DNA from: Psychrobacillus psychrodurans
Lineage (GTDB): Bacteria > Bacillota > Bacilli > Bacillales_A > Planococcaceae
NCBI GenBank assembly: GCA_900114885.1
Contig: FOUN01000001.1
Span: forward strand, 248,001 to 312,000
Direction: 5' to 3'
Length of the DNA: 64,000 nt
The notes under the pieces were generated by a model. It saw only the letters and a list, made by a program, of their open reading frames with translations. It searched no databases and was not told where the DNA came from. Made by a program: the position numbers and the translations under genes. This document shows positions 1-64,000 of the stretch, piece after piece. The first letter of the stretch is position 1. Each line of letters opens with the position of its first letter.

Positions 1-685
1 AAGTAAAATATCTACCTGAGATGTATCCTCTTTTCCATTCTTCTGAAAAGGTTACTACATATTCCTCATTACTAATGGAAGTTACACTTGTTTCCCTTTT
101 TACCTCATAGTTATCAACGATTCCGGTCCATGTTCCCACTTTTTTCGGGAAATCACTAATCATCGTACCTTCACCCGAAGTTGCATACGTAACTGCCTCT
201 TCCTGTGTAAATGGGGGGAGAGGAGGGGACATGACTTGTAAATACAGCCACAGAGAGAATAAGATAAGAAAAGGAGAGAGAATTAGGAAGAATAATTGCT
301 TTGTTTTATAACTATTTTTTATCAACCATAAATCTATAAGAGCGAAGAAGATTGCGCTTGAAAAACCAGCAATAGCTAAGGTCATTTCCTTATAAGCAAT
401 GCCGAATAATGCTCCAAAAACCCCAAGTATCCCTACATATAGCCATCTGTGAAGAATAAAATATTTTTTTTGTAATAATTCTACTCCAACTGAAATAATA
501 TTTCCGTATACTAAAATTACTGCCCCGACGTACAAAGAGAAAAAGAAAGTCCAGCCTACAAAATGATTACCTTGCTCATAAATAGTCATATCTATATTAA
601 GAAGGCTCATAACCATAGCAACAAGTATTGTTGTAACAAAAGTCGCAATTAGCTTGCGTGAGATGAAACTAACTCCTGTATCCAT
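1..685 (-). CDS. Membrane protein of unknown function, 3' end outside the window
   Basis: An open frame runs from an ATG at 685 down to the left edge without a stop (228 codons seen). The start has a strong AGGAGG site seven bases upstream. The protein begins with a short cytoplasmic stretch and then has about four or five hydrophobic segments within the first 130 residues. A hydrophilic region rich in Glu, Thr and Ser follows and probably lies outside the membrane. I do not recognise the family. It is transcribed in the same direction as the dipeptidase gene behind it, with a 57-bp gap after that gene's stop, so the two could share a transcript. The membrane topology is an inference from hydrophobicity. 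Confidence 0.7.
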   Translation of the reverse strand, partial: MDTGVSFISRKLIATFVTTILVAMVMSLLNIDMTIYEQGNHFVGWTFFFSLYVGAVILVYGNIISVGVELLQKKYFILHRWLYVGILGVFGALFGIAYKEMTLAIAGFSSAIFFALIDLWLIKNSYKTKQLFFLILSPFLILFSLWLYLQVMSPPLPPFTQEEAVTYATSGEGTMISDFPKKVGTWTGIVDNYEVKRETSVTSISNEEYVVTFSEEWKRGYISGRYFT

Positions 686-742
686 ACTATCCTCCTATGT
701 TAAAAAGGCACATGGATTAGATAATCCATGTGTCTTAAACAG

Positions 743-2140
743 TTATTTCTTTAAATCTTCTTTCGAAAGCTCAGCTAGTTCAAAATAGTAGTCCCCAATT
801 ACACGTAGGCCTTGGTCAAAGTTTTCTAAATGGAAATGTTCGTTAGGTGCATGGAAATTTTCTGAAGACAAGCCAAAGCCCATTAATACGACTGGAAGTC
901 CAAGAATTTCGTCAAATGCAGCAACAATTGGAATAGAACCTCCGCCCCGAGTATATGCTGTAGGAACGTTATACACTTTTTCGTAACTGCGTCCAGCCGC
1001 TTGAATAGCAGGGTGGTCAAAAGGAGTGATGAACGGCTTACCTTTATCGAATTCCGTTAATGTAACAGTTACTCCAACAGGTTTGTTCTTTTCAATATGT
1101 GCTTTTAGTTTAGCAACAATTTCGTCTGGATCTTGATCAGGTACTAGTCGACAAGTAATTTTTGCACCTGCTTCACTTGGAAGTACTGTTTTAATACCTT
1201 CACCAGAGAAACCTCCGAAGACACCATTGATCTCTAAAGTAGGGCGTGCCCAGACGCGCTCTAAGTGAGTGTAGCCTTTTTCACCGAATAATTCATCGAC
1301 ACCAACTTCAGCCTTCAATTCGTCTTCATCGAAGCCAAGGGAAGCATAAGCTTCTTTTTCTTCGGTAGATAAAGCACGGACATTGTCATAGAAACCTTCT
1401 ACTTCAATTGTACCTTCAGCATCGCGGAAAGATTCCAAAATAGAAATTAATGCATGAATCGAGTTTTGAACTCCCCCACCATACAGACCTGAATGAAGAT
1501 CACCTTTTGCACCTTTTACATCGATTTGTACACCGCATAGCCCACGCAAACCGTAGCAAACTGCTGGCTGTCCAGGACCCTGCATACCCGTATCCGAAAT
1601 TACGATAACGTCAGCTGCAAGCTTTTCTTTATTATTATTAATATATTCTTCTAGGTTGGGGCTACCAACTTCTTCTTCTCCTTCAATTAAAAACTTAACA
1701 TTTACAGGTAAGGTTTTATTTGTTTGAAGAAGTGCTTCTATAGCTTTTACATGCATAAATACTTGTCCTTTATCATCGCTTGATCCACGAGCATATAGTT
1801 TATTGTCTCGTACTTGGGGCTCAAACGGTTCGCTATCCCAAAGATTCAGGGGATCTACTGGCTGAACATCATAATGTCCATATATAAGCATGGTAGGTTT
1901 ACCTTCAGCGTGTAACCAATCGGCATAGACAACGGGATGGCCGCTAGTTTTATCGACTACCACATTGTCCAAACCTGATTTAGTTAAAGAATCTGCGAGC
2001 CACTGTGCACCCTTTTGCATATCTTCTTTATGTTCGGATAATGAAGAAATACTAGGGATACGTAAAAACTGTTTTAGTTCTTCTAAGTGTTCTTCTCTTT
2101 TCTCTGTGAAATAATGGTCTAGTGTAGTTAAATGACTCAT
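743..2140 (-). CDS. M20 family metallo-dipeptidase
   Basis: A 465-residue zinc peptidase of the M20 family, predicted to be cytoplasmic and to cleave dipeptides or other short peptides. The metal-binding set is visible: HYDVQP near residue 89, the bridging Asp in GSSDDKGQ near 122, the catalytic Glu pair in EGEEEVGSPN near 155, DTG, and a C-terminal HAPNE. The lid or dimerisation domain includes the GDLHSG motif. The frame is open further upstream, but the start at 2140 (MSHLTT) is chosen because AGAGGG lies just before it, whereas the longer start has no ribosome site. Length and motif order match the carnosinase-like dipeptidases common in Bacillales. The exact substrate cannot be read from sequence. 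Confidence 0.92.
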   Translation of the reverse strand: MSHLTTLDHYFTEKREEHLEELKQFLRIPSISSLSEHKEDMQKGAQWLADSLTKSGLDNVVVDKTSGHPVVYADWLHAEGKPTMLIYGHYDVQPVDPLNLWDSEPFEPQVRDNKLYARGSSDDKGQVFMHVKAIEALLQTNKTLPVNVKFLIEGEEEVGSPNLEEYINNNKEKLAADVIVISDTGMQGPGQPAVCYGLRGLCGVQIDVKGAKGDLHSGLYGGGVQNSIHALISILESFRDAEGTIEVEGFYDNVRALSTEEKEAYASLGFDEDELKAEVGVDELFGEKGYTHLERVWARPTLEINGVFGGFSGEGIKTVLPSEAGAKITCRLVPDQDPDEIVAKLKAHIEKNKPVGVTVTLTEFDKGKPFITPFDHPAIQAAGRSYEKVYNVPTAYTRGGGSIPIVAAFDEILGLPVVLMGFGLSSENFHAPNEHFHLENFDQGLRVIGDYYFELAELSKEDLKK

Positions 2141-2313
2141 TGCAATCCCTCTTTTCAAAAAATTTCGTGAATAGAAATAGTATAGCATAAGTTTTGTATG
2201 TACTAGGTGTATTTAGTAATGGTTGGTATTAGTTTTGTGACAACTAAAATCACAATATGATATAGTAATAAGAAAACATATGAACGTATTAATACTCACA
2301 GGAGGCAACGATT

Positions 2314-3585
2314 TTGTACATAGAATTTGTACTTTTTGCTATTTCAGTACTTGTATCCCTTTTTCTATCAGGTAGTGAAACAGCGTTAATGACAGTTAAT
2401 AGGACGAAGGTCCAGCTAAGGGTGGAACAGGGAGATAAAAAATCGGAGAAACTACTTGCTCTTCTCTCAAAGCCGGACCGAATGATTATCACTATTTTAG
2501 TAGGAAATACAATAGCTAATATAAGTATGGCTGTAATTTTAATATTGATTGCGGAACATTTTGAATGGCATATTGGTTGGTCTATTAGTATTTTAACAGT
2601 ATTTATTATTATTTTTTGTGAAGTACTTCCAAAAACAATTGCTGCAACGTTTTCGGATAAGGTTGTGTATGTAGTTTCTCCACTAATACGTTTACTTGTC
2701 ATCATTTTACGTCCGATTACAGCGTTTATAGCTGAAATCACGAATTTATTTATTCGAATTGGTTCAAAAGGTGCTATAACAGAAACAACGATTAGCAAAG
2801 AAGAGTTACTTTCCATGGTTGATCTAGCTTCAACGGATGGAACTTTTGAAGATGAAGAATCAGAACGTATAAAAGGAATGCTAGATTTTCCAAATAAGGA
2901 TGTCTCCGATGTTTTGTCTACACACAGAACAGAGGTAGTAGGTATCCCAATTGAAGCTACATATGAAGAGGTTCGAGATACTATTCTGGAGCATCATTAT
3001 ACAAGATATCCAGTTTATGACGATAGCTTAGATACCATTGTTGGTATGTTCTATTCGAAAAAGTTTATCGAATGGTCAATGGATACTTCTAAAAGACTGG
3101 AAACGTTTATCGATAAAGATCCAGTATTTGTTGTACAAAGCTTGAGTGTAGAAAAAGTATTTAAACTAATGCTGACCCATAAAAAACATATGGCTGTTGT
3201 ATTAGATGAATATGGTGGAACTCTAGGAATCGTTACCCATGAAGATTTAATAGAAGAAATGATTGGACAGGAAATAGAAGATGAAACGGATGATGACGAA
3301 GAAATTCTTGTGCATGAGATGACGGAAAACCGTTTAGTCTGCGCAGGAAGAATGGAAATTGAAGAAGTCAATTCGTTATTCAATATTTCGATAGTCAATG
3401 AAAACGAAACGATAGGTGGCTTTGTCTTAGATCAATTAGGGCATGTACCAGAAGAGCATGAGCAATTCGCCTATGATGATTTAATGGTCGAGATCAACGA
3501 AATGGATCGCAGCCGTATTGTTAAATTGACTATCACTAAAAGAGAAGAAGCAACTGAAACAGAGGTCGAAAAACAAGAGGATTAA
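2314..3585 (+). CDS. Hemolysin-family CNNM/CorC-type membrane protein
   Basis: A 423-residue protein with the standard three-part layout: an N-terminal CNNM (DUF21) membrane domain with three or four hydrophobic segments (about residues 1-180, with the SGSETALM motif near 20), a pair of CBS domains (about 200-320), and a C-terminal CorC_HlyC domain (about 335-415). Family members in Bacillus (MpfA/YhdP/YugS group) are linked to magnesium or other cation export; that role is by analogy. It starts at TTG, preceded by GGAGG at 2301-2305. It is divergent from the M20 peptidase gene, with about 170 bp between them. The very acidic segment after the CBS pair (EDETDDDEE) is typical. A strong terminator begins inside the last codons. 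Confidence 0.9.
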   Translation: MYIEFVLFAISVLVSLFLSGSETALMTVNRTKVQLRVEQGDKKSEKLLALLSKPDRMIITILVGNTIANISMAVILILIAEHFEWHIGWSISILTVFIIIFCEVLPKTIAATFSDKVVYVVSPLIRLLVIILRPITAFIAEITNLFIRIGSKGAITETTISKEELLSMVDLASTDGTFEDEESERIKGMLDFPNKDVSDVLSTHRTEVVGIPIEATYEEVRDTILEHHYTRYPVYDDSLDTIVGMFYSKKFIEWSMDTSKRLETFIDKDPVFVVQSLSVEKVFKLMLTHKKHMAVVLDEYGGTLGIVTHEDLIEEMIGQEIEDETDDDEEILVHEMTENRLVCAGRMEIEEVNSLFNISIVNENETIGGFVLDQLGHVPEEHEQFAYDDLMVEINEMDRSRIVKLTITKREEATETEVEKQED

Positions 3586-3604
3586 ACTCCTCTTGTTTTT
3601 TTGT
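3571..3604 (+). terminator. Rho-independent terminator
   Basis: A perfect 11-bp stem (3571-3581 with 3588-3598) is followed by a run of T. The stop codon of the CNNM gene lies in the loop, so the coding end and the terminator overlap. Confidence 0.9.
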
Positions 3605-3695
3605 GTGTAGTTCGAAGTAAGGCTCTATTTTTTACAAATTAAAAAGAGGACTTACTCCGACATAGAGCGAATAGATTTAGACAGGGGGGATAAGC

Positions 3696-4154
3696 ATGAA
3701 ATTAGGAGAAGCTTTAATAGTAAGATCCGATTATCAAAAGCGTATTGAACAGCTGAGAAATCGACTACTTCAAAATGCTAAAATACAAGAAGGGGAATCT
3801 CCGAACGAGGATCCCTATGAATTGAAAAAAGAACTGAATCAAATATTTAGTGATCTAAAACAACTAATTAAAAATATTAATCGAACAAATTTACAGACTG
3901 CTTTTGATGATCATCATTCTCTTGCAGACGCTTTAACGGAACGTGATCTTCTTGGTCAAGAAAGAAAAGTATACAGTGCTTTATTGGAGGCGGCTGCGAT
4001 GCAGCAGGATAGATACTCTAGAACAGAGATTAAATTTGTCACGACAATCAATGTGAAAGAAACTCAGAAATATGTGGATGAATTATCCCAGAAACATCGC
4101 ATGTTGGATACTAAAATTCAAGAAATTAACTGGCTTACAAATGTAATTGAATAG
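3696..4154 (+). CDS. DIP1984-like (septicolysin-type) helical protein
   Basis: A 152-residue soluble protein that is nearly all predicted alpha helix, with a coiled-coil-like pattern of charged residues. The N-terminus MKLGEAL, the internal NRTN and the ADALTERD segment recall the DIP1984/septicolysin family of small bacterial proteins. Their function is unknown, and the septicolysin name does not establish pore formation. The start has an unusually G-rich site (ACAGGGGGGATAAGC) before the ATG. It stands alone between the terminator of the CNNM gene and a long noncoding stretch that holds a structured element. Confidence 0.75.
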   Translation: MKLGEALIVRSDYQKRIEQLRNRLLQNAKIQEGESPNEDPYELKKELNQIFSDLKQLIKNINRTNLQTAFDDHHSLADALTERDLLGQERKVYSALLEAAAMQQDRYSRTEIKFVTTINVKETQKYVDELSQKHRMLDTKIQEINWLTNVIE

Positions 4155-4168
4155 TCGAAAGTTGGTAG

Positions 4169-4337
4169 CGAAATGTAAAGGCGAGTGCAAACCCGCCAAC
4201 GGGTCAAGTTGGACAACGGGCAGAGGTTTCGGGGTAACCTCGAGGTTCAATTCCTCTTAATACAAGTTATACCCAGCACTGTCACATGAGTACAAATAAC
4301 GTAAACAATTAACTACCGCGTACTGATTTACATTTCG
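4169..4337 (+). ncRNA. Candidate structured RNA with tRNA-like arms
   Basis: The segment is closed by a perfect 11-bp stem (4169-4179 with 4327-4337). Inside lie a second helix (4184-4188 with 4276-4280) and three hairpins, each with a seven-base loop: 4196-4212, 4223-4241 and 4242-4256. The third is GAGG-TTCAATT-CCTC, which carries the canonical T-loop pattern TTCAA of a tRNA T arm. The second is a perfect 6-bp stem abutting it, placed like an anticodon arm; the first would be the D-arm equivalent. There is no normal acceptor stem and no CCA end, so this is not a tRNA. The architecture recalls bacterial Y RNAs (YrlA), but no Ro-type gene is seen nearby. The strand is an assumption. I saw the pairing by eye and have not folded it. 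Confidence 0.4.
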
Positions 4338-4459
4338 TGAGGGTGGATAAGGGGAACTTTTAAAAATCTAAGCCTTTCTTACAGCTCAGTCTTTAGTTTT
4401 AAAAAGATGGGCATTCTAGTTTGCCTTCAGCCTTTTTCTTTCCTGTAGGTGAGTATGAT

Positions 4460-4496
4460 GTAAGTATGTAAGTATGTAAGTATGTAAGTATGTAAG
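4460..4496. repeat. 8-bp tandem repeat GTAAGTAT, about 4.6 copies
   Basis: Four perfect copies of GTAAGTAT plus a partial fifth lie 178 bp upstream of the ECF sigma gene that starts at 4674. Such a short repeat can change copy number by slippage, but no promoter element around it could be identified. Confidence 0.9.
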
Positions 4497-4673
4497 AAAC
4501 AAGTGGAACAAGAAAACACTAATAAAACAAGTAATAGTGCATAGTTAATTTCTTTTCCTCCTAAATTTTGGCTTACACCTTTGTAATTTTTCTGAAAGAG
4601 AATACGATGGAGGGTAAGGTTTAAGTTTGGCATTATAGAGTTAACAAGAAAAGCCGAGCGGAGGAAAAATAAC

Positions 4674-5222
4674 ATGCAGGTTCAATTAGAAGAAATTTAT
4701 GAGGAATATAACCGTTACATATATTATTTATCTTTGAAATTAACTAAAAATCAAATAGAAGCTGAAGACTTAATGCAAGAAGTTTGGGTTAAAGTAGTGC
4801 GATACGAATCTTATATGAAAGAAGTGGATCATGTAAAAGCATGGTTAACGACTATTTGTATGAATACATTTCGTGATAGATACCGCAAACAAGTAAGACG
4901 CAGCAAATACGTAGCAAATCAGCCAGAGCAATTAGATATTTCTTTGCTGGACTTAATCGCATCAGATGTTTTAACTGTTGAAGAGCAATTAGAGAAAGAA
5001 GACGTTGGTGAAATGATTCGATCCAAGGTCAGTGAATTGGATGGCATATATCAGAAAACAGTAATGTATTTTTATGTACATCAATTTTCACTAATCGAAA
5101 TTGCAGAGGTTATGAAAGTGTCAATTGGTACAGTAAAGTCTAGATTGTTCCGTGCCAAACAACGTTTGAAAGAATTAATAATGAATGATGAAATTGCAAA
5201 AGATTCATTAGTGCTAGCATAA
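4674..5222 (+). CDS. ECF-type RNA polymerase sigma factor
   Basis: A 182-residue sigma-70 family factor containing only regions 2 and 4. Region 2 includes EAEDLMQEVWVKVVR and the AWLTTICMNTFRDRYR segment (about residues 30-80). Region 4 is a helix-turn-helix near 130-170 with FSLIEIAEVM and GTVKSRLFRAKQRLK. The start is supported by GGAGG nine bases upstream. No anti-sigma gene follows: the next gene is on the other strand beyond a terminator, so the control partner is not local. Which ECF subgroup it belongs to and what it responds to cannot be told from the window. The 500-bp region in front is noncoding and holds a tRNA-like element and an 8-bp tandem repeat. Confidence 0.9.
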   Translation: MQVQLEEIYEEYNRYIYYLSLKLTKNQIEAEDLMQEVWVKVVRYESYMKEVDHVKAWLTTICMNTFRDRYRKQVRRSKYVANQPEQLDISLLDLIASDVLTVEEQLEKEDVGEMIRSKVSELDGIYQKTVMYFYVHQFSLIEIAEVMKVSIGTVKSRLFRAKQRLKELIMNDEIAKDSLVLA

Positions 5223-5226
5223 GAGT

Positions 5227-5261
5227 AAAGAGCCTCCATTTTGATGGGAGGCTCTTTTTCA
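5227..5261 (+). terminator. Rho-independent terminator of the sigma gene
   Basis: An 11-bp stem (5227-5237 with 5247-5257) ends in five T. It directly follows the sigma factor stop. Confidence 0.9.
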
Positions 5262-5298
5262 TATAGAAGTAAATACTATAGATACTCAATAAGCGGAA

Positions 5299-5330
5299 AA
5301 GACCCTTAGTGTAAACACACTTAGGGTCTT
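5299..5330 (-). terminator. Rho-independent terminator of the ABC-F gene
   Basis: A 14-bp stem with one T-T mismatch and an AAAC loop. It lies just after the ABC-F stop, with its U-tract on the minus strand. Confidence 0.75.
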
Positions 5331-5340
5331 CGAGTATTTA

Positions 5341-6906
5341 TTATTCTTTAATAACTTCTTTCCCAGTAGAGAACCACTCTTCCACGTTCCATACTTTCGT
5401 TACAAGGTCTTCATAAAACTCAGGTTCATGGCTAACTAGCACAATTGTACCTTTGAATTCTTTCATTGCGCGTTTCAATTCTTCTTTTGCATGTATATCC
5501 AGATGATTTGTGGGCTCATCGAAAATTAACCAGTTTGTTTCTTCCATCATAAGCTTACACAGACGAACTTTTGCTTGCTCTCCACCACTTAAACTAGAGA
5601 GGGGACGGGAGATATGTTCGCTCTTAAGGCCAGTACGAGCTAATGCACCACGCACTTGGGCTTGGCCCATACTTGGATAGGTTTCCCAGATAGCTTCGAT
5701 TGGTGTAATGTTTCCAGGTTTTACTTCCTGTTCGAAATAACAAGGTGTTAAGAAATCACCACGTGTTACTGTCCCATTTACAGGCGGTATTTTGCCGAGA
5801 ATAGTTTTTAGTAAGGTCGATTTCCCGATTCCGTTCATTCCAACAAGTGCAATTTTTTCACCACGTTCAATTGTAAACGTCAATGGTGGTAGTAACGCTG
5901 AATCGTAACCGATTTCCAAGTGCTCAGCTTCTACAACGTAGCGACTAGGGCTACGAGATTCCTTGAAGCTAAATTCTGGTTTGGCTGCCGTTTCAGGGCG
6001 GTCAATTCGTTCAATTCGATCCAACTGTTTTTGACGAGATTTTGCTCGTCCTGTTGTGGAGTATCGCGCTTTATTTTTGGCGATAAAATCTTCTTGTTTC
6101 TTTATAAAATCCTGCTGCTTCTCATAAGCATCGATATGTTGTCTTTTATTCAGCTCGGCAAGTTCTAAGAACTTTTCATACGATGCAGTGTATCGTGTAA
6201 GTTTAGAAAATTCCAAGTGAAAAATAACATCGACAATTCCATTCATGAACTCGGTATCATGGGAAATCAATAAGAATGCGTGCGGATAGTTTTTCAAATA
6301 GTTGGAAAGCCAGTTTACATGCTCTTCGTCTAAATAGTTGGTAGGCTCATCAAGTAGCAATACTTTAGGCTTTTCTAATAATAGCTTTGCAAGTAAAACC
6401 TTAGTACGCTGACCGCCAGAAAGTGCTTCTACTGGACGGTCCAGTCCAATAGCATCCAATCCAAGACCGCGAGCAACTTCCTCTACCTTCATATCTAATG
6501 AATAAAAATCGCCAGCATCTAAAGCATCTTGAATTTCTGCCATTTGCTCTAATAATACTTCTAGCTCATCAGGTGTTGCATCGCCCATTTTACCGATTAT
6601 TACATTTAACTCTTCTTCTTTTTTATAAAGAGGTAAAAATGCATCACGAAGCGTATCAAACATAGAGCGTCCAGATTGTAGACGTGTATGCTGATCTAAA
6701 TATCCATAATGTGTGTTTGGTAACCATTCTACTCGACCTTCGTCATGAATGATTTCTCCTGTTAAAATATTCATCAATGTTGATTTACCAACACCGTTTG
6801 CACCTACAAGTCCTACATGCTCACCTTCGACTAAGCGAAATGAAACTTCCTTGAATAACGTACGATCACCGAATGTATGTCCTAAATTTTCTACTAATAA
6901 GCTCAT
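5341..6906 (-). CDS. ABC-F family ATPase
   Basis: A 521-residue protein with two ABC ATPase domains in one chain and no membrane segment, as in the ABC-F family that binds the ribosome E site. Domain 1 has Walker A GANGVGKST at residues 35-43, the signature LSGGQ at 162-166 and LLLDEPTNYLD. Domain 2 has Walker A GMNGIGKST, LSGGEQ and FDEPTNHLD. The charged linker between them (KQQDFIKKQEDFI and onward) is the P-site tRNA interaction segment. Length is close to Bacillus YfmM (about 518). Some ABC-F proteins give antibiotic resistance, but nothing here singles that out, and a housekeeping translation role is the safer reading. It lies 34 bp after the SE1561-like gene, so the two probably form one transcript. 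Confidence 0.93.
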   Translation of the reverse strand: MSLLVENLGHTFGDRTLFKEVSFRLVEGEHVGLVGANGVGKSTLMNILTGEIIHDEGRVEWLPNTHYGYLDQHTRLQSGRSMFDTLRDAFLPLYKKEEELNVIIGKMGDATPDELEVLLEQMAEIQDALDAGDFYSLDMKVEEVARGLGLDAIGLDRPVEALSGGQRTKVLLAKLLLEKPKVLLLDEPTNYLDEEHVNWLSNYLKNYPHAFLLISHDTEFMNGIVDVIFHLEFSKLTRYTASYEKFLELAELNKRQHIDAYEKQQDFIKKQEDFIAKNKARYSTTGRAKSRQKQLDRIERIDRPETAAKPEFSFKESRSPSRYVVEAEHLEIGYDSALLPPLTFTIERGEKIALVGMNGIGKSTLLKTILGKIPPVNGTVTRGDFLTPCYFEQEVKPGNITPIEAIWETYPSMGQAQVRGALARTGLKSEHISRPLSSLSGGEQAKVRLCKLMMEETNWLIFDEPTNHLDIHAKEELKRAMKEFKGTIVLVSHEPEFYEDLVTKVWNVEEWFSTGKEVIKE

Positions 6907-6940
6907 GTTTTTATTTCCTCCAAAAAGAAAGCTCTGCGGC

Positions 6941-7129
6941 TTATGATAAGTCCGCGAGCTGTTTGTTTAGTTCTGCAAGTTTTTCTTCCATTTTTGCTAG
7001 TCTACGTTCAGCATTTTCAACTTGAGTAGGATGGCCATTTGATTCTAATTTTTCCATATCACCTTGCAAGTTAATATAGTCCAATTTTAGCTCTGCAATT
7101 TCTGATTGTAGCTGTGATTTTGTCATCAT
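6941..7129 (-). CDS. SE1561-like small coiled-coil protein
   Basis: A 62-residue protein that is almost entirely heptad-like coiled coil (MTKSQLQSEIAELK and onward) and lacks Cys. It resembles the SE1561 family of short Firmicute proteins of unknown function. The start has a GGTGAT site. It sits 34 bp upstream of the ABC-F ATPase gene on the same strand and is probably co-transcribed with it, which suggests but does not prove a shared role. Confidence 0.75.
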   Translation of the reverse strand: MMTKSQLQSEIAELKLDYINLQGDMEKLESNGHPTQVENAERRLAKMEEKLAELNKQLADLS

Positions 7130-7174
7130 CGATCACCTTCAGCATTTTGCATTTATTGTAGCATAAAAATGGAC

Positions 7175-8179
7175 TTAGCGTACTATTTCTTGTTCCTCTT
7201 TTGAACTTGCAATTGTTTGTTCAATTAGTTTTACCAATTCTACTAAGTTATTACTAAAATCAAATCGTTTCTGTTTTTGTATATAGGCATTTCTTCTATT
7301 ATCATGTAAGATAATTTCCATTACTGCGTTTTGAAGATAAGATTGTTTTATCTTCCTACCAAGTCCTAGATTTGCGAAGCCATGTCCTTCCTGTGGGAAT
7401 GCGTAGTTAACTTCTTCTTCATGAGCACAAAGAACAATGCAAGGTATTTGAAATTGTGCCACTAGGAATGGCATATATGATCCAGAAGTTATAACAATAT
7501 CACTATTAGAAATGAATGTATCAGGTTCCGATGTAGAAATAATTTGTATCGATTTACGAGTAAGTGCAAAACGTTTTAGTTCAAGTATGTCATGCTTGTA
7601 ATGCTCATCTACTAACACGCTAATCTGAAGTGGAATATGAAGCTGTACAAGATGCCTTAAAGTTCGGTAAGTTAAGTTTTCGGGATCTTCATGAGGGAAA
7701 GATACGATTATATGCGGGGGATCCTGTATCGTGTTATTATTTTTATAGACAATTTGTTTGGTTGGAATATATCCAATCGGACCAAATACATAGCACTCTT
7801 TCGTTACGTCCTTAGGATTTTCATACAACGCTTGAATAACCAAATCAGCTAAAGCCCCACCATCTCCATGGTCGTCCAAGTGTATAAGCGTACTATCCAA
7901 CACTTTTAAACGGCGAATAAGATCTTTTTCCGAATTTCCCCCATCATGCATAATGCAAGTTGGATTAAAAGCTCTCATTTCCTCTATCAGGTGAGAATTA
8001 TTTCTATACAAAAGAGGTTTAATCTGTAGTTTTTTTAAATATTGAATGAGGCTTGTATTAGAGCTAAGCACAAAAATTTCAAAGTTAGTTGGTTTTAAAG
8101 TAGAAAGTATTGCTACTGCACGATCTGCAGGATAAAGTCCACGGTGTGGTAATGTATTCAATAAATAAGCTAGTTTCAA
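7175..8179 (-). CDS. PseG-like GT-B fold protein
   Basis: A 334-residue soluble protein. The N-terminal half carries HDGGNSEKDLI and then HLDDHGDGGALADLV, which resembles the conserved IDD...ADLV segment of PseG-type UDP-sugar hydrolases. The C-terminal half has SGSYMPFLVAQFQIPCIVL and the EEEVNYAF segment, close in form to the nucleotide-sugar site of GT-B enzymes. PseG acts in pseudaminic acid synthesis, but no other genes of that pathway lie nearby, so the substrate is open. It starts at TTG with AGGAAG seven bases upstream. A spore-surface or cell-surface glycan role is possible but only inferred. It is divergent from the oxidoreductase gene at 8257. Confidence 0.6.
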   Translation of the reverse strand: MKLAYLLNTLPHRGLYPADRAVAILSTLKPTNFEIFVLSSNTSLIQYLKKLQIKPLLYRNNSHLIEEMRAFNPTCIMHDGGNSEKDLIRRLKVLDSTLIHLDDHGDGGALADLVIQALYENPKDVTKECYVFGPIGYIPTKQIVYKNNNTIQDPPHIIVSFPHEDPENLTYRTLRHLVQLHIPLQISVLVDEHYKHDILELKRFALTRKSIQIISTSEPDTFISNSDIVITSGSYMPFLVAQFQIPCIVLCAHEEEVNYAFPQEGHGFANLGLGRKIKQSYLQNAVMEIILHDNRRNAYIQKQKRFDFSNNLVELVKLIEQTIASSKEEQEIVR

Positions 8180-8256
8180 ATTACATCTTCCTTTCCAAAG
8201 GTTATCTCTTTAGTGTATGGAAATGGACAGGTGCTTATGACAAGGGGGAGAGTAAA

Positions 8257-9015
8257 ATGGCTAAAAGGGTAGCTATAGTAGTAGGTGCTACGGGTTTTAC
8301 TGGACAGTTTTTAGTAAAACAACTATGTGAAAGTGAAGAGTATGCTGCGGTTTCAGTCATCGTCAGAAGAGATTTTTCTTATAAACATGCCAAACTAGAC
8401 ATTCAAGTAAAGGATTTTGATAAATTAGGGGAAAATGATTTAGATATTGCGGATGACCTATTTTGCTGTCTGGGCACTACAATGAAAAAAGCTAAATCAA
8501 AAAAGAACTTTGAGAAAGTAGATTTAGAATACCCATTACGAATTGCTTCTTTAGCCAAAAAACGTGGGATCCCAAATTTTCATGTTATCTCAGCGGTTGG
8601 GTCCAATAAAAAGTCCCCTTTCTTCTATAGTCAGGTGAAGGGTAGGATGGAGGAGGCGTTAATGGAAATGGAGCTACCACATCTTTTCATTTATAAACCA
8701 TCCTTGCTAACAGGTGACCGAGGCGAGTTTCGCCTAGCAGAGCGCCTATCTGAAGGTATTTTTCAACTTTTAAACCCTATATTAATAGGACCTTTAAGAA
8801 GAATGCGGTCCATTGAAGGGAAACAATTGGCTTTTGCTATGTACCATTACTCAATACATAATACTAAGAATGATGTAACAATTTATAGACCATTAGATAT
8901 TTTAAACGCTAAACCCTTAGAGGATATAGAGGAACAGCCGATTTCACGAGAAGAATTATTTAATTGGGAAAAGCGAGAAGATATTTTTGTAGATCCGGAA
9001 AAAGTCAATAAGTAA
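8257..9015 (+). CDS. NAD(P)-binding atypical SDR oxidoreductase
   Basis: A 252-residue Rossmann-fold protein of the atypical short-chain dehydrogenase group (HTATIP2/TIP30-like). The N-terminal dinucleotide motif GATGFTGQF lies near residues 10-18. The CLGTTMKKA segment and the YSQVKGRMEEAL helix, which carries the usual Tyr-x-x-x-Lys spacing, are typical. The frame is open upstream, but the start at 8257 is chosen because AAGGGGGAG precedes it and the motif then falls at the expected distance. It ends 11 bp before the antiporter gene, so the two are probably co-transcribed. The substrate is unknown. Confidence 0.85.
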   Translation: MAKRVAIVVGATGFTGQFLVKQLCESEEYAAVSVIVRRDFSYKHAKLDIQVKDFDKLGENDLDIADDLFCCLGTTMKKAKSKKNFEKVDLEYPLRIASLAKKRGIPNFHVISAVGSNKKSPFFYSQVKGRMEEALMEMELPHLFIYKPSLLTGDRGEFRLAERLSEGIFQLLNPILIGPLRRMRSIEGKQLAFAMYHYSIHNTKNDVTIYRPLDILNAKPLEDIEEQPISREELFNWEKREDIFVDPEKVNK

Positions 9016-9026
9016 GGGGAGAAGCT

Positions 9027-10817
9027 ATGTTTGACTCGATGTTATTTGTTTTGATGTTTGTTGTAGTAGTAGGAATATTTTCGCAGTGGTTAGCATGGCG
9101 GATAAGAATGCCTGCAATTGTATTAATGTCAATCGTAGGACTATTAATAGGACCTATTTTGGGTTTGGTCAACCCTCAAGAGAGCTTGGGGGAATTGTTT
9201 AGCCCTCTTATTTCTTTAGCAGTAGCTATTATTTTATTTGAAGGAAGTTTAAATTTAGATTTCCGTGAAGTACGAAGCTTTAGCAAGCCACTTACCCGTA
9301 TTGTAACGCTTGGAGCTTTCATAGCCTGGATCGCAGGCTCTCTTGCTGCGCATTATATTGCTGGGCTATCAGTTGCTGTTGCATTTGTTATCGGTGGGCT
9401 ATTTATCGTGACTGGTCCAACGGTTATTTTGCCATTACTTAGACAAGCAAAGTTGAAATCCAGAACAGCCGCAATTCTAAAATGGGAAGGAATTGTAGTA
9501 GATCCGTTTGGTGCATTACTAGCTGTATTTGCATTTGAAGCTATTAAGTTTATAAATGGCGATGAGTCATTCACATCGTTTTTACTTTTCTTTACAGGTT
9601 CTATTTTTGCCGGGGGATTAGGTTGGTTATTCGGCTGGGTATTAGGGAAAATGTTTGAAAAAGGTCAGATTCCAGAGTATTTAAAAGCGCCTGTCGTGTT
9701 TGCTGTTGTGCTATTAGTTTTTGTTTTCTCAGATGTTATAATGCATGAAACAGGTTTACTTGCTGTAACTGCGATGGGGATTACGATGGCAAATATGCAT
9801 ATTGCATCCATCAACGATATGAGACATTTCAAAGAAAACATATCTGTGTTACTTGTTTCTAGTATTTTTGTAATGTTAACAGCGTCCTTAGACCCGAGTA
9901 TCTTATTGGAAATTTTCAATCCGCAAATCGTACTATTTGTATTAGCAATGTTGTTTATCGTTCGCCCTTTATCAATATGGTTATCGACCATTGGGACTGA
10001 CCTAATGAACAATGAAAAAATATTAATCGGTTGGATTGCACCTCGTGGGATAGTGGCACTCACTGTTTCCGGATATTTTGCTACTGTGTTACAAGAAAGC
10101 GGGTATGAGGATGCAGAAATGCTTACAGCCTTAACTTTTGCACTCGTATTTGCAACCGTAATTTTCCACGGATTTTCCATTGGATGGGTTGCTAAAAAAC
10201 TCAAGCTTGTTGCCACAGAAAAACCAGGTGTACTAATTGTTGGTGGAAATGCTTTCACTGCAGAGCTCGCTCTTTCATTGCTTAACGAGAAAATGGATGT
10301 ACTAGTAGTGGATAATTCATGGGAACAACTAAGATATGCAAGGAAACTAGGAGTACCAACTTATGCAGGGGATATATTGTCCGAGCAAACAGAGTATTCC
10401 TTAGATTTGGCTCCTTTTCCTAAAATGATTGCCGCTACAGAAATGGATGCTTATAATGCATTGATCTGCTCAAACTTTGTAGTGGAGTTGGGACGAGATG
10501 CACTATATCAAACTGCTTCTAGCAATGTTTCAGAAAGTGAGTACCATCCATCTATTGGAGGTAAAATACTATTCAATAGCTCCGCGAATATTTATGATTT
10601 AACGGAACTTGTGCTAAAAGGTTTTGTCATTCGTAAGACTAATATTACAGAGCAGTATGATTACAACCAATACCTTGATGCTCGCGCTAAAGACTCGACT
10701 CTGCTCTATATCCTTCGAGCAGATGGCACCTTAAAGTTCTTTACGACCAAAATGGAGCTCAGTGCAAGTCCAGGTGACCTTGTCGTGAGCTTGACACCTC
10801 CGACACATATAATATAA
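9027..10817 (+). CDS. CPA-type cation:proton antiporter with a C-terminal RCK-like domain
   Basis: A 596-residue membrane antiporter. About 12 hydrophobic segments fill residues 1-390, including the VTGPTVILPLLR segment and KWEGIVVDPFGA, where the conserved Asp of the CPA1 family sits. After residue 395 a soluble Rossmann-like domain begins with VLIVGGNAFTAELAL, a TrkA_N/RCK type fold that binds nucleotides and gates transport. The tail could be a small TrkA_C-like domain. The exact ion (Na+ or K+) cannot be read from sequence. The ribosome site is AAGGGGAGAAG. It overlaps no neighbour and follows the SDR gene by 11 bp. Confidence 0.9.
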   Translation: MFDSMLFVLMFVVVVGIFSQWLAWRIRMPAIVLMSIVGLLIGPILGLVNPQESLGELFSPLISLAVAIILFEGSLNLDFREVRSFSKPLTRIVTLGAFIAWIAGSLAAHYIAGLSVAVAFVIGGLFIVTGPTVILPLLRQAKLKSRTAAILKWEGIVVDPFGALLAVFAFEAIKFINGDESFTSFLLFFTGSIFAGGLGWLFGWVLGKMFEKGQIPEYLKAPVVFAVVLLVFVFSDVIMHETGLLAVTAMGITMANMHIASINDMRHFKENISVLLVSSIFVMLTASLDPSILLEIFNPQIVLFVLAMLFIVRPLSIWLSTIGTDLMNNEKILIGWIAPRGIVALTVSGYFATVLQESGYEDAEMLTALTFALVFATVIFHGFSIGWVAKKLKLVATEKPGVLIVGGNAFTAELALSLLNEKMDVLVVDNSWEQLRYARKLGVPTYAGDILSEQTEYSLDLAPFPKMIAATEMDAYNALICSNFVVELGRDALYQTASSNVSESEYHPSIGGKILFNSSANIYDLTELVLKGFVIRKTNITEQYDYNQYLDARAKDSTLLYILRADGTLKFFTTKMELSASPGDLVVSLTPPTHII

Positions 10818-10919
10818 TACCTCTCCGTCAAAAGGATGAACTTTAATAAATACAGTCTCTTTTTGCAAAAATATCGCCTTTTTTTGATACAATAAGGGTG
10901 AATAAGGAGGTTCTGTATT

Positions 10920-11483
10920 GTGAAAATTCTACTCGTAGACGGAACGATAATTGGCACGAAAACAGGTGTCATCTTAGATCAAGTGAAAGACTATATAGAA
11001 GAAATTAATAAAGAGTACAAATTAGAGATTATTAGCCTTTCAAATTACGAGCATCAATTTGTAGATGGACGTCCATTTGAAAACTACAACGATGATATGA
11101 AACTGCTTGTAAGTAAATTTGACCAAGCGGATGGTTTTATAATTGCTTCACCTATTTTCCAGGGGTCCATACCAGGTGTACTAAAAAACACATTCGATTT
11201 CCTACATCCAAAGTCAATGCGCTATAAACCAGTATCAATCGTGGCAAATGGAGGAACATATCAGCATCATCTTGTAATTGAAAATCAGCTGAAACCGATA
11301 TTAGATTATTTTAGATGCCTAGTTACACCTAATTATGTGTATACTCATAAAAGCCATTTCGATGAAAATAATGTCATTATTGATAGTGATGTACATGATC
11401 GTTTAAGAGAGCTAGCTCGCGTATTTGTCCAATACGCCGAAATGAGCAAAAACCTCTGCAAAGAAACAATAGATGCACACTAA
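10920..11483 (+). CDS. NADPH-dependent FMN reductase-family protein
   Basis: A 187-residue flavodoxin-like protein of the NADPH-dependent FMN reductase family. The phosphate-binding loop of the FMN site is at the N-terminus (LVDGTIIGTKTG). The signature SPIFQGSIPGVLKNTFDFL near residues 80-98 is the family hallmark. The start is GTG at 10920, supported by AAGGAGG nine bases upstream; the overlapping TTG at 10918 is in another frame. It probably makes reduced flavin for other enzymes, the partner being unknown. It ends at a terminator that is itself copied in the tandem duplication that follows. Confidence 0.9.
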   Translation: MKILLVDGTIIGTKTGVILDQVKDYIEEINKEYKLEIISLSNYEHQFVDGRPFENYNDDMKLLVSKFDQADGFIIASPIFQGSIPGVLKNTFDFLHPKSMRYKPVSIVANGGTYQHHLVIENQLKPILDYFRCLVTPNYVYTHKSHFDENNVIIDSDVHDRLRELARVFVQYAEMSKNLCKETIDAH

Positions 11484-11491
11484 GTTAAACT

Positions 11492-11524
11492 AAGATGTCT
11501 CGGTAAATCGAGACATCTTTTTTA
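11492..11524 (+). terminator. Rho-independent terminator, first of two copies
   Basis: An 11-bp stem (11492-11502 with 11509-11519) followed by T. Most of it is repeated at about 11819-11850 because the tandem duplication begins inside its left arm. Confidence 0.9.
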
Positions 11525-11597
11525 TATGGAGTAACAAATGCTTAATAGCTGAAAGAGTATGAGAAAGTGATCTGCTTATGGAAAAAATATCCTAAGG

Positions 11598-11709
11598 GCA
11601 AGTAATAGCAACGGGAGAGCAAGTAAATAGAAAATAGTGCAAGTAAATCTATCTGGTGAGCAAGTTAAAATGAGCTGAAAGCAAGTAACCAGCTTGTGAG
11701 CGCAAGTAA
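11598..11709 (+). repeat. Six-box GCAAGTAA array, 21-bp phase (copy 1)
   Basis: GCAAGTAA or near matches start at 11598, 11619, 11639, 11660, 11681 and 11702, with spacings of 21, 20, 21, 21 and 21. The bases between boxes are not conserved. The same module recurs at three other places in the window. Confidence 0.9.
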
Positions 11710-11785
11710 CCACAATTTATTATCATATCCATTTTAATAATCACATTCATAACCATTCATAGGAAAAATAAATTTAAGATTTATA

Positions 11786-11814
11786 TGAACTTTTTCGACT
11801 TTGCAATGTCTAAT
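11786..11814 (+). promoter_or_regulatory. ECF-like promoter, copy 1
   Basis: TGAAC at 11786-11790 and GTCTAAT at 11808-11814 are 17 bp apart, close to the TGAAC/CGTC pattern of Bacillus ECF promoters. It is part of the duplicated unit; a transcript from it would meet the second terminator copy at about 11820-11850. Confidence 0.5.
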
Positions 11815-11923
11815 GTATAATGTCTCGGTAAATCGAGACATCTTTTTTTATATGGAGTAACAAATGCTTAATAGCTGAAAGAGTATGAGAAAGTGACCTG
11901 CTTATGGAAAAAATATCCTAAGG

Positions 11924-12035
11924 GCAAGTAATAGCAACGGGAGAGCAAGTAAATAGAAAATAGCGCAAGTAAATTTATCTGGTGAGCAAGTTAAAATGAG
12001 CTGAAAGCAAGTAACCAGCTTGTGAGCGCAAGTAA
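11924..12035 (+). repeat. Six-box GCAAGTAA array, 21-bp phase (copy 2)
   Basis: This is the second copy of the array, offset by 326 bp from the first, with boxes at 11924, 11945, 11965, 11986, 12007 and 12028. Confidence 0.9.
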
Positions 12036-12111
12036 CCACAATTTATTATCATATCCATTTTAATAATCACATTCATGACCATTCATAAGAAAAATAAATT
12101 TAAGATTTATA

Positions 12112-12140
12112 TGAACTTTTTCGACTTTGCAATGTCTAAT
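12112..12140 (+). promoter_or_regulatory. ECF-like promoter of the sigma/DUF4179 operon
   Basis: TGAAC at 12112-12116 and GTCTAAT at 12134-12140 with a 17-bp spacer, 27 bp before the sigma start. This layout suggests the sigma factor transcribes its own operon. Confidence 0.6.
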
Positions 12141-12166
12141 GTATATCAGAACAAGGGGGTGACCGA

Positions 12167-12682
12167 GTGGTAGAATCAGAAATTGCTAAAAAAGCCATTA
12201 AAGGGGATGACCAGGCTTTCTTAAAGTTAATGCAATTATATAAAGATACATTATATCGTACGGCTTTTGCATTTTTAAAAAATGAACATGATGCACTTGA
12301 AGCGATGCAGGAAGTAACTTTTCGAGCATATCAAAAAATACATACAGTTAAAGAACCAAGCTACGTGAAAACATGGCTAGTTCGTATCATGATGAATTAC
12401 TGTCAGGACCAGTTGAAAAAGCGTAAAAGATATAGTTCAAGCGAGGTGCTACAGAAGATAGGATTTGAAGATGCGACTCACCTAGAGATGAACGAAGCAA
12501 TAGAATCCTTGTCTAGTGTTGAACAGCAGTTAATATTTCTAAAGTACTTTCAAAATACGAAAATAAAAGAAATTGCAGAACTAGAGAAAATTCCAGAAGG
12601 CACTGTTAAGTCAAGGCTTCACAAAGCACTCAAGTCATTAAAATGTTTTCTATCGGAGAAAGGAGATGCGGACCATGTTTGA
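12167..12682 (+). CDS. ECF-type RNA polymerase sigma factor
   Basis: A 171-residue ECF sigma factor. Region 2 spans about residues 10-80 (LYRTAFAFLKNEHDALEAMQE, then KTWLVRIMMNYC). Region 4 is at about 110-160 (LEKIPEGTVKSRLHKALKSLK). It starts at GTG with AAGGGGGTGA in front. The downstream gene, which overlaps by 8 bp, encodes a single-pass DUF4179 protein, the usual partner of this sigma type, so that protein is the likely anti-sigma factor. A duplicated ECF-like promoter just upstream points to autoregulation. The inducing signal is unknown, though cell-envelope stress is usual for such pairs. Confidence 0.92.
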   Translation: MVESEIAKKAIKGDDQAFLKLMQLYKDTLYRTAFAFLKNEHDALEAMQEVTFRAYQKIHTVKEPSYVKTWLVRIMMNYCQDQLKKRKRYSSSEVLQKIGFEDATHLEMNEAIESLSSVEQQLIFLKYFQNTKIKEIAELEKIPEGTVKSRLHKALKSLKCFLSEKGDADHV

Positions 12683-13979
12683 AAAGGAAGAACAAATGCT
12701 TGAAGAAACTAAAAATAGATTAGAAAAAGTTGAAGTACCTGAACAACTCGTAAATGATGCTATTCAGCAAGGGGTACTCCAAGCGAAAAACAAAAAGCAA
12801 AAGCGTAAAAAGACGTTATGGGCTTTTTCAGTTGCTGCAATTCTACTACTAACCTTCGTGGCATCCATTCGTGTATCACCTGCATTTGCAAGTGCTATTT
12901 CTACAATACCAGGCATGGATAGGTTAGTGCATCTCGTTCAGCTAGATAAAGGCATGAAAGCAATCGTTGAAAATGATTATTATGAACCAATCGGTAAAAG
13001 CCAAATTAAGGATAATATGACCCTTACTGTCGATGGAATTATTATTGATGAAACAGGTGCAGAAGTCTTTTATACATTAGAAGCTCCCCATTCACTTGAA
13101 GGCATGGATTACCAAGTAGTTAAGGTATTTAACGATGGACACGAACTAATAGCATCTGTTGGTTATGATCTACCAGACCAAGAAACAGCAAATAGAATAG
13201 TGGACAAATTTAGTTTTGTTTTTGGAGAGACAGAACAATTTACAAGTAATAATTTTGAAATTCAGTTTGATGTAGAGCAAAATAACAAAACAACGCCTTT
13301 CAATGTACCTTTTACACTCAAAAAAGAAATTAAGCCCGGGAAAATATATACATTAAATGAAACCGTTGAGATAGAAGGTCAACAAATAAAAGTAAAAAAA
13401 ATAAAGATATATCCATTAAGAGTAGCTGTTACATTAGAATTTAACAAACAAAACAAAATGAAAATATTGCAGTTTGAGGATATGCGGATAGAAGATGAAA
13501 ACGGTGAAATATGGAGTTCTATTCGTAATGGGATATCTGGTCGTGGTGAAAATCAAAACAAAGAAAATACGTACTTCTTACAAAGTAATTATTTTAAGGA
13601 GCCGAAAGAGCTATATTTAAAGTTCGATAAAGTGCAAGCACTCCCTAAAGAAGAAAGCTACTTGCTAGTAGATTTTGCAAAGAAGGAAATACTGGAGCAG
13701 CCTTCACAAAGAAAAATAGAAGTATTAAACATTGGCGACAATACAATCGAACTTAGATATTATCCGATTAGAGAGAATTATATGTATACCTTATTTTCTC
13801 AAGGAGAAAATGCAAAAGGTGAAATAGTTGATATATCTGGACAAAGTAATCATGGCAACGATAAAGAACAATTTTCTATAAATACTTTAGATGAAAAAGA
13901 TATAATTAACCCTATTAGACTAGATTTCATTGCATATCCCAATTACTTAGACGGCTCTGCTTCCATTCAAATAAAATAG
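12675..13979 (+). CDS. DUF4179-domain membrane protein, likely anti-sigma factor
   Basis: A 434-residue protein with a short cytoplasmic N-terminus (about 45 residues, coiled and charged), one membrane helix at about 47-66 (LWAFSVAAILLLTFVASI), and a large outside domain. The segment SPAFASAISTIPGMDRLV directly after the helix is the DUF4179 signature. The rest matches the beta-rich extracellular region often annotated DUF5643. The start at 12675 is chosen over the ATG at 12666 because AAAGGAG ends only two bases before 12666 but about ten before 12675. The gene overlaps the sigma gene by 8 bp, so the two are translationally coupled. Its anti-sigma role is inferred from this pairing. Confidence 0.85.
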   Translation: MFEKEEQMLEETKNRLEKVEVPEQLVNDAIQQGVLQAKNKKQKRKKTLWAFSVAAILLLTFVASIRVSPAFASAISTIPGMDRLVHLVQLDKGMKAIVENDYYEPIGKSQIKDNMTLTVDGIIIDETGAEVFYTLEAPHSLEGMDYQVVKVFNDGHELIASVGYDLPDQETANRIVDKFSFVFGETEQFTSNNFEIQFDVEQNNKTTPFNVPFTLKKEIKPGKIYTLNETVEIEGQQIKVKKIKIYPLRVAVTLEFNKQNKMKILQFEDMRIEDENGEIWSSIRNGISGRGENQNKENTYFLQSNYFKEPKELYLKFDKVQALPKEESYLLVDFAKKEILEQPSQRKIEVLNIGDNTIELRYYPIRENYMYTLFSQGENAKGEIVDISGQSNHGNDKEQFSINTLDEKDIINPIRLDFIAYPNYLDGSASIQIK

Positions 13980-14017
13980 AAGCTATAAAACCTTATTATT
14001 TCACTCACCATTATGTC

Positions 14018-14053
14018 AAAACCTCCTATCAATTCATTTGACAGGAGGTTTTT
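14018..14053. terminator. Bidirectional terminator
   Basis: AAAACCTCCT (14018-14027) pairs with AGGAGGTTTT (14043-14052), with further pairing in the loop. It lies between two convergent genes and has T on both strands. Confidence 0.85.
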
Positions 14054-14057
14054 GTAT

Positions 14058-14402
14058 TTATAGTTGTATATTAAATTGTGCAAGAACTAATTTTTGTATC
14101 CCAAGAAAAACTCCCCAAGATAGGATGCCCACTATTATCGCCAATACAAAAGGAAATGAGTGCTTTAACATCATATAAACTGCAAGTAGCATAACAATTG
14201 TAGCAGGCAATCCAACAAGTACACCTAGTGTAAAGGTTTGAATTTCTCTGCTTGTTTCCCCTTGAAAAGTTAGCCAAAAAATACTCATTAAACTAATAAG
14301 GGGAAGGGCAGCGATAATTCCACCATATAATGGAAACCTTCTTGCAAGCTCTGTAACACAAGCTATGATAAAAGCTGAGCTAATGATTTTCATCCACCAC
14401 AT
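14058..14402 (-). CDS. DUF3147 family membrane protein
   Basis: A 114-residue protein with four hydrophobic segments and little else, matching the DUF3147 family. The short ARRFPLYGGIIAALPLI stretch near residue 20 is typical. Function is unknown. Its ATG overlaps the stop of the MarR-type regulator gene (TAATG), so the two are translationally coupled, and the regulator probably controls it together with itself. Confidence 0.8.
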   Translation of the reverse strand: MWWMKIISSAFIIACVTELARRFPLYGGIIAALPLISLMSIFWLTFQGETSREIQTFTLGVLVGLPATIVMLLAVYMMLKHSFPFVLAIIVGILSWGVFLGIQKLVLAQFNIQL

Positions 14403-14794
14403 TATTTGACTACCTCACTCAATATGCGGAAAGCTTTTAACACCATAGTTTGTTCCTCACTCGATAATTTAAATAATGATTGTTGCAATTTTATTTCGTC
14501 TAATTCTGTATTTTGCTTTACTACCTCTAATCCTACTGTCGTTAATTGTAAATAGACTTTTCGTTGGTCTTCTTTCAGTCGTTCTTTTATAACCCAACCG
14601 TTGTATTCAAGCTTTTTCACATGTTCAGATGCAGTATTATGAGAAATATTTAAAGCATTAGCTATATCACTGACTGTAACTAATTCTTCCTTTTGAATAA
14701 TTTGCAGTATACGAACACTTTGGTGAGAAATGATTTGTTGATGTTTAGGATGTAAATAATAATAAATATCCGTAAAATATTTGTTTAATTCCAT
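14402..14794 (-). CDS. MarR-type winged-helix transcription regulator
   Basis: A 130-residue winged-helix protein with a DNA-binding core (TVSDIANALNISHNTASEHVK, with the wing and NGWV after it) and flanking dimerisation helices, as in MarR regulators. The start at 14794 (MELNKYF) is chosen because GGAGG lies five bases upstream; a further ATG at 14806 would overlap that site. A palindromic operator candidate lies directly in front of it. The ligand is unknown. It forms a two-gene operon with the DUF3147 membrane protein. Confidence 0.88.
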   Translation of the reverse strand: MELNKYFTDIYYYLHPKHQQIISHQSVRILQIIQKEELVTVSDIANALNISHNTASEHVKKLEYNGWVIKERLKEDQRKVYLQLTTVGLEVVKQNTELDEIKLQQSLFKLSSEEQTMVLKAFRILSEVVK

Positions 14795-14806
14795 AGCAAC
14801 CTCCAT

Positions 14807-14847
14807 TTATATCGTATAAACCGATTGTATCGTTTAATACGATATAA
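14807..14847. promoter_or_regulatory. MarR-type operator, inverted repeat
   Basis: TTATATCGTAT (14807-14817) and ATACGATATAA (14837-14847) are perfect inverted copies 19 bp apart. A further half site TATCGT lies at 14828. The arrangement is directly upstream of the regulator's own ribosome site. Confidence 0.7.
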
Positions 14848-15001
14848 GTAAAGGTGGATTTTTGTGATCATTACCATATTGACCTTAGGAGACTTGGCAT
14901 CGTCAGAGGAAAGTGTTCCACTACAATGGAAATGAATAGTGTTAAGTCTTTTCCATTCCATAAAATTACTTTAGTGTTATTCGATAAATATGCATAAAAA
15001 A

Positions 15002-15035
15002 ACAGGTGAAGATAATGCACTTTTCCTTCACCTGT
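15002..15035 (-). terminator. Rho-independent terminator of the GGDEF-EAL gene
   Basis: ACAGGTGAAG (15002-15011) pairs with CTTCACCTGT (15026-15035). The U-tract is on the minus strand. Confidence 0.88.
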
Positions 15036-15041
15036 CTATAA

Positions 15042-17036
15042 TTATTTGTCTTTTAGGTAGTTCTGTTCAAATTCATCGAAAGAAATAGGTTTTGAGAAAT
15101 AATATCCCTGGAAGTATGTTAGACCAAGAGTATTCAAATAGTCTACCTGTTCTTTTGATTCTACACCTTCAGCGAGAACATCGCATTTTAATCCTTTGGC
15201 AAGATTCATAAATGTATGTAGAATGAGCTCTGCATTTGTTTCTTTTCCAATCTTGTCCACAAAATACTTATCGATTTTCAATTTATCTATTTGAAAATCT
15301 ACAAGATCTGCTAGCTTTGAATATCCTGTCCCGAAATCATCTAGTGATAAGCGAATTCCATGCTTTCTACAAAATGCAATATTTTCTAATATATTTTGAT
15401 CAGTTTCTAAGTTTGCATTTTCTGTAATTTCAATATCTACCATTTGGGGTGGAACTCTATAGTACTGGATAAAATGGATTAAATCATTAAAAAACTGCCT
15501 ATTTCCAAGTAGCTTAGGGGTGATATTGATAGCTACAGACTTATCAAATCCATAATCTTGAATCCAACTAGAAACTTTGGCAAATACCTCGCTGATTAAA
15601 TACTTTGTTAATTCCTCTATTCTTCCACTATTATCGGCAATTTCAATAAACTCTGGAGGAGTAATATATCCATATTTTGGATGAGTCCAACGAGTGAGCA
15701 CCTCTATTCCAATTACTTCATTAGTTATAGAATTGAACTGAGGTTGTACAACAAAATGAAGCGATGTTTCACTTAAGTCCCCGTGTAATTCATTTTCAAT
15801 ATTTACCTTTCTTTCTAATTCCTCAATCATAGAGTGTTCAAAGAAACTGAAGTTATTAACATTTCGTTTCTTTGAATCGTACATAGCAATATTAGCGTAA
15901 CGAAACAGTAAATCAGTGTCAGGTGCATCCATAGGATACCTGGAAATTCCAATACTAAGGCTTAGTGGAATAGAGGGCACTGATTTGGATTCGGAAGTTT
16001 GTTGGAAATCTTGAATCAGTTTATTAGCTATAACGCTTAGCTGTTCCTTATTTACTTCATCTGTAAATATAACAAACTCATCCCCGCCGACACGTGCAAC
16101 TACTTTATCGATCTCCATACTTTGGTTAAAAAACTTGGCAATTTCTACAAGAAGTGCATCCCCTCGTGCATGACCATACATATCATTTATTAATTTGAAA
16201 CCATCTAAATCTATGTAAAAAAAGGAAAAAGACTGATTCTTTTTTATTTTGTGCTTGAGTATATCGTAAGTCATTCTTCGATTAGGCAAGTTCGTTAAAA
16301 AGTCATAATAAGCAAGACTTCTTAAATCCTTTTCTATATTTTTTCTTTCCGCTATATGATGAAAAAATACGGACAATCCTCCTTCAGCCATTGGGTAGGC
16401 TTTTACCTCGAACCAAGTTGGGATAGAAGGGATATAAATTTCCTGTTGCCTAGTTTTTTTCTCTAACATAACCTGTTGAAGGAAAGGGTAAAATTCTGTT
16501 TCTATTAAAGATGGACTTTCGGAATTACAATAGTTAAAGCTTGTATGCACTTTGCTTAATAATGTTTTTCCGTATTCGTTTATATAGGTAACATTCCAAT
16601 GTTTATCTACAGAAAAGAAAGCATCTGTCATGCTTTCTAAAATATTAGTCGTCTCTGAATTAACTACCAGATGCTTTTTCGATAATGAATATATAATAAT
16701 TGCACCTATTCTATTCGAAGAAAGATTCAATTTATATGTATGGAATAAGTAACTATAGTGGTTACTTTCTATAAGGCTTGTAAATTCTTTTCGAAATTCA
16801 TCTATTTCACCACGTAGTACCTGTTGGATAGAATCTAGTTGATCGTAGTTATAGGTTGACTCCAATAAATCGGTGAAGTTAAAGTTTTCTGTAATAAGGA
16901 GGGTATATTCATTTACATGCTTAATCATATTCCACGCATTATTCTTATTTAATATCTTGCCTGTTTCGTCCAAAACGAGGATTAAATCCTCAGAAGTATT
17001 TAATATTGTTTGTGTAAAAGTATTATATGCATCCAA
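15042..17036 (-). CDS. PAS-GGDEF-EAL cyclic-di-GMP protein
   Basis: A 664-residue soluble protein with, in order, an N-terminal sensor region with a PAS-like domain (about 130-230), a GGDEF domain (about 240-400) and an EAL domain (about 420-655). The active-site motif RVGGDEF is intact near residues 312-318, so cyclic-di-GMP synthesis is possible. The EAL motif reads EVL (EVLTRW), with DDFGTGYS and the KIDKYFV segment present, so phosphodiesterase activity is also plausible. It starts at TTG with AAGAGGTGAAA upstream. It has no membrane segment. The net activity cannot be judged from sequence. Confidence 0.9.
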   Translation of the reverse strand: MDAYNTFTQTILNTSEDLILVLDETGKILNKNNAWNMIKHVNEYTLLITENFNFTDLLESTYNYDQLDSIQQVLRGEIDEFRKEFTSLIESNHYSYLFHTYKLNLSSNRIGAIIIYSLSKKHLVVNSETTNILESMTDAFFSVDKHWNVTYINEYGKTLLSKVHTSFNYCNSESPSLIETEFYPFLQQVMLEKKTRQQEIYIPSIPTWFEVKAYPMAEGGLSVFFHHIAERKNIEKDLRSLAYYDFLTNLPNRRMTYDILKHKIKKNQSFSFFYIDLDGFKLINDMYGHARGDALLVEIAKFFNQSMEIDKVVARVGGDEFVIFTDEVNKEQLSVIANKLIQDFQQTSESKSVPSIPLSLSIGISRYPMDAPDTDLLFRYANIAMYDSKKRNVNNFSFFEHSMIEELERKVNIENELHGDLSETSLHFVVQPQFNSITNEVIGIEVLTRWTHPKYGYITPPEFIEIADNSGRIEELTKYLISEVFAKVSSWIQDYGFDKSVAINITPKLLGNRQFFNDLIHFIQYYRVPPQMVDIEITENANLETDQNILENIAFCRKHGIRLSLDDFGTGYSKLADLVDFQIDKLKIDKYFVDKIGKETNAELILHTFMNLAKGLKCDVLAEGVESKEQVDYLNTLGLTYFQGYYFSKPISFDEFEQNYLKDK

Positions 17037-17378
17037 CTATTTCACCTCTTTCATCCTTTACTATTATGTCAATAATATCATTTGTTGAATATAATTTGTG
17101 AGAAAAAAGTAATGTTTCAGTAACGAAATGATGTAAATGTGACCGGTACTGGAGTTTCCAGAATAATTTATAGTGAATTGAGTATAAAATTAAATAAAAT
17201 CTATTATTCGTATGATAGAAAACACACACTAAATCGTAGTAGTAATTTGATGTGTAGATAAAACTATATTACCCTTGTAGCATATTAAAATAAGGTTGTA
17301 ATGTTTTTTAGGACAAAACTGAACCAATATAAAACGTGTGATATATTTAGGGTAGGGATTTATGAAAGGATGTTATTA
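17037..17378. other. Intergenic region with divergent promoters
   Basis: This AT-rich 342-bp gap separates the divergent GGDEF-EAL and topB genes. I see no repeat, no RNA structure and no convincing further gene. The short open frames in it lack ribosome sites. Confidence 0.6.
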
Positions 17379-19568
17379 ATGGCAAAACGTTTAGTGTTAG
17401 CAGAGAAACCATCTGTTGCACGTGATATTGCACGTGTACTTAAATGTGATAAAAAAGGAAATGGCTATTTAGAAGGCAAAGACTATATTGTTACTTGGGC
17501 TTTAGGGCATCTTGTAACCTTGGCAGATCCTGAGAGTTATGATGTGAAATATAAATCGTGGAATTTAGAAGATTTACCTATGCTACCCGATCACCTTAAA
17601 CTTACAGTTATAAAACAATCAGGAAAGCAATTCAATGCAGTGAAATCTCAACTTACTCGTGGAGACGTTAGTGAGATTATTATAGCAACTGACGCCGGTC
17701 GTGAGGGTGAATTAGTGGCGAGATGGATTATTGCAAAAGCAAAAGTAAATAAACCAATTAGACGACTATGGATATCATCTGTAACGGATAAAGCGATTAA
17801 AGATGGATTTACTAACTTAAAACCTGGTAAAGCATATGAAAACCTATACGCTTCAGCTGTAGCTCGCTCGGAGGCAGATTGGTATATTGGGTTAAATGCA
17901 AGTCGTGCATTAACTACAAAATTCAATGCGCAGCTAAACTGTGGAAGAGTACAAACTCCAGTCGTTGCTATTATTGCTAAGCGGGAAGAGGAGATTAAGC
18001 ACTTCAAAGCACAAACTTATTACGGAATAGAAGCGCAAACTATTGATAAGTTAAAGCTTACTTGGCAAGATGCTCAAGGAAATAGCCGGAGCTTCGATAA
18101 AGAAAAAATTGATGCGATTGTAAAAAAACTAGGCAATACTAATGCGACGGTGACGGAAATTGAAAGGAAACCAAAGAAAACATATTCACCTGGTCTATAT
18201 GATCTAACTGAACTTCAGCGTGATGCCAATAAAATCTTTGGTTTTTCTGCAAAAGATACATTAAATATAATGCAAAAGCTGTATGAACAGCACAAAGTAT
18301 TAACATATCCAAGAACAGATTCACGTTTCATCTCGACAGATATTGTTGGAACGCTTGCTGAACGTCTTAAAGCTTGTGGTATAGGGGAATATCGCTTGCT
18401 AACCAATAAGATTTTAAAAAGACCTATAAAAGCTTCGAAAACGTTTGTCGATGATAGCAAAGTCAGTGATCATCATGCGATTATTCCAACAGAAGGCTAT
18501 GTAAATTTCTCAGCTTTTAATGATAAAGAACGCAAAATTTACGATTTAGTAGTAAAACGCTTCTTAGCAGTATTATTCCCGGCATTTGAATACGAGCAAT
18601 TAACTCTTCGTGCAAAAATCAGTGATGAAAAATTCGTTGCTAGTGGGAAAACTATTTTATCAAGTGGTTGGAAAGAAGTATATGAAAATCGATTCGAAGA
18701 CGATGATACTTCGGAAGACTTAAAAGAACAAATTCTACCTCGTATAGAAAAAGGGAATACTTTAAACGTAACATTAATTGCGCAGATTTCAGGACAAACA
18801 AAGCCACCTGCTCGTTTTAATGAAGCAACATTACTATCGGCAATGGAAAATCCGTCGAAGTTTATGGAAACACAAAATAAAAACCTTGCTGAAACATTGA
18901 AATCCACTGGTGGATTGGGTACTGTCGCAACACGTGCAGACATTATCGAAAAGTTATTTAATTCATTTTTAATGGAGAAAAAAGGAAAGGATATATACCT
19001 AACTTCAAAAGGAAAACAGCTGCTTGATTTAGTCCCGGAAGAATTAAAATCTCCTACACTTACGGCTAAGTGGGAGCAAAAACTTGAAGCTATTGCTAAT
19101 GGCAAACTGAAAAAAGAAGTATTTATATCAGAAATGAAAAACTACACAAAAGAAATCGTATCGGAGATTAAAGGTAGCGATAAAAAATACAAGCACGATA
19201 ACATATCCACGAAATCTTGCCCAGATTGCGGAAAACCAATGCTTGAAGTAAACGGTAAAAAAGGCAAAATGCTTGTATGTCAGGATCGCGAATGTGGACA
19301 TCGTAAAAATGTAGCCCGTGTTACCAACGCTCGATGCCCACAGTGTAAAAAGAAATTAGAACTTCGTGGGGAAGGAGAAGGTCAAATTTTCGTATGTAAA
19401 TGTGGTCATCGAGAGAAATTATCTGCTTTTGAAGCGCGCCGTAAAAAAGAGGGTGGCGGTAAAGTAGATAAAAAATCTGTTCAGAAGTATTTGAAACAAC
19501 AAGATAAAGAAGAAGAGCCGATTAATAATGCTTTTGCAGATTTATTAAAAGGGATGAAATTTGATTAG
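17379..19568 (+). CDS. topB: DNA topoisomerase III
   Basis: A 729-residue type IA topoisomerase that relaxes and decatenates DNA through a single-strand break. The Toprim motif DAGREGE is near residue 105. The catalytic Tyr lies in LTYPRTDSRF at about residue 310. The C-terminus (after about 600) has two Cys4-type zinc clusters: CPDC with CQDREC, and CPQC with CKC. The length fits Bacillus TopB (727). The start at 17379 (MAKRLVL) is chosen because AAAGGA lies eight bases upstream; the frame is open further upstream. A long perfect-stem terminator follows. Confidence 0.95.
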   Translation: MAKRLVLAEKPSVARDIARVLKCDKKGNGYLEGKDYIVTWALGHLVTLADPESYDVKYKSWNLEDLPMLPDHLKLTVIKQSGKQFNAVKSQLTRGDVSEIIIATDAGREGELVARWIIAKAKVNKPIRRLWISSVTDKAIKDGFTNLKPGKAYENLYASAVARSEADWYIGLNASRALTTKFNAQLNCGRVQTPVVAIIAKREEEIKHFKAQTYYGIEAQTIDKLKLTWQDAQGNSRSFDKEKIDAIVKKLGNTNATVTEIERKPKKTYSPGLYDLTELQRDANKIFGFSAKDTLNIMQKLYEQHKVLTYPRTDSRFISTDIVGTLAERLKACGIGEYRLLTNKILKRPIKASKTFVDDSKVSDHHAIIPTEGYVNFSAFNDKERKIYDLVVKRFLAVLFPAFEYEQLTLRAKISDEKFVASGKTILSSGWKEVYENRFEDDDTSEDLKEQILPRIEKGNTLNVTLIAQISGQTKPPARFNEATLLSAMENPSKFMETQNKNLAETLKSTGGLGTVATRADIIEKLFNSFLMEKKGKDIYLTSKGKQLLDLVPEELKSPTLTAKWEQKLEAIANGKLKKEVFISEMKNYTKEIVSEIKGSDKKYKHDNISTKSCPDCGKPMLEVNGKKGKMLVCQDRECGHRKNVARVTNARCPQCKKKLELRGEGEGQIFVCKCGHREKLSAFEARRKKEGGGKVDKKSVQKYLKQQDKEEEPINNAFADLLKGMKFD

Positions 19569-19570
19569 CT

Positions 19571-19628
19571 AGAATCTAAAAATGGATTGTGTCATTATTT
19601 GACCAATCCATTTTTAGATTCTTATTTT
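19571..19628 (+). terminator. Rho-independent terminator of topB
   Basis: A perfect 19-bp stem (19571-19589 with 19604-19622) and a 14-base loop. The T-tract is short (TATTTTG). Confidence 0.85.
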
Positions 19629-19777
19629 GCTTTATGCAGTATTCTTAATGGATTACTTGAAGATGACGGAGGAACTTGGGAACTTAATGCATTCGCCAAG
19701 ATTCCATTATTGGCATTCTTATATATCGGATGATTGATTGAACTAGATGAGTTGAAGAAGTATTGAAGATTAATAAG

Positions 19778-19805
19778 TTATCAACATTGTGGATAAGTTG
19801 TGGAA
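19778..19805. promoter_or_regulatory. Cluster of DnaA boxes
   Basis: TTATCAACA (19778-19786, one mismatch) and TGTGGATAA (19788-19796, a perfect DnaA box on the minus strand) are one base apart. A third partial box (TGTGGAAAT) follows. The surrounding 350-bp gap between topB and the DUF421 gene is otherwise noncoding. Confidence 0.5.
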
Positions 19806-19923
19806 ATATTCTAAAAATATTTGTAGAAAAAACAATTTTAAGACATAAAGTTCACCAAAAACGATGTTGGCAGTGGAAATTGATAAAACCTATTAAGCGC
19901 AGCTACAGTAAAATTTAAATGAT

Positions 19924-20541
19924 TTATTGAAGATGCTCATCTATGTGTTGGTGATGTCCATTTTTTATTTCAGAAAAAATATTAGGAGCTGTATTGTTTG
20001 TTTGTGGACTTTTTTGAATGTTAATTTGGTTAAATTGAATTAAAACAGTGTCTAAAGTGTTTTGAATTTTTTCGATATCTTCCTTTGTTGCAAACTTCTT
20101 TTTTTCGATTAGAGAATATCCTAATTGACCACTGGGTTCTAGAGTTGCCCACTGTACATCAGAAATTTTTTCTATTCCGTTTTGTCGTAATCTCATTTCA
20201 AGCTTGTCAACAGTGAGTCGCATCTTATATAAATTTTTCTCTTTTAGTTTTCCATTTTCAATAATGATTTTTGACTTACCTGTGAAAAATGTCTCTGTAA
20301 AGTCCCATTTTGTCTGGATAAATTCAATAATTATTAAAGTTATTACGAGAATGGCTGCAAGAAAAAAAGTAGTCCAAACACTTTTATTTGCAATAGGTTG
20401 TATTAAGAGTGTCCCGATTGAAATCATAATAACAGTTTGTGATATTGTCATTTGAGAAATCGATCTTCTTCCAGAAAAACGTATTAGCAGTATACCAACA
20501 ACAATAATTAGAATTGATTTCCATATTAAATTAAAGTCCAT
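19924..20541 (-). CDS. DUF421 family membrane protein
   Basis: A 205-residue protein with three N-terminal membrane helices (about 1-85), followed by a DUF421 domain (KSKIIIENGKLKEKNLYKMRLT). The family (YetF/YkjA/YrbG group) is linked to spore or envelope functions in Bacillus, but its biochemical role is unknown. The C-terminus is unusually rich in Asn and His (NGHHQHIDEHLQ). No close neighbour is on the same strand. Confidence 0.85.
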   Translation of the reverse strand: MDFNLIWKSILIIVVGILLIRFSGRRSISQMTISQTVIMISIGTLLIQPIANKSVWTTFFLAAILVITLIIIEFIQTKWDFTETFFTGKSKIIIENGKLKEKNLYKMRLTVDKLEMRLRQNGIEKISDVQWATLEPSGQLGYSLIEKKKFATKEDIEKIQNTLDTVLIQFNQINIQKSPQTNNTAPNIFSEIKNGHHQHIDEHLQ

Positions 20542-20650
20542 ATTTCATATCCCTCTATTATTTTTTAAAGTATTAGTATGTTCCTTTTTGCAAAGCATAG
20601 CTAATTATTAAAATTACACATCTTCTTGTTTAGAAAAAGATGTTGTATTA

Positions 20651-20815
20651 TCAAGTATGTTTTAACGGAGTATCTAATTCAAAGTCGATTTTTAAAAGTA
20701 GTAATGCACCTTTCAAGAGTTCAATATCAATAAGGATTTGCTCTTTAATTAGGAAGTTAGGGCATTTGTAATAATCTTCTATTAAACGTTTAATTTCATG
20801 AACAACTAATTCCAT
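20651..20815 (-). CDS. Small hypothetical protein, 54 residues
   Basis: A short frame translates from ATG at 20815 to a stop at 20651, beginning MELVVHEIKRLIEDYYKC. It is preceded by AAAGGAG about ten bases upstream, a good ribosome site. The product is amphipathic and mostly helical, rich in Leu and Ile, and I do not recognise it. It lies between the DUF421 gene and the small gene at 20953-21132, all on the minus strand. Confidence 0.65.
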   Translation of the reverse strand: MELVVHEIKRLIEDYYKCPNFLIKEQILIDIELLKGALLLLKIDFELDTPLKHT

Positions 20816-20952
20816 AGATACTTTCTCCTTTTGGTAGTTCTATTTTCTTAATATGAACCATAACAGGGTTATATAAATTTAGTGGTTTTGAAAATCTGAA
20901 AAAGACATCATAAATCGATTAAAGAACATCTCAATATATAAGAAGACCTTTT

Positions 20953-21132
20953 TCAAGGTCTAATGAGTTTTAATTCGCTATTCACATGTTCACGAACAAG
21001 TAGTAATTCAATTACATCTTGCGCTGAATAAGAATATGAAGAATGCTCAGGTACAAGTTCGTTGAATTGTCTAACAATGTCATTCAGAGTTTCAACATAA
21101 AAATCATTTAAGGTTAATTCAAATTTAGTCAA
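20953..21132 (-). CDS. Small hypothetical protein, 59 residues
   Basis: The frame encodes about 59 residues from a TTG at 21132, preceded by GAAGAAGGTG, the best ribosome site available. The frame is open to 21168, but the ATG there lacks a ribosome site. The sequence (TKFELTLNDFYVETLND, then SYSAQDVIELLLVREHV) looks helical and soluble. The family is not recognised. The stop lies within a small hairpin (20944-20961). Confidence 0.55.
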   Translation of the reverse strand: MTKFELTLNDFYVETLNDIVRQFNELVPEHSSYSYSAQDVIELLLVREHVNSELKLIRP

Positions 21133-21309
21133 AGTGTTCACCTTCTTCTTTTTTGGAAGTATGAACATTTCAGGTGAAATTTATTCAATAGCAATTGGGA
21201 GCAGTGAATAATCGGAGTAATCGACAGGCTTACCAGACTGAGTTCGGCTCTAGTTAACTTGGAACAACAGTATTTCTTGAATAAAATACTTCCATTCGAG
21301 AAACATTTG

Positions 21310-21326
21310 CACTACAATGAGTAGTG
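21310..21326. promoter_or_regulatory. BlaI/CopY-type operator upstream of the regulator
   Basis: CACTAC-AATGA-GTAGTG is a perfect inverted repeat just before the BlaI-like gene. It covers TACAAT, a likely -10 box. A related palindrome lies before bdbD. Confidence 0.65.
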
Positions 21327-21341
21327 TGAGGTGATAAATTG

Positions 21342-21755
21342 ATGTTGATTAGAAAGTTTAAAATTAATGAAAGTGGATTAAACCGCTTTTTTGGCCCTCT
21401 AGAAGCTAAAATTATGGATATTCTCTGGAATGACGTAGAAATGACGATAAAGGATGTTCAGCAAGTTTTAGATAAGGAAAAGATGACTAACTTTAATACA
21501 GTGATGACGGTTATGAACCGCTTAGTTGAAAAAGGGATTCTTGAAAAGCGGGCAGAAGGTAGGTCATCTCTTTATAAGCCTGTTCAGTCAAGAGTTGAAT
21601 TTTTGAGTCAGCAGTCAAAAGAAATGACAAATGAATTAATGGATGAGTTCGGGAATGTCGTTGTCAGTCATATGTTAGACGCGCTAGAAGATGTAGATGA
21701 TGATTTAGTTGCTAAGCTCGAGCAAAAAATTAAAGAATTGAAAAAGGATATGTAG
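21342..21755 (+). CDS. BlaI/MecI/CopY family repressor
   Basis: A 137-residue winged-helix protein. The N-terminus (KINESGLNRFFGPLEAKIMDILW) and the recognition helix segment (NFNTVMTVMNRLVEKGILEK) match BlaI/MecI/CopY repressors. The C-terminal helices form the dimer interface. The start ATG at 21342 is preferred over the TTG three bases earlier because of the distance to GAGGTGA. It is followed 3 bp later by an M56 peptidase gene, the usual BlaR1-like partner. A palindrome overlaps its probable promoter, so autorepression is likely. Confidence 0.9.
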   Translation: MLIRKFKINESGLNRFFGPLEAKIMDILWNDVEMTIKDVQQVLDKEKMTNFNTVMTVMNRLVEKGILEKRAEGRSSLYKPVQSRVEFLSQQSKEMTNELMDEFGNVVVSHMLDALEDVDDDLVAKLEQKIKELKKDM

Positions 21756-21758
21756 TGT

Positions 21759-22607
21759 ATGTCTAAACGTCAATCTTCATTTATATTTTTCTTGTCACTT
21801 GCCACCTCAGGAACGATTTTTATTCAAATGGCTTTATATGTCCTGTCTATGTTGGCTGGTTGGAACGTCAAATTTAATATTGTGGTAGTTTGTCATAGCT
21901 GGTTGAAGGGAATCGGACTGTCTTCACTTGAATATGCACTTGATGCACTCGTAATCTATACGCTGTTGCTCACCATTTGGCAAATAAGTTCTCAATTTTT
22001 CTATTCTTTACGATTGAAAAGACATTTTGAACGATATAAAGATAATTTGCTCACGAACAATATGAACCAAACACATAGTAGCGGGGAAAAAGATATCATT
22101 ATCGTATCGAATCCTGCGCCAATAGCTATAACCATGGGATTCGTAAAGCCCCAAATTGTTATATCAACAGGATTGATAAGCATACTAACGGATGATGAGT
22201 TAAAAGCTGTCATTTCTCACGAGATGTATCATAAGAACAATCGTGATCCTTTAAAAATATTTATACTTTCACTTTGTGGATCCACAATTGGATACATCCC
22301 GATTCTAAAGTGGTTCAATCATCAGTATAGAATTATTAAGGAAGTATTAGCAGATGAATTTGCTATTAATAAACAGGAGACATCTGTGAACTTAGGTAGT
22401 GCATTATTGAAGATGTTGAAAGTTGGCAAGCAAGAAAAAATGCCATTTGCTTATGCATCATTTGCGGATACATCTGTAAATTACCGGATTGAGTATATAT
22501 TAGATCCATTAAAGGATGTTCGGTGGCAGGTTCCATTAAAAAAAGCATTTTTGTCATTAGCCATATTTGTTTTGATATGTGCATTTTTTATTTACGCTCT
22601 TGCGTAA
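21759..22607 (+). CDS. M56 family membrane metallopeptidase (BlaR1-like, no sensor domain)
   Basis: A 282-residue membrane protein with about four hydrophobic segments and the M56 zinc motif HEMYH at residues 154-158. In BlaR1/MecR1 this peptidase inactivates the repressor when an external penicillin-binding domain senses drug. Here that C-terminal sensor is missing: the protein ends with one membrane helix and only a few further residues. It therefore probably senses something else, or needs a partner. It follows the repressor gene by 3 bp and precedes the disulfide cassette. Confidence 0.85.
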   Translation: MSKRQSSFIFFLSLATSGTIFIQMALYVLSMLAGWNVKFNIVVVCHSWLKGIGLSSLEYALDALVIYTLLLTIWQISSQFFYSLRLKRHFERYKDNLLTNNMNQTHSSGEKDIIIVSNPAPIAITMGFVKPQIVISTGLISILTDDELKAVISHEMYHKNNRDPLKIFILSLCGSTIGYIPILKWFNHQYRIIKEVLADEFAINKQETSVNLGSALLKMLKVGKQEKMPFAYASFADTSVNYRIEYILDPLKDVRWQVPLKKAFLSLAIFVLICAFFIYALA

Positions 22608-22623
22608 ATTTTTATCACTTTAC

Positions 22624-22638
22624 ACTACATAATGTAGT
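22624..22638. promoter_or_regulatory. BlaI/CopY-type operator upstream of bdbD
   Basis: ACTACATAATGTAGT is a perfect 15-bp palindrome with the TACA/TGTA core expected for this repressor family. It lies between the M56 and bdbD genes. CATAAT inside it could be a -10 box. Confidence 0.65.
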
Positions 22639-22665
22639 TTTAATTCAAAAAGAGGAGTGTTTTAT

Positions 22666-23307
22666 TTGTCTAAGAAAATATTTTGGTTCATCGGTGTTTT
22701 GGCAGTATGCCTGATTGCTATAGTCATGTTAACGAATGCTAAAGAAGACTCAGTAGTAATAGATTACGAGGGGCAACCATTTCTAGGAGAAGAGTCTGCA
22801 CCAGTTGAGATAGTTGAATTTGGTGATTATAAATGTCCGCACTGTGGAGAATTTAATAGCACACTCCTGCCGATGATTAACGAGGAATTAGTAGAAACAG
22901 GTAAAGCAAAATTTTACTTTATGAATTATTCGTTTATCGCAGCAGATTCGACTACGTCAGCACAATTTGCGGAATCGGTTTATCAAGAACTAGGTAACGA
23001 GAAATTCTGGGAGTTCCATCATCTTCTATTCGAAAATCAAACGAACGAGTCAGGTCAAGAGAATTTAATGTCAGATGAGTTTTTGAGTGCGGTTTTAGCA
23101 GAAGTTGCAACTCAGGAAGAAGTTGAAAAAGTGAGGCTTGCCTTCAGTGAAGGAAAAGCAAAGGATGCCTGGGATAAAGATATGAGTACAGCAAATAATC
23201 TGGGTGTCAATTCGACGCCAACAATTTATATTGGTGGTAAAGAATTTACTGGACAAACCATGGATGATTTTGTGGAAATGGTAGATGAGTCAGAAGATGG
23301 TAAATAA
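22666..23307 (+). CDS. bdbD: DsbA-family thiol-disulfide oxidoreductase
   Basis: A 213-residue thioredoxin-fold protein anchored by an N-terminal helix (residues about 4-22) and acting outside the membrane. The active site is CPHC at residues 57-60. The cis-Pro loop STPT is near 180. It introduces disulfides into exported proteins and is recharged by BdbC, encoded next. The start is taken as TTG at 22666, eight bases after GGAG. A GTG at 22657 lies in the ribosome site itself. It overlaps bdbC. Confidence 0.9.
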   Translation: MSKKIFWFIGVLAVCLIAIVMLTNAKEDSVVIDYEGQPFLGEESAPVEIVEFGDYKCPHCGEFNSTLLPMINEELVETGKAKFYFMNYSFIAADSTTSAQFAESVYQELGNEKFWEFHHLLFENQTNESGQENLMSDEFLSAVLAEVATQEEVEKVRLAFSEGKAKDAWDKDMSTANNLGVNSTPTIYIGGKEFTGQTMDDFVEMVDESEDGK

Positions 23308-23701
23308 ACCACTTCTCTTAGCATGGATAACGTCAATTATAGCGATGTTAGGTAGCTTATTTTTTAGTGAACGGATGGGATTTATACCATGTACGCTCTG
23401 CTGGTATCAGCGAATTTTGATGTATCCACTTGTCATTTTCTTAGGTATCGCTTTTTACCAGAATGACGGAAAGATTTATAAGTATATTCTTCCGCTGTCA
23501 GTGATTGGAATGCTAGTATCAAGTTATCATTATGCACTGCAAAAAATTCCTTCTTTAAGTGAGTTCAGTGCATGTACAAACGGAGTTCCATGTTCAGGAC
23601 AATATATCAATTGGTTTGGTTTTGTAACAATTCCATTTTTGGCATTCATTGCATTTACATTTATAACAGGAATGATGCTAGTGCTGTGGAAACGCAATTA
23701 A
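23297..23701 (+). CDS. bdbC: Disulfide bond formation protein, DsbB family
   Basis: A 134-residue membrane protein with four helices. It has the quinone-coupled Cys pair CTLC at residues 32-35 and a second Cys pair (ACTNGVPC) in the outer loop, then SGQYINWFGF. It reoxidises BdbD. The start at 23297 (MVNKPLLL) aligns best with Bacillus BdbC; an in-frame ATG at 23285 is also possible, and both have weak ribosome sites. It overlaps the end of bdbD, so translation is coupled. Confidence 0.9.
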   Translation: MVNKPLLLAWITSIIAMLGSLFFSERMGFIPCTLCWYQRILMYPLVIFLGIAFYQNDGKIYKYILPLSVIGMLVSSYHYALQKIPSLSEFSACTNGVPCSGQYINWFGFVTIPFLAFIAFTFITGMMLVLWKRN

Positions 23702-23728
23702 GTCATTAAAGAAGGGGTAGCCATAACG

Positions 23729-24262
23729 ATGGATAAAAAGAAAAAGCGCTTCTATATGCGTACAATTATTTTAGCTTTAATGGTAGTGGCGATTGTTTTT
23801 ACTATTTATACAAATTTAACGAAGGAGAAAACCGCGTTAATACAGGTAGGGGATGATGCTCCAGATTTTGCCCTTGTGGATATGAATGGAGAAAAACATC
23901 AACTATCCGATTATAAAGGTAAAGGAGTCTTCCTAAATTTTTGGGGAACCTGGTGTAAACCATGCGAACGAGAATTTCCACTTATGGATAAACAATATCA
24001 AGTATATAAAGACCAGGGACTAGAAATATTGGCGGTAAATATAGGAGAGTCTGATTTTGCGGTTCAAAAATTTATAGATCGTAAAGGATTAACTTTTCCA
24101 GTACTAATCGATGACAAAAAAAGTGTGATGGAAACTTACAAAATTAATCCTTTACCAACCACCTTACTTATCAACCCAAATGGTAAAATAGAGAAAGTCA
24201 TCACAGGGGAAATGAGTGAAGAAATGATTAAGGATTATATGGAACAAATTATTCCTATCTAA
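23729..24262 (+). CDS. resA: ResA-type thiol-disulfide oxidoreductase
   Basis: A 177-residue thioredoxin-like protein with an N-terminal membrane anchor (about 10-28) and a soluble domain outside the cell. The active site is C76-x-x-C79 (WCKPC). The motif PDFALVDMNGEKHQL and the PLPTTLLI loop match ResA/TlpA proteins, which reduce apocytochrome c. Its place behind bdbD-bdbC is unusual compared with the resABCDE operon, so the name rests on similarity and its substrate may differ. A terminator follows. Confidence 0.85.
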   Translation: MDKKKKRFYMRTIILALMVVAIVFTIYTNLTKEKTALIQVGDDAPDFALVDMNGEKHQLSDYKGKGVFLNFWGTWCKPCEREFPLMDKQYQVYKDQGLEILAVNIGESDFAVQKFIDRKGLTFPVLIDDKKSVMETYKINPLPTTLLINPNGKIEKVITGEMSEEMIKDYMEQIIPI

Positions 24263-24290
24263 TTCGAACGAGAAATCTAAATATATTAGA

Positions 24291-24329
24291 ATAAGCCTCC
24301 GAAAGAGCGACTTCGGAGGCTTATTTTTA
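24291..24329 (+). terminator. Rho-independent terminator of the bdb/resA operon
   Basis: A 13-bp stem (24291-24303 with 24312-24324) and five T. Confidence 0.9.
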
Positions 24330-24477
24330 TAGAACTAAAGACCTAAAGTCGGCAAATTTTACCAAAAAAATATTTGAGTCTTTGTGCATATCCATTCTAT
24401 GACAAAAGTAAGATTGAATATTTTGCGAAAGTGGTAAAATGTTAAGAAGGACAATTATATGGAAAGAGGTGGAAAAT

Positions 24478-25158
24478 ATGACGTTAGTAAGAGCAACTGG
24501 TAATGGCACTTCCAATACAATAGCAGAGATAGAGCAACGAAAGCGTGTTTTTCAACGAAAAGATGTAGGACAAACTTATCGCAAAAACGCTGAGTTTTAT
24601 CAGCCTAAAAAAAATCCAGCCTTAGATGAGTTAGAGGAATTATTACTTGGGAATAAGGAAAAAGAAAATGATTCTCCTGAAGTAAGTGCAGCTGTTAAAG
24701 AATTTCAGCAACTTGAAAAAAATAAAAGTATGCTAGATATTAAAGGCCCTTCTATGCCTGTACAAACAATTGGTGGACCAACACCCGAGAAAACGATTGA
24801 ACTATTGGAAGAAGTTCGAAGTGCAGCTCTTGCTTCTGATGAACCGTCTCCAAATGAGTTGCGAGTGGCAGCTAGTGCTACTGCGAAAATTCAGACAGTC
24901 CAATCACAAATCTCATTAAACCAAGAAGCCACTAGACAGGTTGAGGTTGAAGCTAAGAGGCAAAGAGAAAATGAGGCAGCGGTATCCAATCGTTCTGTTC
25001 AATCCGACTTTCAATCTCCTAAAATACCGAGAGAAAATTTGGAGAATCTGCAGAAGAGAAGATTTAAAGAACAAGCTATTGCGAAATACTCACTTCAAGT
25101 ACACATGAAAAAGTATGGTTTCACTGACCAACAGCCAAGTTTCTTCCTTATAGCTTAA
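24478..25158 (+). CDS. Hypothetical protein, 226 residues, charged and disordered
   Basis: The start at 24478 (MTLVRATGNGTS) is supported by AAAGAGGTGG directly in front. The protein is hydrophilic and has no membrane segment or signal peptide. It is rich in Glu, Gln and Lys, with long stretches that look like coiled coil or disorder, and a short hydrophobic tail (SFFLIA). I cannot assign a family. It lies 16 bp before ybaK and may share its transcript. Confidence 0.65.
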   Translation: MTLVRATGNGTSNTIAEIEQRKRVFQRKDVGQTYRKNAEFYQPKKNPALDELEELLLGNKEKENDSPEVSAAVKEFQQLEKNKSMLDIKGPSMPVQTIGGPTPEKTIELLEEVRSAALASDEPSPNELRVAASATAKIQTVQSQISLNQEATRQVEVEAKRQRENEAAVSNRSVQSDFQSPKIPRENLENLQKRRFKEQAIAKYSLQVHMKKYGFTDQQPSFFLIA

Positions 25159-25174
25159 GAAGGAGCATTCGAAC

Positions 25175-25657
25175 ATGAGCAAAAAACAAAAAACAAATGC
25201 AGTTCGGAAATTAGAGCAACAGAAAATTACGTTCGAATTAATTGAATACGAGCTCACTGGAGATCAAGTAGACGGGGTAACTGTAGCGGATAAAATAGGC
25301 TATCCCGTTTTTGTTGTGTATAAAACATTACTTGTTACTGCTGGAACTAATAAGCATTTTGTTTGTATTATTCCTGTACATAAGGAGTTGAATTTAAAAG
25401 AAGTAGCTCAAGCAGTCGGTGAGAAAAAAGTAGAGCTTTTGTCGTTAAAAGAATTGTTACCGACCACTGGGTATATTAGAGGTGGATGCTCCCCGATTGG
25501 TATGAAGAAACTATTTCCAACATGGATAGACACAAGCGCAGAGAGCCTTGATTTTATACTTGTTAGTGGTGGGAAAATCGGTCTTCAGATAAAACTAAGC
25601 GTCAAAGATTTACTTCAACTCACGAATGGACGAATTGCAACAATAATTAAAATGTAA
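25175..25657 (+). CDS. ybaK: YbaK/EbsC-family Cys-tRNA(Pro) deacylase
   Basis: A 160-residue YbaK-fold protein that clears cysteine from mischarged tRNA(Pro) in trans. The conserved segment VDGVTVADKIG, the VFKT-like VYKTLLV, the RGGCSPIGMKK loop and the C-terminal VSGGKIGLQI match the family closely. A strong GAAGGAG ribosome site precedes the ATG. Length is as usual (about 155-160). Confidence 0.92.
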   Translation: MSKKQKTNAVRKLEQQKITFELIEYELTGDQVDGVTVADKIGYPVFVVYKTLLVTAGTNKHFVCIIPVHKELNLKEVAQAVGEKKVELLSLKELLPTTGYIRGGCSPIGMKKLFPTWIDTSAESLDFILVSGGKIGLQIKLSVKDLLQLTNGRIATIIKM

Positions 25658-25746
25658 TCGTTTCTTTAAAACATCGTTATAATTGACCTACTATATACTG
25701 GAGACTTTATATGTAGTTTTCAGAAACGGGAAGTAGGTGAAATAAA

Positions 25747-26394
25747 ATGAAGCAATTAGTTTGGCGTTGGATATTTTTTGTTGCCGGAGTCACAACGATG
25801 GCTTTGGGAATTTCGATGACCATTAAAGGACAGCAATTTGGAATTGGACCATGGGATGTATTTCATGTTGGTTTATATAATCATCTTGGTTTAACTATTG
25901 GCACCTGGGCAATTTTGACAGGTATTATCATTGTGTTAATCACGATGATTGGAACAAAGAAATTTCCACAGCTTGGAACATGGTTAAATATTCTTTTTAT
26001 AGGGTCCTTTATTGATGTGTTTAACTGGCTATTGCCTGAGATTACAAGTTACATAGGTCAACTGATTATATTTGTTATTGGAATTGCTATAACGGCAGTA
26101 GGTGTTGGGGTTTATGTGTCTCCGAACGTAGGAGCAGGTCCACGCGACTCTCTTATGCTCCTACTTATGGCGAAAACGGGCTGGAGTATTAAAAAGGTGC
26201 GAACTGGTATTGAAATAATTGTTGCACTTGCGGGCTGGGCACTTGGTGGTCCCGTGGGAATCGGTACTATTATTATTGCTTTACTGCTAGGGCAGATTGT
26301 TCACTATTCATTGCCATTATCTCAAAAACTATTATTTAAGATTTGCGGTTATACATTGCCGTATATGAAGAAGAGTGTGGAAAATCAATCCTGA
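25747..26394 (+). CDS. YczE/YyaS/YitT-family membrane protein
   Basis: A 215-residue protein with about five or six membrane segments. The motif GIGPWDVFH near residue 35 is typical of YczE-like proteins. The repeated Gly-rich loops (VGAGPRDSLMLLL) support the family. Function is unknown, although YczE itself affects surfactin production in Bacillus. A terminator overlaps its stop. Confidence 0.88.
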   Translation: MKQLVWRWIFFVAGVTTMALGISMTIKGQQFGIGPWDVFHVGLYNHLGLTIGTWAILTGIIIVLITMIGTKKFPQLGTWLNILFIGSFIDVFNWLLPEITSYIGQLIIFVIGIAITAVGVGVYVSPNVGAGPRDSLMLLLMAKTGWSIKKVRTGIEIIVALAGWALGGPVGIGTIIIALLLGQIVHYSLPLSQKLLFKICGYTLPYMKKSVENQS

Positions 26395-26412
26395 TTTTCC
26401 GCACTCTTTTTC
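26372..26412 (+). terminator. Rho-independent terminator
   Basis: A 16-bp stem with one G-T pair (26372-26387 with 26392-26407) followed by T. It covers the end of the YczE-like gene. Confidence 0.9.
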
Positions 26413-26472
26413 ATATTTCACCCGGGCAGTGCATATAGTATTTCTTGAAGGAATGATAGGGAGGATGAAGCT

Positions 26473-27534
26473 ATGAATGGAATAATTACTCATTATATGG
26501 GAAGGTCATATACTGGACAAGGTGTAAAAAGCTTTTACAAAGAAATTATTCAAGAAGCGAACAAAGTATATTTCTTTAAAGGACCCACTACCTATCGATT
26601 GACGGATATATTTAAGGAAATAGGCTATAATGCCGTACGCCGAGGTAAAAATATGGAGTGGTTTTATGATCCAATGCATGAAGACCTGTTGGAGGGGTTA
26701 TATATTAATGAAACTAAAACCCTTTACTTACAAGCTGACACCGTAGATCCCACTTATTATGGGGCTGGGCATGAATGGGTGCCGTATTATGAAGCCTATA
26801 ATGATAGGAAACTCCGCGACATTGGTCCAATAGTAAAAGAAAAACAGATTAGTAATGATGTATGGTTAACAAAAGGGCTTCAAGCATTGTCCCGTGCAAA
26901 AAAGATACACGATGAATGGGAACAGCTTATCCAGGTAGCTATCAGCTGGGATGGGATTACAGCACTGCTTGAAGATTGTACAAAGAATAATATCGGTAAT
27001 ATTCAACTCCAAAAGAATCCGAAGGTAACACATCGTTTAATGGGATCGCTAACTCCGCTTGGGGCAAAGGATACACTAGAGTCAATCTCAAAAAATTTAA
27101 AAACCAGATTGTATATAAAAGGGTTACCAGGTAGTGGAAAATCTTCTTTCATGAAGAAGTTTGGGGAAGAGGCTAAATTACATGGTTTAGATGTTCGGTA
27201 TATTTGGTGTGGCCTTGATGCTAATAGTGTAGACGGGGTAGTACTTCCGCAACTCCAGTTATGTGTGGTAGATGCTACAAGCCCTCATATATACGAACCA
27301 GAGCGAGATGGAGACGAAATTATAGATTTCTTCCCACATATCGATCAAACAAAGCTAAATGAGGATAAAATATTAGAAGTGAGAAATCGTTATTCAAACG
27401 AAATGGAACTTGCTCAAGATTATCTATGCACATATGCTGGAGAATCGAAAATGATCAAGATGCTTTATGATTCAGCCATTGAAGAAGATAAATGGAGTGA
27501 GTTGCAGGAAAAAATGCTTGAAACGATAAGGTAA
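26473..27534 (+). CDS. P-loop protein with two related halves, PRK06851-like
   Basis: A 353-residue protein built of two similar halves. The C-terminal half has a full Walker A (GLPGSGKSS) near residue 220, then RYIWCGLDANSVDGVVLP. The N-terminal half has the matching position VYFFKGPTTYRLTDIF, with no GKS, so that P-loop is lost, and it continues with an equivalent ENM...DPTYY segment. It resembles the PRK06851 group of ATPase-like proteins of unknown role. The start has GGGAGGATGAAGC in front. A terminator follows. Confidence 0.75.
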   Translation: MNGIITHYMGRSYTGQGVKSFYKEIIQEANKVYFFKGPTTYRLTDIFKEIGYNAVRRGKNMEWFYDPMHEDLLEGLYINETKTLYLQADTVDPTYYGAGHEWVPYYEAYNDRKLRDIGPIVKEKQISNDVWLTKGLQALSRAKKIHDEWEQLIQVAISWDGITALLEDCTKNNIGNIQLQKNPKVTHRLMGSLTPLGAKDTLESISKNLKTRLYIKGLPGSGKSSFMKKFGEEAKLHGLDVRYIWCGLDANSVDGVVLPQLQLCVVDATSPHIYEPERDGDEIIDFFPHIDQTKLNEDKILEVRNRYSNEMELAQDYLCTYAGESKMIKMLYDSAIEEDKWSELQEKMLETIR

Positions 27535-27567
27535 ATATAGAGATTTTAACAGGATGTAGCAAATGCG

Positions 27568-27598
27568 AAGCCCCATGACAAATGTCTGTGGGGCTTTT
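27568..27598 (+). terminator. Rho-independent terminator
   Basis: AAGCCCCA (27568-27575) pairs with TGGGGCTT (27589-27596), followed by a short T run. Confidence 0.8.
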
Positions 27599-27676
27599 AG
27601 TGTCAGCTTTATTTTCCTCAATCCCTGTTAGCGTGGTAAGATAGAGTAGAATATTACCCGCGAAAGGATGAGGAAC

Positions 27677-28867
27677 ATGTCTCATGTATTAAATAATTTT
27701 ATATCCGAAAACTTAAATGATTTAAAAAGCCAAGGTTTATATAACGAAATCGACCCTGTAGAAGGTCCAAACGGAGCGAAAATCAGTGTAAAAGGTTCTG
27801 AGCTCATTAACCTATCTTCTAATAACTATTTAGGTCTTGCAACAAATCCAGAACTTAAACAAATTGCCAAAGAAGCAGTGGACAAGTATGGAGTTGGGGC
27901 AGGAGCAGTTCGTACGATCAACGGGACGCTGGATCTTCATGTGAAGTTAGAGCAAAAGCTAGCTGAATTCAAAGGAACAGAAGCTGCAATTTCGTATCAA
28001 TCAGGCTTCAACTGTAATATGGCAGCGATTTCTGCTGTGATGGATAAAAACGATGCAATACTATCAGACCAACTAAACCATGCATCTATTATTGATGGTT
28101 GCCGTCTATCACGTGCGAAAATAATACCGTTTAATCACTCTGATATGGATGATTTACGTGCAAAAGCGAAGGCTGCAACTGAATCTGGGCAATACAACAA
28201 AGTAATGGTTATTACGGATGGTGTTTTCTCCATGGATGGGGATATTGCAAAGCTTCCAGAAATCGTAGCAATTGCAAAAGAATATGATCTAATTACTTAT
28301 GTAGACGATGCTCATGGTTCAGGTGTGACTGGTAAAGGAAAAGGAACTGTTAAGCATTTTGGTTTAGAAAAAGAAATTGACTTTCAAATTGGTACCCTTT
28401 CCAAAGCAATAGGTGTCGTAGGGGGATACGTTGCAGGTAAAAAGGATTTAATCGACTGGTTAAAGGTTCGTTCGCGTCCATTTTTATTCTCCACAGCGCT
28501 ACCACCTGGTGATGTAGCCGCCATAACGTCAGCAGTTCAAATGATCATTGATTCTACAGAATTACACGATAAACTTTGGGAAAACGGTGACTACCTAAAA
28601 GCTGGTTTATCGAAACTAGGCTTTGACATCGGTGCATCTGAAACACCGATAACTCCTTGTATCATCGGGGACGAAAAATTAACTCAGGTATTCTCAAAAC
28701 GACTATTCGAAGAAGGCGTTTACGCAAAATCTATTGTCTTCCCAACTGTACCAAAAGGAACTGGCCGCGTACGCAACATGCCGACTGCAGCCCATACAAA
28801 AGAAATGCTAGATGAAGCCATCGCTGTTTATGAAAAAGTTGGTAAAGAACTTGGGGTAATTAAATAA
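27677..28867 (+). CDS. kbl: Glycine C-acetyltransferase (2-amino-3-ketobutyrate CoA ligase)
   Basis: A 396-residue PLP enzyme that splits 2-amino-3-ketobutyrate with CoA into glycine and acetyl-CoA. The cofactor Lys lies in [13 protein letters not shown] near residue 245. The DDAHGSG loop and the N-terminal NNYLGLA motif are present. The start at 27677 is preferred to the ATG at 27668, since the ribosome site AAAGGATGAGG overlaps the latter. The partner threonine dehydrogenase lies 1.3 kb downstream as a separate transcript. An AAT repeat and a terminator follow the stop. Confidence 0.93.
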
Positions 28868-28885
28868 TAATAATAATAATAATAA
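28863..28885. repeat. AAT trinucleotide repeat, about 7.7 copies
   Basis: A run of AAT triplets overlaps the kbl stop codon and leads into the terminator. Confidence 0.95.
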
Positions 28886-28921
28886 GTAGCTATCAAGTAA
28901 AAACTTGATAGCTACTTTTTT
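28884..28921 (+). terminator. Rho-independent terminator of kbl
   Basis: A perfect 15-bp stem (28884-28898 with 28903-28917) with a short A loop, followed by six T. Confidence 0.92.
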
Positions 28922-28949
28922 GTGGAAGACTATTATAAATATACCTGTG

Positions 28950-29036
28950 AACACGATTTCCGTTTCAAGTGACACGTTACGCGGGAAGGTCTAGCCACCT
29001 CAGGTCAACAGGATGTTGCCACAAGAGGTGGTGCTC
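28950..29036. repeat. Palindromic intergenic repeat, REP-like
   Basis: This GC-rich stretch carries the inverted arms CCACCTC (28995-29001) and GAGGTGG (29025-29031). Its reverse complement shares GCTAA-AGC, CCACCTC, TGTGG and CCTGTTG in the same order with the segment at 44906-44965. The two look like members of a dispersed intergenic repeat family in opposite orientations. Confidence 0.5.
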
Positions 29037-29076
29037 TTAGCTTTCTTTGAATCATTCACTGTGGGGGGCAGGTTTA

Positions 29077-29364
29077 TTGAGTAAGTTACCATTAATTACG
29101 AAGATGAAGGTTGAACGAAGTGAGGTTCATCGAAAAGTAGAATTCCAGGTTATTGCAACTTTGGAGAATGGAATGGAACATATTTTAATAACAATTTTTC
29201 TCGATGGTGCTTATGAAGATTTGTACCTATTCCATATAGTCGGTAGCACACAGAAGAACTTAATTATAGAAAAAAATAGTGAAAAAACGCTGATAGTTTT
29301 CAGCGTTTTTTTGTTTAGTTTGCATACTCTTTTTCCATCCATTCAAACGAATAAAAAAGATTAA
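29077..29364 (+). CDS. Hypothetical protein, 95 residues, uncertain
   Basis: A TTG at 29077 follows GGGGGGCAGG and opens a frame beginning SKLPLITKMKVERSEVH. The first 65 residues look protein-like (alternating hydrophobic and charged positions), but the frame then runs through a terminator hairpin and into the convergent gene. The end may be lost by frameshift, or the frame may be chance. I do not recognise it. Confidence 0.3.
   Translation: MSKLPLITKMKVERSEVHRKVEFQVIATLENGMEHILITIFLDGAYEDLYLFHIVGSTQKNLIIEKNSEKTLIVFSVFLFSLHTLFPSIQTNKKD
29283..29310. terminator. Bidirectional terminator
   Basis: AAAAACGCTGA (29283-29293) pairs with TCAGCGTTTTT (29300-29310). T runs occur on both strands. 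It serves the minus-strand gene ending at 29315. Confidence 0.88.
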
Positions 29365-29953
29365 ACTTCTGAATTCCACTAGCCAAGTGAATACACTGCT
29401 CAGTGGCTATACGAAAACCGCTCAAATCTCTTTTTTCCAGAGCGATAATTGCATCTATTGCATAGGGCATCCAACCAACTGGCAACTTCCCCTTTAAAGA
29501 ATGAGCTTCTTCAAAATTCCCTTTTCGAGCTTCGGCATATGCAATGTAGTATGTATGAAGTGGTTCTTTACTTATTTGTTTAGCGCGTTGTTCAAACAGT
29601 GATACATTATTTTCAAATAAAGCTAAATTTGTTTTATATACCTCTTGCATATATGGTTGTTTGTACTTCGATAAAATAAGTTGAATGGAAGAGATTATTT
29701 CTTCACGATCGCCGTTCTTTACCGCAAGTGGGTATGCAAATAGAGGCTTCTGTTTATTTTTCTCCAAAAAGCGCTTAATCTTTTTCAGATTGTTAGATTT
29801 ATAAATCGTATACATTTGAGGTAAAACAAGTAATACAACGTATACAACTATAATTACTATATAAATTAACCAAAATGGTAGGTTTAAAAATAGCAAAGCT
29901 ACAGTTAGTACAACTCCGAAAATAAATATGTATATAAGTGGTAATAGTCTCAT
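29315..29953 (-). CDS. Hypothetical membrane protein with a helical repeat-like tail
   Basis: A 212-residue protein with two N-terminal membrane helices (about 3-22 and 26-45). A cytoplasmic region follows that is all helical and rich in aromatic and Lys residues. Its spacing (YIAYAEARKGNFEEA near 150) recalls TPR repeats. I do not recognise the family. A good ribosome site (GGAGAGA) precedes the ATG. Confidence 0.7.
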   Translation of the reverse strand: MRLLPLIYIFIFGVVLTVALLFLNLPFWLIYIVIIVVYVVLLVLPQMYTIYKSNNLKKIKRFLEKNKQKPLFAYPLAVKNGDREEIISSIQLILSKYKQPYMQEVYKTNLALFENNVSLFEQRAKQISKEPLHTYYIAYAEARKGNFEEAHSLKGKLPVGWMPYAIDAIIALEKRDLSGFRIATEQCIHLASGIQKFNLFYSFEWMEKEYAN

Positions 29954-30121
29954 ATCATTCTCTCCTTTATTTTATTATAACAAAACTCCCTAAACTGAGG
30001 TATTGTATTTAGTGAATGAACATTGTATAATAATTCTCATGAAAGACTAGTCATATCAATGGTTTGAAGGATAATAATGTACTTCTCAAAAATACATTTG
30101 TTTTTAAAAGGGAGAATTTTC

Positions 30122-31081
30122 ATGAAAAAAATTATGGTTACTGGAGCTTTAGGTCAAATTGGTTCAGAGTTAATAACCAAATTGCGAAAAGAATATGGCT
30201 CGGAAAATGTATTAGCAACAGATATTAGACATATAGCTTCCCCTGTATCGGAAAGTGGTCCTTTTGAAATTTTGGATGTGACAGACGGAGAAAAAATGCA
30301 TCAGCTCGCAAAGGATTTTAAAGCTGATACGATGATTCATATGGCAGCTCTATTATCAGCAACAGCGGAGGCAAAACCTTTACTTGCCTGGAATTTGAAC
30401 ATGGGTGGGTTAGTGAATGCATTAGAAGCCTCAAGAGAGCTAGGCTTACAGTTCTTTACTCCAAGCTCTATAGGAGCATTTGGTCCATCTACACCTAAGA
30501 GGAATACTCCACAGGATACATTACAGCGTCCAACAACCATGTATGGTGTGAACAAAGTATCTGGTGAACTACTATGTGATTACTATTTTAACAAGTTTGG
30601 CTTAGATACACGTGGAGTACGTTTCCCAGGGCTAATTTCCAATGAAACTTTACCAGGTGGCGGAACAACTGATTATGCAGTGGATATCTACTATAAAGCA
30701 ATACAAGATGGAGTATATACATCATATATTGCAGCTGGAACATATATGGATATGATGTATATGCCTGATGCATTACAGGCGATTGTAGACTTAATGGAAG
30801 CAGACGGAAGCAAACTAATACACCGTAATGCGTTCAATGTAACAGCAATGAGCTTTGAACCTGAGGGAATTGCAGCATCAATAAGAAAAGAAATACCTAC
30901 ATTCGCCATGAACTATGAGGTGGATCCAATTCGTCAAGCAATAGCAAACAGCTGGCCAGATTCGATTGATGCAACAGCTGCGAAGGAAGAGTGGGGCTTT
31001 TCGTTTAAATACGATTTAGATGCAATGACAAAGGATATGTTAACTAAACTAGCAACAAAAAAAACAGCGGACCTTCTATAA
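30122..31081 (+). CDS. GalE-like L-threonine 3-dehydrogenase
   Basis: A 319-residue NAD-binding extended SDR. The dinucleotide motif is GALGQIGSE (about residues 8-16). The catalytic triad is visible as Ser in [10 protein letters not shown] and Tyr-x-x-x-Lys in YGVNKVSGE. It matches the short-chain type of threonine dehydrogenase that makes 2-amino-3-ketobutyrate, distinct from the zinc type. This fits kbl 1.3 kb upstream, which handles its product. The start at 30122 has AAAAGGGAG upstream; the frame extends further without a ribosome site. Confidence 0.85.
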
Positions 31082-31098
31082 GGTTCGCTGTTTTTATT
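31061..31098. terminator. Bidirectional terminator between convergent genes
   Basis: A 15-bp stem with a G-T pair (31061-31075 with 31080-31094) starts inside the end of the threonine dehydrogenase gene. The minus-strand YjiH gene ends at 31098. Confidence 0.85.
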
Positions 31099-32438
31099 TA
31101 AAACAATATATGTGCTACTACAGCAATGATTGGGAATGCAATAAGCGTACGTAGTAAGAAAATAACGATTAAATCTTTAATATTAACCGGAATTTTCGAG
31201 CCTAATAACAATCCGCCTACTTCTGACATATAGATCAATTGTGTTACGGACATTGTAGCGATAAAGAAACGAGTCATTTCCGATTCAATAGACGCACCAA
31301 GTATTGATGGTAGGAACATATCTGCAAAACCAACAACCATAGTTTGAGCTGCTGCTGCTGCTTCTGGAATTCCGAAAAGCATAAGCAAAGGTTCAAATGG
31401 TTTGCCTAAAATAGCAAATACCGAAGTATATTCTGCAAGCATTAATGCAATTGTACCGAATGCAAGCACTACAGGTGCAACCCCGATATACATATCCACC
31501 ACGTTTTTTATACCATCAACGAAAAACTTACTAATCGAGCGGTTTTTATTGGCTGTATTTAATGCATTTTCTAAACCATGTGTAACAGCATTATAATTTT
31601 CAGGGAACTTTTCTGCTTCTAAGTCAAGTGGACGTCCATCAATATGTACGTCCTCTTTTCCAGCAAGTGGATAAATTCTTGGCATGATAAACGCAAGAAC
31701 TATACCACAAAGTAGAACAGTTAAATAATACGGAAGGAAGTATTTACCTAAACCTACTTGATCTAATACAACAATACAGAACGTAATTGAAACTACAGAG
31801 AAGGTAGAACCAATAATTGCTGCTTCTTTCTTCGTGTAATAGCCTTCTTCATACTGTCTACTCGTAAGCAAAACACCGATTGTACCATCTCCAACCCATG
31901 ACGTAAGAGCGTCAACTGCGGAACGGCCAGGTAATTTAAATAACGGACGCATAATTCTCACCATCATCGTACCAAAGAACTCCAGTAATCCGAAGTTTAA
32001 TAGAAGAGGTAGCAACAATCCTGCGAATAAGAAAATGGTAAATAAGAAGGACACTAATCCAGTTGGACTTAATAACATTCCACCTGTATTTTCACTCCAA
32101 ATTGCTTCTGGGCCAATTTCCCAAATGATTAAGATGGAAAACACTGCTCCAACAATCCGTGTTACTGTCCAAAAAGGAGTTACTTTAAACAAGTTATTGA
32201 TAAAGGTTTCTTCTTTAGGTTTGAATAGAAAAATTGTCGAACCAACTGCAGCGATTAAAAGTGTTATCAAAGCAAACCATTGTACAACAGGCTCAAGTAC
32301 TGTTGAAAGAATACTCGCAAGCCAAGCTATCGGTATTTTAAATCCACCATCAAATGGTAGAGGAATCATAAAAAGTATAACACCCGCTATAGACGGGAGT
32401 AAGAACAATAGCCATGTGGATAAGGAAAACTTTTTCAT
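31098..32438 (-). CDS. YjiH family membrane protein with nucleoside-recognition-type gates
   Basis: A 446-residue protein with about ten membrane segments and two Gate-like regions (GDGTIGVLLTSRQYE near 195, then VVGFADMFLPSILGA near 375). It matches the YjiH family of uncharacterised membrane proteins. The start ATG at 32438 is chosen; a TTG at 32450 is also possible, and neither has a strong ribosome site. Nothing in the neighbourhood indicates a substrate. Confidence 0.85.
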   Translation of the reverse strand: MKKFSLSTWLLFLLPSIAGVILFMIPLPFDGGFKIPIAWLASILSTVLEPVVQWFALITLLIAAVGSTIFLFKPKEETFINNLFKVTPFWTVTRIVGAVFSILIIWEIGPEAIWSENTGGMLLSPTGLVSFLFTIFLFAGLLLPLLLNFGLLEFFGTMMVRIMRPLFKLPGRSAVDALTSWVGDGTIGVLLTSRQYEEGYYTKKEAAIIGSTFSVVSITFCIVVLDQVGLGKYFLPYYLTVLLCGIVLAFIMPRIYPLAGKEDVHIDGRPLDLEAEKFPENYNAVTHGLENALNTANKNRSISKFFVDGIKNVVDMYIGVAPVVLAFGTIALMLAEYTSVFAILGKPFEPLLMLFGIPEAAAAAQTMVVGFADMFLPSILGASIESEMTRFFIATMSVTQLIYMSEVGGLLLGSKIPVNIKDLIVIFLLRTLIAFPIIAVVAHILF

Positions 32439-32548
32439 GAAACAGACCAACTTTCTATATTTGAATATTTATTCATGTAGTGTAATGATGACGCTTACAA
32501 ATAATAATTCAAATACAGAGATAAGTCTATAGTTATCGAAAAGTTTTT

Positions 32549-33235
32549 TTATTCGAAATCTTTGGAGAAATCATAGGTGTAAAAACGTTCAAAGTTTAGC
32601 CAGTTCTCTGCTTCGGTTTCCCCATCTGCTAGACGTTTATCCATTTCCTCTAACATCCATGCAGTTTGTGAAATATGGGCACGCATAGAGCCCATTTTTT
32701 GGACTGCTGCTTCTTTTATATTATGAACAATATCTGGTTCTCCTAGAACTTCCTTAGAATCATTAGAGAATGCTAGTGCATAAATCGTCGGTCGTTGCTC
32801 TTCTGGCATACGTCGTACCGCACGAACCATTGCACGTCCGGTCGCATCATGATCGGGATGTACTGCATAATTAGGATAAAATGTAATAATAAGTGAAGGG
32901 TTCGTATCAGATATTAGATTTTGCATCATCTCGACCATTTTTTCATCGTCTTCAAACTCTATCGTTTTATCACGTAATCCCATCATACGAAGGTCTGTCA
33001 AACCCATTGCCTTAGCTGATGCAAGTAATTCTTCTTTACGTATCTGAGGCAATGTTTCACGTGTGGCAAACGGAGGGTTTCCTAAATTTCTTCCCATTTC
33101 TCCTAGGGTTAAGCAAGCGTATGTAACCGGAATTCCTTGATTAATATAAGTAGCAATTGTACCTGATACTCCAAATGCTTCATCATCTGGGTGAGGGAAT
33201 ACAACTAGTACATGTCGTTCCATTGGTAATGTCAT
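32549..33235 (-). CDS. bshB2: Bacillithiol biosynthesis deacetylase BshB2
   Basis: A 228-residue LmbE-fold zinc deacetylase that removes the acetyl group from GlcNAc-malate in bacillithiol synthesis. The metal-binding HPDDE lies near residue 15 and HPDHDATGRA near 125. The next gene upstream is yojF, exactly as in Bacillus, which separates BshB2 from the related BshB1. A strong AAGGAGGA site precedes the ATG. Confidence 0.92.
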   Translation of the reverse strand: MTLPMERHVLVVFPHPDDEAFGVSGTIATYINQGIPVTYACLTLGEMGRNLGNPPFATRETLPQIRKEELLASAKAMGLTDLRMMGLRDKTIEFEDDEKMVEMMQNLISDTNPSLIITFYPNYAVHPDHDATGRAMVRAVRRMPEEQRPTIYALAFSNDSKEVLGEPDIVHNIKEAAVQKMGSMRAHISQTAWMLEEMDKRLADGETEAENWLNFERFYTYDFSKDFE

Positions 33236-33248
33236 TTATTTGTCCTCC

Positions 33249-33599
33249 TTAATAAGTAAATGGTGTTTTACTAATTTGTAATGCAACCGCTAATTTTCCA
33301 CTTTGGTCATGACCGGCCATCAGTAATCGACCGTGTTCATCTAGCTCGAAATGGGTAATTCCTTGCGCATAAACCCAACCATGAGGTAGCTTCAAACCTA
33401 TACGATGTGGAGCTTCTCCAGCTATTTTTCCAAGTTCATAACGAATCATTACATTTCGAATAAATGCTCCTGCATTAAAAACATTCTCGTTAAAATGGGC
33501 AGCATATGCACCATTAGTCGTTTCTAAATGTATATATACATCTTCGTTTGCAAAGTTATTTAAAAGCTCTTGCAAGCGATCTACTTGAACAATTTCCAT
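33249..33599 (-). CDS. yojF: YojF family protein (DUF1806)
   Basis: A 116-residue small soluble protein of the YojF family, always found next to bshB2. Its function is not established, but its constant linkage suggests a role in bacillithiol biology. An AGGAGG site stands before the ATG, with 13 bp to bshB2. The VYIHLETTNGAYAAH and RIGLKLPHGWVYAQG segments are typical. Confidence 0.9.
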   Translation of the reverse strand: MEIVQVDRLQELLNNFANEDVYIHLETTNGAYAAHFNENVFNAGAFIRNVMIRYELGKIAGEAPHRIGLKLPHGWVYAQGITHFELDEHGRLLMAGHDQSGKLAVALQISKTPFTY

Positions 33600-33682
33600 T
33601 CATATTGCCTCCTAACATACTGTCTGCTACTAGTATAATGAAAAAAACTATATGAAGCGAATGATTGAATTTAACATAAAAA

Positions 33683-33713
33683 AACTCGTAAGTCATAGAT
33701 GACCTTACGAGTT
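33683..33713 (-). terminator. Rho-independent terminator of pdxK
   Basis: AACTCGTAAG (33683-33692) pairs with CTTACGAGTT (33704-33713). The U-tract lies on the minus strand. Confidence 0.9.
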
Positions 33714-33725
33714 AATAACAGCGTA

Positions 33726-34559
33726 TTAAACAGTTGTGGTAGTTACTTCTGGTGCACCAAATTTACCTTTAGCACCATGTAGGACTGGACCAACGTATTG
33801 ATTCAACTTCCACCCATGAGCGATGGCTGCCGAAACAAATTCCTTCGCTTCAAAAACTGAATCGGCAACAGATAAGCCATTAGCTAAGTTTGCAGTTATT
33901 GCTGCGGCAAACGTACAACCAGCACCGTGATTATAAGTAGTCTCAGTTTTTTCTGTTTCTAAAAGTGTATGGGTTTGACCATCGAAGAATAGATCAACAG
34001 CTTTTTCCTGTTTTAACTGTTTTCCTCCTTTGATGACTACATTTTTAGCACCAAGTGCGTGAATTTTTTCGGCAGCTGCTTTCATATCCTCGATTGTTTT
34101 CAAAGCTCCAATTCCGGACAGTTGTCCAGCTTCAAATAGGTTAGGAGTAACTACTAATGCGCGTGGAAGTAAGAACGTAATCATTGCATCCACTGTTCCA
34201 GGGTTTAGTACTTCATCCTCGCCTTTACATACCATTACAGGGTCAATAACTACACTTTGAACTCCTGCTTCTTCTATAATGTTCCCTGCAGTTTCTATAA
34301 TATCTTCTGTACTTAACATTCCAGTTTTAATAGCATCAACGTTTGTAGACAATGCGGTTTTTGCTTGGCGTTTAATCTCGTCTACTGGCAATGAAAATAC
34401 TCCGTGGCTCCAACCGTTATCGGGATCCATAGTAGCAACAACTGTTAAAACGTTCATGCCGTATGTACCGTGTTCTTGGAAAGTTTTTAAATCTGCTTGA
34501 ATTCCGGCTCCACCAGAAGTATCGGAACCAGCTATTGTAAGTGTTTTTTTGATAGACAT
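33726..34559 (-). CDS. pdxK: Pyridoxal kinase, ThiD-like type
   Basis: A 277-residue ribokinase-family enzyme. It has the N-terminal GSDTSGGAGIQADLKT motif, VIDPVMVCKGEDEVL near 110-124, and the catalytic HGAGCTFAAAI. The MVCKGE and HGAGCTF forms are those of the Bacillus PdxK group, which phosphorylates pyridoxal and other B6 vitamers and is a paralogue of the thiamin enzyme ThiD. It may also act on hydroxymethylpyrimidine. No thiamin gene is nearby. Confidence 0.9.
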   Translation of the reverse strand: MSIKKTLTIAGSDTSGGAGIQADLKTFQEHGTYGMNVLTVVATMDPDNGWSHGVFSLPVDEIKRQAKTALSTNVDAIKTGMLSTEDIIETAGNIIEEAGVQSVVIDPVMVCKGEDEVLNPGTVDAMITFLLPRALVVTPNLFEAGQLSGIGALKTIEDMKAAAEKIHALGAKNVVIKGGKQLKQEKAVDLFFDGQTHTLLETEKTETTYNHGAGCTFAAAITANLANGLSVADSVFEAKEFVSAAIAHGWKLNQYVGPVLHGAKGKFGAPEVTTTTV

Positions 34560-34628
34560 TGGACTTTTCTCCTTTTTCTATACTGCTTATAATTATTTTA
34601 TTGTATCAGATTTTGTCGGATATTTACA

Positions 34629-34886
34629 TTATGGAATCTTGGGAGCTGTCCAAAGCTTATATAAAACAAATAGACAGACGAGAACTACAATACCTGTTAA
34701 TAGAGAACCGACAATAATATCGTTTATCCATAATGAAACAGATAAAAAAATTAAAAATGCTATTACTAGGATGAATACAAAAACAAAACATCCCATTCCA
34801 ATGTTTTTAGCGCCTTCTGACAACATATTCTTACTTGCTGCTTTTTCAATTTGTTTTAACTTCTCTCGATAGTGAAAATCTGCCAT
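34629..34886 (-). CDS. Small two-helix membrane protein
   Basis: An 85-residue protein with two membrane helices (about 31-50 and 56-75) and a charged N-terminus (MADFHYREKLKQIEK). AAAGGAGA precedes the ATG. I do not recognise it. It lies between pdxK and the divergent DUF4230 gene. Confidence 0.7.
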   Translation of the reverse strand: MADFHYREKLKQIEKAASKNMLSEGAKNIGMGCFVFVFILVIAFLIFLSVSLWINDIIVGSLLTGIVVLVCLFVLYKLWTAPKIP

Positions 34887-34990
34887 ATGAAAAATCTCCT
34901 TTTATTCATCGTATCATGGTAGATTAGTTGTTAATAGCGAAACTTTTCGCTATTGTAAACGTAATAGAAACAGAGGAAAAGAGGGATGAT

Positions 34991-35740
34991 ATGCGAAAAG
35001 AGGACAAGATTCGTGAAATGGAAAAGCTTTTGAAGGAGTTAAAAGCGCAAGATGAGACAGCTGCAACTATTGCGGAAAGTCCTTCCCGTAAAGGTATTAA
35101 CTTTTGGAAGATGCCCCGTGTTTTATATAAATTTGGCTCGAAGTCCTTTCTACTCATTGGGCTTCTCATTCTCTTATTAGTAGCGGCACTTCCATTTGCA
35201 GCCTTTTGGGCTATTAAAGGAAGTACGTTCACCGAAAGTAAAGGATCATTCGTCGAACAAGTACAAGCTTTGAATGAGTTGTCTACAGCACAGGCATATA
35301 CCAAAGTAATTATTGAAAGACAAGATAATGCAGTATTTGGAAAAGAGATTGGGATTGATTTACCTGGAACGAAAAGACAGCTCCTTGTAGTTGTACCAGG
35401 AACTGTCAAAGCTGGCGTCGATTTTTCACAGGTAACCGAATCAGATATAGTAGTAAATGATGAGAATAAGACGGCCAAGTTAACATTGCCACATCCAGAA
35501 TTTTTAGGTGGACCAGAGATTTTATTTGACCAGGTTGAAGTATTCTCATATGAAGGGTTATTCCGCGAAAAAGCGGATATCGAGGAAGCATATGAACTTG
35601 CAGAGACTGCAAAAGAGATGATGATTGAAGAAACAACTGGACAGGGGATTTTACAATTAGCAGAAGACAATGCTGCTAAGTCGGTGAAAGAAATGTTCCA
35701 GTTAGTAGATTATGAAGTAGAAGTGGATTTTAAGGAGTGA
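34991..35740 (+). CDS. DUF4230 domain membrane protein
   Basis: A 249-residue protein with a charged N-terminus that contains a coiled-coil segment (about 1-30). One membrane helix (about 56-78) follows, then an external DUF4230-like domain (about 90-245), rich in beta strands. Function is unknown. The start at 34991 has AGAGGGATGAT upstream; the frame is open further. It ends 1 bp before ung. Confidence 0.85.
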
Positions 35741-35741
35741 C

Positions 35742-36401
35742 ATGGACATGCCTAGTTGGAAAGATGTGTTAAGAGAGGAACAGGAGAAGCCTTATTATAA
35801 AAAGCTACAGTTATTTTTAGATAAGGAATATGCTACTCAAACAATTTTTCCTGCACGTAACGAAATTGGCAGTGCATTTAAGATTACAGCCTATGATAAC
35901 GTTAAGGTAGTGATTTTGGGTCAAGATCCGTACCATGGGAATGGCCAAGCCCATGGAATGAGTTTTTCAGTGAAGCCAGGTGTCCGCATACCGCCGAGCT
36001 TAAGGAATATGCTGAAGGAACTAGAGGATGATTTAGGCTGCCCTTTTCCAACTAATGGATATTTAGAGAAGTGGGCGAAGCAAGGTGTTCTGCTATTAAA
36101 CACAGTGTTAACTGTTCGAACTGGAGCAGCGAATTCACATAAAGGTATGGGCTGGGAAACGTATACAGATGCTGTCATTCAAAAGCTTTCTGATCGTCAA
36201 AAACCTATTATTTTCGTTTTATGGGGCAAGCCCGCACAGTCCAAAATAAAACTAATAGATACCGAGAAACATATTATTATAACAGCACCACATCCTAGCC
36301 CGCTAAGTGCGCATCGAGGATTTTTTGGGAGTAAGCCATATTCCAGGATTAATGTCCAATTAGCTGCATGGGGTGAGCAACCCATCGATTTTTGCCTATA
36401 A
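35742..36401 (+). CDS. ung: Uracil-DNA glycosylase
   Basis: A 219-residue family 1 uracil-DNA glycosylase that removes uracil from DNA in base excision repair. The water-activating motif GQDPYHG is near residue 65. The Leu loop ([14 protein letters not shown]) is at 185-200. The start ATG at 35742 is close to AAGGAG; the ATG at 35748 is also possible. It is followed by a small Cys-rich gene, ywdI and ywdK, as in the Bacillus ung region. Confidence 0.95.
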
Positions 36402-36438
36402 ATATGCTACGATAGTCAGTGGAAAGTGGGGGAGGACA

Positions 36439-36618
36439 TTGCCTGTAAATTGTTTCAAATGTCGACACTTTTTTACGACATGGGATGCGCGAAATCCCCG
36501 TGGATGTAAAGCATATGGATTTAAAACAAAGGAACTTCCCTCTGTAGTAGTTAAGCGTTCTTCGGGTATGGAATGCTTGAAATTTGAACCAAAGCAAGTG
36601 GAGGGTCATAGACGATGA
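36439..36618 (+). CDS. Small Cys-rich protein next to ung
   Basis: A 59-residue protein from TTG at 36439, behind a G-rich site (GTGGGGGAGG). It has four Cys: CFKC near the start, GCKAYG and MEC. These could bind zinc. It is often found after ung in Firmicutes. Function is unknown. It overlaps the ywdI start by 4 bp. Confidence 0.75.
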   Translation: MPVNCFKCRHFFTTWDARNPRGCKAYGFKTKELPSVVVKRSSGMECLKFEPKQVEGHRR

Positions 36619-36866
36619 TTTCTAATGAGCAACTTTTAATGCAAATAGATAAACATCTAAAGTACGCAAAAAATAATGGAACTGAACAATCTGTCAGAGA
36701 ATCGCTTGTGGCAATCAAGGCGCTATGTGATGCTGGTTTAGAAGGTCAAATTCCGTCACAAGCTCCTATTACTAGAAGTGTACAGACGTCTTCAGCTATT
36801 CTACCTACACAACCAGTCGCTTTAAAAGAAGAAGATGCAAATGGGGATTCCCTATTCGATTTCTAA
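36615..36866 (+). CDS. ywdI: YwdI family protein (DUF5327)
   Basis: An 83-residue soluble protein with a helical N-terminal half (ISNEQLLMQIDKHLKYAK) and a disordered Pro- and Ser-rich tail, matching YwdI/DUF5327. Function is unknown. ATGA-type overlap with the gene before it. Confidence 0.85.
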   Translation: MISNEQLLMQIDKHLKYAKNNGTEQSVRESLVAIKALCDAGLEGQIPSQAPITRSVQTSSAILPTQPVALKEEDANGDSLFDF

Positions 36867-36885
36867 GAGAAAGAAGGAGAAATTT

Positions 36886-37266
36886 GTGCAATTTTTTATT
36901 ATAGCAGGTGCTATTAATGGATTTTTATCTGTTGCTCTTGGAGCATTTGGAGCTCATCTATTAGAAGGCAAGGTGGCCGACAAATATTTGGCGACATGGG
37001 ATACAGCAGTTCAGTATCAGATGTTCCATTCGTTAGCTTTAATAGCTATAGGTATATTGATGAGCAGTAAAGTGCTTGGCCCACTCTCTACTTTGAATAC
37101 TGCAGGGTATTTAATACTTGCAGGAATTGTTATTTTCTCTGGTAGCTTATATGTTTTGAGTTTAACGGGAATTAGTGTTTTAGGTGCAATAACGCCAATT
37201 GGTGGAGTAGCATTTTTAGCAGGATGGATTATGCTCATAGTAGCTGCAGTGAAGTACGCAAACTAG
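36886..37266 (+). CDS. ywdK: DUF423 membrane protein YwdK
   Basis: A 126-residue four-helix membrane protein of the DUF423 family. The motif GAFGAHLLEGK at about 20-30 is the family signature. It starts at GTG with AAGAAGGAG upstream; the frame is open in the overlap with ywdI but has no ribosome site there. Function is unknown. A terminator follows. Confidence 0.9.
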   Translation: MQFFIIAGAINGFLSVALGAFGAHLLEGKVADKYLATWDTAVQYQMFHSLALIAIGILMSSKVLGPLSTLNTAGYLILAGIVIFSGSLYVLSLTGISVLGAITPIGGVAFLAGWIMLIVAAVKYAN

Positions 37267-37270
37267 TTGG

Positions 37271-37303
37271 AAAGTCGAATCTCACGTGGGTTCGGCTTTT
37301 TTA
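37271..37303 (+). terminator. Rho-independent terminator of the ung-ywdK operon
   Basis: AAAGTCGAA (37271-37279) pairs with TTCGGCTTT (37291-37299, one G-T pair) and is followed by T. Confidence 0.8.
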
Positions 37304-37368
37304 TTTTGAGAAAAAGCTTAGGTGGTGCGAGTTTCATCTAGAATTGTGGAGCACTCAATCATAAAAAA

Positions 37369-37394
37369 AGCTTATTCGCAAATACGAATAAGCT
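37369..37394 (-). terminator. Rho-independent terminator of the cwlJ-gerQ operon
   Basis: AGCTTATTCG (37369-37378) pairs perfectly with CGAATAAGCT (37385-37394). Its U-tract lies on the minus strand. Confidence 0.9.
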
Positions 37395-37401
37395 CTAGGC
37401 A

Positions 37402-37740
37402 TCATGTGAAATAATTAATCTCTTCATCAAATGTTACATAGTCTAAGTAAATCATAAGCATTAAGTATCGTTTACCATTTGGATCACTAATAATGACATG
37501 ATCTCGACCAGCTGCTTCCACATAGCCGGTAATTACTAAATTATTTCTTTCTCGGTTGTTCTCGAACGTAAAATAGAATGTACCTAACTTGCCTCTGTTC
37601 GCTCTTAAAATATTTTCAATATAAGATTCTTCCTGTTGTCTAGTAGCTGCAGGTAATTGTACGCTAGGTGGGGTCATCGGTTGTTGCATCTGCTGTTGCT
37701 GTTGGGGAAAACCTCCAGGGTGCCAATAATATTGAACCAT
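37402..37740 (-). CDS. gerQ: Spore coat protein GerQ
   Basis: A 112-residue spore coat protein needed for CwlJ placement and germination. The N-terminus is rich in Gln and Pro (PQQQQQMQQP); the conserved SYIENILRANRGK and the YLDYVTFDEEINYF tail match GerQ. It is cross-linked by transglutaminase in Bacillus. It lies 19 bp after cwlJ on the same strand, the standard gene pair. Confidence 0.93.
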   Translation of the reverse strand: MVQYYWHPGGFPQQQQQMQQPMTPPSVQLPAATRQQEESYIENILRANRGKLGTFYFTFENNRERNNLVITGYVEAAGRDHVIISDPNGKRYLMLMIYLDYVTFDEEINYFT

Positions 37741-37759
37741 TCATACATCCTTTCTAAAA

Positions 37760-38179
37760 TTAAATTTCAGGACAATCTGCGGTAGAAGGAGAGTAAAAGC
37801 AATGCGATTTGAAACGACCAGTATTCCATTGGTTATACCACTGCGCTGGGCATTCACCAGGTGGTTCAAAAAACCACAAAGAACGGGTTGCAGGATGAAA
37901 ACGTTCACCATTAATAACTCTTTGGGCAAGCCTTTTATCTTGCTCACGTGCACGTTGATAGAAGTACGATTTCTGTGTTGCCTCAAATCCTCCGGGGCTT
38001 TGAAAAACCATTTCCTCTAGCGTACGTATATTTTTGAAATCTAGGCAGGCAGCACGAACTCTATTTACTCCTACGTTTCCAACCATAAGCATGCCGAGCT
38101 CGCCTTCACCTTCCGCTTCTGCTCGCATCAGCCGTGCAAGTAATTCCATTTGCTTCGTGTTGGATTTGACGACTGCCAT
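37760..38179 (-). CDS. cwlJ: Spore cortex-lytic cell wall hydrolase CwlJ
   Basis: A 139-residue hydrolase of the SleB/CwlJ family that breaks the spore cortex during germination. It contains ARLMRAEAEGEG, the catalytic Glu region, and ends with the FYSPSTADCPEI segment. It has no signal peptide, as usual for CwlJ. The start at 38179 is preceded by GTAGGAGGTGATGC, a strong site; the frame continues upstream without one. It forms an operon with gerQ. Confidence 0.92.
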   Translation of the reverse strand: MAVVKSNTKQMELLARLMRAEAEGEGELGMLMVGNVGVNRVRAACLDFKNIRTLEEMVFQSPGGFEATQKSYFYQRAREQDKRLAQRVINGERFHPATRSLWFFEPPGECPAQWYNQWNTGRFKSHCFYSPSTADCPEI

Positions 38180-38374
38180 TGCATCACCTCCTACCCATAC
38201 ACTATGCATCCAGCTAGAAAATGATGAACAAAGATTGTCTAAAAATAGCGAGCGTTTTTCCGTTTAATGGATTTTTGAAACAATAGGGGATTACACAAGA
38301 CTTAGAGGGCCACAAACACAACTATATTCCGATAAAAGGAGTTTACTTTGTTTGAGTATATGGCAAAAGCTTGC

Positions 38375-38487
38375 TTACTTGCTTTCAATACCTTTTTACT
38401 TGCTCTAGTGCTTGAATTACTTGCTCTTTACTGAGGCTTACTTGTTCTTATGTGGTATTTACTTGCTCTGACTCAACGTTTACTTGC
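38375..38487 (-). repeat. Six-box GCAAGTAA array, 21-bp phase, reverse orientation
   Basis: On the minus strand six boxes (read as TTACTTGC on the plus strand) end at 38382, 38403, 38424, 38445, 38466 and 38487, exactly 21 bp apart. It lies in the 525-bp gap between cwlJ and hemQ, oriented along both flanking genes. Confidence 0.92.
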
Positions 38488-38564
38488 GAATAGGGAAATA
38501 TTGGAAGTGTATTGTGAAGAAAATGAAAAAAAGAAGCCCGTTCCTCTCTCAACAGAAACCTAGA

Positions 38565-38636
38565 TTTGCCGTTGATTGTAGCGAAGAGCGGACGCTTTCT
38601 TTGTGCACGGCTTCAGCCGCAAGCCCCACGAATCCA
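38565..38636. repeat. Degenerate GC-rich intergenic repeat
   Basis: This patch begins GCCGTTGATTGTAGCG. From memory it resembles a repeat that is scattered through the noncoding DNA of many Bacillales. It makes the open frame at 38484-38708 unlikely to be a gene. Confidence 0.45.
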
Positions 38637-38674
38637 GTATTCACAGGACATCTTTATATACTTTCTAATCTAAA

Positions 38675-38700
38675 AAAAGACTGCATAGCTGCAGCCTTTT
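38675..38700 (-). terminator. Terminator of hemQ
   Basis: An 11-bp stem with one mismatch (38675-38685 with 38690-38700), with T on the minus strand, right after the hemQ stop. Confidence 0.75.
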
Positions 38701-38704
38701 CCTA

Positions 38705-39454
38705 TTAAATATTAAAGAATGTAGAGCGCTTTTCACCGGCAAGAATAGTACCTGTGAAGAATGACCCGAATTCTGCATAACGAGCACTTACTTCATCAAA
38801 ACGCATTTCGTATATTAACTTTTTAAATTGAAGAACATCGTCTGAGAATAGTGTTACGCCCCATTCAAAATCGTCAAAGCCAACTGAACCAGAAATTATT
38901 TGTTTCACTTTTCCTGCGTAGCTGCGACCGATTAAACCATGGCTTCGCATTAAATCTTTACGCTCTTGCATTGGAAGCATATACCAGTTGTCATCTCCAT
39001 CACGGCGCTTGTCCATTGGATAGAAGCAAATATATTGAGAACGTTGAAGCTCTGGGTATAAACGTGCGCGTACATGTGGATTTTGATATGGATCTTCGTT
39101 AGATTCACCAGCTAAGTAGTTAGACAGTTCTACTACTGAAACGTATGAATAAGCAGGAATTGTGAAGTCCGCTATTGTCAATTTGTTAAATCTTGCTTCC
39201 AATTCTTGAAGCTCATCCATTGTTGGACGTAATGTCATTAACATAAAATCTGCTTTTTGCCCAACAATTGTGTAAAAAGCATGAGCTCCCGTTTTTGCAT
39301 CATCAGCAAGTTGCATTTCATCCAAAAATGCTACGAACTCTTCTGTAGCTTGTTTGCGTAGTTCAGGATCTACTTGTTTCCAAGATGCCCAGTCCATTTG
39401 GCGGAAATCATGTAATACGTACCAACCATCTAATGTAATTGCTGCTTCATTCAT
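38705..39454 (-). CDS. hemQ: Coproheme decarboxylase (HemQ)
   Basis: A 249-residue chlorite-dismutase-fold protein that decarboxylates coproheme to heme b, the last step of the Gram-positive heme pathway. Its N-terminus ([22 protein letters not shown]) and the [35 protein letters not shown] segments fit the HemQ group closely. It is divergent from pta, as in Bacillus (ywfI-ywfJ). Confidence 0.94.
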
Positions 39455-39605
39455 TATTTATGACACTCCTTTAAGTTAAATAATCGCATATTCAGTGTAT
39501 CATATACATTCGAACTTTTCTTCTAATGACACGGCTTTGACATGACAATCTGTGACAAACTCGTGTATGCTTGAAGTAACAAAAATGAGCGTAGGAGGAG
39601 AAAAA

Positions 39606-40550
39606 ATGGCGGATTTTTTTCAAGAAATAAAAGAAAAATTAAGGGATGCCAATTTATCTATTATATTACCTGAGGGAAATGATGAGCGAATTATTACGGC
39701 AGCTCTGAAATTGCAGGAAGAAGGTATCATTCATCCCATTATTATTGGAAATAAAGAAGAGATCCCTTCTGTTCTAACCGTTATTAATCCCCAAAATTAT
39801 GAAGAAATGGACAAGCTTGTCTCTGCATTCGTAGAACGTCGTAAAGGTAAAGTGACAGAAGAACAAGCGCGTGAAATTTTAAAAGACGTCAATTATTTTG
39901 GAACAATGTTAGTTTATATGGAGCAAGCAGATGGATTGGTTAGTGGAGCAGCACATACAACTGCTGAAACAGTACGCCCTGCATTACAGATTATTAAAAC
40001 AAAGCCAGGAATCTCGAAAACAAGTGGAGCGTTCATCATGGTGAAAGATGATGTTCGATATGTATTCGCTGATTGTGCAATTACTATTGCACCAACGAGT
40101 GAAGACTTAGCGGAAATAGCAGTTGAAAGTGCTAAAACAGCTGCAGCCTTTGGAATAAAACCAAAAGTCGCAATGTTATCTTTTTCTACAAAAGGCTCTG
40201 CCCAATCGGTGGAAACAGAAAAGGTAGTGGGAGCTACTGAATTAGCAAAACAGATGGATCCAGGTATTATAATAGAGGGAGAGCTACAATTCGACGCGAG
40301 TATTGTTCCAGCAATAGCAGCAAAAAAAGCTCCAGATGCAGTAGTAAAAGGGGATGCAACGGTATTTGTATTTCCTTCATTAGAGGCAGGGAATATTGGT
40401 TATAAAATTGCACAGCGTTTAGGTGGATTTGAAGCAATTGGGCCTATTTTACAGGGATTGAATGCACCAGTAAATGATTTATCACGAGGATGTTCTGCAG
40501 ATGATGTATATAAACTAGCTTATATTACAGCTGCACAAGCACTTATTTGA
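39606..40550 (+). CDS. pta: Phosphate acetyltransferase
   Basis: A 314-residue enzyme that converts acetyl-CoA and phosphate to acetyl phosphate. The LPEGNDERI start, the GMLVYM-like segment, the ALQIIKTKPG and SSFSTKGSA-type loop and the GELQFDASIVPAIA motif are all present. Start at 39606 is supported by TAGGAGGAG; the frame is open upstream. It overlaps or abuts lipL within a few bases, so they form one operon. Confidence 0.95.
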   Translation: MADFFQEIKEKLRDANLSIILPEGNDERIITAALKLQEEGIIHPIIIGNKEEIPSVLTVINPQNYEEMDKLVSAFVERRKGKVTEEQAREILKDVNYFGTMLVYMEQADGLVSGAAHTTAETVRPALQIIKTKPGISKTSGAFIMVKDDVRYVFADCAITIAPTSEDLAEIAVESAKTAAAFGIKPKVAMLSFSTKGSAQSVETEKVVGATELAKQMDPGIIIEGELQFDASIVPAIAAKKAPDAVVKGDATVFVFPSLEAGNIGYKIAQRLGGFEAIGPILQGLNAPVNDLSRGCSADDVYKLAYITAAQALI

Positions 40551-40561
40551 GGAGAAGTTAC

Positions 40562-41401
40562 ATGTCAGAAATAGAAGATTTATTGCAACAAGAAAAGTGG
40601 CGATTTTGGGATCAATCACTTAGCGGTAAGAGTAGATCAGCACTCGAATCGTTCGCATCGGATGATTTACTTTGTCATCTAGTAGGACAAGAGCAGTCAC
40701 CTGCAACCGTTCGTACGTGGGTCCATTCCCAAACTGTTGTGTTAGGTATACAAGATCACCGACTACCGTTCGTGGAAGATGCACAGGATTTTCTTCGCAC
40801 ACAGGGATATTCCCCAATCGTTCGTAATTCGGGCGGACTAGCTGTTGTCTTAGATGAAGGTGTACTTAATGTATCTATTATTTTGCCGGAAGCGAAACAG
40901 GCAATTGATATACCTACTGGCTATGAAGTGATGCTTGCATTTGTAGAACTTTTATTCCCCGAGTCAGGTGGGAAAATAGAAGCTTATGAGATTATTGGAT
41001 CGTATTGTCCAGGTTCATATGATTTAAGTATAAATGGTAAAAAGTTTGCTGGGATTTCTCAGCGTAGACTTCGTCAGGGAATCGCAGTGCAAGTGTATCT
41101 ATGTATTGAAGGTAGTGGAAGTGAACGAGCAGAACTAATTCGTAAATTTTACGAAATCGGCTTACAAGGAGAAAACACAAAGTTTACATATCCCGATATT
41201 AAACCAGGAGTGATGGCATCGATGAATGAACTGCTTGGTACATCGTTCAAAGTAGAGGATATCGTCATTCGTATCCAGCAGATGCTCCAACAATTATCGA
41301 GTGTTGTTATCAACCAGTCCGTCACACCAGATGAAATGGAATTGTACCTCTTTTACATGCAACGAGTGGTAGACAGGAATAAGAAAATGCTAGAAAAATG
41401 A
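40562..41401 (+). CDS. lipL: Octanoyl-[GcvH]:protein N-octanoyltransferase
   Basis: A 279-residue LplA-fold enzyme that moves octanoyl groups from GcvH to E2 subunits in lipoate biosynthesis. The catalytic Cys is C149 in GSYCPGSYDLS. NSGGLAVVLDEGVLN and the KFAGISQRRLR segment carry the binding residues. The start at 40562 has TTGAGGAGAAG upstream; length equals Bacillus LipL (281). It follows pta by 11 bp. Confidence 0.94.
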   Translation: MSEIEDLLQQEKWRFWDQSLSGKSRSALESFASDDLLCHLVGQEQSPATVRTWVHSQTVVLGIQDHRLPFVEDAQDFLRTQGYSPIVRNSGGLAVVLDEGVLNVSIILPEAKQAIDIPTGYEVMLAFVELLFPESGGKIEAYEIIGSYCPGSYDLSINGKKFAGISQRRLRQGIAVQVYLCIEGSGSERAELIRKFYEIGLQGENTKFTYPDIKPGVMASMNELLGTSFKVEDIVIRIQQMLQQLSSVVINQSVTPDEMELYLFYMQRVVDRNKKMLEK

Positions 41402-41474
41402 TAATATATTTTCTTAGATGTCTTTTCATCAAACTATAAGAAAAAAATAGATATTTTAAATTGAAACATAAGAA

Positions 41475-41567
41475 AAGGACCTCCACGAAGAACTTTGTGG
41501 GAATAGCTTGAGCAGATGACCCTCGCATGCTGAAGCCAAGCCCATGGAAAAGAAAGTGGTGGTCCTT
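41475..41567. other. Structured GC-rich intergenic element
   Basis: AAGGACCTCCAC (41475-41486) pairs with GTGGTGGTCCTT (41556-41567) with one mismatch, closing a 93-base element. Small internal hairpins can form, such as CCAC...GTGG at 41483-41500. It lies between the convergent lipL and rsfA genes. It may be a dispersed repeat or a small RNA; no open frame is convincing here. Confidence 0.45.
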
Positions 41568-41628
41568 GCTGTACTTAATATATATATGACTCTAGTTCTA
41601 ATCAAGTTTTGAGTTCTTTTACAGACAA

Positions 41629-41658
41629 AACCACCAATCTTCTAAACGATTGGTGGTT
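41629..41658 (-). terminator. Rho-independent terminator of rsfA
   Basis: An 11-bp stem (41629-41639 with 41648-41658) overlaps the rsfA stop. T lies on the minus strand. Confidence 0.88.
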
Positions 41659-42265
41659 CTTTAGATACTAGGTTACCGTTCTTCTCCATTTGAAAAACGG
41701 GTACTGCTGGGATTTCCTCTTCGTTTAATGTTACAAGACGTCTAGCTCGGTTCATGATTTGTACAAATTGCTCGTAATCTTGTTTAATAGCTGCGTTCTC
41801 TTTTTCAAGTTTTGCAAGTTCACTTTCTAATTTACGAATCTTTTCATTTGAAATAGTTGAAAGGTGACGGTATCTAGAAATATCTGAATCACTGTGTTGC
41901 AATCGTACAAGATACGCGATAATAATATCAATTGATAATGCAGATACTGGAATAGATTGTGCACGATCGCCATCTTCTTGAGGTTTAGCTAGATAAATTC
42001 CGTTTCCTCTTCGTCTATAATCCTTTCCTAATATACGTAGCTTTTCTTTTCTTTCTTTTTTAGCTTCCTTTAATTCACTTTCGTATTGATGGCGGACGAC
42101 TGCATTCCAGCGAAATCCGCAAGCGGCTGCAGTTCTATTTAATTCATCACCAGCTTCTTCAAATGCATTTAGTTGAGTGCTACCTTCTCGAACGTGACGT
42201 AATACCATCTCTGCTAGCATCTCATCATTTTCTGTCATCCATGCGTCCTGTCTAATTTTTACCAT
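41642..42265 (-). CDS. rsfA: Prespore-specific regulator RsfA
   Basis: A 207-residue regulator with an N-terminal Myb/SANT-like helix-turn-helix (RQDAWMTENDEMLAEMVLRHV, then ACGFRWNAVVRHQYE). A long coiled coil (about 140-185) follows. It modulates sigma-F-dependent genes in the forespore. The start at 42265 is fixed by TAGGAGGAAGAAC in front; the frame runs further upstream. It occupies the same place as in Bacillus, next to lipL and ywfO. Confidence 0.9.
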   Translation of the reverse strand: MVKIRQDAWMTENDEMLAEMVLRHVREGSTQLNAFEEAGDELNRTAAACGFRWNAVVRHQYESELKEAKKERKEKLRILGKDYRRRGNGIYLAKPQEDGDRAQSIPVSALSIDIIIAYLVRLQHSDSDISRYRHLSTISNEKIRKLESELAKLEKENAAIKQDYEQFVQIMNRARRLVTLNEEEIPAVPVFQMEKNGNLVSKEPPIV

Positions 42266-42476
42266 GTTCTTCCTCCTACCATGTTCATAGTTTCGTTGTT
42301 CTATTAACATAATGGTCAACTTATCGCTCTTTTATTCACGTAATATACACTTGATAGCAATATAAACTTTAAGATACAATGACCTGTAGACTATTACTTT
42401 TTTAAATAATTCAGTTGGTGTAAAAAAAATACTAAATTATGTGAATGCCTCCGTTGAATGAAAGGGGTTGTGGACT

Positions 42477-42704
42477 ATGGCAAATCATTTTCGAGTTTGC
42501 GATGAGTGTCAGGCCGTCAATTTAAAAACATTGATTCCAAAATTAAAAGCGATTGATCCCGAGGCGGAAATTGAAGTGAACGAATGTCAGTCATACTGTG
42601 GTCCCGGACGTAAAAAAACATTCGCATTTATCAATAACCGACCAGTTGCAGCGCTAACAGAAGACGAATTAATGGAAAAAGTACGTGCAAAAATAGCAGA
42701 TTAA
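42477..42704 (+). CDS. DUF1450 small Cys protein
   Basis: A 75-residue protein with the Cys pairs CDEC near the start and CQSYCGPG in the middle, as in DUF1450 (YuzB-like) proteins. The fold is probably thioredoxin-like. Function is unknown. AAAGGGG lies about ten bases before the ATG. A terminator follows. Confidence 0.85.
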
Positions 42705-42715
42705 TAAGACCTTTT

Positions 42716-42741
42716 GCCGCCTTTCAATATGCGGCTTTTTT
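42716..42741 (+). terminator. Rho-independent terminator
   Basis: GCCGC (42716-42720) pairs with GCGGC (42731-42735) with a ten-base loop and six T. The stem is short. Confidence 0.7.
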
Positions 42742-42788
42742 CTTTATAATGGATACAAAGTTATAACTAGCATTACGGAGGTGGAAAA

Positions 42789-44084
42789 ATGAGCTATGCG
42801 ACACAAAAGCTAGCAGAAGAAAAAGTTTTTAAAGATCCAGTTCACCGCTATATCCATGTTCGCGATCAGGTTATCTGGGATGTTATCGGAGCAAAGGAAT
42901 TTCAACGACTTCGCCGCATTAAACAGCTTGGAACTACGTATCTAGTTTTTCATGGTGCCGAACATAGCCGTTTCAATCACTCGTTAGGTGTGTACGAAAT
43001 TGTACGAAGAATTGTAGATGATAGTTTTAGTGGCCGACCGGAATGGGACGATTCTGAAAGGCTAGTAGTGCTATGTGCCGCTCTTCTCCATGATTTAGGG
43101 CATGGCCCGTTTTCTCATGCGTTTGAAAATGTGTTTGGATTAGACCATGAATATTTCACACAACAAATAATACTTGGCGATACGGATGTAAATGAGATAT
43201 TAAAAAGAGTGAGTGAAGATTTTCCACAAAGAGTTGCCGACGTTATCGGTAAAACATACTCAAACAAGCAGGTAGTTAGTTTAATATCCAGTCAAATTGA
43301 TGCTGATCGCATGGATTATTTACAAAGAGATGCGTATTTTACTGGAGTAAGCTATGGACACTTCGATATGGAAAGAATTTTGCGTGTGATGCGTCCAAGA
43401 GAAGATCAAGTGGTCATCAAATCTAGTGGAATGCATGCAGTTGAAGACTATATAATGAGTAGATATCAAATGTATTGGCAAGTATATTTTCATCCAGTTT
43501 CCCGCAGTGCTGAGGTAATCTTGACGAAAATCTTGCATCGAGCAAAAGCATTAAGTGAAATGGGATATGATTTTGAACAACAACCGACTCATTTTAGAGG
43601 TTTCTTTGATGGTACATATACTTTGAACGAGTATCTAGCTTTAGATGAAGGGGTTTTATTGACCTACTTTCAGCTCTGGATGACAGAGAAAGATCCAATT
43701 CTATCAGACTTAAGTAATCGTTTTGTTAATAGAAAATTATTCCAATATATTGAATTTGATTTGGCAAAAGATTATATGAAAATGAAAGAGTTGGAGTTGT
43801 TATTCAAAAAAGCGGGTATAGACCCAGAGTATTACTTAGTTTTCGATTCCTCTTCAGACTTACCGTATGACTTTTATCGTCCTGGGGAAGAAGGTGAGCG
43901 TATACCAATTCACTTGTTAAAACCAAATGGAGAAATTCGAGAACTATCACGCGAATCAGAAATAGTGGAGGCAATCTCCGGAAAAAGAAGAACGGACCAT
44001 AAATTGTATTTCCCAGAAGATATTTTAACTAAGGATGGAAAGAAAAAAGCGCTGAAAAAGCAAATACTCGATTTATTGACTTAA
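42789..44084 (+). CDS. ywfO: HD-domain phosphohydrolase YwfO
   Basis: A 431-residue HD-domain protein. The metal site is built by HSRFNHSLGVYE, LLHDLGHGPFSHAFE and QIDADRMDYLQRDA. YwfO in Bacillus belongs to this group of dNTP-triphosphohydrolase-like enzymes. The start is supported by ACGGAGGTGG. ywgA follows 28 bp later. Confidence 0.92.
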   Translation: MSYATQKLAEEKVFKDPVHRYIHVRDQVIWDVIGAKEFQRLRRIKQLGTTYLVFHGAEHSRFNHSLGVYEIVRRIVDDSFSGRPEWDDSERLVVLCAALLHDLGHGPFSHAFENVFGLDHEYFTQQIILGDTDVNEILKRVSEDFPQRVADVIGKTYSNKQVVSLISSQIDADRMDYLQRDAYFTGVSYGHFDMERILRVMRPREDQVVIKSSGMHAVEDYIMSRYQMYWQVYFHPVSRSAEVILTKILHRAKALSEMGYDFEQQPTHFRGFFDGTYTLNEYLALDEGVLLTYFQLWMTEKDPILSDLSNRFVNRKLFQYIEFDLAKDYMKMKELELLFKKAGIDPEYYLVFDSSSDLPYDFYRPGEEGERIPIHLLKPNGEIRELSRESEIVEAISGKRRTDHKLYFPEDILTKDGKKKALKKQILDLLT

Positions 44085-44112
44085 TGTACGAAAGTAAAGG
44101 AGGGGTCTAATT

Positions 44113-44628
44113 TTGATAGAAGAACATGCAAAAATTGTGCAATTTATCGGAGCAGCTAACGGCATAACAGGAAGAAAAAAACTGCAAAAAATGATTTATA
44201 TCGCAAAAAAACTTCAATATCCATACAAGGAAAAATACGAATTCCATTTTTATGGCCCTTATTCAGAAGAGCTTACCTTACGAATTGAAGAATTATGTAA
44301 TATGGGGTTTTTACAAGAAGAACGACAAGATAAAGGCTCATACGTACAATATAAATACCAAATGACCGATGCAGGCGAACATTTCACTCAAATGGCACAA
44401 GTTCCTGAAGCAACACGAGATTTAGTAGAATGCATTAACCAAATGAAAGATAAAAGTTCTCGTTTCCTAGAACTAGTATCGACATTATTGTATTTCGATT
44501 ATCTACCAAAAGAGGAACAAATCGAAAAACTTCATGTTGTAAAAGGTAAACTTAACTTCACAAAAGAAGAGATCGACGAGGCATTTACATTTGTCATGAA
44601 TCTCATGAATGAACGAGCTATCCAGTAG
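44113..44628 (+). CDS. ywgA: YwgA family protein
   Basis: A 171-residue soluble protein. It matches YwgA (TGRKKLQKMIYIAKKL, then YEFHFYGPYSEELTLRIEEL). The family resembles the phage-like SocA/Panacea antitoxin-type domain in outline, but its function is unknown. It starts at TTG with AGGAGGGG upstream. It follows ywfO by 28 bp. Confidence 0.88.
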   Translation: MIEEHAKIVQFIGAANGITGRKKLQKMIYIAKKLQYPYKEKYEFHFYGPYSEELTLRIEELCNMGFLQEERQDKGSYVQYKYQMTDAGEHFTQMAQVPEATRDLVECINQMKDKSSRFLELVSTLLYFDYLPKEEQIEKLHVVKGKLNFTKEEIDEAFTFVMNLMNERAIQ

Positions 44629-44655
44629 GATGGCTTTTTTGATAGGTAAGAAAAA

Positions 44656-44745
44656 ATGTACTTTGAACACCTGGTTTGCGCATCTAAAGATTCACTCGGT
44701 AATAAAATAGCAACAAGTCTATTCAAAGCCCTACACAAACACTAG
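44656..44745 (+). CDS. Putative 29-residue peptide, paralogue of the one at 45462
   Basis: A short frame ends KDSLGNKIATSLFKALHKH. A second copy 806 bp downstream ends in the same pattern. AGGTAAG lies in front of the ATG. Each copy is followed by a terminator-like hairpin. The helix would be amphipathic and basic. It may instead be a noncoding repeat that happens to be open. Confidence 0.35.
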   Translation: MYFEHLVCASKDSLGNKIATSLFKALHKH

Positions 44746-44766
44746 AGACGGGTTTATATTTTAAGA

Positions 44767-44796
44767 ACCGGTCGTCTTTCTCCCCGGTTTTTCTTA
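44767..44796 (+). terminator. Terminator after the small ORF, copy A
   Basis: ACCGG (44767-44771) pairs with CCGGT (44784-44788) and a T run follows. The same arrangement follows copy B. Confidence 0.6.
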
Positions 44797-44880
44797 AAAG
44801 ATAAGAAAGTATATAAAAATGTCCAGTGAACACTGGGTTCTCGACACTTTTAAGAGAGAATAATCCTGCTGATTTTCGTT

Positions 44881-45120
44881 TCAGGTGGTTACAAAGGAAC
44901 GAAGGCTAAAAGCGCCACCTCGTGTGGGAACTCCTTCGTGACCAACCTCCTGTTGGCCTCCGTGGGTGTTGCCTCAGCCTCCTCGCTGGAAAACAAATGC
45001 TCCTGCGGTTACTCGTCGCAAAGACATTACCCAAACAAAGTTTGGCCAATGTCTTCGCTGTGGGGTCTTCGCCTAACGCTTCTCCCACTGGAGTCGCTAC
45101 CGTGCACTACAATCAACTAT
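44881..45120. repeat. GC-rich palindromic intergenic region
   Basis: This 240-bp stretch is much more GC-rich than its surroundings. It holds a strong hairpin (AAGACATT at 45021-45028 with AATGTCTT at 45048-45055, and CCAAAC at 45031-45036 with GTTTGG at 45040-45045). Part of it (44906-44965) matches the repeat at 28950-29036 in reverse. The open frames in all directions here look like chance products of base composition. Confidence 0.5.
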
Positions 45121-45461
45121 GTGAGTAGTTCCCATTATTAAATTTGGCAAAGCATATCGCTTAGATAATAAGATTAGTCCAAGTTAATGTAGGGAAAAAC
45201 CATTTGTAATTACTGTTGAATTAGAAATGCTATTATTTCATGATGGATGAAGGAATCAGACTTTCTTTTTACCAGTGGAAATAAAGAGAAGTGGTAAGTA
45301 TTTGCCTCATAAAGAAGCGAAGTAGTTCACGAAATTGCATCTTCGTGAGCTTCCTCTATGAATAGGAAAGTGTCTTATCTCTAGTTATCCAAAAATGCAC
45401 TAATCTGTTTCTTAGCGTTGTAGGAGGGCGACGGACAGGCAAACGCCATAAGATTACCAAT

Positions 45462-45527
45462 ATGACTAAAAATTCACTCGGTAATCATATAGCAAAACGT
45501 CTGTCCAAAGCACTTCGAAAACGTTAG
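45462..45527 (+). CDS. Putative 21-residue cationic peptide
   Basis: A short frame from ATG at 45462 encodes a peptide ending SLGNHIAKRLSKALRKR. It parallels the ORF at 44656-44745. The frame is open further upstream without a clear start; GGAGGG lies about 35 bases before. A terminator-like hairpin follows at 45549-45578. Two diverged copies support a small gene family, but coding is not proven. Confidence 0.35.
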   Translation: MTKNSLGNHIAKRLSKALRKR

Positions 45528-45548
45528 AAACAGGTTTTGAACTTAAAG

Positions 45549-45578
45549 GACCGGGTGTTTTTTTCCCCTGGTTTTTCT
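45549..45578 (+). terminator. Terminator after the small ORF, copy B
   Basis: ACCGGG pairs with CCTGGT (wobble) around a T- and C-rich loop and is followed by TTTTTC. It is the diverged partner of the terminator at 44767. Confidence 0.55.
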
Positions 45579-45599
45579 TATGTAAAAATTATCCTTTCC

Positions 45600-45711
45600 G
45601 CAAGTAAAAGTTACTTAAGAGCAAGTAAACTGAGAAGTAGCACAAGTAACTAATAAAGAGAGCAAGTAAATCACAATTGAGCGCAAGTATACGACAGGAG
45701 AGAGAAAGTAA
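45600..45711 (+). repeat. Six-box GCAAGTAA array, 21-bp phase
   Basis: Boxes start at 45600, 45621, 45642, 45662, 45683 and 45704 (spacing 21, 21, 20, 21, 21). The third and sixth are weaker (ACAAGTAA and GAAAGTAA). It lies at the end of a 1.15-kb gap between ywgA and ywhB. Confidence 0.9.
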
Positions 45712-45740
45712 CCTTCCGAATGGCAACATGAATGGAATAA

Positions 45741-45770
45741 AAAAACGAACCCTTCAAAAAAGGCTCGTTT
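45741..45770 (-). terminator. Rho-independent terminator of ywhB
   Basis: A stem of about eight pairs around an A-rich loop, with its U-tract on the minus strand, right after the ywhB stop. Confidence 0.75.
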
Positions 45771-45779
45771 CCAATCTTC

Positions 45780-45965
45780 TTATCTATCGCTGAACAACTT
45801 ACCAGCAGTTCCATAATGATTTTTCGGCATTTCTTCGATGAATACAGTAATATTCTCTACAGGTGCATTAACTGTCTCGGAAACAGCTGCAGTTACCTTC
45901 TCAACTAATGCTCTTTTTTGCTCGTCCGTACGTCCTTCTAGCATTTTTACTGTTACATATGGCAT
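45780..45965 (-). CDS. ywhB: 4-oxalocrotonate tautomerase-like protein YwhB
   Basis: A 61-residue tautomerase-superfamily protein. After Met removal the N-terminal Pro (PYVTVKMLEG) is the catalytic base, and an Arg follows in EGRTDEQKR. The short length is right for the family. Its in vivo substrate is unknown. AAGGAGGA precedes the ATG. It is divergent from ywhD. Confidence 0.92.
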   Translation of the reverse strand: MPYVTVKMLEGRTDEQKRALVEKVTAAVSETVNAPVENITVFIEEMPKNHYGTAGKLFSDR

Positions 45966-46031
45966 TTCATTTCCTCCTTAAGTGAAATTTTCTGTATACT
46001 AGTATCATACCAGAACGGAGGGGACTATCGA

Positions 46032-46547
46032 ATGACTAACGAAGAAAAACCAAAACAAAAAATTGGCTTCACGATTATTAAAAATGATCCGACCGATGGA
46101 CATAAGGGATTTGGTGTAGGTTCTCTTTCATTAGAGAATGTTTCACCAGTCATTATTGATATAGAAGAAGACGTTGCGAGAGTCGAAATTGGAGCAATGC
46201 ATGCCAGAAGTGACACCGAGCGAGGCATTAAATTTACGACAAACAGAGAAGACTCCGCTGGAGGAAAACCGTATTGGCTTGTCTGGGTGACAATAGATTA
46301 TAATCCAGAAGGACCTTATTTTGCTGGGGTTAGTGCCTGTGAGATGGTTATCAACCGTGAAAAACGTCGTGGCTATAAAATCTTAGCAGATCATGTAAAT
46401 CGTATGGACAAATCAATGAAACGTCAAATTTTGGTAGATTTTATGGATGACCGCTCCAAAATTATTTTACGTGAATTCTTACAGAATCATAACAAAGAAA
46501 TGTGGGAAAGAAGCGAAGAAAAGCTACACCAAGATCTATCTGTCTAA
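46032..46547 (+). CDS. ywhD: YwhD family protein
   Basis: A 171-residue soluble protein that matches YwhD (IIKNDPTDGHKGFGVGSLSLENVSP). The family is found only in Bacillales and its function is unknown. The neighbours ywhB and pbpG are as in Bacillus subtilis. Confidence 0.9.
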   Translation: MTNEEKPKQKIGFTIIKNDPTDGHKGFGVGSLSLENVSPVIIDIEEDVARVEIGAMHARSDTERGIKFTTNREDSAGGKPYWLVWVTIDYNPEGPYFAGVSACEMVINREKRRGYKILADHVNRMDKSMKRQILVDFMDDRSKIILREFLQNHNKEMWERSEEKLHQDLSV

Positions 46548-46862
46548 TCCAACTAATCAAATAGTCTGTTTAGGTGGTTGAATTAAAAGCAAAAAGAAAG
46601 TACAATTTAGTTAAAGCTTACTTCCATGTAATGCTAGGACACTTAGTGGACTCAAATATGTAAATTGTTTGTGTGAATGGACAACCCAATCCTATACACG
46701 CATTTTTTTACAGAAAGCCAAGCTAAGAAAAAGCATTCTATTACCTATAAATAGGTAGTAGAATGCTTTTTATTTTATTTTTACTGATATCCAAATCAGC
46801 CGATAATGTTTTGAAATACTACGGGTTTTTAATCTAGTTCGACCGATTCTCCATTTTCTCCC
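46548..46862. other. Intergenic region between convergent genes
   Basis: This AT-rich gap holds only the terminator at 46728-46771. I see no gene, repeat array or RNA structure in the rest. Confidence 0.6.
46728..46771. terminator. Bidirectional terminator
   Basis: A 13-bp stem (46728-46740 with 46759-46771) with a second inner palindrome (TACCTA with TAGGTA). It separates ywhD from pbpG. Confidence 0.9.
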
Positions 46863-48929
46863 TTATTCAAATAAATTAAATGGGAAGATAGACCAAGGAG
46901 GAGAGTCTTCAGATTTATCCTCGAAAGTTTGCTGCTTCAATTTTGGATCGGTGCAAAGCTTAGTTGGCACATCTTTTTCCTTTAAATATACTAATCGCTG
47001 TTTTTCACAGTCAGATGTAGCGATTCCACCTGTCTCTATATCGACAATGACACCTTGCACACCGTCTGGAGCAACGAAGGGCTCGACTGGGAGTCCTTGA
47101 TGAACAGCCTCCATAAATTCAATCCATACTTGTTTTGTTACTTGTTTCGCTTCTGCATCGCTCACTTGTTTACCTTGATCGTACCCATTCCATACACCGG
47201 TTGTTAACTGTGGAGAGTAGCCTATCAAATATTGATCGGTGTTTGTAGTTCCAGATTTTGCAGCATAAGGTCTCGTTTGTTTTGCTCGAATACTAATACC
47301 TGTTGCAGGAGAATAGTCATTGAAAACAGGATCGAACATGCCTGTGAGTAAATGAGATAATATAAATGAATCTTGTTCGGTTAATACCTTTTTCCCTTTT
47401 ATATCATTTTCCTTTATATCATAAATAACGTTTCCGCTTTTATCTGTTATTTTCGTAATATAAGTAGGTTTTTTCTGGATTCCTCCAGCGGATATGGTGT
47501 TATAAACTTTTGTCATTTCTAGTAAGGAAACTTCCGTTGTCCCCAGCGCTGTAGCAGGAGTATCCTTGACAGTCATATCCAAATTAAATCTTTCCGTTAA
47601 TTGTTGAAAAGGTTTATATCCAATTTCTTCTAACGTTTTAACTGCATAAATATTATCAGAAATAGCGAGAGCTTGTGCCAGAGAAATAGGGTGACCTGCA
47701 AACTCACCGTTCACATTTTTCGGTTCATATTCTTGGCGGCCATTATCATATGTGAAAATAGTACGTTCACTTTTCATATAAGTAAGGGGGGAGAATCCAT
47801 TTTCCAAAGCTGCTGCAAATAATAATGCTTTTACGGTAGAACCGGGCTGTCTCTTAGCCTGCGTAACACGGTTAAATGGGCTATCCGCGAAATCTCGTCC
47901 ACCTACCATTGCTGTCACAAAACCAGTATCTGGTTCCATACTGACGAATCCTACTTGTAATTCTCCTTCTGGCATCCACTTTTCAATCATTTGTTCTGCT
48001 ACTTGTTGATGCTGTTTGTTTAACGTAGTTTCAATCGTCCAGCCACCTTCCTCAATACGGCGACCTTTTTCTAAGGCAATATCTGTAGCCTCTTTCCACA
48101 CTTCCTCTAAAAAATAAGGAGCGGTTTTCTGTTTAACTAAAGAGTCCTCTGCCTTTAATACGAAATTTTCGTTATACGCACGTTCCTTTTGCTCAGTAGT
48201 AATCTTTTGCTGGTTTTCCATCAATGTCAAGATGAGCTGCTGGCGAGTGACTGCTTTTTCTTCATTTACTAAAGGTGAATAATAGGTAGGACCTTTCGGA
48301 ATTCCGACTAAAAGTGCGGATTCAGCTAGAGTTAAAGATTTGGCGCTCTTTCCGAAATAGAATCTGCTTGCTGCCTCGACGCCATACATACCATGGCCGA
48401 AGTACACCGTATTCAGATATCCTTCTAACAGTTCATCCTTATCGTAGAAAATTTCTAGTCGGTACGCATATAATGCTTCATTTATTTTTCTGGTCCAAGT
48501 TTTTTCATGGGTTAGAAATAAATTCCGAGCGTATTGCTGCGTAATTGTACTGGCACCTTCCACCTTTTTACCGGCTTTTATATCCTTTAAAATAGCAGAA
48601 GCAATTCGAGAATAATCAAACCCGTGGTGCTCATAAAACTCCTGATCTTCAACTGCTACAGTAGCTTGTGGTAGAAAAGGGGACATTTCATCCAATGAAA
48701 TCCAATATCTGCGTTGCTCCTTAAAACGATCACCGATAACATTCCCTTGACTGTCTAAGAAGACAGAAGAAATTGGCACTTGAATCATAGGGGCACCAAC
48801 GATTTGAGCATATATTCGGAGCGTGATGAATGCGCTAAAAAGTGCACAAATAGAGGCAATACTTAAAAGTAACAGCCTTTTCCATCTTTTAGTTCGTATG
48901 ACCTTTTTTCTGTATTGAATACGCCCCAT
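46863..48929 (-). CDS. pbpG: Penicillin-binding protein 2D, class A
   Basis: A 688-residue bifunctional peptidoglycan synthase with a short cytoplasmic N-terminus, one membrane helix (about 17-40), a glycosyltransferase domain (GT51; VEDQEFYEHHGFD near 90, then EGASTITQQYARN) and a transpeptidase domain. The transpeptidase motifs are SxxK in PGSTVKALL near residue 361, SDN, and KSGTT near 557. In Bacillus pbpG is made in the forespore under sigma-G and shapes the germ cell wall. Its position, between ywhD and speE, supports this assignment. Confidence 0.93.
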   Translation of the reverse strand: MGRIQYRKKVIRTKRWKRLLLLSIASICALFSAFITLRIYAQIVGAPMIQVPISSVFLDSQGNVIGDRFKEQRRYWISLDEMSPFLPQATVAVEDQEFYEHHGFDYSRIASAILKDIKAGKKVEGASTITQQYARNLFLTHEKTWTRKINEALYAYRLEIFYDKDELLEGYLNTVYFGHGMYGVEAASRFYFGKSAKSLTLAESALLVGIPKGPTYYSPLVNEEKAVTRQQLILTLMENQQKITTEQKERAYNENFVLKAEDSLVKQKTAPYFLEEVWKEATDIALEKGRRIEEGGWTIETTLNKQHQQVAEQMIEKWMPEGELQVGFVSMEPDTGFVTAMVGGRDFADSPFNRVTQAKRQPGSTVKALLFAAALENGFSPLTYMKSERTIFTYDNGRQEYEPKNVNGEFAGHPISLAQALAISDNIYAVKTLEEIGYKPFQQLTERFNLDMTVKDTPATALGTTEVSLLEMTKVYNTISAGGIQKKPTYITKITDKSGNVIYDIKENDIKGKKVLTEQDSFILSHLLTGMFDPVFNDYSPATGISIRAKQTRPYAAKSGTTNTDQYLIGYSPQLTTGVWNGYDQGKQVSDAEAKQVTKQVWIEFMEAVHQGLPVEPFVAPDGVQGVIVDIETGGIATSDCEKQRLVYLKEKDVPTKLCTDPKLKQQTFEDKSEDSPPWSIFPFNLFE

Positions 48930-49008
48930 GAAATCAACTCCGTTCTAATTGATGTTTTCATTAGTATGAGAACAATAGATTCAAATTAAACGGAAAAACA
49001 AAAAACTA

Positions 49009-49036
49009 TTGCACTTTTGTCAAAAAGCACTATACT
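49009..49036 (+). promoter_or_regulatory. Sigma-A promoter of speE-speB
   Basis: TTGCAC (49009-49014) and TATACT (49031-49036) with a 16-bp spacer, about 60 bp before speE. Confidence 0.7.
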
Positions 49037-49096
49037 TTCAATGTATTTATTTTTTTAATAAATAACAAAACCCATTATAGAAACGGAGATAGATAA

Positions 49097-49930
49097 ATGG
49101 CTGGATTTTGGTTTACAGAGAAGCAAACCGAGAATTTTGGCATCACAATGAAGGTGAAACGCACTCTTCATACCGAGCAGACAGATTTTCAATTGTTAGA
49201 AATGGCAGAAACTGAAGAATGGGGAAATATGCTCTTTTTAGATGGCATGGTAATGACCTCTCAAAAAGACGAATTTGTATACCATGAAATGGTTGCACAT
49301 GTTCCTTTATTCACACATCCTAACCCTGAAAATGTGTTAGTAGTTGGTGGTGGAGACGGTGGAGTAATTCGTGAAATTATGAAGCATCCTAAAGTGAAGA
49401 AAGCAACGCTTGTTGATATAGATGGAAAAGTAATTGAGTACTCAAAAGTATACTTGCCGGAAATTGCATGTGAATTAGATAACCCTCGTGTAGATGTTCA
49501 AGTAGGCGATGGTTTCATGCATATAGCTGAGTCTGAAAATGAATATGATGTAATTATGGTAGATTCTACAGAGCCAGTTGGACCTGCAGTAAACCTTTTT
49601 ACAAAAGGCTTCTACGCTGGAATTTCTAAAGCGTTAAAAGAAGACGGTTTATTCGTTGCGCAATCGGACAACCCTTGGTTCAAGGCAGATTTAATCCGCC
49701 AAGTTCAAAAAGATGTGAAAGAAATTTTCCCAATTACAAATATGTATTTGGCGAATATTCCAACATATCCAAGTGGATTATGGTGCTTTACAATCGGATC
49801 TAAGAAGTATGATCCATTACAAGTGCCAGATGAGCAATTTTTTGATATCGAAACAAAATACTATACAAAAGAGCTTCACAAAGCGGCATTTGTACTACCA
49901 AAATTTGTGAAAGACCTTGCAGGAGAGTAA
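49097..49930 (+). CDS. speE: Spermidine synthase
   Basis: A 277-residue aminopropyltransferase that makes spermidine from putrescine and decarboxylated SAM. The [11 protein letters not shown] motif near 90 binds the SAM derivative, and [13 protein letters not shown] carries the catalytic Asp. ATG has ACGGAGATAG in front. It forms an operon with speB (4 bp apart). Confidence 0.95.
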
Positions 49931-49934
49931 GCCC

Positions 49935-50807
49935 ATGCGATTCGAAGAAGCATACTCAGGTAATGTATTTATAAAAAGCAAACAAAATTATGATGAAGCA
50001 CAGGCAGTTATCTACGGTATGCCAATGGATTGGACAGTAAGCTATCGTCCTGGCTCGCGTTTTGGCCCTGGGCGAATCCGTGAAGCATCAATCGGCTTAG
50101 AGGAATATAGCCCATATCTTGACCGAGAGCTAGATGACGTGAACTATTTTGATGCAGGGGATATTCCACTACCATTCGGTAATGCAGAAAAGAGCTTAGA
50201 TTTAATATCGGATTTTATTCGTCAACTATTGCTAAACGGGAAAATCCCTGTAGGCATGGGAGGCGAACATTTAGTGTCATGGCCTGTCATGAAAACAGTG
50301 GCAGACAACTATGACAATCTTGCGATTATTCATATGGACGCGCATACAGATCTACGTGAAGAATACGAAGGTGAACCGCTTTCTCACTCTACACCAATCC
50401 GTAAAATCGCCGAATACATCGGTCCAAAAAACGTCTACTCATTCGGAATTCGCTCTGGTATGAAAGAAGAGTTCGATTGGGCGAAAGAAAACGGCATGCA
50501 AATTCATAAGTTCGAAGTATTAGAGCCTTTGAAAAAAGTGCTACCAACATTAGAGGGGCGTCCTGTCTATGTAACAATCGATATCGACGTCCTTGACCCA
50601 GCGCACGCACCTGGAACAGGAACAGTAGACTGCGGAGGAATCACAAGCCGTGAGCTATTGGCTTCTATTCACGCAATTGCAAATTCTGGTGTAAACGTTG
50701 TAGGCTTTGACCTAGTAGAAGTAGCACCGAATTATGATCCTTCGGAACAGACCGTAAATACTGCTTCGAAGCTTCTGCGCGAAATGATCTTAGGATGGGT
50801 TAAATAG
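49935..50807 (+). CDS. speB: Agmatinase
   Basis: A 290-residue ureohydrolase that converts agmatine to putrescine and urea, feeding speE. The Mn-binding motifs are GGEHLVSWP, HMDAHTDLRE and TIDIDVLDPA. The start at 49935 is preceded by GCAGGAGAG; the frame extends into speE without a ribosome site. A terminator follows. Confidence 0.95.
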   Translation: MRFEEAYSGNVFIKSKQNYDEAQAVIYGMPMDWTVSYRPGSRFGPGRIREASIGLEEYSPYLDRELDDVNYFDAGDIPLPFGNAEKSLDLISDFIRQLLLNGKIPVGMGGEHLVSWPVMKTVADNYDNLAIIHMDAHTDLREEYEGEPLSHSTPIRKIAEYIGPKNVYSFGIRSGMKEEFDWAKENGMQIHKFEVLEPLKKVLPTLEGRPVYVTIDIDVLDPAHAPGTGTVDCGGITSRELLASIHAIANSGVNVVGFDLVEVAPNYDPSEQTVNTASKLLREMILGWVK

Positions 50808-50817
50808 AAAACATAAT

Positions 50818-50849
50818 AAACGTGATGTCATTAGGACATCACGTTTTTT
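50818..50849 (+). terminator. Rho-independent terminator of speE-speB
   Basis: A 12-bp stem (50818-50829 with 50835-50846) around ATTAG, followed by T. Confidence 0.92.
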
Positions 50850-50998
50850 TATTGATTAAATATGAGTCTGGATTCTGCCTTAACTATTTCTCTCCAACAG
50901 TATCACTTGATTAGGGAAAATAAAACCACAAGCATAAGTTTCACTTTAGTGAACAATATACTTGTGGTTTCAATTGAAAATTTCATTCCATATTAATT

Positions 50999-52072
50999 CT
51001 AATTGATATGTACTACTTTATTTCTTCCAGTTGTTTTAGCCAAATAAAGGGCTTCATCGGCAAGCTTATACAATTCATGAGTTGTTACAGCATCTTCTGG
51101 GAAAGTACTAATACCGCCTGAAATAGTTATACTCAGTTTTTCTCCTGTTGAGATTAGGAACAAGTTTTTCTCAATTGATAATCTAATGAGATCTGCAATT
51201 TCTAGGCTCTTATCATCTGTAGTATTTGGAAGTATGACTGAAAATTCTTATCCTCCATTTCGAGAAACAATACCTCCGAATGGTTTACTTGTATCTTTTA
51301 TTCGGAGTGCTAATTCTTTCAATACTTCATCTCCAACAGGATGTCCGTATGTATCATTTACCTTTTTGAAATAGTCAATATCTAATAATAGTAGTGAAAA
51401 TACTTCATTATTCTCTATAAGCTGTTGAGTACATTCTTGAAATTTCCGGTTATTATTTAAGCCGGTGAGATAGTCTGTTACAGACATCTCTTCAATATGT
51501 TTTATCTTTTCAAAAAGAGAGCTAAGCAGTTTAAGAATTACAAAAATAATGGAAAACGACAAGACTGAAAATACTATAAAGCTAATAATGGCCAACCACG
51601 TTTCAAATTTCCAATTGCCTAAGAAACCTAAAACAATAGAAGTTTGCAAGATGGAATATCCAAAAAAGTAAGGGACGTTTTGAAAGGTCATCGTTTTCTT
51701 CCAACTCCAAAGTCCAATAACTAGTCCTATTACGATAGTGCTGCTACCAGCAATCAGTGCATTCGTGGAAAATCCGTACATGAATAAGCGGAAGATCCCG
51801 ATTATTGTTCCACTTATAATAGGTGCAAATGGCCCTCCTAAGACACCAGATAATGCAATAACCGCCATTCTCCCATCCACAATAAAGAAATCAGAAATGC
51901 TAACAGAGGTTAACATTAATAGACAACCAGTAAATCCGCTTAATATCCCAAGTATAAATCGGGCGTAATTATAAGATGGTATATAAACATTTAATTTATT
52001 TTGAAATGGAATATAGGTAAGAATTGCAAAAGTAAACAAAATACAAAAATTAATAACAAAGTCAATAAGCAC
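50999..52072 (-). pseudogene. Diguanylate cyclase gene with a nonsense codon in its GGEEF motif
   Basis: The frame encodes an N-terminal 5TMR-LYT-like membrane domain (about six helices, residues 1-175) and a GGDEF domain. At 51248-51250 a TAA interrupts the active-site motif: the sequence reads RNGG-stop-EF where RNGGEEF or RNGGDEF is expected. A single change from GAA would restore it. Beyond the stop, the same frame continues through typical GGDEF sequence (SVILPN, ISGGISTFP, ADEALYLAK, GRNKVVHIN) to a second stop at 50999. The likely start is GTG at 52072, with AAGGTG upstream. The gene is thus intact but for this one codon, unless the base is a sequencing error. The shortened product would lack the catalytic residue. 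Confidence 0.85.
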
Positions 52073-52288
52073 AAAGGTCACCTTCTTAAAATATCTCGGT
52101 CCATTATAACCTTTCGAGTATGAATAGTATATTACTTTTTCAGTGATTAGTTGTCACATTCCTTAATATTAAGATATAATATGAAGGTTATAGTAAAAAA
52201 ATATATGATATTGTGAATTGTCTTCCTGTTGCGGTCAATAATCGCTTTTAGGAAATCATAAATAAAACTTCTACAAAGGATGATAGGC

Positions 52289-52708
52289 ATGTCTACTCCA
52301 TTACAAAAGACAGTAAATATACGACTAGTTTCTACGATTCGTCATCCGAATGTACAAGAAGAAACAATCAATATAGAAATAAAAGGCACTTTAATACTTA
52401 AAGGTAAACAATATTATCTAGTTTACGAAGAAATGCAAGATCAAAAGATAACTCGAACGACTGTGAAGTTAGGTGGACAGACCGCGTTGATACTACGAAG
52501 TGGTGGAGTTAAGATGCGTTTGCCATTTGAACGGGGAGAACTGCAAACGGGTAGCTACGATACTCAATATGGAACAATAATTATTAATACAAACACAAAG
52601 CATTTACATTTTGATGATGGCCATTTTCAAGTGGAATATGAGCTAATCATAAATGAAGAAGTTGCTGGTACATATACATTAGAACTAATTTATACGGAGG
52701 CGGAATAA
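52289..52708 (+). CDS. ywiB: DUF1934 beta-barrel protein YwiB
   Basis: A 139-residue protein of the DUF1934/YwiB family, calycin-like. It is beta-rich, with GGVKMRLPFERGELQTGSYD near the middle. Function is unknown. The start at 52289 has AAAGGATGAT upstream. It overlaps argS by no more than one base and is the usual partner upstream of it. Confidence 0.9.
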   Translation: MSTPLQKTVNIRLVSTIRHPNVQEETINIEIKGTLILKGKQYYLVYEEMQDQKITRTTVKLGGQTALILRSGGVKMRLPFERGELQTGSYDTQYGTIIINTNTKHLHFDDGHFQVEYELIINEEVAGTYTLELIYTEAE

Positions 52709-54376
52709 ATGAACGCAGTAGAACAGCTACAACAATCTATTAAAGACGCATTACAACAAGCAATTATAAAAGCAGAACTTGTAACGGAAGAGCAAATTCC
52801 CGCAATCCAACTTGAAACACCAAGAGATAAAGCGAATGGGGATTACGCAACAAATATTGCAATGCAGCTAACAAAACTTGCGAAAAAGAATCCTCGTCAA
52901 GTGGCGGACGCAATCGTGGAAAATCTTGATATGTCGGGAACAATGATGGAGAAGATTGACATCGCTGGTCCTGGATTCATGAATATCACGGTTCGTAAAG
53001 ATTACTTACAAGATGTAGTAAAGGCTGCCCTCACAGAAAAAGAAAACTTTGGCCGTTCAACTTCAGGTGCGGGAGAAAAAATTCAAGTGGAATTCGTATC
53101 TGCTAATCCAACTGGTGACTTACATTTAGGGCATGCCCGTGGAGCTTCTGTAGGAGATTCTTTATGTAATGTGCTTGATTTTGCTGGATTTGACGTTGCT
53201 CGCGAATATTATATTAACGATGCCGGAAACCAAATTCATAACCTAGCTATTTCGATTGAAGCTCGTTATTTCCAAGCTTTAGGATTAGATAAAGAAATGC
53301 CTGAAGGTGGCTACCACGGGCAGGATATTATCGACATCGCAGCTGCTCTTGTTGCAGAACATGGCGAAAAATTTGTATCCATGTCGGATGAAGATCGCTA
53401 CAAAGCATTTCGTGCACATGGGTTAAAAGTAGAGCTTGCAAAACTTCAAAAAGACTTAGCTGATTTCCGTGTTGGTTTTGATAACTGGTTCTCGGAAACA
53501 TCTTTATATGAGAACCGTAAAATTGAAGTAGCTTTAGATAAATTACGTGCGAACGGTCATATTTTTGAAGAAGACGGAGCAACTTGGTTCCGTTCTACTA
53601 CATTTGGAGACGACAAGGACCGTGTACTTATCAAAAGTGATGGCTCTTTCACATATTTATTGCCCGATATTGCATACCACGAAGATAAATTAGTTCGTGG
53701 ATTCGATCAATTGATCAATATATGGGGAGCAGACCATCACGGCTATATACCACGTATGAAAGCAGCAATTGAGGCGCTTGGGTATGAGCGTGAAAAACTT
53801 GAAGTATCAATTATACAAATGGTTCAACTATATAAAGACGGCGAAAAAATGAAAATGAGTAAACGTACTGGGAAAGCTGTTACAATGCGTGAGCTTGTGG
53901 AAGAAGTAGGTCTAGACGCAGTACGTTATTTCTTCGGTATGCGATCAGGCGACTCACATATGGACTTCGACTTAGACTTAGCTGTTTCTCAATCTAATGA
54001 AAACCCAGTGTTCTACGCTCAATATGCACATGCACGTATTTGTTCAATTTTACGATCAGCAGAAACGCAAGGCATGAAAGTGTCGACTGATTCACTTGAA
54101 TTATTGCAAAGTGAAAAAGAATTAGATCTACTGAAGAAAATTGGTGACTTCCCACAAATAGTTGCAGATGCTGCAAAACTTCGTGCACCTCACCGAATTG
54201 CAATTTATATCCAAGAATTAGCTACGACATTCCATAGCTTCTATAATGCGGATAAAGTACTGAATGCGGATAACGTGACGCAATCAGAAGCTCGCCTTGC
54301 ACTTGTAACAGCAGCACGTCAAACAATCTCAAATGCATTGCGCCTACTTGGTGTATCTGCACCTGAACAAATGTAA
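52709..54376 (+). CDS. argS: Arginyl-tRNA synthetase
   Basis: A 555-residue class I synthetase. It has an N-terminal Add1 domain, the HIGH-type motif HLGHARG near 137-143, KMSKRTG near 380, and the DALR anticodon domain near the C-terminus ([14 protein letters not shown] onward). Length and motifs match Bacillus ArgS (556). The ribosome site GGAGGCGG sits within the end of ywiB. Confidence 0.96.
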
Positions 54377-54380
54377 TCCT

Positions 54381-54409
54381 AAACCCTCGACCTTGTTCGA
54401 GGGTTTTTC
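54381..54409 (+). terminator. Rho-independent terminator of argS
   Basis: AAACCCTCGA (54381-54390) pairs with TCGAGGGTTT (54397-54406) and is followed by T. Confidence 0.92.
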
Positions 54410-54460
54410 TAATTTTATGTAGTATACGATCATCAAGAATTTGGGGAAATAATCCTAACC

Positions 54461-55875
54461 GCAAGTAAATGCATCTCAAGAGCAAGTAAACATTACCTGT
54501 TCGCAAGTATTTCTATCTAGAACTTTAGTAAAGCTCCAGTAACACCAAGTAAACAACAAACGAGAGCAAGTAAACGTTAATTCCTCTCTTATATCAGAGC
54601 AATCTCCAAATTCTCAAGTTGAAAAATTGGAATTAACTTCCTGAACGCAAGTAAATGCCTCTCAAGAGCAAGTAAACATAACCCGTTCGCAAGTATTTCT
54701 ATCCTGAACGCAAGTAAAGGACCGGTGACAGCAAGTAAACAACAAACGAGAGCAAGTAAACGTTAATTCCTCTCTTATATCAGAGCAATCTCCAAATTAT
54801 TAAGTTGAAAGGTTGGAATTAACTTCCTAACCGCAAGTAAATGCCTCTCAAGAGCAAGTAAGGATAACCCGTTCGCAAGTATTTCTATCTAGAACTTTAG
54901 TAAAGCTCCAGTAACACCAAGTAAACAACAAACGAGAGCAAGTAAACGTTAATTCCTCTCATATATCAGAGCAATCTCCAAATTATCAAGTTGAAAAATT
55001 GGAATTAACTTCCTGAACGCAAGTAAATGCATCTCAAGAGCAAGTAAGGATAACCCGTTCGCAAGTATTTCTATCTAGAACTTTAGTAAAGCTCCAGTAA
55101 CACCAAGTAAACGACAAACGAGAGCAAGTAAACGTTAATTCCTCTCTTATACCAGAGCAATCTCCAAATTATCAAGTTGAAAGGTTGGAATTAACTTCCT
55201 GAACGCAAGTAAATGCCTCTCAAGAGCAAGTAAACATAACCCGTTCGCAAGTATTTCTATCTAGAACTTTAGTAAAGATCCAGTAACGGCAAGTAAACAA
55301 CAAACGAGAGCAAGTAAAAGTTAATTCCTCTCTTATATCAGAGCAATCTCCAAATTATCAAGTTGAAAATTTGGGATTAACTTCCTAATCGCAAGTAAAT
55401 GCCTCTCAAGAGCAAGTAAACATTACCCGTTCGCAAGTATTTCTATCTTTAACATAAGTAAAGCTCCAGTAACACCAAGTAAACGACAAACGAGAGCAAG
55501 TAAACGTTAATTCCTCTCCTATATCAGAGCAATCTCCAAAATATCAAGTTGAAAAATTGGAATTAACTTCCTAACCGCAAGTAAATGCATCTCAAGAGCA
55601 AGTATGCCTAGCCTATTCACAAGTATTTCTATCCTGAACGCAAGTAAAGGTCCGGTGACACCAAGTAAACGACAAACGAGAGCAAGTAAACGTTAATTCC
55701 TCTCTTATATCAGAGCAATCTCCAAATTATTAAGTTGAAAAATTGGAATTAACTTCCTAACCGCAAGTAAATGCCTCTCAAGAGCAAGTATTCATAACCC
55801 GTTCGCAAGTATTTCTATCCTGAACGCAAGTAAAGGTCCAGTAACACCAAGAAAACAACAAACGAGAGCAAGTAA
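54461..55875 (+). repeat. Satellite of eight six-box modules with a 186-bp period
   Basis: The module starts at 54461, 54647, 54833, 55019, 55205, 55391, 55577 and 55763, always 186 bp apart. Each has boxes at offsets 0, 21, 42, 63, 84 and 105, read as GCAAGTAA with variants (TTTAGTAA, CCAAGTAA). An 80-bp linker follows. It is framed by GTTAATTCC and GGAATTAAC, a perfect 9-bp inverted repeat. The copies share well over 90 percent of positions by eye. All three frames contain stops, so it is not coding. The whole lies between argS and the cobalamin riboswitch. Confidence 0.95.
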
Positions 55876-55941
55876 ATGCAAGTTCATCCCTTACACAATA
55901 GCGGGGAGCAACTGTATGAGAGATATCCCCAGCCCAGCTAT

Positions 55942-56028
55942 ACGAAAGGGAATCTATACTTCACGAGAATGATATATATACGAAAGAGAATACACGCTTT
56001 ACGAGAGCAATCTCTCAATATACAAGAG
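55942..56028 (+). repeat. Second phased array, ACGARAG boxes
   Basis: ACGAAAG/ACGAGAG/ACAAGAG boxes start at 55942, 55963, 55980, 56001 and 56022, with spacings of 21, 17, 21 and 21. It directly follows the GCAAGTAA satellite and has a different core. No convincing gene lies here. Confidence 0.5.
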
Positions 56029-56077
56029 AGCTCAACTCCATCCCAAAGGTCGAACCACTCTATCCTCAAAGTTGAAG

Positions 56078-56105
56078 TCGACAGTCATAAAAAATAAGGT
56101 ATAAT
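56078..56105 (+). promoter_or_regulatory. Sigma-A promoter of the cobalamin operon
   Basis: TCGACA (56078-56083) and TATAAT (56100-56105) with a 16-bp spacer. It precedes the riboswitch. Confidence 0.65.
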
Positions 56106-56138
56106 GAAGACAAAGCAACATCAATAAATAAATGCATA

Positions 56139-56360
56139 GAGGTGCTCTAGTTACGGATTGCTAGAGTTAAAAGGGAAGCTGGTTAAAGTCCAGCACGGTC
56201 CCGCCACTGTAAGTGATGCAACACATCATAAGTCAGAAAACCTGCCTATATGCTTTACGCCCGTTACCTACGAGGATAGGTTTGGTGTAGGTCTGGCTCA
56301 TTGTGTTTTCGTGCAGATTTATACCTATCTATCTCTCATCAATAGGATGGGAGATTTTTT
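56139..56360 (+). promoter_or_regulatory. Cobalamin riboswitch with terminator
   Basis: The leader shows the conserved blocks of a cobalamin riboswitch: GGGAAGCTGGTTAAAGTCC, CGGTCCCGCCACTGTAAG, and the B12 box AGTCAGAAAACCTGCC. It ends in a terminator hairpin (56331-56340 with 56346-56355) and six T. With cobalamin bound, the terminator should form and switch off the operon. The start position is approximate. Confidence 0.92.
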
Positions 56361-56386
56361 ATTGGCTTAAATAGGAGGAATGTAAA

Positions 56387-57355
56387 ATGAAGAAATTATG
56401 GCAGTTATGGATGACATCCGCTTTAGCAGTTCTATTGCTAGTAGGATGCGGACAAGAAGAAGTTAAACCTGAAGAAAATACAGGAAGTACGCAACAAGAA
56501 ACAGTAGTAGATGAAACAACTTTCCCAATTACAATGACCGATGCAGTCGGTACTGAAATTACATTAGAGGAAGCACCAAAAACAATCGTTTCTATGCAAC
56601 CAAGTAATACAGAAATTTTATTTGCACTTGGATTAAATGATGAAATTGTTGGAGTTAATGATTACGATAACTACCCAGAAGAAGCGCTTGAAAAAGAGAA
56701 AATCGGTGGTATGGAATTCAACGTGGAAAAGATCTTAGCGATGAATCCGGATATTGTATTTGCTCATGAATCTGCCTTGGGTGTAGGTGAAGCTGGATTT
56801 CAACAAATTCGCGACGCTGGAGTAAAAGTATACGTAGTGAAAAATGCAACGGACTTCAATGAAACATATACAACAATTGAGGAAATTGGTCGTGCTACTG
56901 GTAAATCTGAGGAAGCACAACAAATTGTAGAAGATATGAAAGCAAAAGTAGCAGAAGTTAAAGAGAAAGTAGCAAAAGTAGAAACGAAGAAAACTGTATT
57001 CGTTGAAACTTCAGATGTTCCGGAAATTTATACACCTGGTAAAGAAACGTTCATGCAAGAAATCTTAGATATGGTGAATGCTGAGAATATTGCAGCAGAT
57101 CAAGAAGGTTGGTTTAAAATAGAACCAGAAGAAATTGTTAACCGTAATCCGGACGTAATTATTGTAATGTATAGCCATGTAGAAGGAATTGTGGATAGCG
57201 TGAAAGCTCGTGACGGGTTCGATTCTATTACAGCTGTGAAAAACAATGAAGTTATACAAGTAGATGAAAACCTAACAAGTCGTACAGGTCCACGTCTTGC
57301 AGAGGGATTAGAAGAAGTAGCGAAAGCAATTTATCCAGAGGCTTTTAGTGAGTAA
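56387..57355 (+). CDS. btuF: Cobalamin-binding lipoprotein of the ABC importer
   Basis: A 322-residue substrate-binding protein with a lipoprotein signal peptide (lipobox LVGC, Cys near residue 21) and a Thr- and Glu-rich linker. The class III binding fold follows (PKTIVSMQPSNTEILFALGL, then NPDIVFA). It brings corrinoids to BtuC. It has a good AGGAGG site and is the first gene after the riboswitch. It overlaps btuC by 8 bp. Confidence 0.92.
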   Translation: MKKLWQLWMTSALAVLLLVGCGQEEVKPEENTGSTQQETVVDETTFPITMTDAVGTEITLEEAPKTIVSMQPSNTEILFALGLNDEIVGVNDYDNYPEEALEKEKIGGMEFNVEKILAMNPDIVFAHESALGVGEAGFQQIRDAGVKVYVVKNATDFNETYTTIEEIGRATGKSEEAQQIVEDMKAKVAEVKEKVAKVETKKTVFVETSDVPEIYTPGKETFMQEILDMVNAENIAADQEGWFKIEPEEIVNRNPDVIIVMYSHVEGIVDSVKARDGFDSITAVKNNEVIQVDENLTSRTGPRLAEGLEEVAKAIYPEAFSE

Positions 57356-58343
57356 AGCCTTGATCGGCTACATCTTGTCCATAATAGCTCTTTTAGTAGC
57401 AATTTGGCTAGGTGTATCGGTCGGATCCGTAAAGGTACCGATCAGCACATTATGGGATACGGGAGCAGATGCAATCGCGACCAATATCGTTTGGAAAATT
57501 CGCATGCCACGTGTGGTGCTTGCAGGACTAGTAGGTGCATCACTAGCCATTGCAGGTGCTGCATTTCAAGGGTTATTAAAAAATCCGCTTGCCGATCCTT
57601 ATACGTTAGGAGTGTCGTCCGGTGCCTCAGTTGGCGCCGTGGCTACGCTCTTTTTCGGTATTTCGGTGCCGTTTTTAGGAATATTCACATTGCCTGTTTT
57701 CAGTATGATTGGCGCTCTAGTTACGATGCTACTTGTTATAACGTTTGCCAAGCTAGTTGATCGTTCGATGAAAATGGAAACAATTATTTTGACTGGAATT
57801 ATTTTTAGTTCTTTTTTAGGTTCTGTAATTTCGTTAATGATTGCATTGACAGGAGAAGAATTGAGACAAATTATTGGATGGCTACTAGGAAGTGTATCAA
57901 TGCGCGGATGGAGTTTTGTTCAAATGGCATTGCCGTTTGTAGTTATTGGCACGATTTTATTGTGGTTAAACAGAAGAGAGTTAAATGCAATGCTATTTGG
58001 AGAAGAACGTGCAAAGCATTTAGGGGTCAATGTGAAAAAGCGGAAAATGATGATTTTAATTGGCGGCTCCATGCTGACAGGAACAGCGGTCGCTGTATCT
58101 GGAACGATTGGATTCGTAGGGCTTGTCGTTCCGCATATGACAAGGCTATTATTTGGTTCCGATAACCGTCACGTGTTACCACTTAGCTTCATAAATGGAG
58201 CAGCATTATTAATCATCTGTGATTTAGTGTCTCGTACGATTATTTCTCCAACTGAACTACCGATTGGTGTGATAACGGCATTTATTGGGGCACCAGTTTT
58301 TGCATTTATTTTCTTTAGACAACGGAAAAAAGGAGGCATTTAA
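57348..58343 (+). CDS. btuC: Corrinoid ABC transporter permease, FecCD type
   Basis: A 331-residue permease with about ten membrane segments. The FecCD signatures are RMPRVVLAGLVGASLAIAG, GLLKNPLADPYTLGVSSGA and the TGTAVAVSGTIGFVGLVVPH loop. It starts at GTG inside the end of btuF, so translation is coupled. Together with BtuF and BtuD it imports cobalamin and cobinamide. Confidence 0.93.
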   Translation: MSKALIGYILSIIALLVAIWLGVSVGSVKVPISTLWDTGADAIATNIVWKIRMPRVVLAGLVGASLAIAGAAFQGLLKNPLADPYTLGVSSGASVGAVATLFFGISVPFLGIFTLPVFSMIGALVTMLLVITFAKLVDRSMKMETIILTGIIFSSFLGSVISLMIALTGEELRQIIGWLLGSVSMRGWSFVQMALPFVVIGTILLWLNRRELNAMLFGEERAKHLGVNVKKRKMMILIGGSMLTGTAVAVSGTIGFVGLVVPHMTRLLFGSDNRHVLPLSFINGAALLIICDLVSRTIISPTELPIGVITAFIGAPVFAFIFFRQRKKGGI

Positions 58344-58344
58344 T

Positions 58345-59814
58345 ATGTTACAAGTGAGAAATGTATCGGGTGGATATGATCACAAATTAATCGTTAAAAA
58401 CGTCTCATTTGAAGTTGGAAAAGGTGAAATGCTTGGGATTCTTGGACCAAATGGAAGCGGAAAATCTACATTGCTAAAAGTAATAAGCGGTATTTTACAT
58501 ATGGCGGCCGGAGAAGTTTTGATTGAAGGGAAATCGTTAAGGTCTCATTCATCGAAAGAGCTTGCGAAAAAAATGGCGGTTTTACCACAATTACATAGTC
58601 ATGCTTTTTCTCATTCTGTGAGAGACACGATCGCACTTGGCCGATATCCCCATCAAAGTGGATTGTTTTCTTCATGGTCGGTTGGAGATGAAACGGCGGT
58701 TATTGAAGCGATGCAGCTAACAGCGATGGAAAGATACGAGCATCAAATGCTAGACCTATTATCTGGTGGGGAACAACAACGTGTATTTGTTGCCCAAGCA
58801 CTTGCTCAACAAGCACCTTTACTCCTACTGGACGAACCGACCAATCATCTAGACATTGCACATCAAAAACAATTACTTGATACGATTAAAACACAGGCGA
58901 TTGAAAAAGGAATCACTATTATTAGTGTATTTCATGATATAAATCTCGCATCTCTATACTGTGATCGTCTGCTATTAATGGATCAAGGTGAGGTACAAGT
59001 AATAGGCGCACCGCATGAAGTAGTGAAAAAAGATCAAATTGAATCGGTGTATCAAGCTCGTATTAGTACAAATCCTCACCCTGAACGTCCGAAGCCTCAA
59101 ATTACAATTCTTCCAGATGTAAATGAAAAGCGGAATGATGAGCTTATCACTTCAGAAAACTTTCAAGTTACGGCAGAATTGGTTGTTTTTCAAGCTGAAA
59201 CGCAACTCAAAACATGGTCATCCGCAGTGATTAATGCAGGAAGTGGCTGGTACAAAAACTTCGTCAATAGAAGAGTGGACGCTAGCTATGCTTGCGATAA
59301 TGTACAAGAAGAAATGCTTGAATATTTAGCGGACAACGGTTTTTCTGAAGCAGATACAGTAGGAATGATGACCGCAGTAAAGACTACGGATGCTGTCATT
59401 AAAGAATATGACACACCTTTTGGAAGCATCGTCATTATGGTTACTGCAGGAGTAGGGAATGCAGTGGACGTCTCTAGAACACATGAAGTAGAGATGCTTC
59501 CAGCAATTGGTACCATTAATACATGGATAATTGTGAATGGAGAACTTTCAGACGAAGCTTTTATTCAATCAGTTATTACAGCAACCGAATCAAAAACGAA
59601 AGCACTCGCTTTTGAACAGGTAAAGGACCCGCGTACTGGAACGATTGCTACCGGAACATCTACGGATAGTGTACTAATAGCAGCGACCCAAAAAGGGACA
59701 CATATTCCATATGCAGGACCAATCACGGAAATAGGAAAAAAAATAGGATTCGGTGTGTATGAATGCACAGTGGAAGCTATTCAAGTCTACAAAAAAGCAA
59801 AAGGTTGGGAGTAG
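58345..59814 (+). CDS. btuD: Fusion of BtuD ATPase and CbiZ amidohydrolase
   Basis: A 489-residue fusion. Residues about 1-260 are the ABC ATPase of the corrinoid importer (Walker A GPNGSGKST at 34-42, LSGGEQQR near 138, LLLDEPTNHLD). Residues about 275-489 are a CbiZ domain, adenosylcobinamide amidohydrolase, which removes the aminopropanol arm and yields adenosylcobyric acid. Key parts are GSGWYKNFVNRRVD and VTAGVGNAVD. Fusions of this kind occur in Bacillus (YvrA type). The start at 58345 has AAAGGAGGC upstream. Confidence 0.92.
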   Translation: MLQVRNVSGGYDHKLIVKNVSFEVGKGEMLGILGPNGSGKSTLLKVISGILHMAAGEVLIEGKSLRSHSSKELAKKMAVLPQLHSHAFSHSVRDTIALGRYPHQSGLFSSWSVGDETAVIEAMQLTAMERYEHQMLDLLSGGEQQRVFVAQALAQQAPLLLLDEPTNHLDIAHQKQLLDTIKTQAIEKGITIISVFHDINLASLYCDRLLLMDQGEVQVIGAPHEVVKKDQIESVYQARISTNPHPERPKPQITILPDVNEKRNDELITSENFQVTAELVVFQAETQLKTWSSAVINAGSGWYKNFVNRRVDASYACDNVQEEMLEYLADNGFSEADTVGMMTAVKTTDAVIKEYDTPFGSIVIMVTAGVGNAVDVSRTHEVEMLPAIGTINTWIIVNGELSDEAFIQSVITATESKTKALAFEQVKDPRTGTIATGTSTDSVLIAATQKGTHIPYAGPITEIGKKIGFGVYECTVEAIQVYKKAKGWE

Positions 59815-59816
59815 GC

Positions 59817-60776
59817 ATGGGTCCACATATAATTGCAATAGCGATAGGCTTAATACTGGATAGAATAATTGGCGATCCACCGAGTTGGCCACATCCAGTT
59901 AAATTGATTGGAACGCTTATTTCGAAGCTAACAGCTTGGTTGAATAAAGGAAGAGCACGTAAGGTGAAAGGGTTTTTACTTGTTTTTATAGTCGTTGGTT
60001 TAACATTCTCGGTCACACTAGCTATACTAATAGGTTCATACTCCATACATATATGGGTGGGGATTGCGGTAGAAAGTATATTAATCGCATCTGGGCTTGC
60101 ACAGAAAAGTTTAAAAGTGGCAGCATTAGATGTATATAAACCGTTAGTAGCAAAAGATTTACCGTACGCAAGACAAAAGCTTTCCTGGATTGTCGGTCGT
60201 GATACAGATAAATTAGATGAACAAGAAGTTACACGTGGCGTCGTAGAAACAGTATCAGAAAATATTAGTGACGGAATAACTGCTCCACTTTTTTATGCAT
60301 TTGTGTTTGCTGGTGCGCCTGGACTTTGGTTATATAAAGCGATAAATACGCTCGATTCAATGGTCGGTTATAAAAATGAAAAATACGAGGACTTCGGATT
60401 TGCAGCCGCTAAGCTGGATGACATAGCGAACTATATACCAAGCCGATTAACTGGCTATATTATCATGCTGTGGGGCAAAAAAGAGAGTGGAATGCCTTTT
60501 AGCAAACGGATGAAAGGCTGGTGGCAGGATGCGAAAAAACATCCAAGTCCAAATAGTGGCTATTTAGAAGCAGCGACTGCTTATCAGCTAGGCATTCAAC
60601 TTGGAGGCATCAATACATATAAAGGAATCGTTTCCAACCGAGCACTCATGGGAATTGGAGAGGTTCCATTATCGCCAAACCATATATTAAGCACCATCTC
60701 TCATATGAATACTGCTGTAGTTCTATTTTGGCTGTGGATGATGGTCATTGGAGGGGTTTTATTTGGCATTACCTAA
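59817..60776 (+). CDS. cbiB: Adenosylcobinamide-phosphate synthase
   Basis: A 319-residue membrane enzyme that joins adenosylcobyric acid to aminopropanol phosphate. The family motifs are LDRIIGDPPSWPHPVKLIG, SENISDGITAPLFYAF and KAINTLDSMVGYKN. It has about five membrane segments. The start at 59817 has TTGGGAG upstream, 2 bp after the previous stop. It overlaps cobD. Confidence 0.94.
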   Translation: MGPHIIAIAIGLILDRIIGDPPSWPHPVKLIGTLISKLTAWLNKGRARKVKGFLLVFIVVGLTFSVTLAILIGSYSIHIWVGIAVESILIASGLAQKSLKVAALDVYKPLVAKDLPYARQKLSWIVGRDTDKLDEQEVTRGVVETVSENISDGITAPLFYAFVFAGAPGLWLYKAINTLDSMVGYKNEKYEDFGFAAAKLDDIANYIPSRLTGYIIMLWGKKESGMPFSKRMKGWWQDAKKHPSPNSGYLEAATAYQLGIQLGGINTYKGIVSNRALMGIGEVPLSPNHILSTISHMNTAVVLFWLWMMVIGGVLFGIT

Positions 60777-61839
60777 TCACGGTGCAAATGCTCATCATGT
60801 ATATGAGCGACTAGGAATCGAAATGCCCGAAACGGTTATTGACTATAGTGAAAATGTGAATCCATTAGGAGTACCGACGTTTGTGAATGAAAAATGGTCA
60901 ACCTATGCACAGCTAATCACGAAATACCCGGATCCACAGGGAGAACCATTTTTATCGGCAGCTGCAAAATATCACGGTATTTCGGTTGAAAATACGGTTG
61001 TTGGAAATGGGGCGGCGGAAATATTTGCGAGCCTTGCAAAACGGTATGAAAATAAACGTGCAGTATTGATTCATCCGACTTTTTCCGAATATGAAGCAAC
61101 ACTTGCACCTTACAATGTATACATAAAAGAGATAATTGCGACTGGGAAACTCCCTTTGGACGAAGTTCTCGATGAAGTAGAGTTTGCGGAAGTAATCTAC
61201 ATTTGTAGACCTAATAATCCGACCGGTTATTTAATCCCACTGGAAGAAATTATTCAAATAGCAAAATATGCGATGAGATATAAATGTGAAGTTATACTAG
61301 ACGAAGCATTTATAGATTTTATTGATGAAAAAGAATCTTTTATCCCTTATTTAAAGGAATTTCCAAATGTTATTGTCGTACGCTCAATGACGAAAATGTA
61401 TGCAATCCCTGGTATTCGACTTGGATACGCTTTAGCTAATAAATCCATCGTAAACGATATACGCTCGAGAATGCCACACTGGAATAGTAATGCGATTGCG
61501 ACGACAATTGGAGCAGAGTGTTTGCTAGAGGAAGATTATCGAATGCGAGCAATCGCTTTCGCAAAAGAAATGCGTGAACAAATGACGGAGTTTCTAGTGA
61601 AATGGAACTGTATTGTGTTACCATCAGCGACTAACTTTCTCTGTTTTCAACTACCAGATTCTTCACGTTCTAAAGAGTTTTTCGCAAGTTTATTAGCCAA
61701 AGGGTGCGTGCTCCGCCATACAGAAAATTTCAAAGGGCTAGACGGAAAATGGTTTCGGGTGGGCATGAAAGAAATTTCTCAAATGGAGCATTTGCAAAAG
61801 GAGATGACCGCATGGTTCGTGGAAAACTTGTCTTCATAA
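60763..61839 (+). CDS. cobD: Threonine-phosphate decarboxylase
   Basis: A 358-residue class I PLP enzyme that makes (R)-1-amino-2-propanol phosphate for CbiB. NHGANAHHVYERLGI is the CobD hallmark, and the PLP Lys is in SMTKMYAIPGIRLGY near residue 211. Histidinol-phosphate aminotransferases look similar; context favours CobD. It starts at TTG with GGAGGGG upstream, inside the end of cbiB. Confidence 0.92.
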   Translation: MALPNHGANAHHVYERLGIEMPETVIDYSENVNPLGVPTFVNEKWSTYAQLITKYPDPQGEPFLSAAAKYHGISVENTVVGNGAAEIFASLAKRYENKRAVLIHPTFSEYEATLAPYNVYIKEIIATGKLPLDEVLDEVEFAEVIYICRPNNPTGYLIPLEEIIQIAKYAMRYKCEVILDEAFIDFIDEKESFIPYLKEFPNVIVVRSMTKMYAIPGIRLGYALANKSIVNDIRSRMPHWNSNAIATTIGAECLLEEDYRMRAIAFAKEMREQMTEFLVKWNCIVLPSATNFLCFQLPDSSRSKEFFASLLAKGCVLRHTENFKGLDGKWFRVGMKEISQMEHLQKEMTAWFVENLSS

Positions 61840-62342
61840 CGGGCGGTGTACGTAGTGGAAAAAGCAGCTTCGCTGAATATTACTTAATGGATAAGCGGGC
61901 AAACCGAAATGTGTATATCGCTTCTGGCGTTGCAGTGGATAAAGAAATGAAAGAGCGCATAAAAAGACATCAAGATGACCGTAAAAGCTACCCAGTCGAA
62001 TGGGTGACGATTGAGCAACCGCGTAATATCGAACAAATCATTCCCAAAATCCAAAAAGATGATGGCATCCTATGGGATTGCGTCACGACCTGGCTAGCTA
62101 ATGAACTGTATGAAGGTCAAATGGAGAAAGTAGAGCAGCAGCTATACGAGACAATAGACCAGCTATTAAAAAAAACAAAGATAGTCGTAATTGTTTCAAA
62201 TGAAGTACTCGATGAACCTGTATCAAAGTATGAATTTACAGCTCTATATCAAGCGTGGATTGGGCAAATCCATCAAAAGCTTGTTTCGAAGGCAGATCAT
62301 GCCTTCGAAATGGAATATGGCGTCAGTCATCAGTGGAAATGA
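61812..62342 (+). CDS. cobU: Adenosylcobinamide kinase / guanylyltransferase
   Basis: A 176-residue P-loop enzyme that activates adenosylcobinamide phosphate with GTP. The P-loop GGVRSGKSS lies near residues 9-17. WDCVTTWLAN and VSNEVLDEPV are typical of CobU. The start at 61812 follows AAAGGAG, inside the end of cobD. Confidence 0.92.
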   Translation: MVRGKLVFITGGVRSGKSSFAEYYLMDKRANRNVYIASGVAVDKEMKERIKRHQDDRKSYPVEWVTIEQPRNIEQIIPKIQKDDGILWDCVTTWLANELYEGQMEKVEQQLYETIDQLLKKTKIVVIVSNEVLDEPVSKYEFTALYQAWIGQIHQKLVSKADHAFEMEYGVSHQWK

Positions 62343-62351
62343 GGGATATAG

Positions 62352-63182
62352 ATGAAGGGCTTAATGGTCCAAGGTACTGCTTCTAGTGTAGGGAAAAGTT
62401 TGGTTTGTACAGCTATTTGTCGACTACTTGCTAATGAAGGAAAGCAAGTAGCCCCCTTTAAATCGCAAAATATGTCGAGCTTAAGCATCCATACAGAAGA
62501 TGGGTTGGAAATAAGTGTCTCGCAATCTTTGCAGGCAAGAGCTGCAAAAATCTCTTATTTAGCCGAAATGAATCCCATATTATTAAAGCCAGCGAGGAAC
62601 TTGGAGTCAGATATAATTGTTTTAGGAAGAAAGTTGGATAGAATGAGTGGCATGCGCTACAGGGAACAATTTTTTGAAAAAGGGCAAGAACTCATTAAAA
62701 ATAGTTTGAATTTGCTGTCTGAATCCTATGAGTATTTGATATTAGAAGGTGCTGGCAGTCCTGTTGAAGTAAATTTACGTGATCGTGAATTAGTAAATAT
62801 GCGTGTTGCTGATCTGGCAGATGTTCCAGTTATATTAGTAGCTAATATTGAGTTTGGTGGCGTGTTTGCTTCAATTGTTGGCACACTTGCACTACTTCCA
62901 GAAGTACAAAGAGCACGTGTAAAAGGAATTATTATTAACAAGTTTCAGGGAGACATTTCTCTATTTGAGGATGGAATCGATTTCATCGAGACTTATACAG
63001 GAATAGATGTTTTAGGAGTCATCCCTTATTTTTTAAATGAATTCGAAGAAGAAGACGGCGAAGAAAAAAGCGGACAAAAGGCATCAGATGAACAAATTAA
63101 TGAATGGGCATACCATTTTAAAAAGCATGTACAATGGGAGAAAGTATTAAGCCTATTAAAGAATGATGTGGTGGGAAAATGA
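62352..63182 (+). CDS. CobQ-like protein lacking the glutamine amidotransferase domain
   Basis: A 276-residue protein. Residues about 1-225 match the N-terminal P-loop (dethiobiotin-synthetase-like) domain of cobyric acid synthase: GTASSVGKS at 8-16, APFKSQNM, MNPILLKP and LEGAGSPVEVNL. Full CobQ is about 490-510 residues and has a class I glutaminase domain with Cys and His; none of it is present. The short tail (EEEDGEEKSGQKAS, then INEWAYHFKKH) is acidic and then helical, like the CobQ C-terminal end, so an internal deletion is possible. It cannot use glutamine alone. Since the operon only salvages corrinoids, CobQ activity may not be required. Confidence 0.85.
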   Translation: MKGLMVQGTASSVGKSLVCTAICRLLANEGKQVAPFKSQNMSSLSIHTEDGLEISVSQSLQARAAKISYLAEMNPILLKPARNLESDIIVLGRKLDRMSGMRYREQFFEKGQELIKNSLNLLSESYEYLILEGAGSPVEVNLRDRELVNMRVADLADVPVILVANIEFGGVFASIVGTLALLPEVQRARVKGIIINKFQGDISLFEDGIDFIETYTGIDVLGVIPYFLNEFEEEDGEEKSGQKASDEQINEWAYHFKKHVQWEKVLSLLKNDVVGK

Positions 63183-63928
63183 GGAGCATTTTGTTGGCAC
63201 TTCAATTTTTTACGGTCATTCCAGTAAATAAAAACCTGCCGATGGAAAAACGAGCAATTACAGGGATGTACAGTATTTTTCCTTGGATAGGGGCAGGCAT
63301 TGGAGCAATTGCTTGTTTAGTCCTCTACTTTGAATGGAGTCCACTAATGACAGGGTTTAGTATTGTACTTCTAGGGGCTGTGCTATCTGGAGGACTTCAT
63401 ATGGACGGATATATCGACACATCGGATGCATTCTTTTCATACAAAGATCGATTGAAGCGATTCGAAATACTAGAGGATCCGCGAGTGGGTGCTTTTGGTG
63501 TAATGGCGGTTGTGTTCTTAGTTATTGGTAAAGTAATTATTATATCTGAAGTATTATCGACAGAATCCTTTCACTGGATTTTCGTTATGCTTATCCCATT
63601 TTTCTCTAGAGCTCTACTTGGAATCCTATTTTCAGTAACGAACAGTGCTAAAACGAGTGGACTTGCTTATTATTTCAAGGGAAAAATGAATGTCAATGTC
63701 GTTACAATTGCAACAGCATGTCACTTTTTCGTCGGCCTTGTAGTTTTAGGATGGATGACCAATTGGGTGGTTTCTGTCACTATAGCCGCCGTGTTATTTG
63801 CATTTATTTGTTTGTTCCGCAGTTGGGTATTGAAAAACTTCGGTGGAGTTACTGGGGATTTACTTGGTGCAAGCGTCGAAATTTCGGAGGTTTTGCTATG
63901 GCTAACCCTTTTGCTATTGTTCTCGTAA
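63179..63928 (+). CDS. cobS: Adenosylcobinamide-GDP ribazoletransferase
   Basis: A 249-residue membrane enzyme with about six helices that joins adenosylcobinamide-GDP to alpha-ribazole, giving cobalamin. SGGLHMDGYIDTSDAFFS and the FGGVTGDLLGA segment are the family signatures. Its ATG overlaps the previous stop (ATGA). Confidence 0.94.
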   Translation: MRSILLALQFFTVIPVNKNLPMEKRAITGMYSIFPWIGAGIGAIACLVLYFEWSPLMTGFSIVLLGAVLSGGLHMDGYIDTSDAFFSYKDRLKRFEILEDPRVGAFGVMAVVFLVIGKVIIISEVLSTESFHWIFVMLIPFFSRALLGILFSVTNSAKTSGLAYYFKGKMNVNVVTIATACHFFVGLVVLGWMTNWVVSVTIAAVLFAFICLFRSWVLKNFGGVTGDLLGASVEISEVLLWLTLLLLFS

Positions 63929-64000
63929 GGCATTTTCCAACACAAGGAAATCGAGAAAAAAAGTATATCGGCTGGACTGACGAACCAATCATTACTGGAA
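63898..64000 (+). CDS. cobC: Alpha-ribazole phosphatase, 3' end outside the window
   Basis: The first 34 codons of a histidine phosphatase are visible (MANPFAIVLVRHFPTQGN), with the RHF-P-T phosphohistidine motif. CobC removes the phosphate from alpha-ribazole phosphate for CobS. The start has CGGAGG upstream and lies within the end of cobS. The assignment rests on the motif and the operon. Confidence 0.8.
   Translation, partial: MANPFAIVLVRHFPTQGNREKKYIGWTDEPIITG

What the first reader, a model, noticed from the sequence alone, without database searches (positions are those of the whole stretch)
45600..45711. A recurring six-box DNA module with 21-bp (two-turn) spacing
At four intergenic loci the 8-bp box GCAAGTAA appears six times in a row at 21 bp (rarely 20). 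The loci are 11598-11709 (with a copy at 11924-12035), 38375-38487 on the minus strand, 45600-45711 and 54461-55875. The spacers are unrelated between loci, so the boxes and their phase are what is kept. Six boxes on one face of the helix suggests a protein that binds cooperatively, such as a nucleoid, partition, terminus or mobile-repeat factor. I know of no described element with this form. The binding idea is inference; the pattern itself is plainly in the sequence.
Basis: seen in the sequence. Interest (0 to 1): 0.88.

Follow-up and report, generated by a model that had tools for sequence, protein, structure and literature searches.

The report
Six-box phased DNA arrays, Bacillales chromosomes
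Some bacteria of the Bacillus order carry dozens of short non-coding DNA modules, each about six copies of one 8-letter word two helix turns apart, and the words are kept by evolution while the DNA between them drifts, which points to an unknown protein that reads them.

Summary
GCAAGTAA occurs 51 times in the window against 2.85 expected; its genome (Psychrobacillus) has 210 pairs at 20-21 bp, the reversed pattern 0. The unit is more than six boxes: a conserved, partly palindromic motif (TTTGGAWAAATTATCCNTTYC) ends at box 1. In 50 of 50 loci read no ORF lies on the array's strand; the preceding gene is co-oriented in 37 of 48. In 17 orthologous pairs boxes are 85-90% identical, spacers 62-67%: boxes and phase look selected. 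Variable-spacer arrays occur in seven other Bacillales genera. The box changes by species (GCAAGTAA, GAGAGTAA, GACGAGTAAA, TTGGGAGTAAA, CGCGAGTAAA, TTGTMGTAA, GCAACTAA), only TAA constant, as if following an evolving reader protein. RNA-fold, coding, phage and plain-repeat readings fare badly. Correction: spacers are not unrelated genome-wide; many modules are diverged copies of one dispersed family. Best reading: a host-maintained DNA platform for a cooperatively binding protein at ends of transcription units. The protein and its job are unknown. No description was found in the papers searched.

The parts
11495..11523 (+). terminator (hairpin plus T tract) after the FMN-reductase-like gene 10920-11483, before the first module
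   Evidence: read directly; repeat start; gene
11576..11597 (+). upstream motif of module 1 (TTATGGAAAAAATATCCTAAGG)
11598..11709 (+). six-box module 1, steps 21/20/21/21/21
   Evidence: orthologous array in G004
11902..12035 (+). tandem copy of module 1 with its upstream motif (boxes 11924-12035)
38488..38509 (-). upstream stretch of module 2 (CACTTCCAATATTTCCCTATTC), a poor match to the motif
38375..38487 (-). six-box module 2, all steps 21
   Evidence: present in G007 in the same orientation and in G004 inverted
45578..45599 (+). upstream motif of module 3 (TTATGTAAAAATTATCCTTTCC)
45600..45711 (+). six-box module 3 (the finding's coordinates), steps 21/21/20/21/21
   Evidence: present in G004 and G007
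54381..54406 (+). terminator-like hairpin after the arginyl-tRNA synthetase gene 52709-54376, before the tandem array
54439..55875 (+). eight tandem 186-bp units, each an upstream motif plus a six-box module; one module at this place in G004 and G007

Best explanation
Each module is a DNA-level platform. An unidentified sequence-specific protein starts at the upstream motif (one period before box 1, partly palindromic) and occupies the six boxes, all on one face of the helix, to make one cooperative nucleoprotein block of about 130 bp, typically beyond the end of a transcription unit. Shown: the anatomy, the intergenic position, the usual co-orientation, a terminator just before it in most Fictibacillus and a minority of Psychrobacillus loci, the selection on boxes and register, and species-wide change of the box. 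Inferred: that a protein reads it, that binding is cooperative, and that the block acts as a boundary, either by stopping read-through transcription or by anchoring and insulating the chromosome segment. About 0.7 for a DNA-level protein platform kept by the host; about 0.35 that its job is boundary or roadblock.
For: Boxes against spacers in 17 orthologous pairs (14 G000 modules, against G004, G007, G008): 724/803 against 717/1068; with gaps counted 724/848 against 717/1156. Without conditioning on the second genome, 7 comparisons at the 4 window loci: 293/336 against 330/452; all 4 window loci kept in G004, 3 of 3 covered in G007. Register: 909 of 967 steps are 21 bp, 50 are 20, 4 are 22, the fit of two turns of B-DNA (recalled). 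Box number: 136 of 201 modules have six, 24 five, 21 seven, 19 four, 1 nine; some sevens count the upstream motif. Upstream motif: T97 G91 G89 at -19 to -17, C94 C94 at -7, -6, n=35. RNA folds no better than spacer shuffles, mean z +0.66 and +0.46, n=35. Box change by species: position 3 is A in 0.92-0.95 of boxes in G000, G004, G008 and 0.62 in G007; GAGAGTAA in G005 (3 loci, 26 boxes), with the upstream motif clear at one of the three; GCAACTAA in G009. Terminator T tract within 100 bp upstream, same strand, in 42 of 139 loci and downstream in 3; Fictibacillus 18 against 1 of 26. Gene before the array on the same strand in 37 of 48 loci; 16 convergent, 5 divergent.
Against: No binding protein was found. 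At window 38375 the array is inverted in G004 with its boxes kept, and one array lies antisense inside the pur operon, so orientation to transcription is not essential. A terminator within 100 bp upstream was found for only 24 of 113 Psychrobacillus loci; opposite-strand terminators lie upstream in 13 and downstream in 16 of 139 loci. Modules are related copies, so part of their likeness is descent. In 1 of 7 window comparisons (45600 against G004) and 1 of 17 pairs spacers are more alike than boxes. Only 7 of 17 pairs have no gap; the others have 1-50 gap columns. Loci in G004, G007 and G008 were fetched because they match the box, which biases those box counts upward, and my caller favours 21-bp steps.
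Confidence: 0.5

Rival explanations
1. A non-autonomous mobile element (MITE-like) with six phased transposase sites that inserts beyond terminators; boxes are kept because only copies with good boxes move.
For: Modules are index-by-index related across loci, with 32 of 48 G000 loci joined at 55% spacer identity. In G009 near-identical spacers recur at several loci. Presence and absence differ between species, e.g. an array in G004 and G007 absent at window 33673. In Fictibacillus a T tract ends 16-51 bp before box 1 in 17 of 26 loci.
Against: Boxes stay conserved at fixed orthologous sites while spacers drift, which mobility alone does not explain. No target-site duplication was established at the two presence/absence sites read. 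No autonomous copy with a gene was recognised in the array loci read, but this was not searched systematically.
Confidence: 0.27
2. An RNA element: read-through transcripts expose six GCAAGUAA boxes as a single-stranded landing site or sponge for an RNA-binding protein.
For: Mostly sense orientation 3' of genes; the predicted RNA is, if anything, less folded than spacer shuffles.
Against: The near-strict 21-bp register through diverged spacers has no clear reason in unstructured RNA. Inverted and antisense copies keep their boxes. No Rfam match.
Confidence: 0.1
3. A REP-like element handled by a RAYT (Y1 tyrosine transposase): species dialects, position downstream of genes.
For: Y1_Tnp genes in 18 of 19 Psychrobacillus genomes and in 10 of 11 array genomes of other genera. 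At one syntenic place the RAYT is of a divergent type in the six genomes G000, G004, G005, G007, G008, G014 and in 0 of 11 others read; the palindrome TGGTGCCWGGCACCA is absent from those six and in 9 of 13 others.
Against: G009 has arrays (box GCAACTAA) together with 20 palindromes and the common RAYT type, and G001, G012, G015, G018 have arrays of other dialects with the common type and palindromes, so arrays and palindromes do not exclude each other. No array was called in 20 stretches around Y1_Tnp genes of the genus (one holds no RAYT frame) or in 10 further loci; that caller is tuned to GTAA boxes. Of the 11 other genomes Planococcus koreensis has no Y1_Tnp and Kurthia only a 136-aa IS200-like frame. 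Boxes form no hairpin.
Confidence: 0.04
4. Ordinary tandem repeats that arose by slippage, with no function.
For: Kurthia, Aquibacillus and one Bacillus have runs of 5-14 much alike 21-bp units; whole modules duplicate in tandem.
Against: 45 of 62 Bacillales loci have mean spacer identity below 0.5, against 0 of 15 loci from other phyla with the same box pattern; boxes conserved at orthologous sites.
Confidence: 0.05

Closest known systems
REP / BIME elements and their RAYT transposases
   Same: Dispersed, extragenic, mostly between co-directional or convergent genes, downstream of coding regions, many families species-specific (abstract of PMC3733652 seen)
   Different: REPs are 20-40 bp palindromes with a GTAG or CGTC tag; here no palindrome in the box, direct repeats at a fixed two-turn phase, about six per module, no array beside the RAYT genes read
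Plasmid iterons and partition centromeres (recalled)
   Same: Direct repeats at about two helix turns, bound by one protein per repeat on one face
   Different: One or few sites per replicon next to the initiator or partition gene; here about 50 chromosomal loci, with no such gene recognised beside those read
DNA uptake sequence dialects of Neisseriaceae
   Same: Species dialects around a short constant core, association with terminators (passages of PMC3630211 seen)
   Different: DUS are single short words in thousands of copies, often inverted pairs; here phased direct hexads at roughly 50 loci, in Firmicutes, with a constant core of only TAA
bcr repeats of the Bacillus cereus group (recalled; only a search listing seen)
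   Same: Dispersed intergenic repeats in Bacillales
   Different: Not compared by sequence; recalled as longer, structured repeats

Membership tests
REP (GTAG/CGTC) elements | palindromic unit able to form a hairpin | tested here: not met
   RNA fold no better than spacer shuffles, n=35; box GCAAGTAA is not self-complementary
REP (GTAG/CGTC) elements | copies flank a RAYT gene | tested here: not met
   no array called in 20 stretches around Y1_Tnp genes of the genus or in 10 further loci; the single box downstream of five lies inside the neighbouring ORF
REP (GTAG/CGTC) elements | located downstream of genes, extragenic | tested here: met
   50 of 50 G000 loci without an ORF of 70 aa or more on the array's own strand; preceding gene co-oriented in 37 of 48
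Iterons of a replication origin | phased direct repeats at about two turns | tested here: met
   909 of 967 steps are 21 bp
Iterons of a replication origin | single locus beside an initiator gene | tested here: not met
   50 loci in one genome; neighbours looked at are housekeeping genes
Known structured RNA family | match to an Rfam model | tested here: not met
   only a cobalamin riboswitch and Bacillaceae-1 RNA in the window, neither on a module; no module match in 20 further loci
Phage or viral element | present in viral genomes | tested here: not met
   9 viral contigs matched the exact triple; on reading they look like coding or short plain repeats
MITE | terminal inverted repeats and target-site duplication | tested here: inconclusive
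   none recognised at the two presence/absence sites read; no systematic search
Ordinary tandem repeat | whole unit alike, spacer included | tested here: not met
   45 of 62 Bacillales loci below 0.5 spacer identity; 10 of 62 at 0.7 or more do look like plain repeats

The most novel reading that the evidence does not exclude
A new kind of bacterial chromosome element: some fifty hexameric, helically phased 'address' arrays per genome that mark the ends of transcription units, read by a fast-evolving DNA-binding protein whose change of specificity is followed by the box across the genome, so that each species has its own dialect on one fixed two-turn scaffold.
Probability: 0.3. Interest if true: 0.93.

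Novelty: categorically new. Interest (0 to 1): 0.8.

Why it matters
If a protein reads these modules, it is a chromosome-wide DNA-binding system in a large bacterial order that, as far as I could find, has no name yet. Its box dialects give a natural experiment in how a regulator and tens of its sites change together, and the two-turn hexads give a clean target for a pull-down. If they are boundaries, they would be a bacterial counterpart of roadblock or insulator arrays known from eukaryotes (recalled).

Tried and rejected
Head-on replication conflict: strand counts first suggested that arrays avoid the leading strand, but gene direction and GC skew in the fetched pieces show that the G004 and G008 contigs start near the terminus; 41 of 55 modules lie on the leading strand. 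Rejected.

RNA structure: mean z +0.66 (plus) and +0.46 (minus) against spacer shuffles in 35 modules. Rejected.

Coding heptads (21 = 7 codons): steps of 20 occur, each box holds AAG-TAA in one frame, and no sense ORF of 70 aa or more covers the 50 arrays; antisense ORFs of 70-167 aa overlap 13 of 50. Rejected.

Viral origin. Rejected. Non-Bacillales hits: 15 loci, none with spacer identity below 0.5, so ordinary repeats.

A larger composite element: repeats near window 44640-45580 recur beside some arrays and also away from them. Set aside.

I lowered this rival from 0.08 to 0.04, raised the mobile rival from 0.25 to 0.27 for the near-identical G009 spacers, dropped the RAYT from the novel case, and gave up my earlier claim of a constant GTAA core: only TAA is constant.

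Gene neighbours as a clue to function: housekeeping genes of several kinds. No pattern found.

Rows dropped: of 41 candidate orthologous pairs I kept those with at least 800 bp of flank at over 80% identity, one pair per locus pair, and added L163/L124 by hand, giving 17; the pair window 38375/L165 fell out by the one-per-locus rule and is counted in the window set. Of 20 dialect loci read, G064 and G106 looked like coding or tandem repeats and G029 gave no call; G079 and G015 have much alike spacers. The family scan (40 of 261) includes coding repeats and its control also rings in several genomes; its AGTAA core misses dialects such as GCAACTAA, so the spread is not measured.

Papers: searches; the library holds open-licence papers only. 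Seen: search listings for all, outline and abstract of PMC3733652, twelve passages of PMC3630211.

Full report
Observation. GCAAGTAA occurs 51 times in the window against a shuffled mean of 2.85. At 45600-45711 only three of six boxes are exact, the others one letter off. 54461-55875 is eight tandem 186-bp units with six phased boxes each. In the whole genome (G000, 4.0 Mb, 47 contigs) there are 210 box pairs at 20-21 bp, with 0 for the reversed pattern. I read 42 stretches of it, the window included; the last 25 of 125 places were not listed, so some arrays may be missing.

Anatomy. Among 201 modules of four or more boxes called in five genome sets, 136 have six boxes, 24 five, 21 seven, 19 four and 1 nine; 909 of 967 steps are 21 bp, 50 are 20, 4 are 22 (the caller favours 21 and allows 19-23). 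Some sevens arise because the upstream motif resembles a box. In Fictibacillus the corresponding stretch is TTTTATGAAAATGATGTGTTTT, again usually followed by six boxes. Tandem arrays in the window and other G000 loci are mostly copies of the whole six-box module; in Ureibacillus acetophenoni the unit is shorter, about 102 bp.

Position. Of 50 G000 loci none has an ORF of 70 aa or more on its own strand; 13 overlap short antisense ORFs. The preceding gene is on the same strand in 37 of 48 loci; 16 loci are convergent, 5 divergent (ORF calls are crude). A hairpin with T tract lies within 100 bp upstream, same strand, in 42 of 139 loci and downstream in 3; opposite-strand ones lie upstream in 13 and downstream in 16. 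Fictibacillus gives 18 of 26 upstream, Psychrobacillus 24 of 113. Exceptions: an array inside the pur operon in antisense and one inverted in G004. In G004 and G008, 41 of 55 modules read lie on the leading strand.

Selection. Against G004, G007 and G008, 17 orthologous pairs (14 G000 modules) with at least 800 bp of alignable flank give 724/803 identical box letters and 717/1068 identical spacer letters; with gaps counted as differences 724/848 and 717/1156. Identity by column is 0.81-0.98 over the box and 0.59-0.77 elsewhere. Those loci were fetched because they match the box. A comparison free of that choice uses the window: all 4 array loci are present in G004 and 3 of 3 in the part covered by G007, with 293/336 box and 330/452 spacer letters identical over 7 comparisons. 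In one of the 7 (45600 against G004) and one of the 17 the spacers are more alike than the boxes. Two arrays of relatives are absent from the window. Seven of 17 pairs have no gap, five of these with spacer identity of 0.58-0.72; the rest have 1-50 gap columns.

Dispersed family. Spacers are not random between loci: same-index spacers are at least 65% alike in 108 of 1126 pairs, 0 of 4474 when rotated. In G009 nearly the same spacers recur at several loci. So modules spread by copying and then drifted, while boxes and register stayed.

Distribution and dialects. A scan of one genome for each of 84,980 species with the exact triple gave 77 loci. Of 62 in Bacillales, 45 have mean spacer identity below 0.5; of 15 in other phyla, none. 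Genera with low-identity spacers besides Psychrobacillus: Fictibacillus, Ureibacillus, Planococcus, Neobacillus, Metabacillus, Peribacillus and Bacillus (B. pinisoli); Kurthia, Aquibacillus and Bacillus sp. 522_BSPC look more like plain tandem repeats. A looser family scan (AGTAA six times at 21 bp, up to 3 mismatches) rings in 40 of 261 genomes, some with coding repeats; its control rings too in some. Reading 20 loci of 12 genomes from it showed five- or six-box phased arrays with other boxes: GAGAGTAA (G005), GACGAGTAAA (G127), TTGGGAGTAAA (G156), CGCGAGTAAA (G173), TTGTMGTAA (G001, G012, G018), and more repeat-like GGTAAGTAAA (G079) and TTGCGAGTAA (G015); G064, G106 and G029 were set aside. 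G009 has GCAACTAA. Only TAA is constant. In G007 position 3 of the box is A in 0.62, against 0.92-0.95 in G000, G004 and G008. A change of one box position over many loci in one species is what a changed reader protein would leave.

Mechanism. A near-strict two-turn phase through drifting spacers, no RNA fold, no coding frame, and copies that keep boxes when inverted or antisense argue for double-stranded DNA read by a protein. The motif one period before box 1 gives a possible starting point. Position beyond gene ends suggests a boundary or roadblock; this last step is inference. I could not name the protein.

A lead that weakened. A RAYT-like gene (Y1_Tnp) lies at one syntenic place in the genus. 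In G000, G004, G005, G007, G008 and G014 it is of a divergent type, while 11 others read have the common type. Protein identity of G000 to the common type is 0.48-0.55 in the six genomes where the shared neighbour is 0.71-0.76. The palindrome TGGTGCCWGGCACCA is absent from those six and present in 9 of 13 others. But G009 has arrays, palindromes and the common type together, and no array flanks the RAYT genes read. The divergence is real; its link to the arrays is not shown.

Novelty. Defining features of REPs, iterons, Rfam RNAs, phage elements and plain tandem repeats were tested and one or more not met in each (membership table). No description was found in the searches, in an open-licence library. 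The parts (dispersed repeats, phased sites, dialects) are each known; their union on a chromosome is, to my knowledge, not.

Noticed in passing
L225 6214-6561, L217 about 8420-8540, L166, L156; remnants at window 55876-56030: A second 21-bp periodic family with box TATACGAGAG (steps 21 and 19), at several places next to GCAAGTAA arrays.
   Followed up: partly
G000:C9:42579-42914 (L247) and syntenic loci L249-L252, L278: RAYT-like gene with strong divergence in six Psychrobacillus genomes that also lack the palindrome TGGTGCCWGGCACCA.
   Followed up: partly
G009, e.g. L284, L286: Arrays with the box GCAACTAA and nearly the same spacers at several loci, a recently spread dialect beside 20 palindromes.
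   Followed up: no
window 44640-45580: Other dispersed intergenic repeats, with a Bacillaceae-1 RNA at 44890-44956; pieces recur beside some arrays and elsewhere.
   Followed up: partly
L115 3116-3228 (+) and 3403-3515 (-): Two arrays facing each other about 175 bp apart; two arrays of opposite strand also lie together in G007 (L162) and in G004 near 1463000.
   Followed up: no
window 56123-56263: Cobalamin riboswitch upstream of a periplasmic binding protein gene at 56387.
   Followed up: no
window 5341-6906 (-) and 17301-19568 (+): PADLOC matches to mad3 (6.1e-52) and DpdF (1.7e-119); may only reflect shared ATPase or helicase domains.
   Followed up: no
L054 about 312-404: In Fictibacillus one run of five GTGAGTAA boxes with differing spacers stands before GCAAGTAA boxes, as if two readers exist in one genome.
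   Followed up: no
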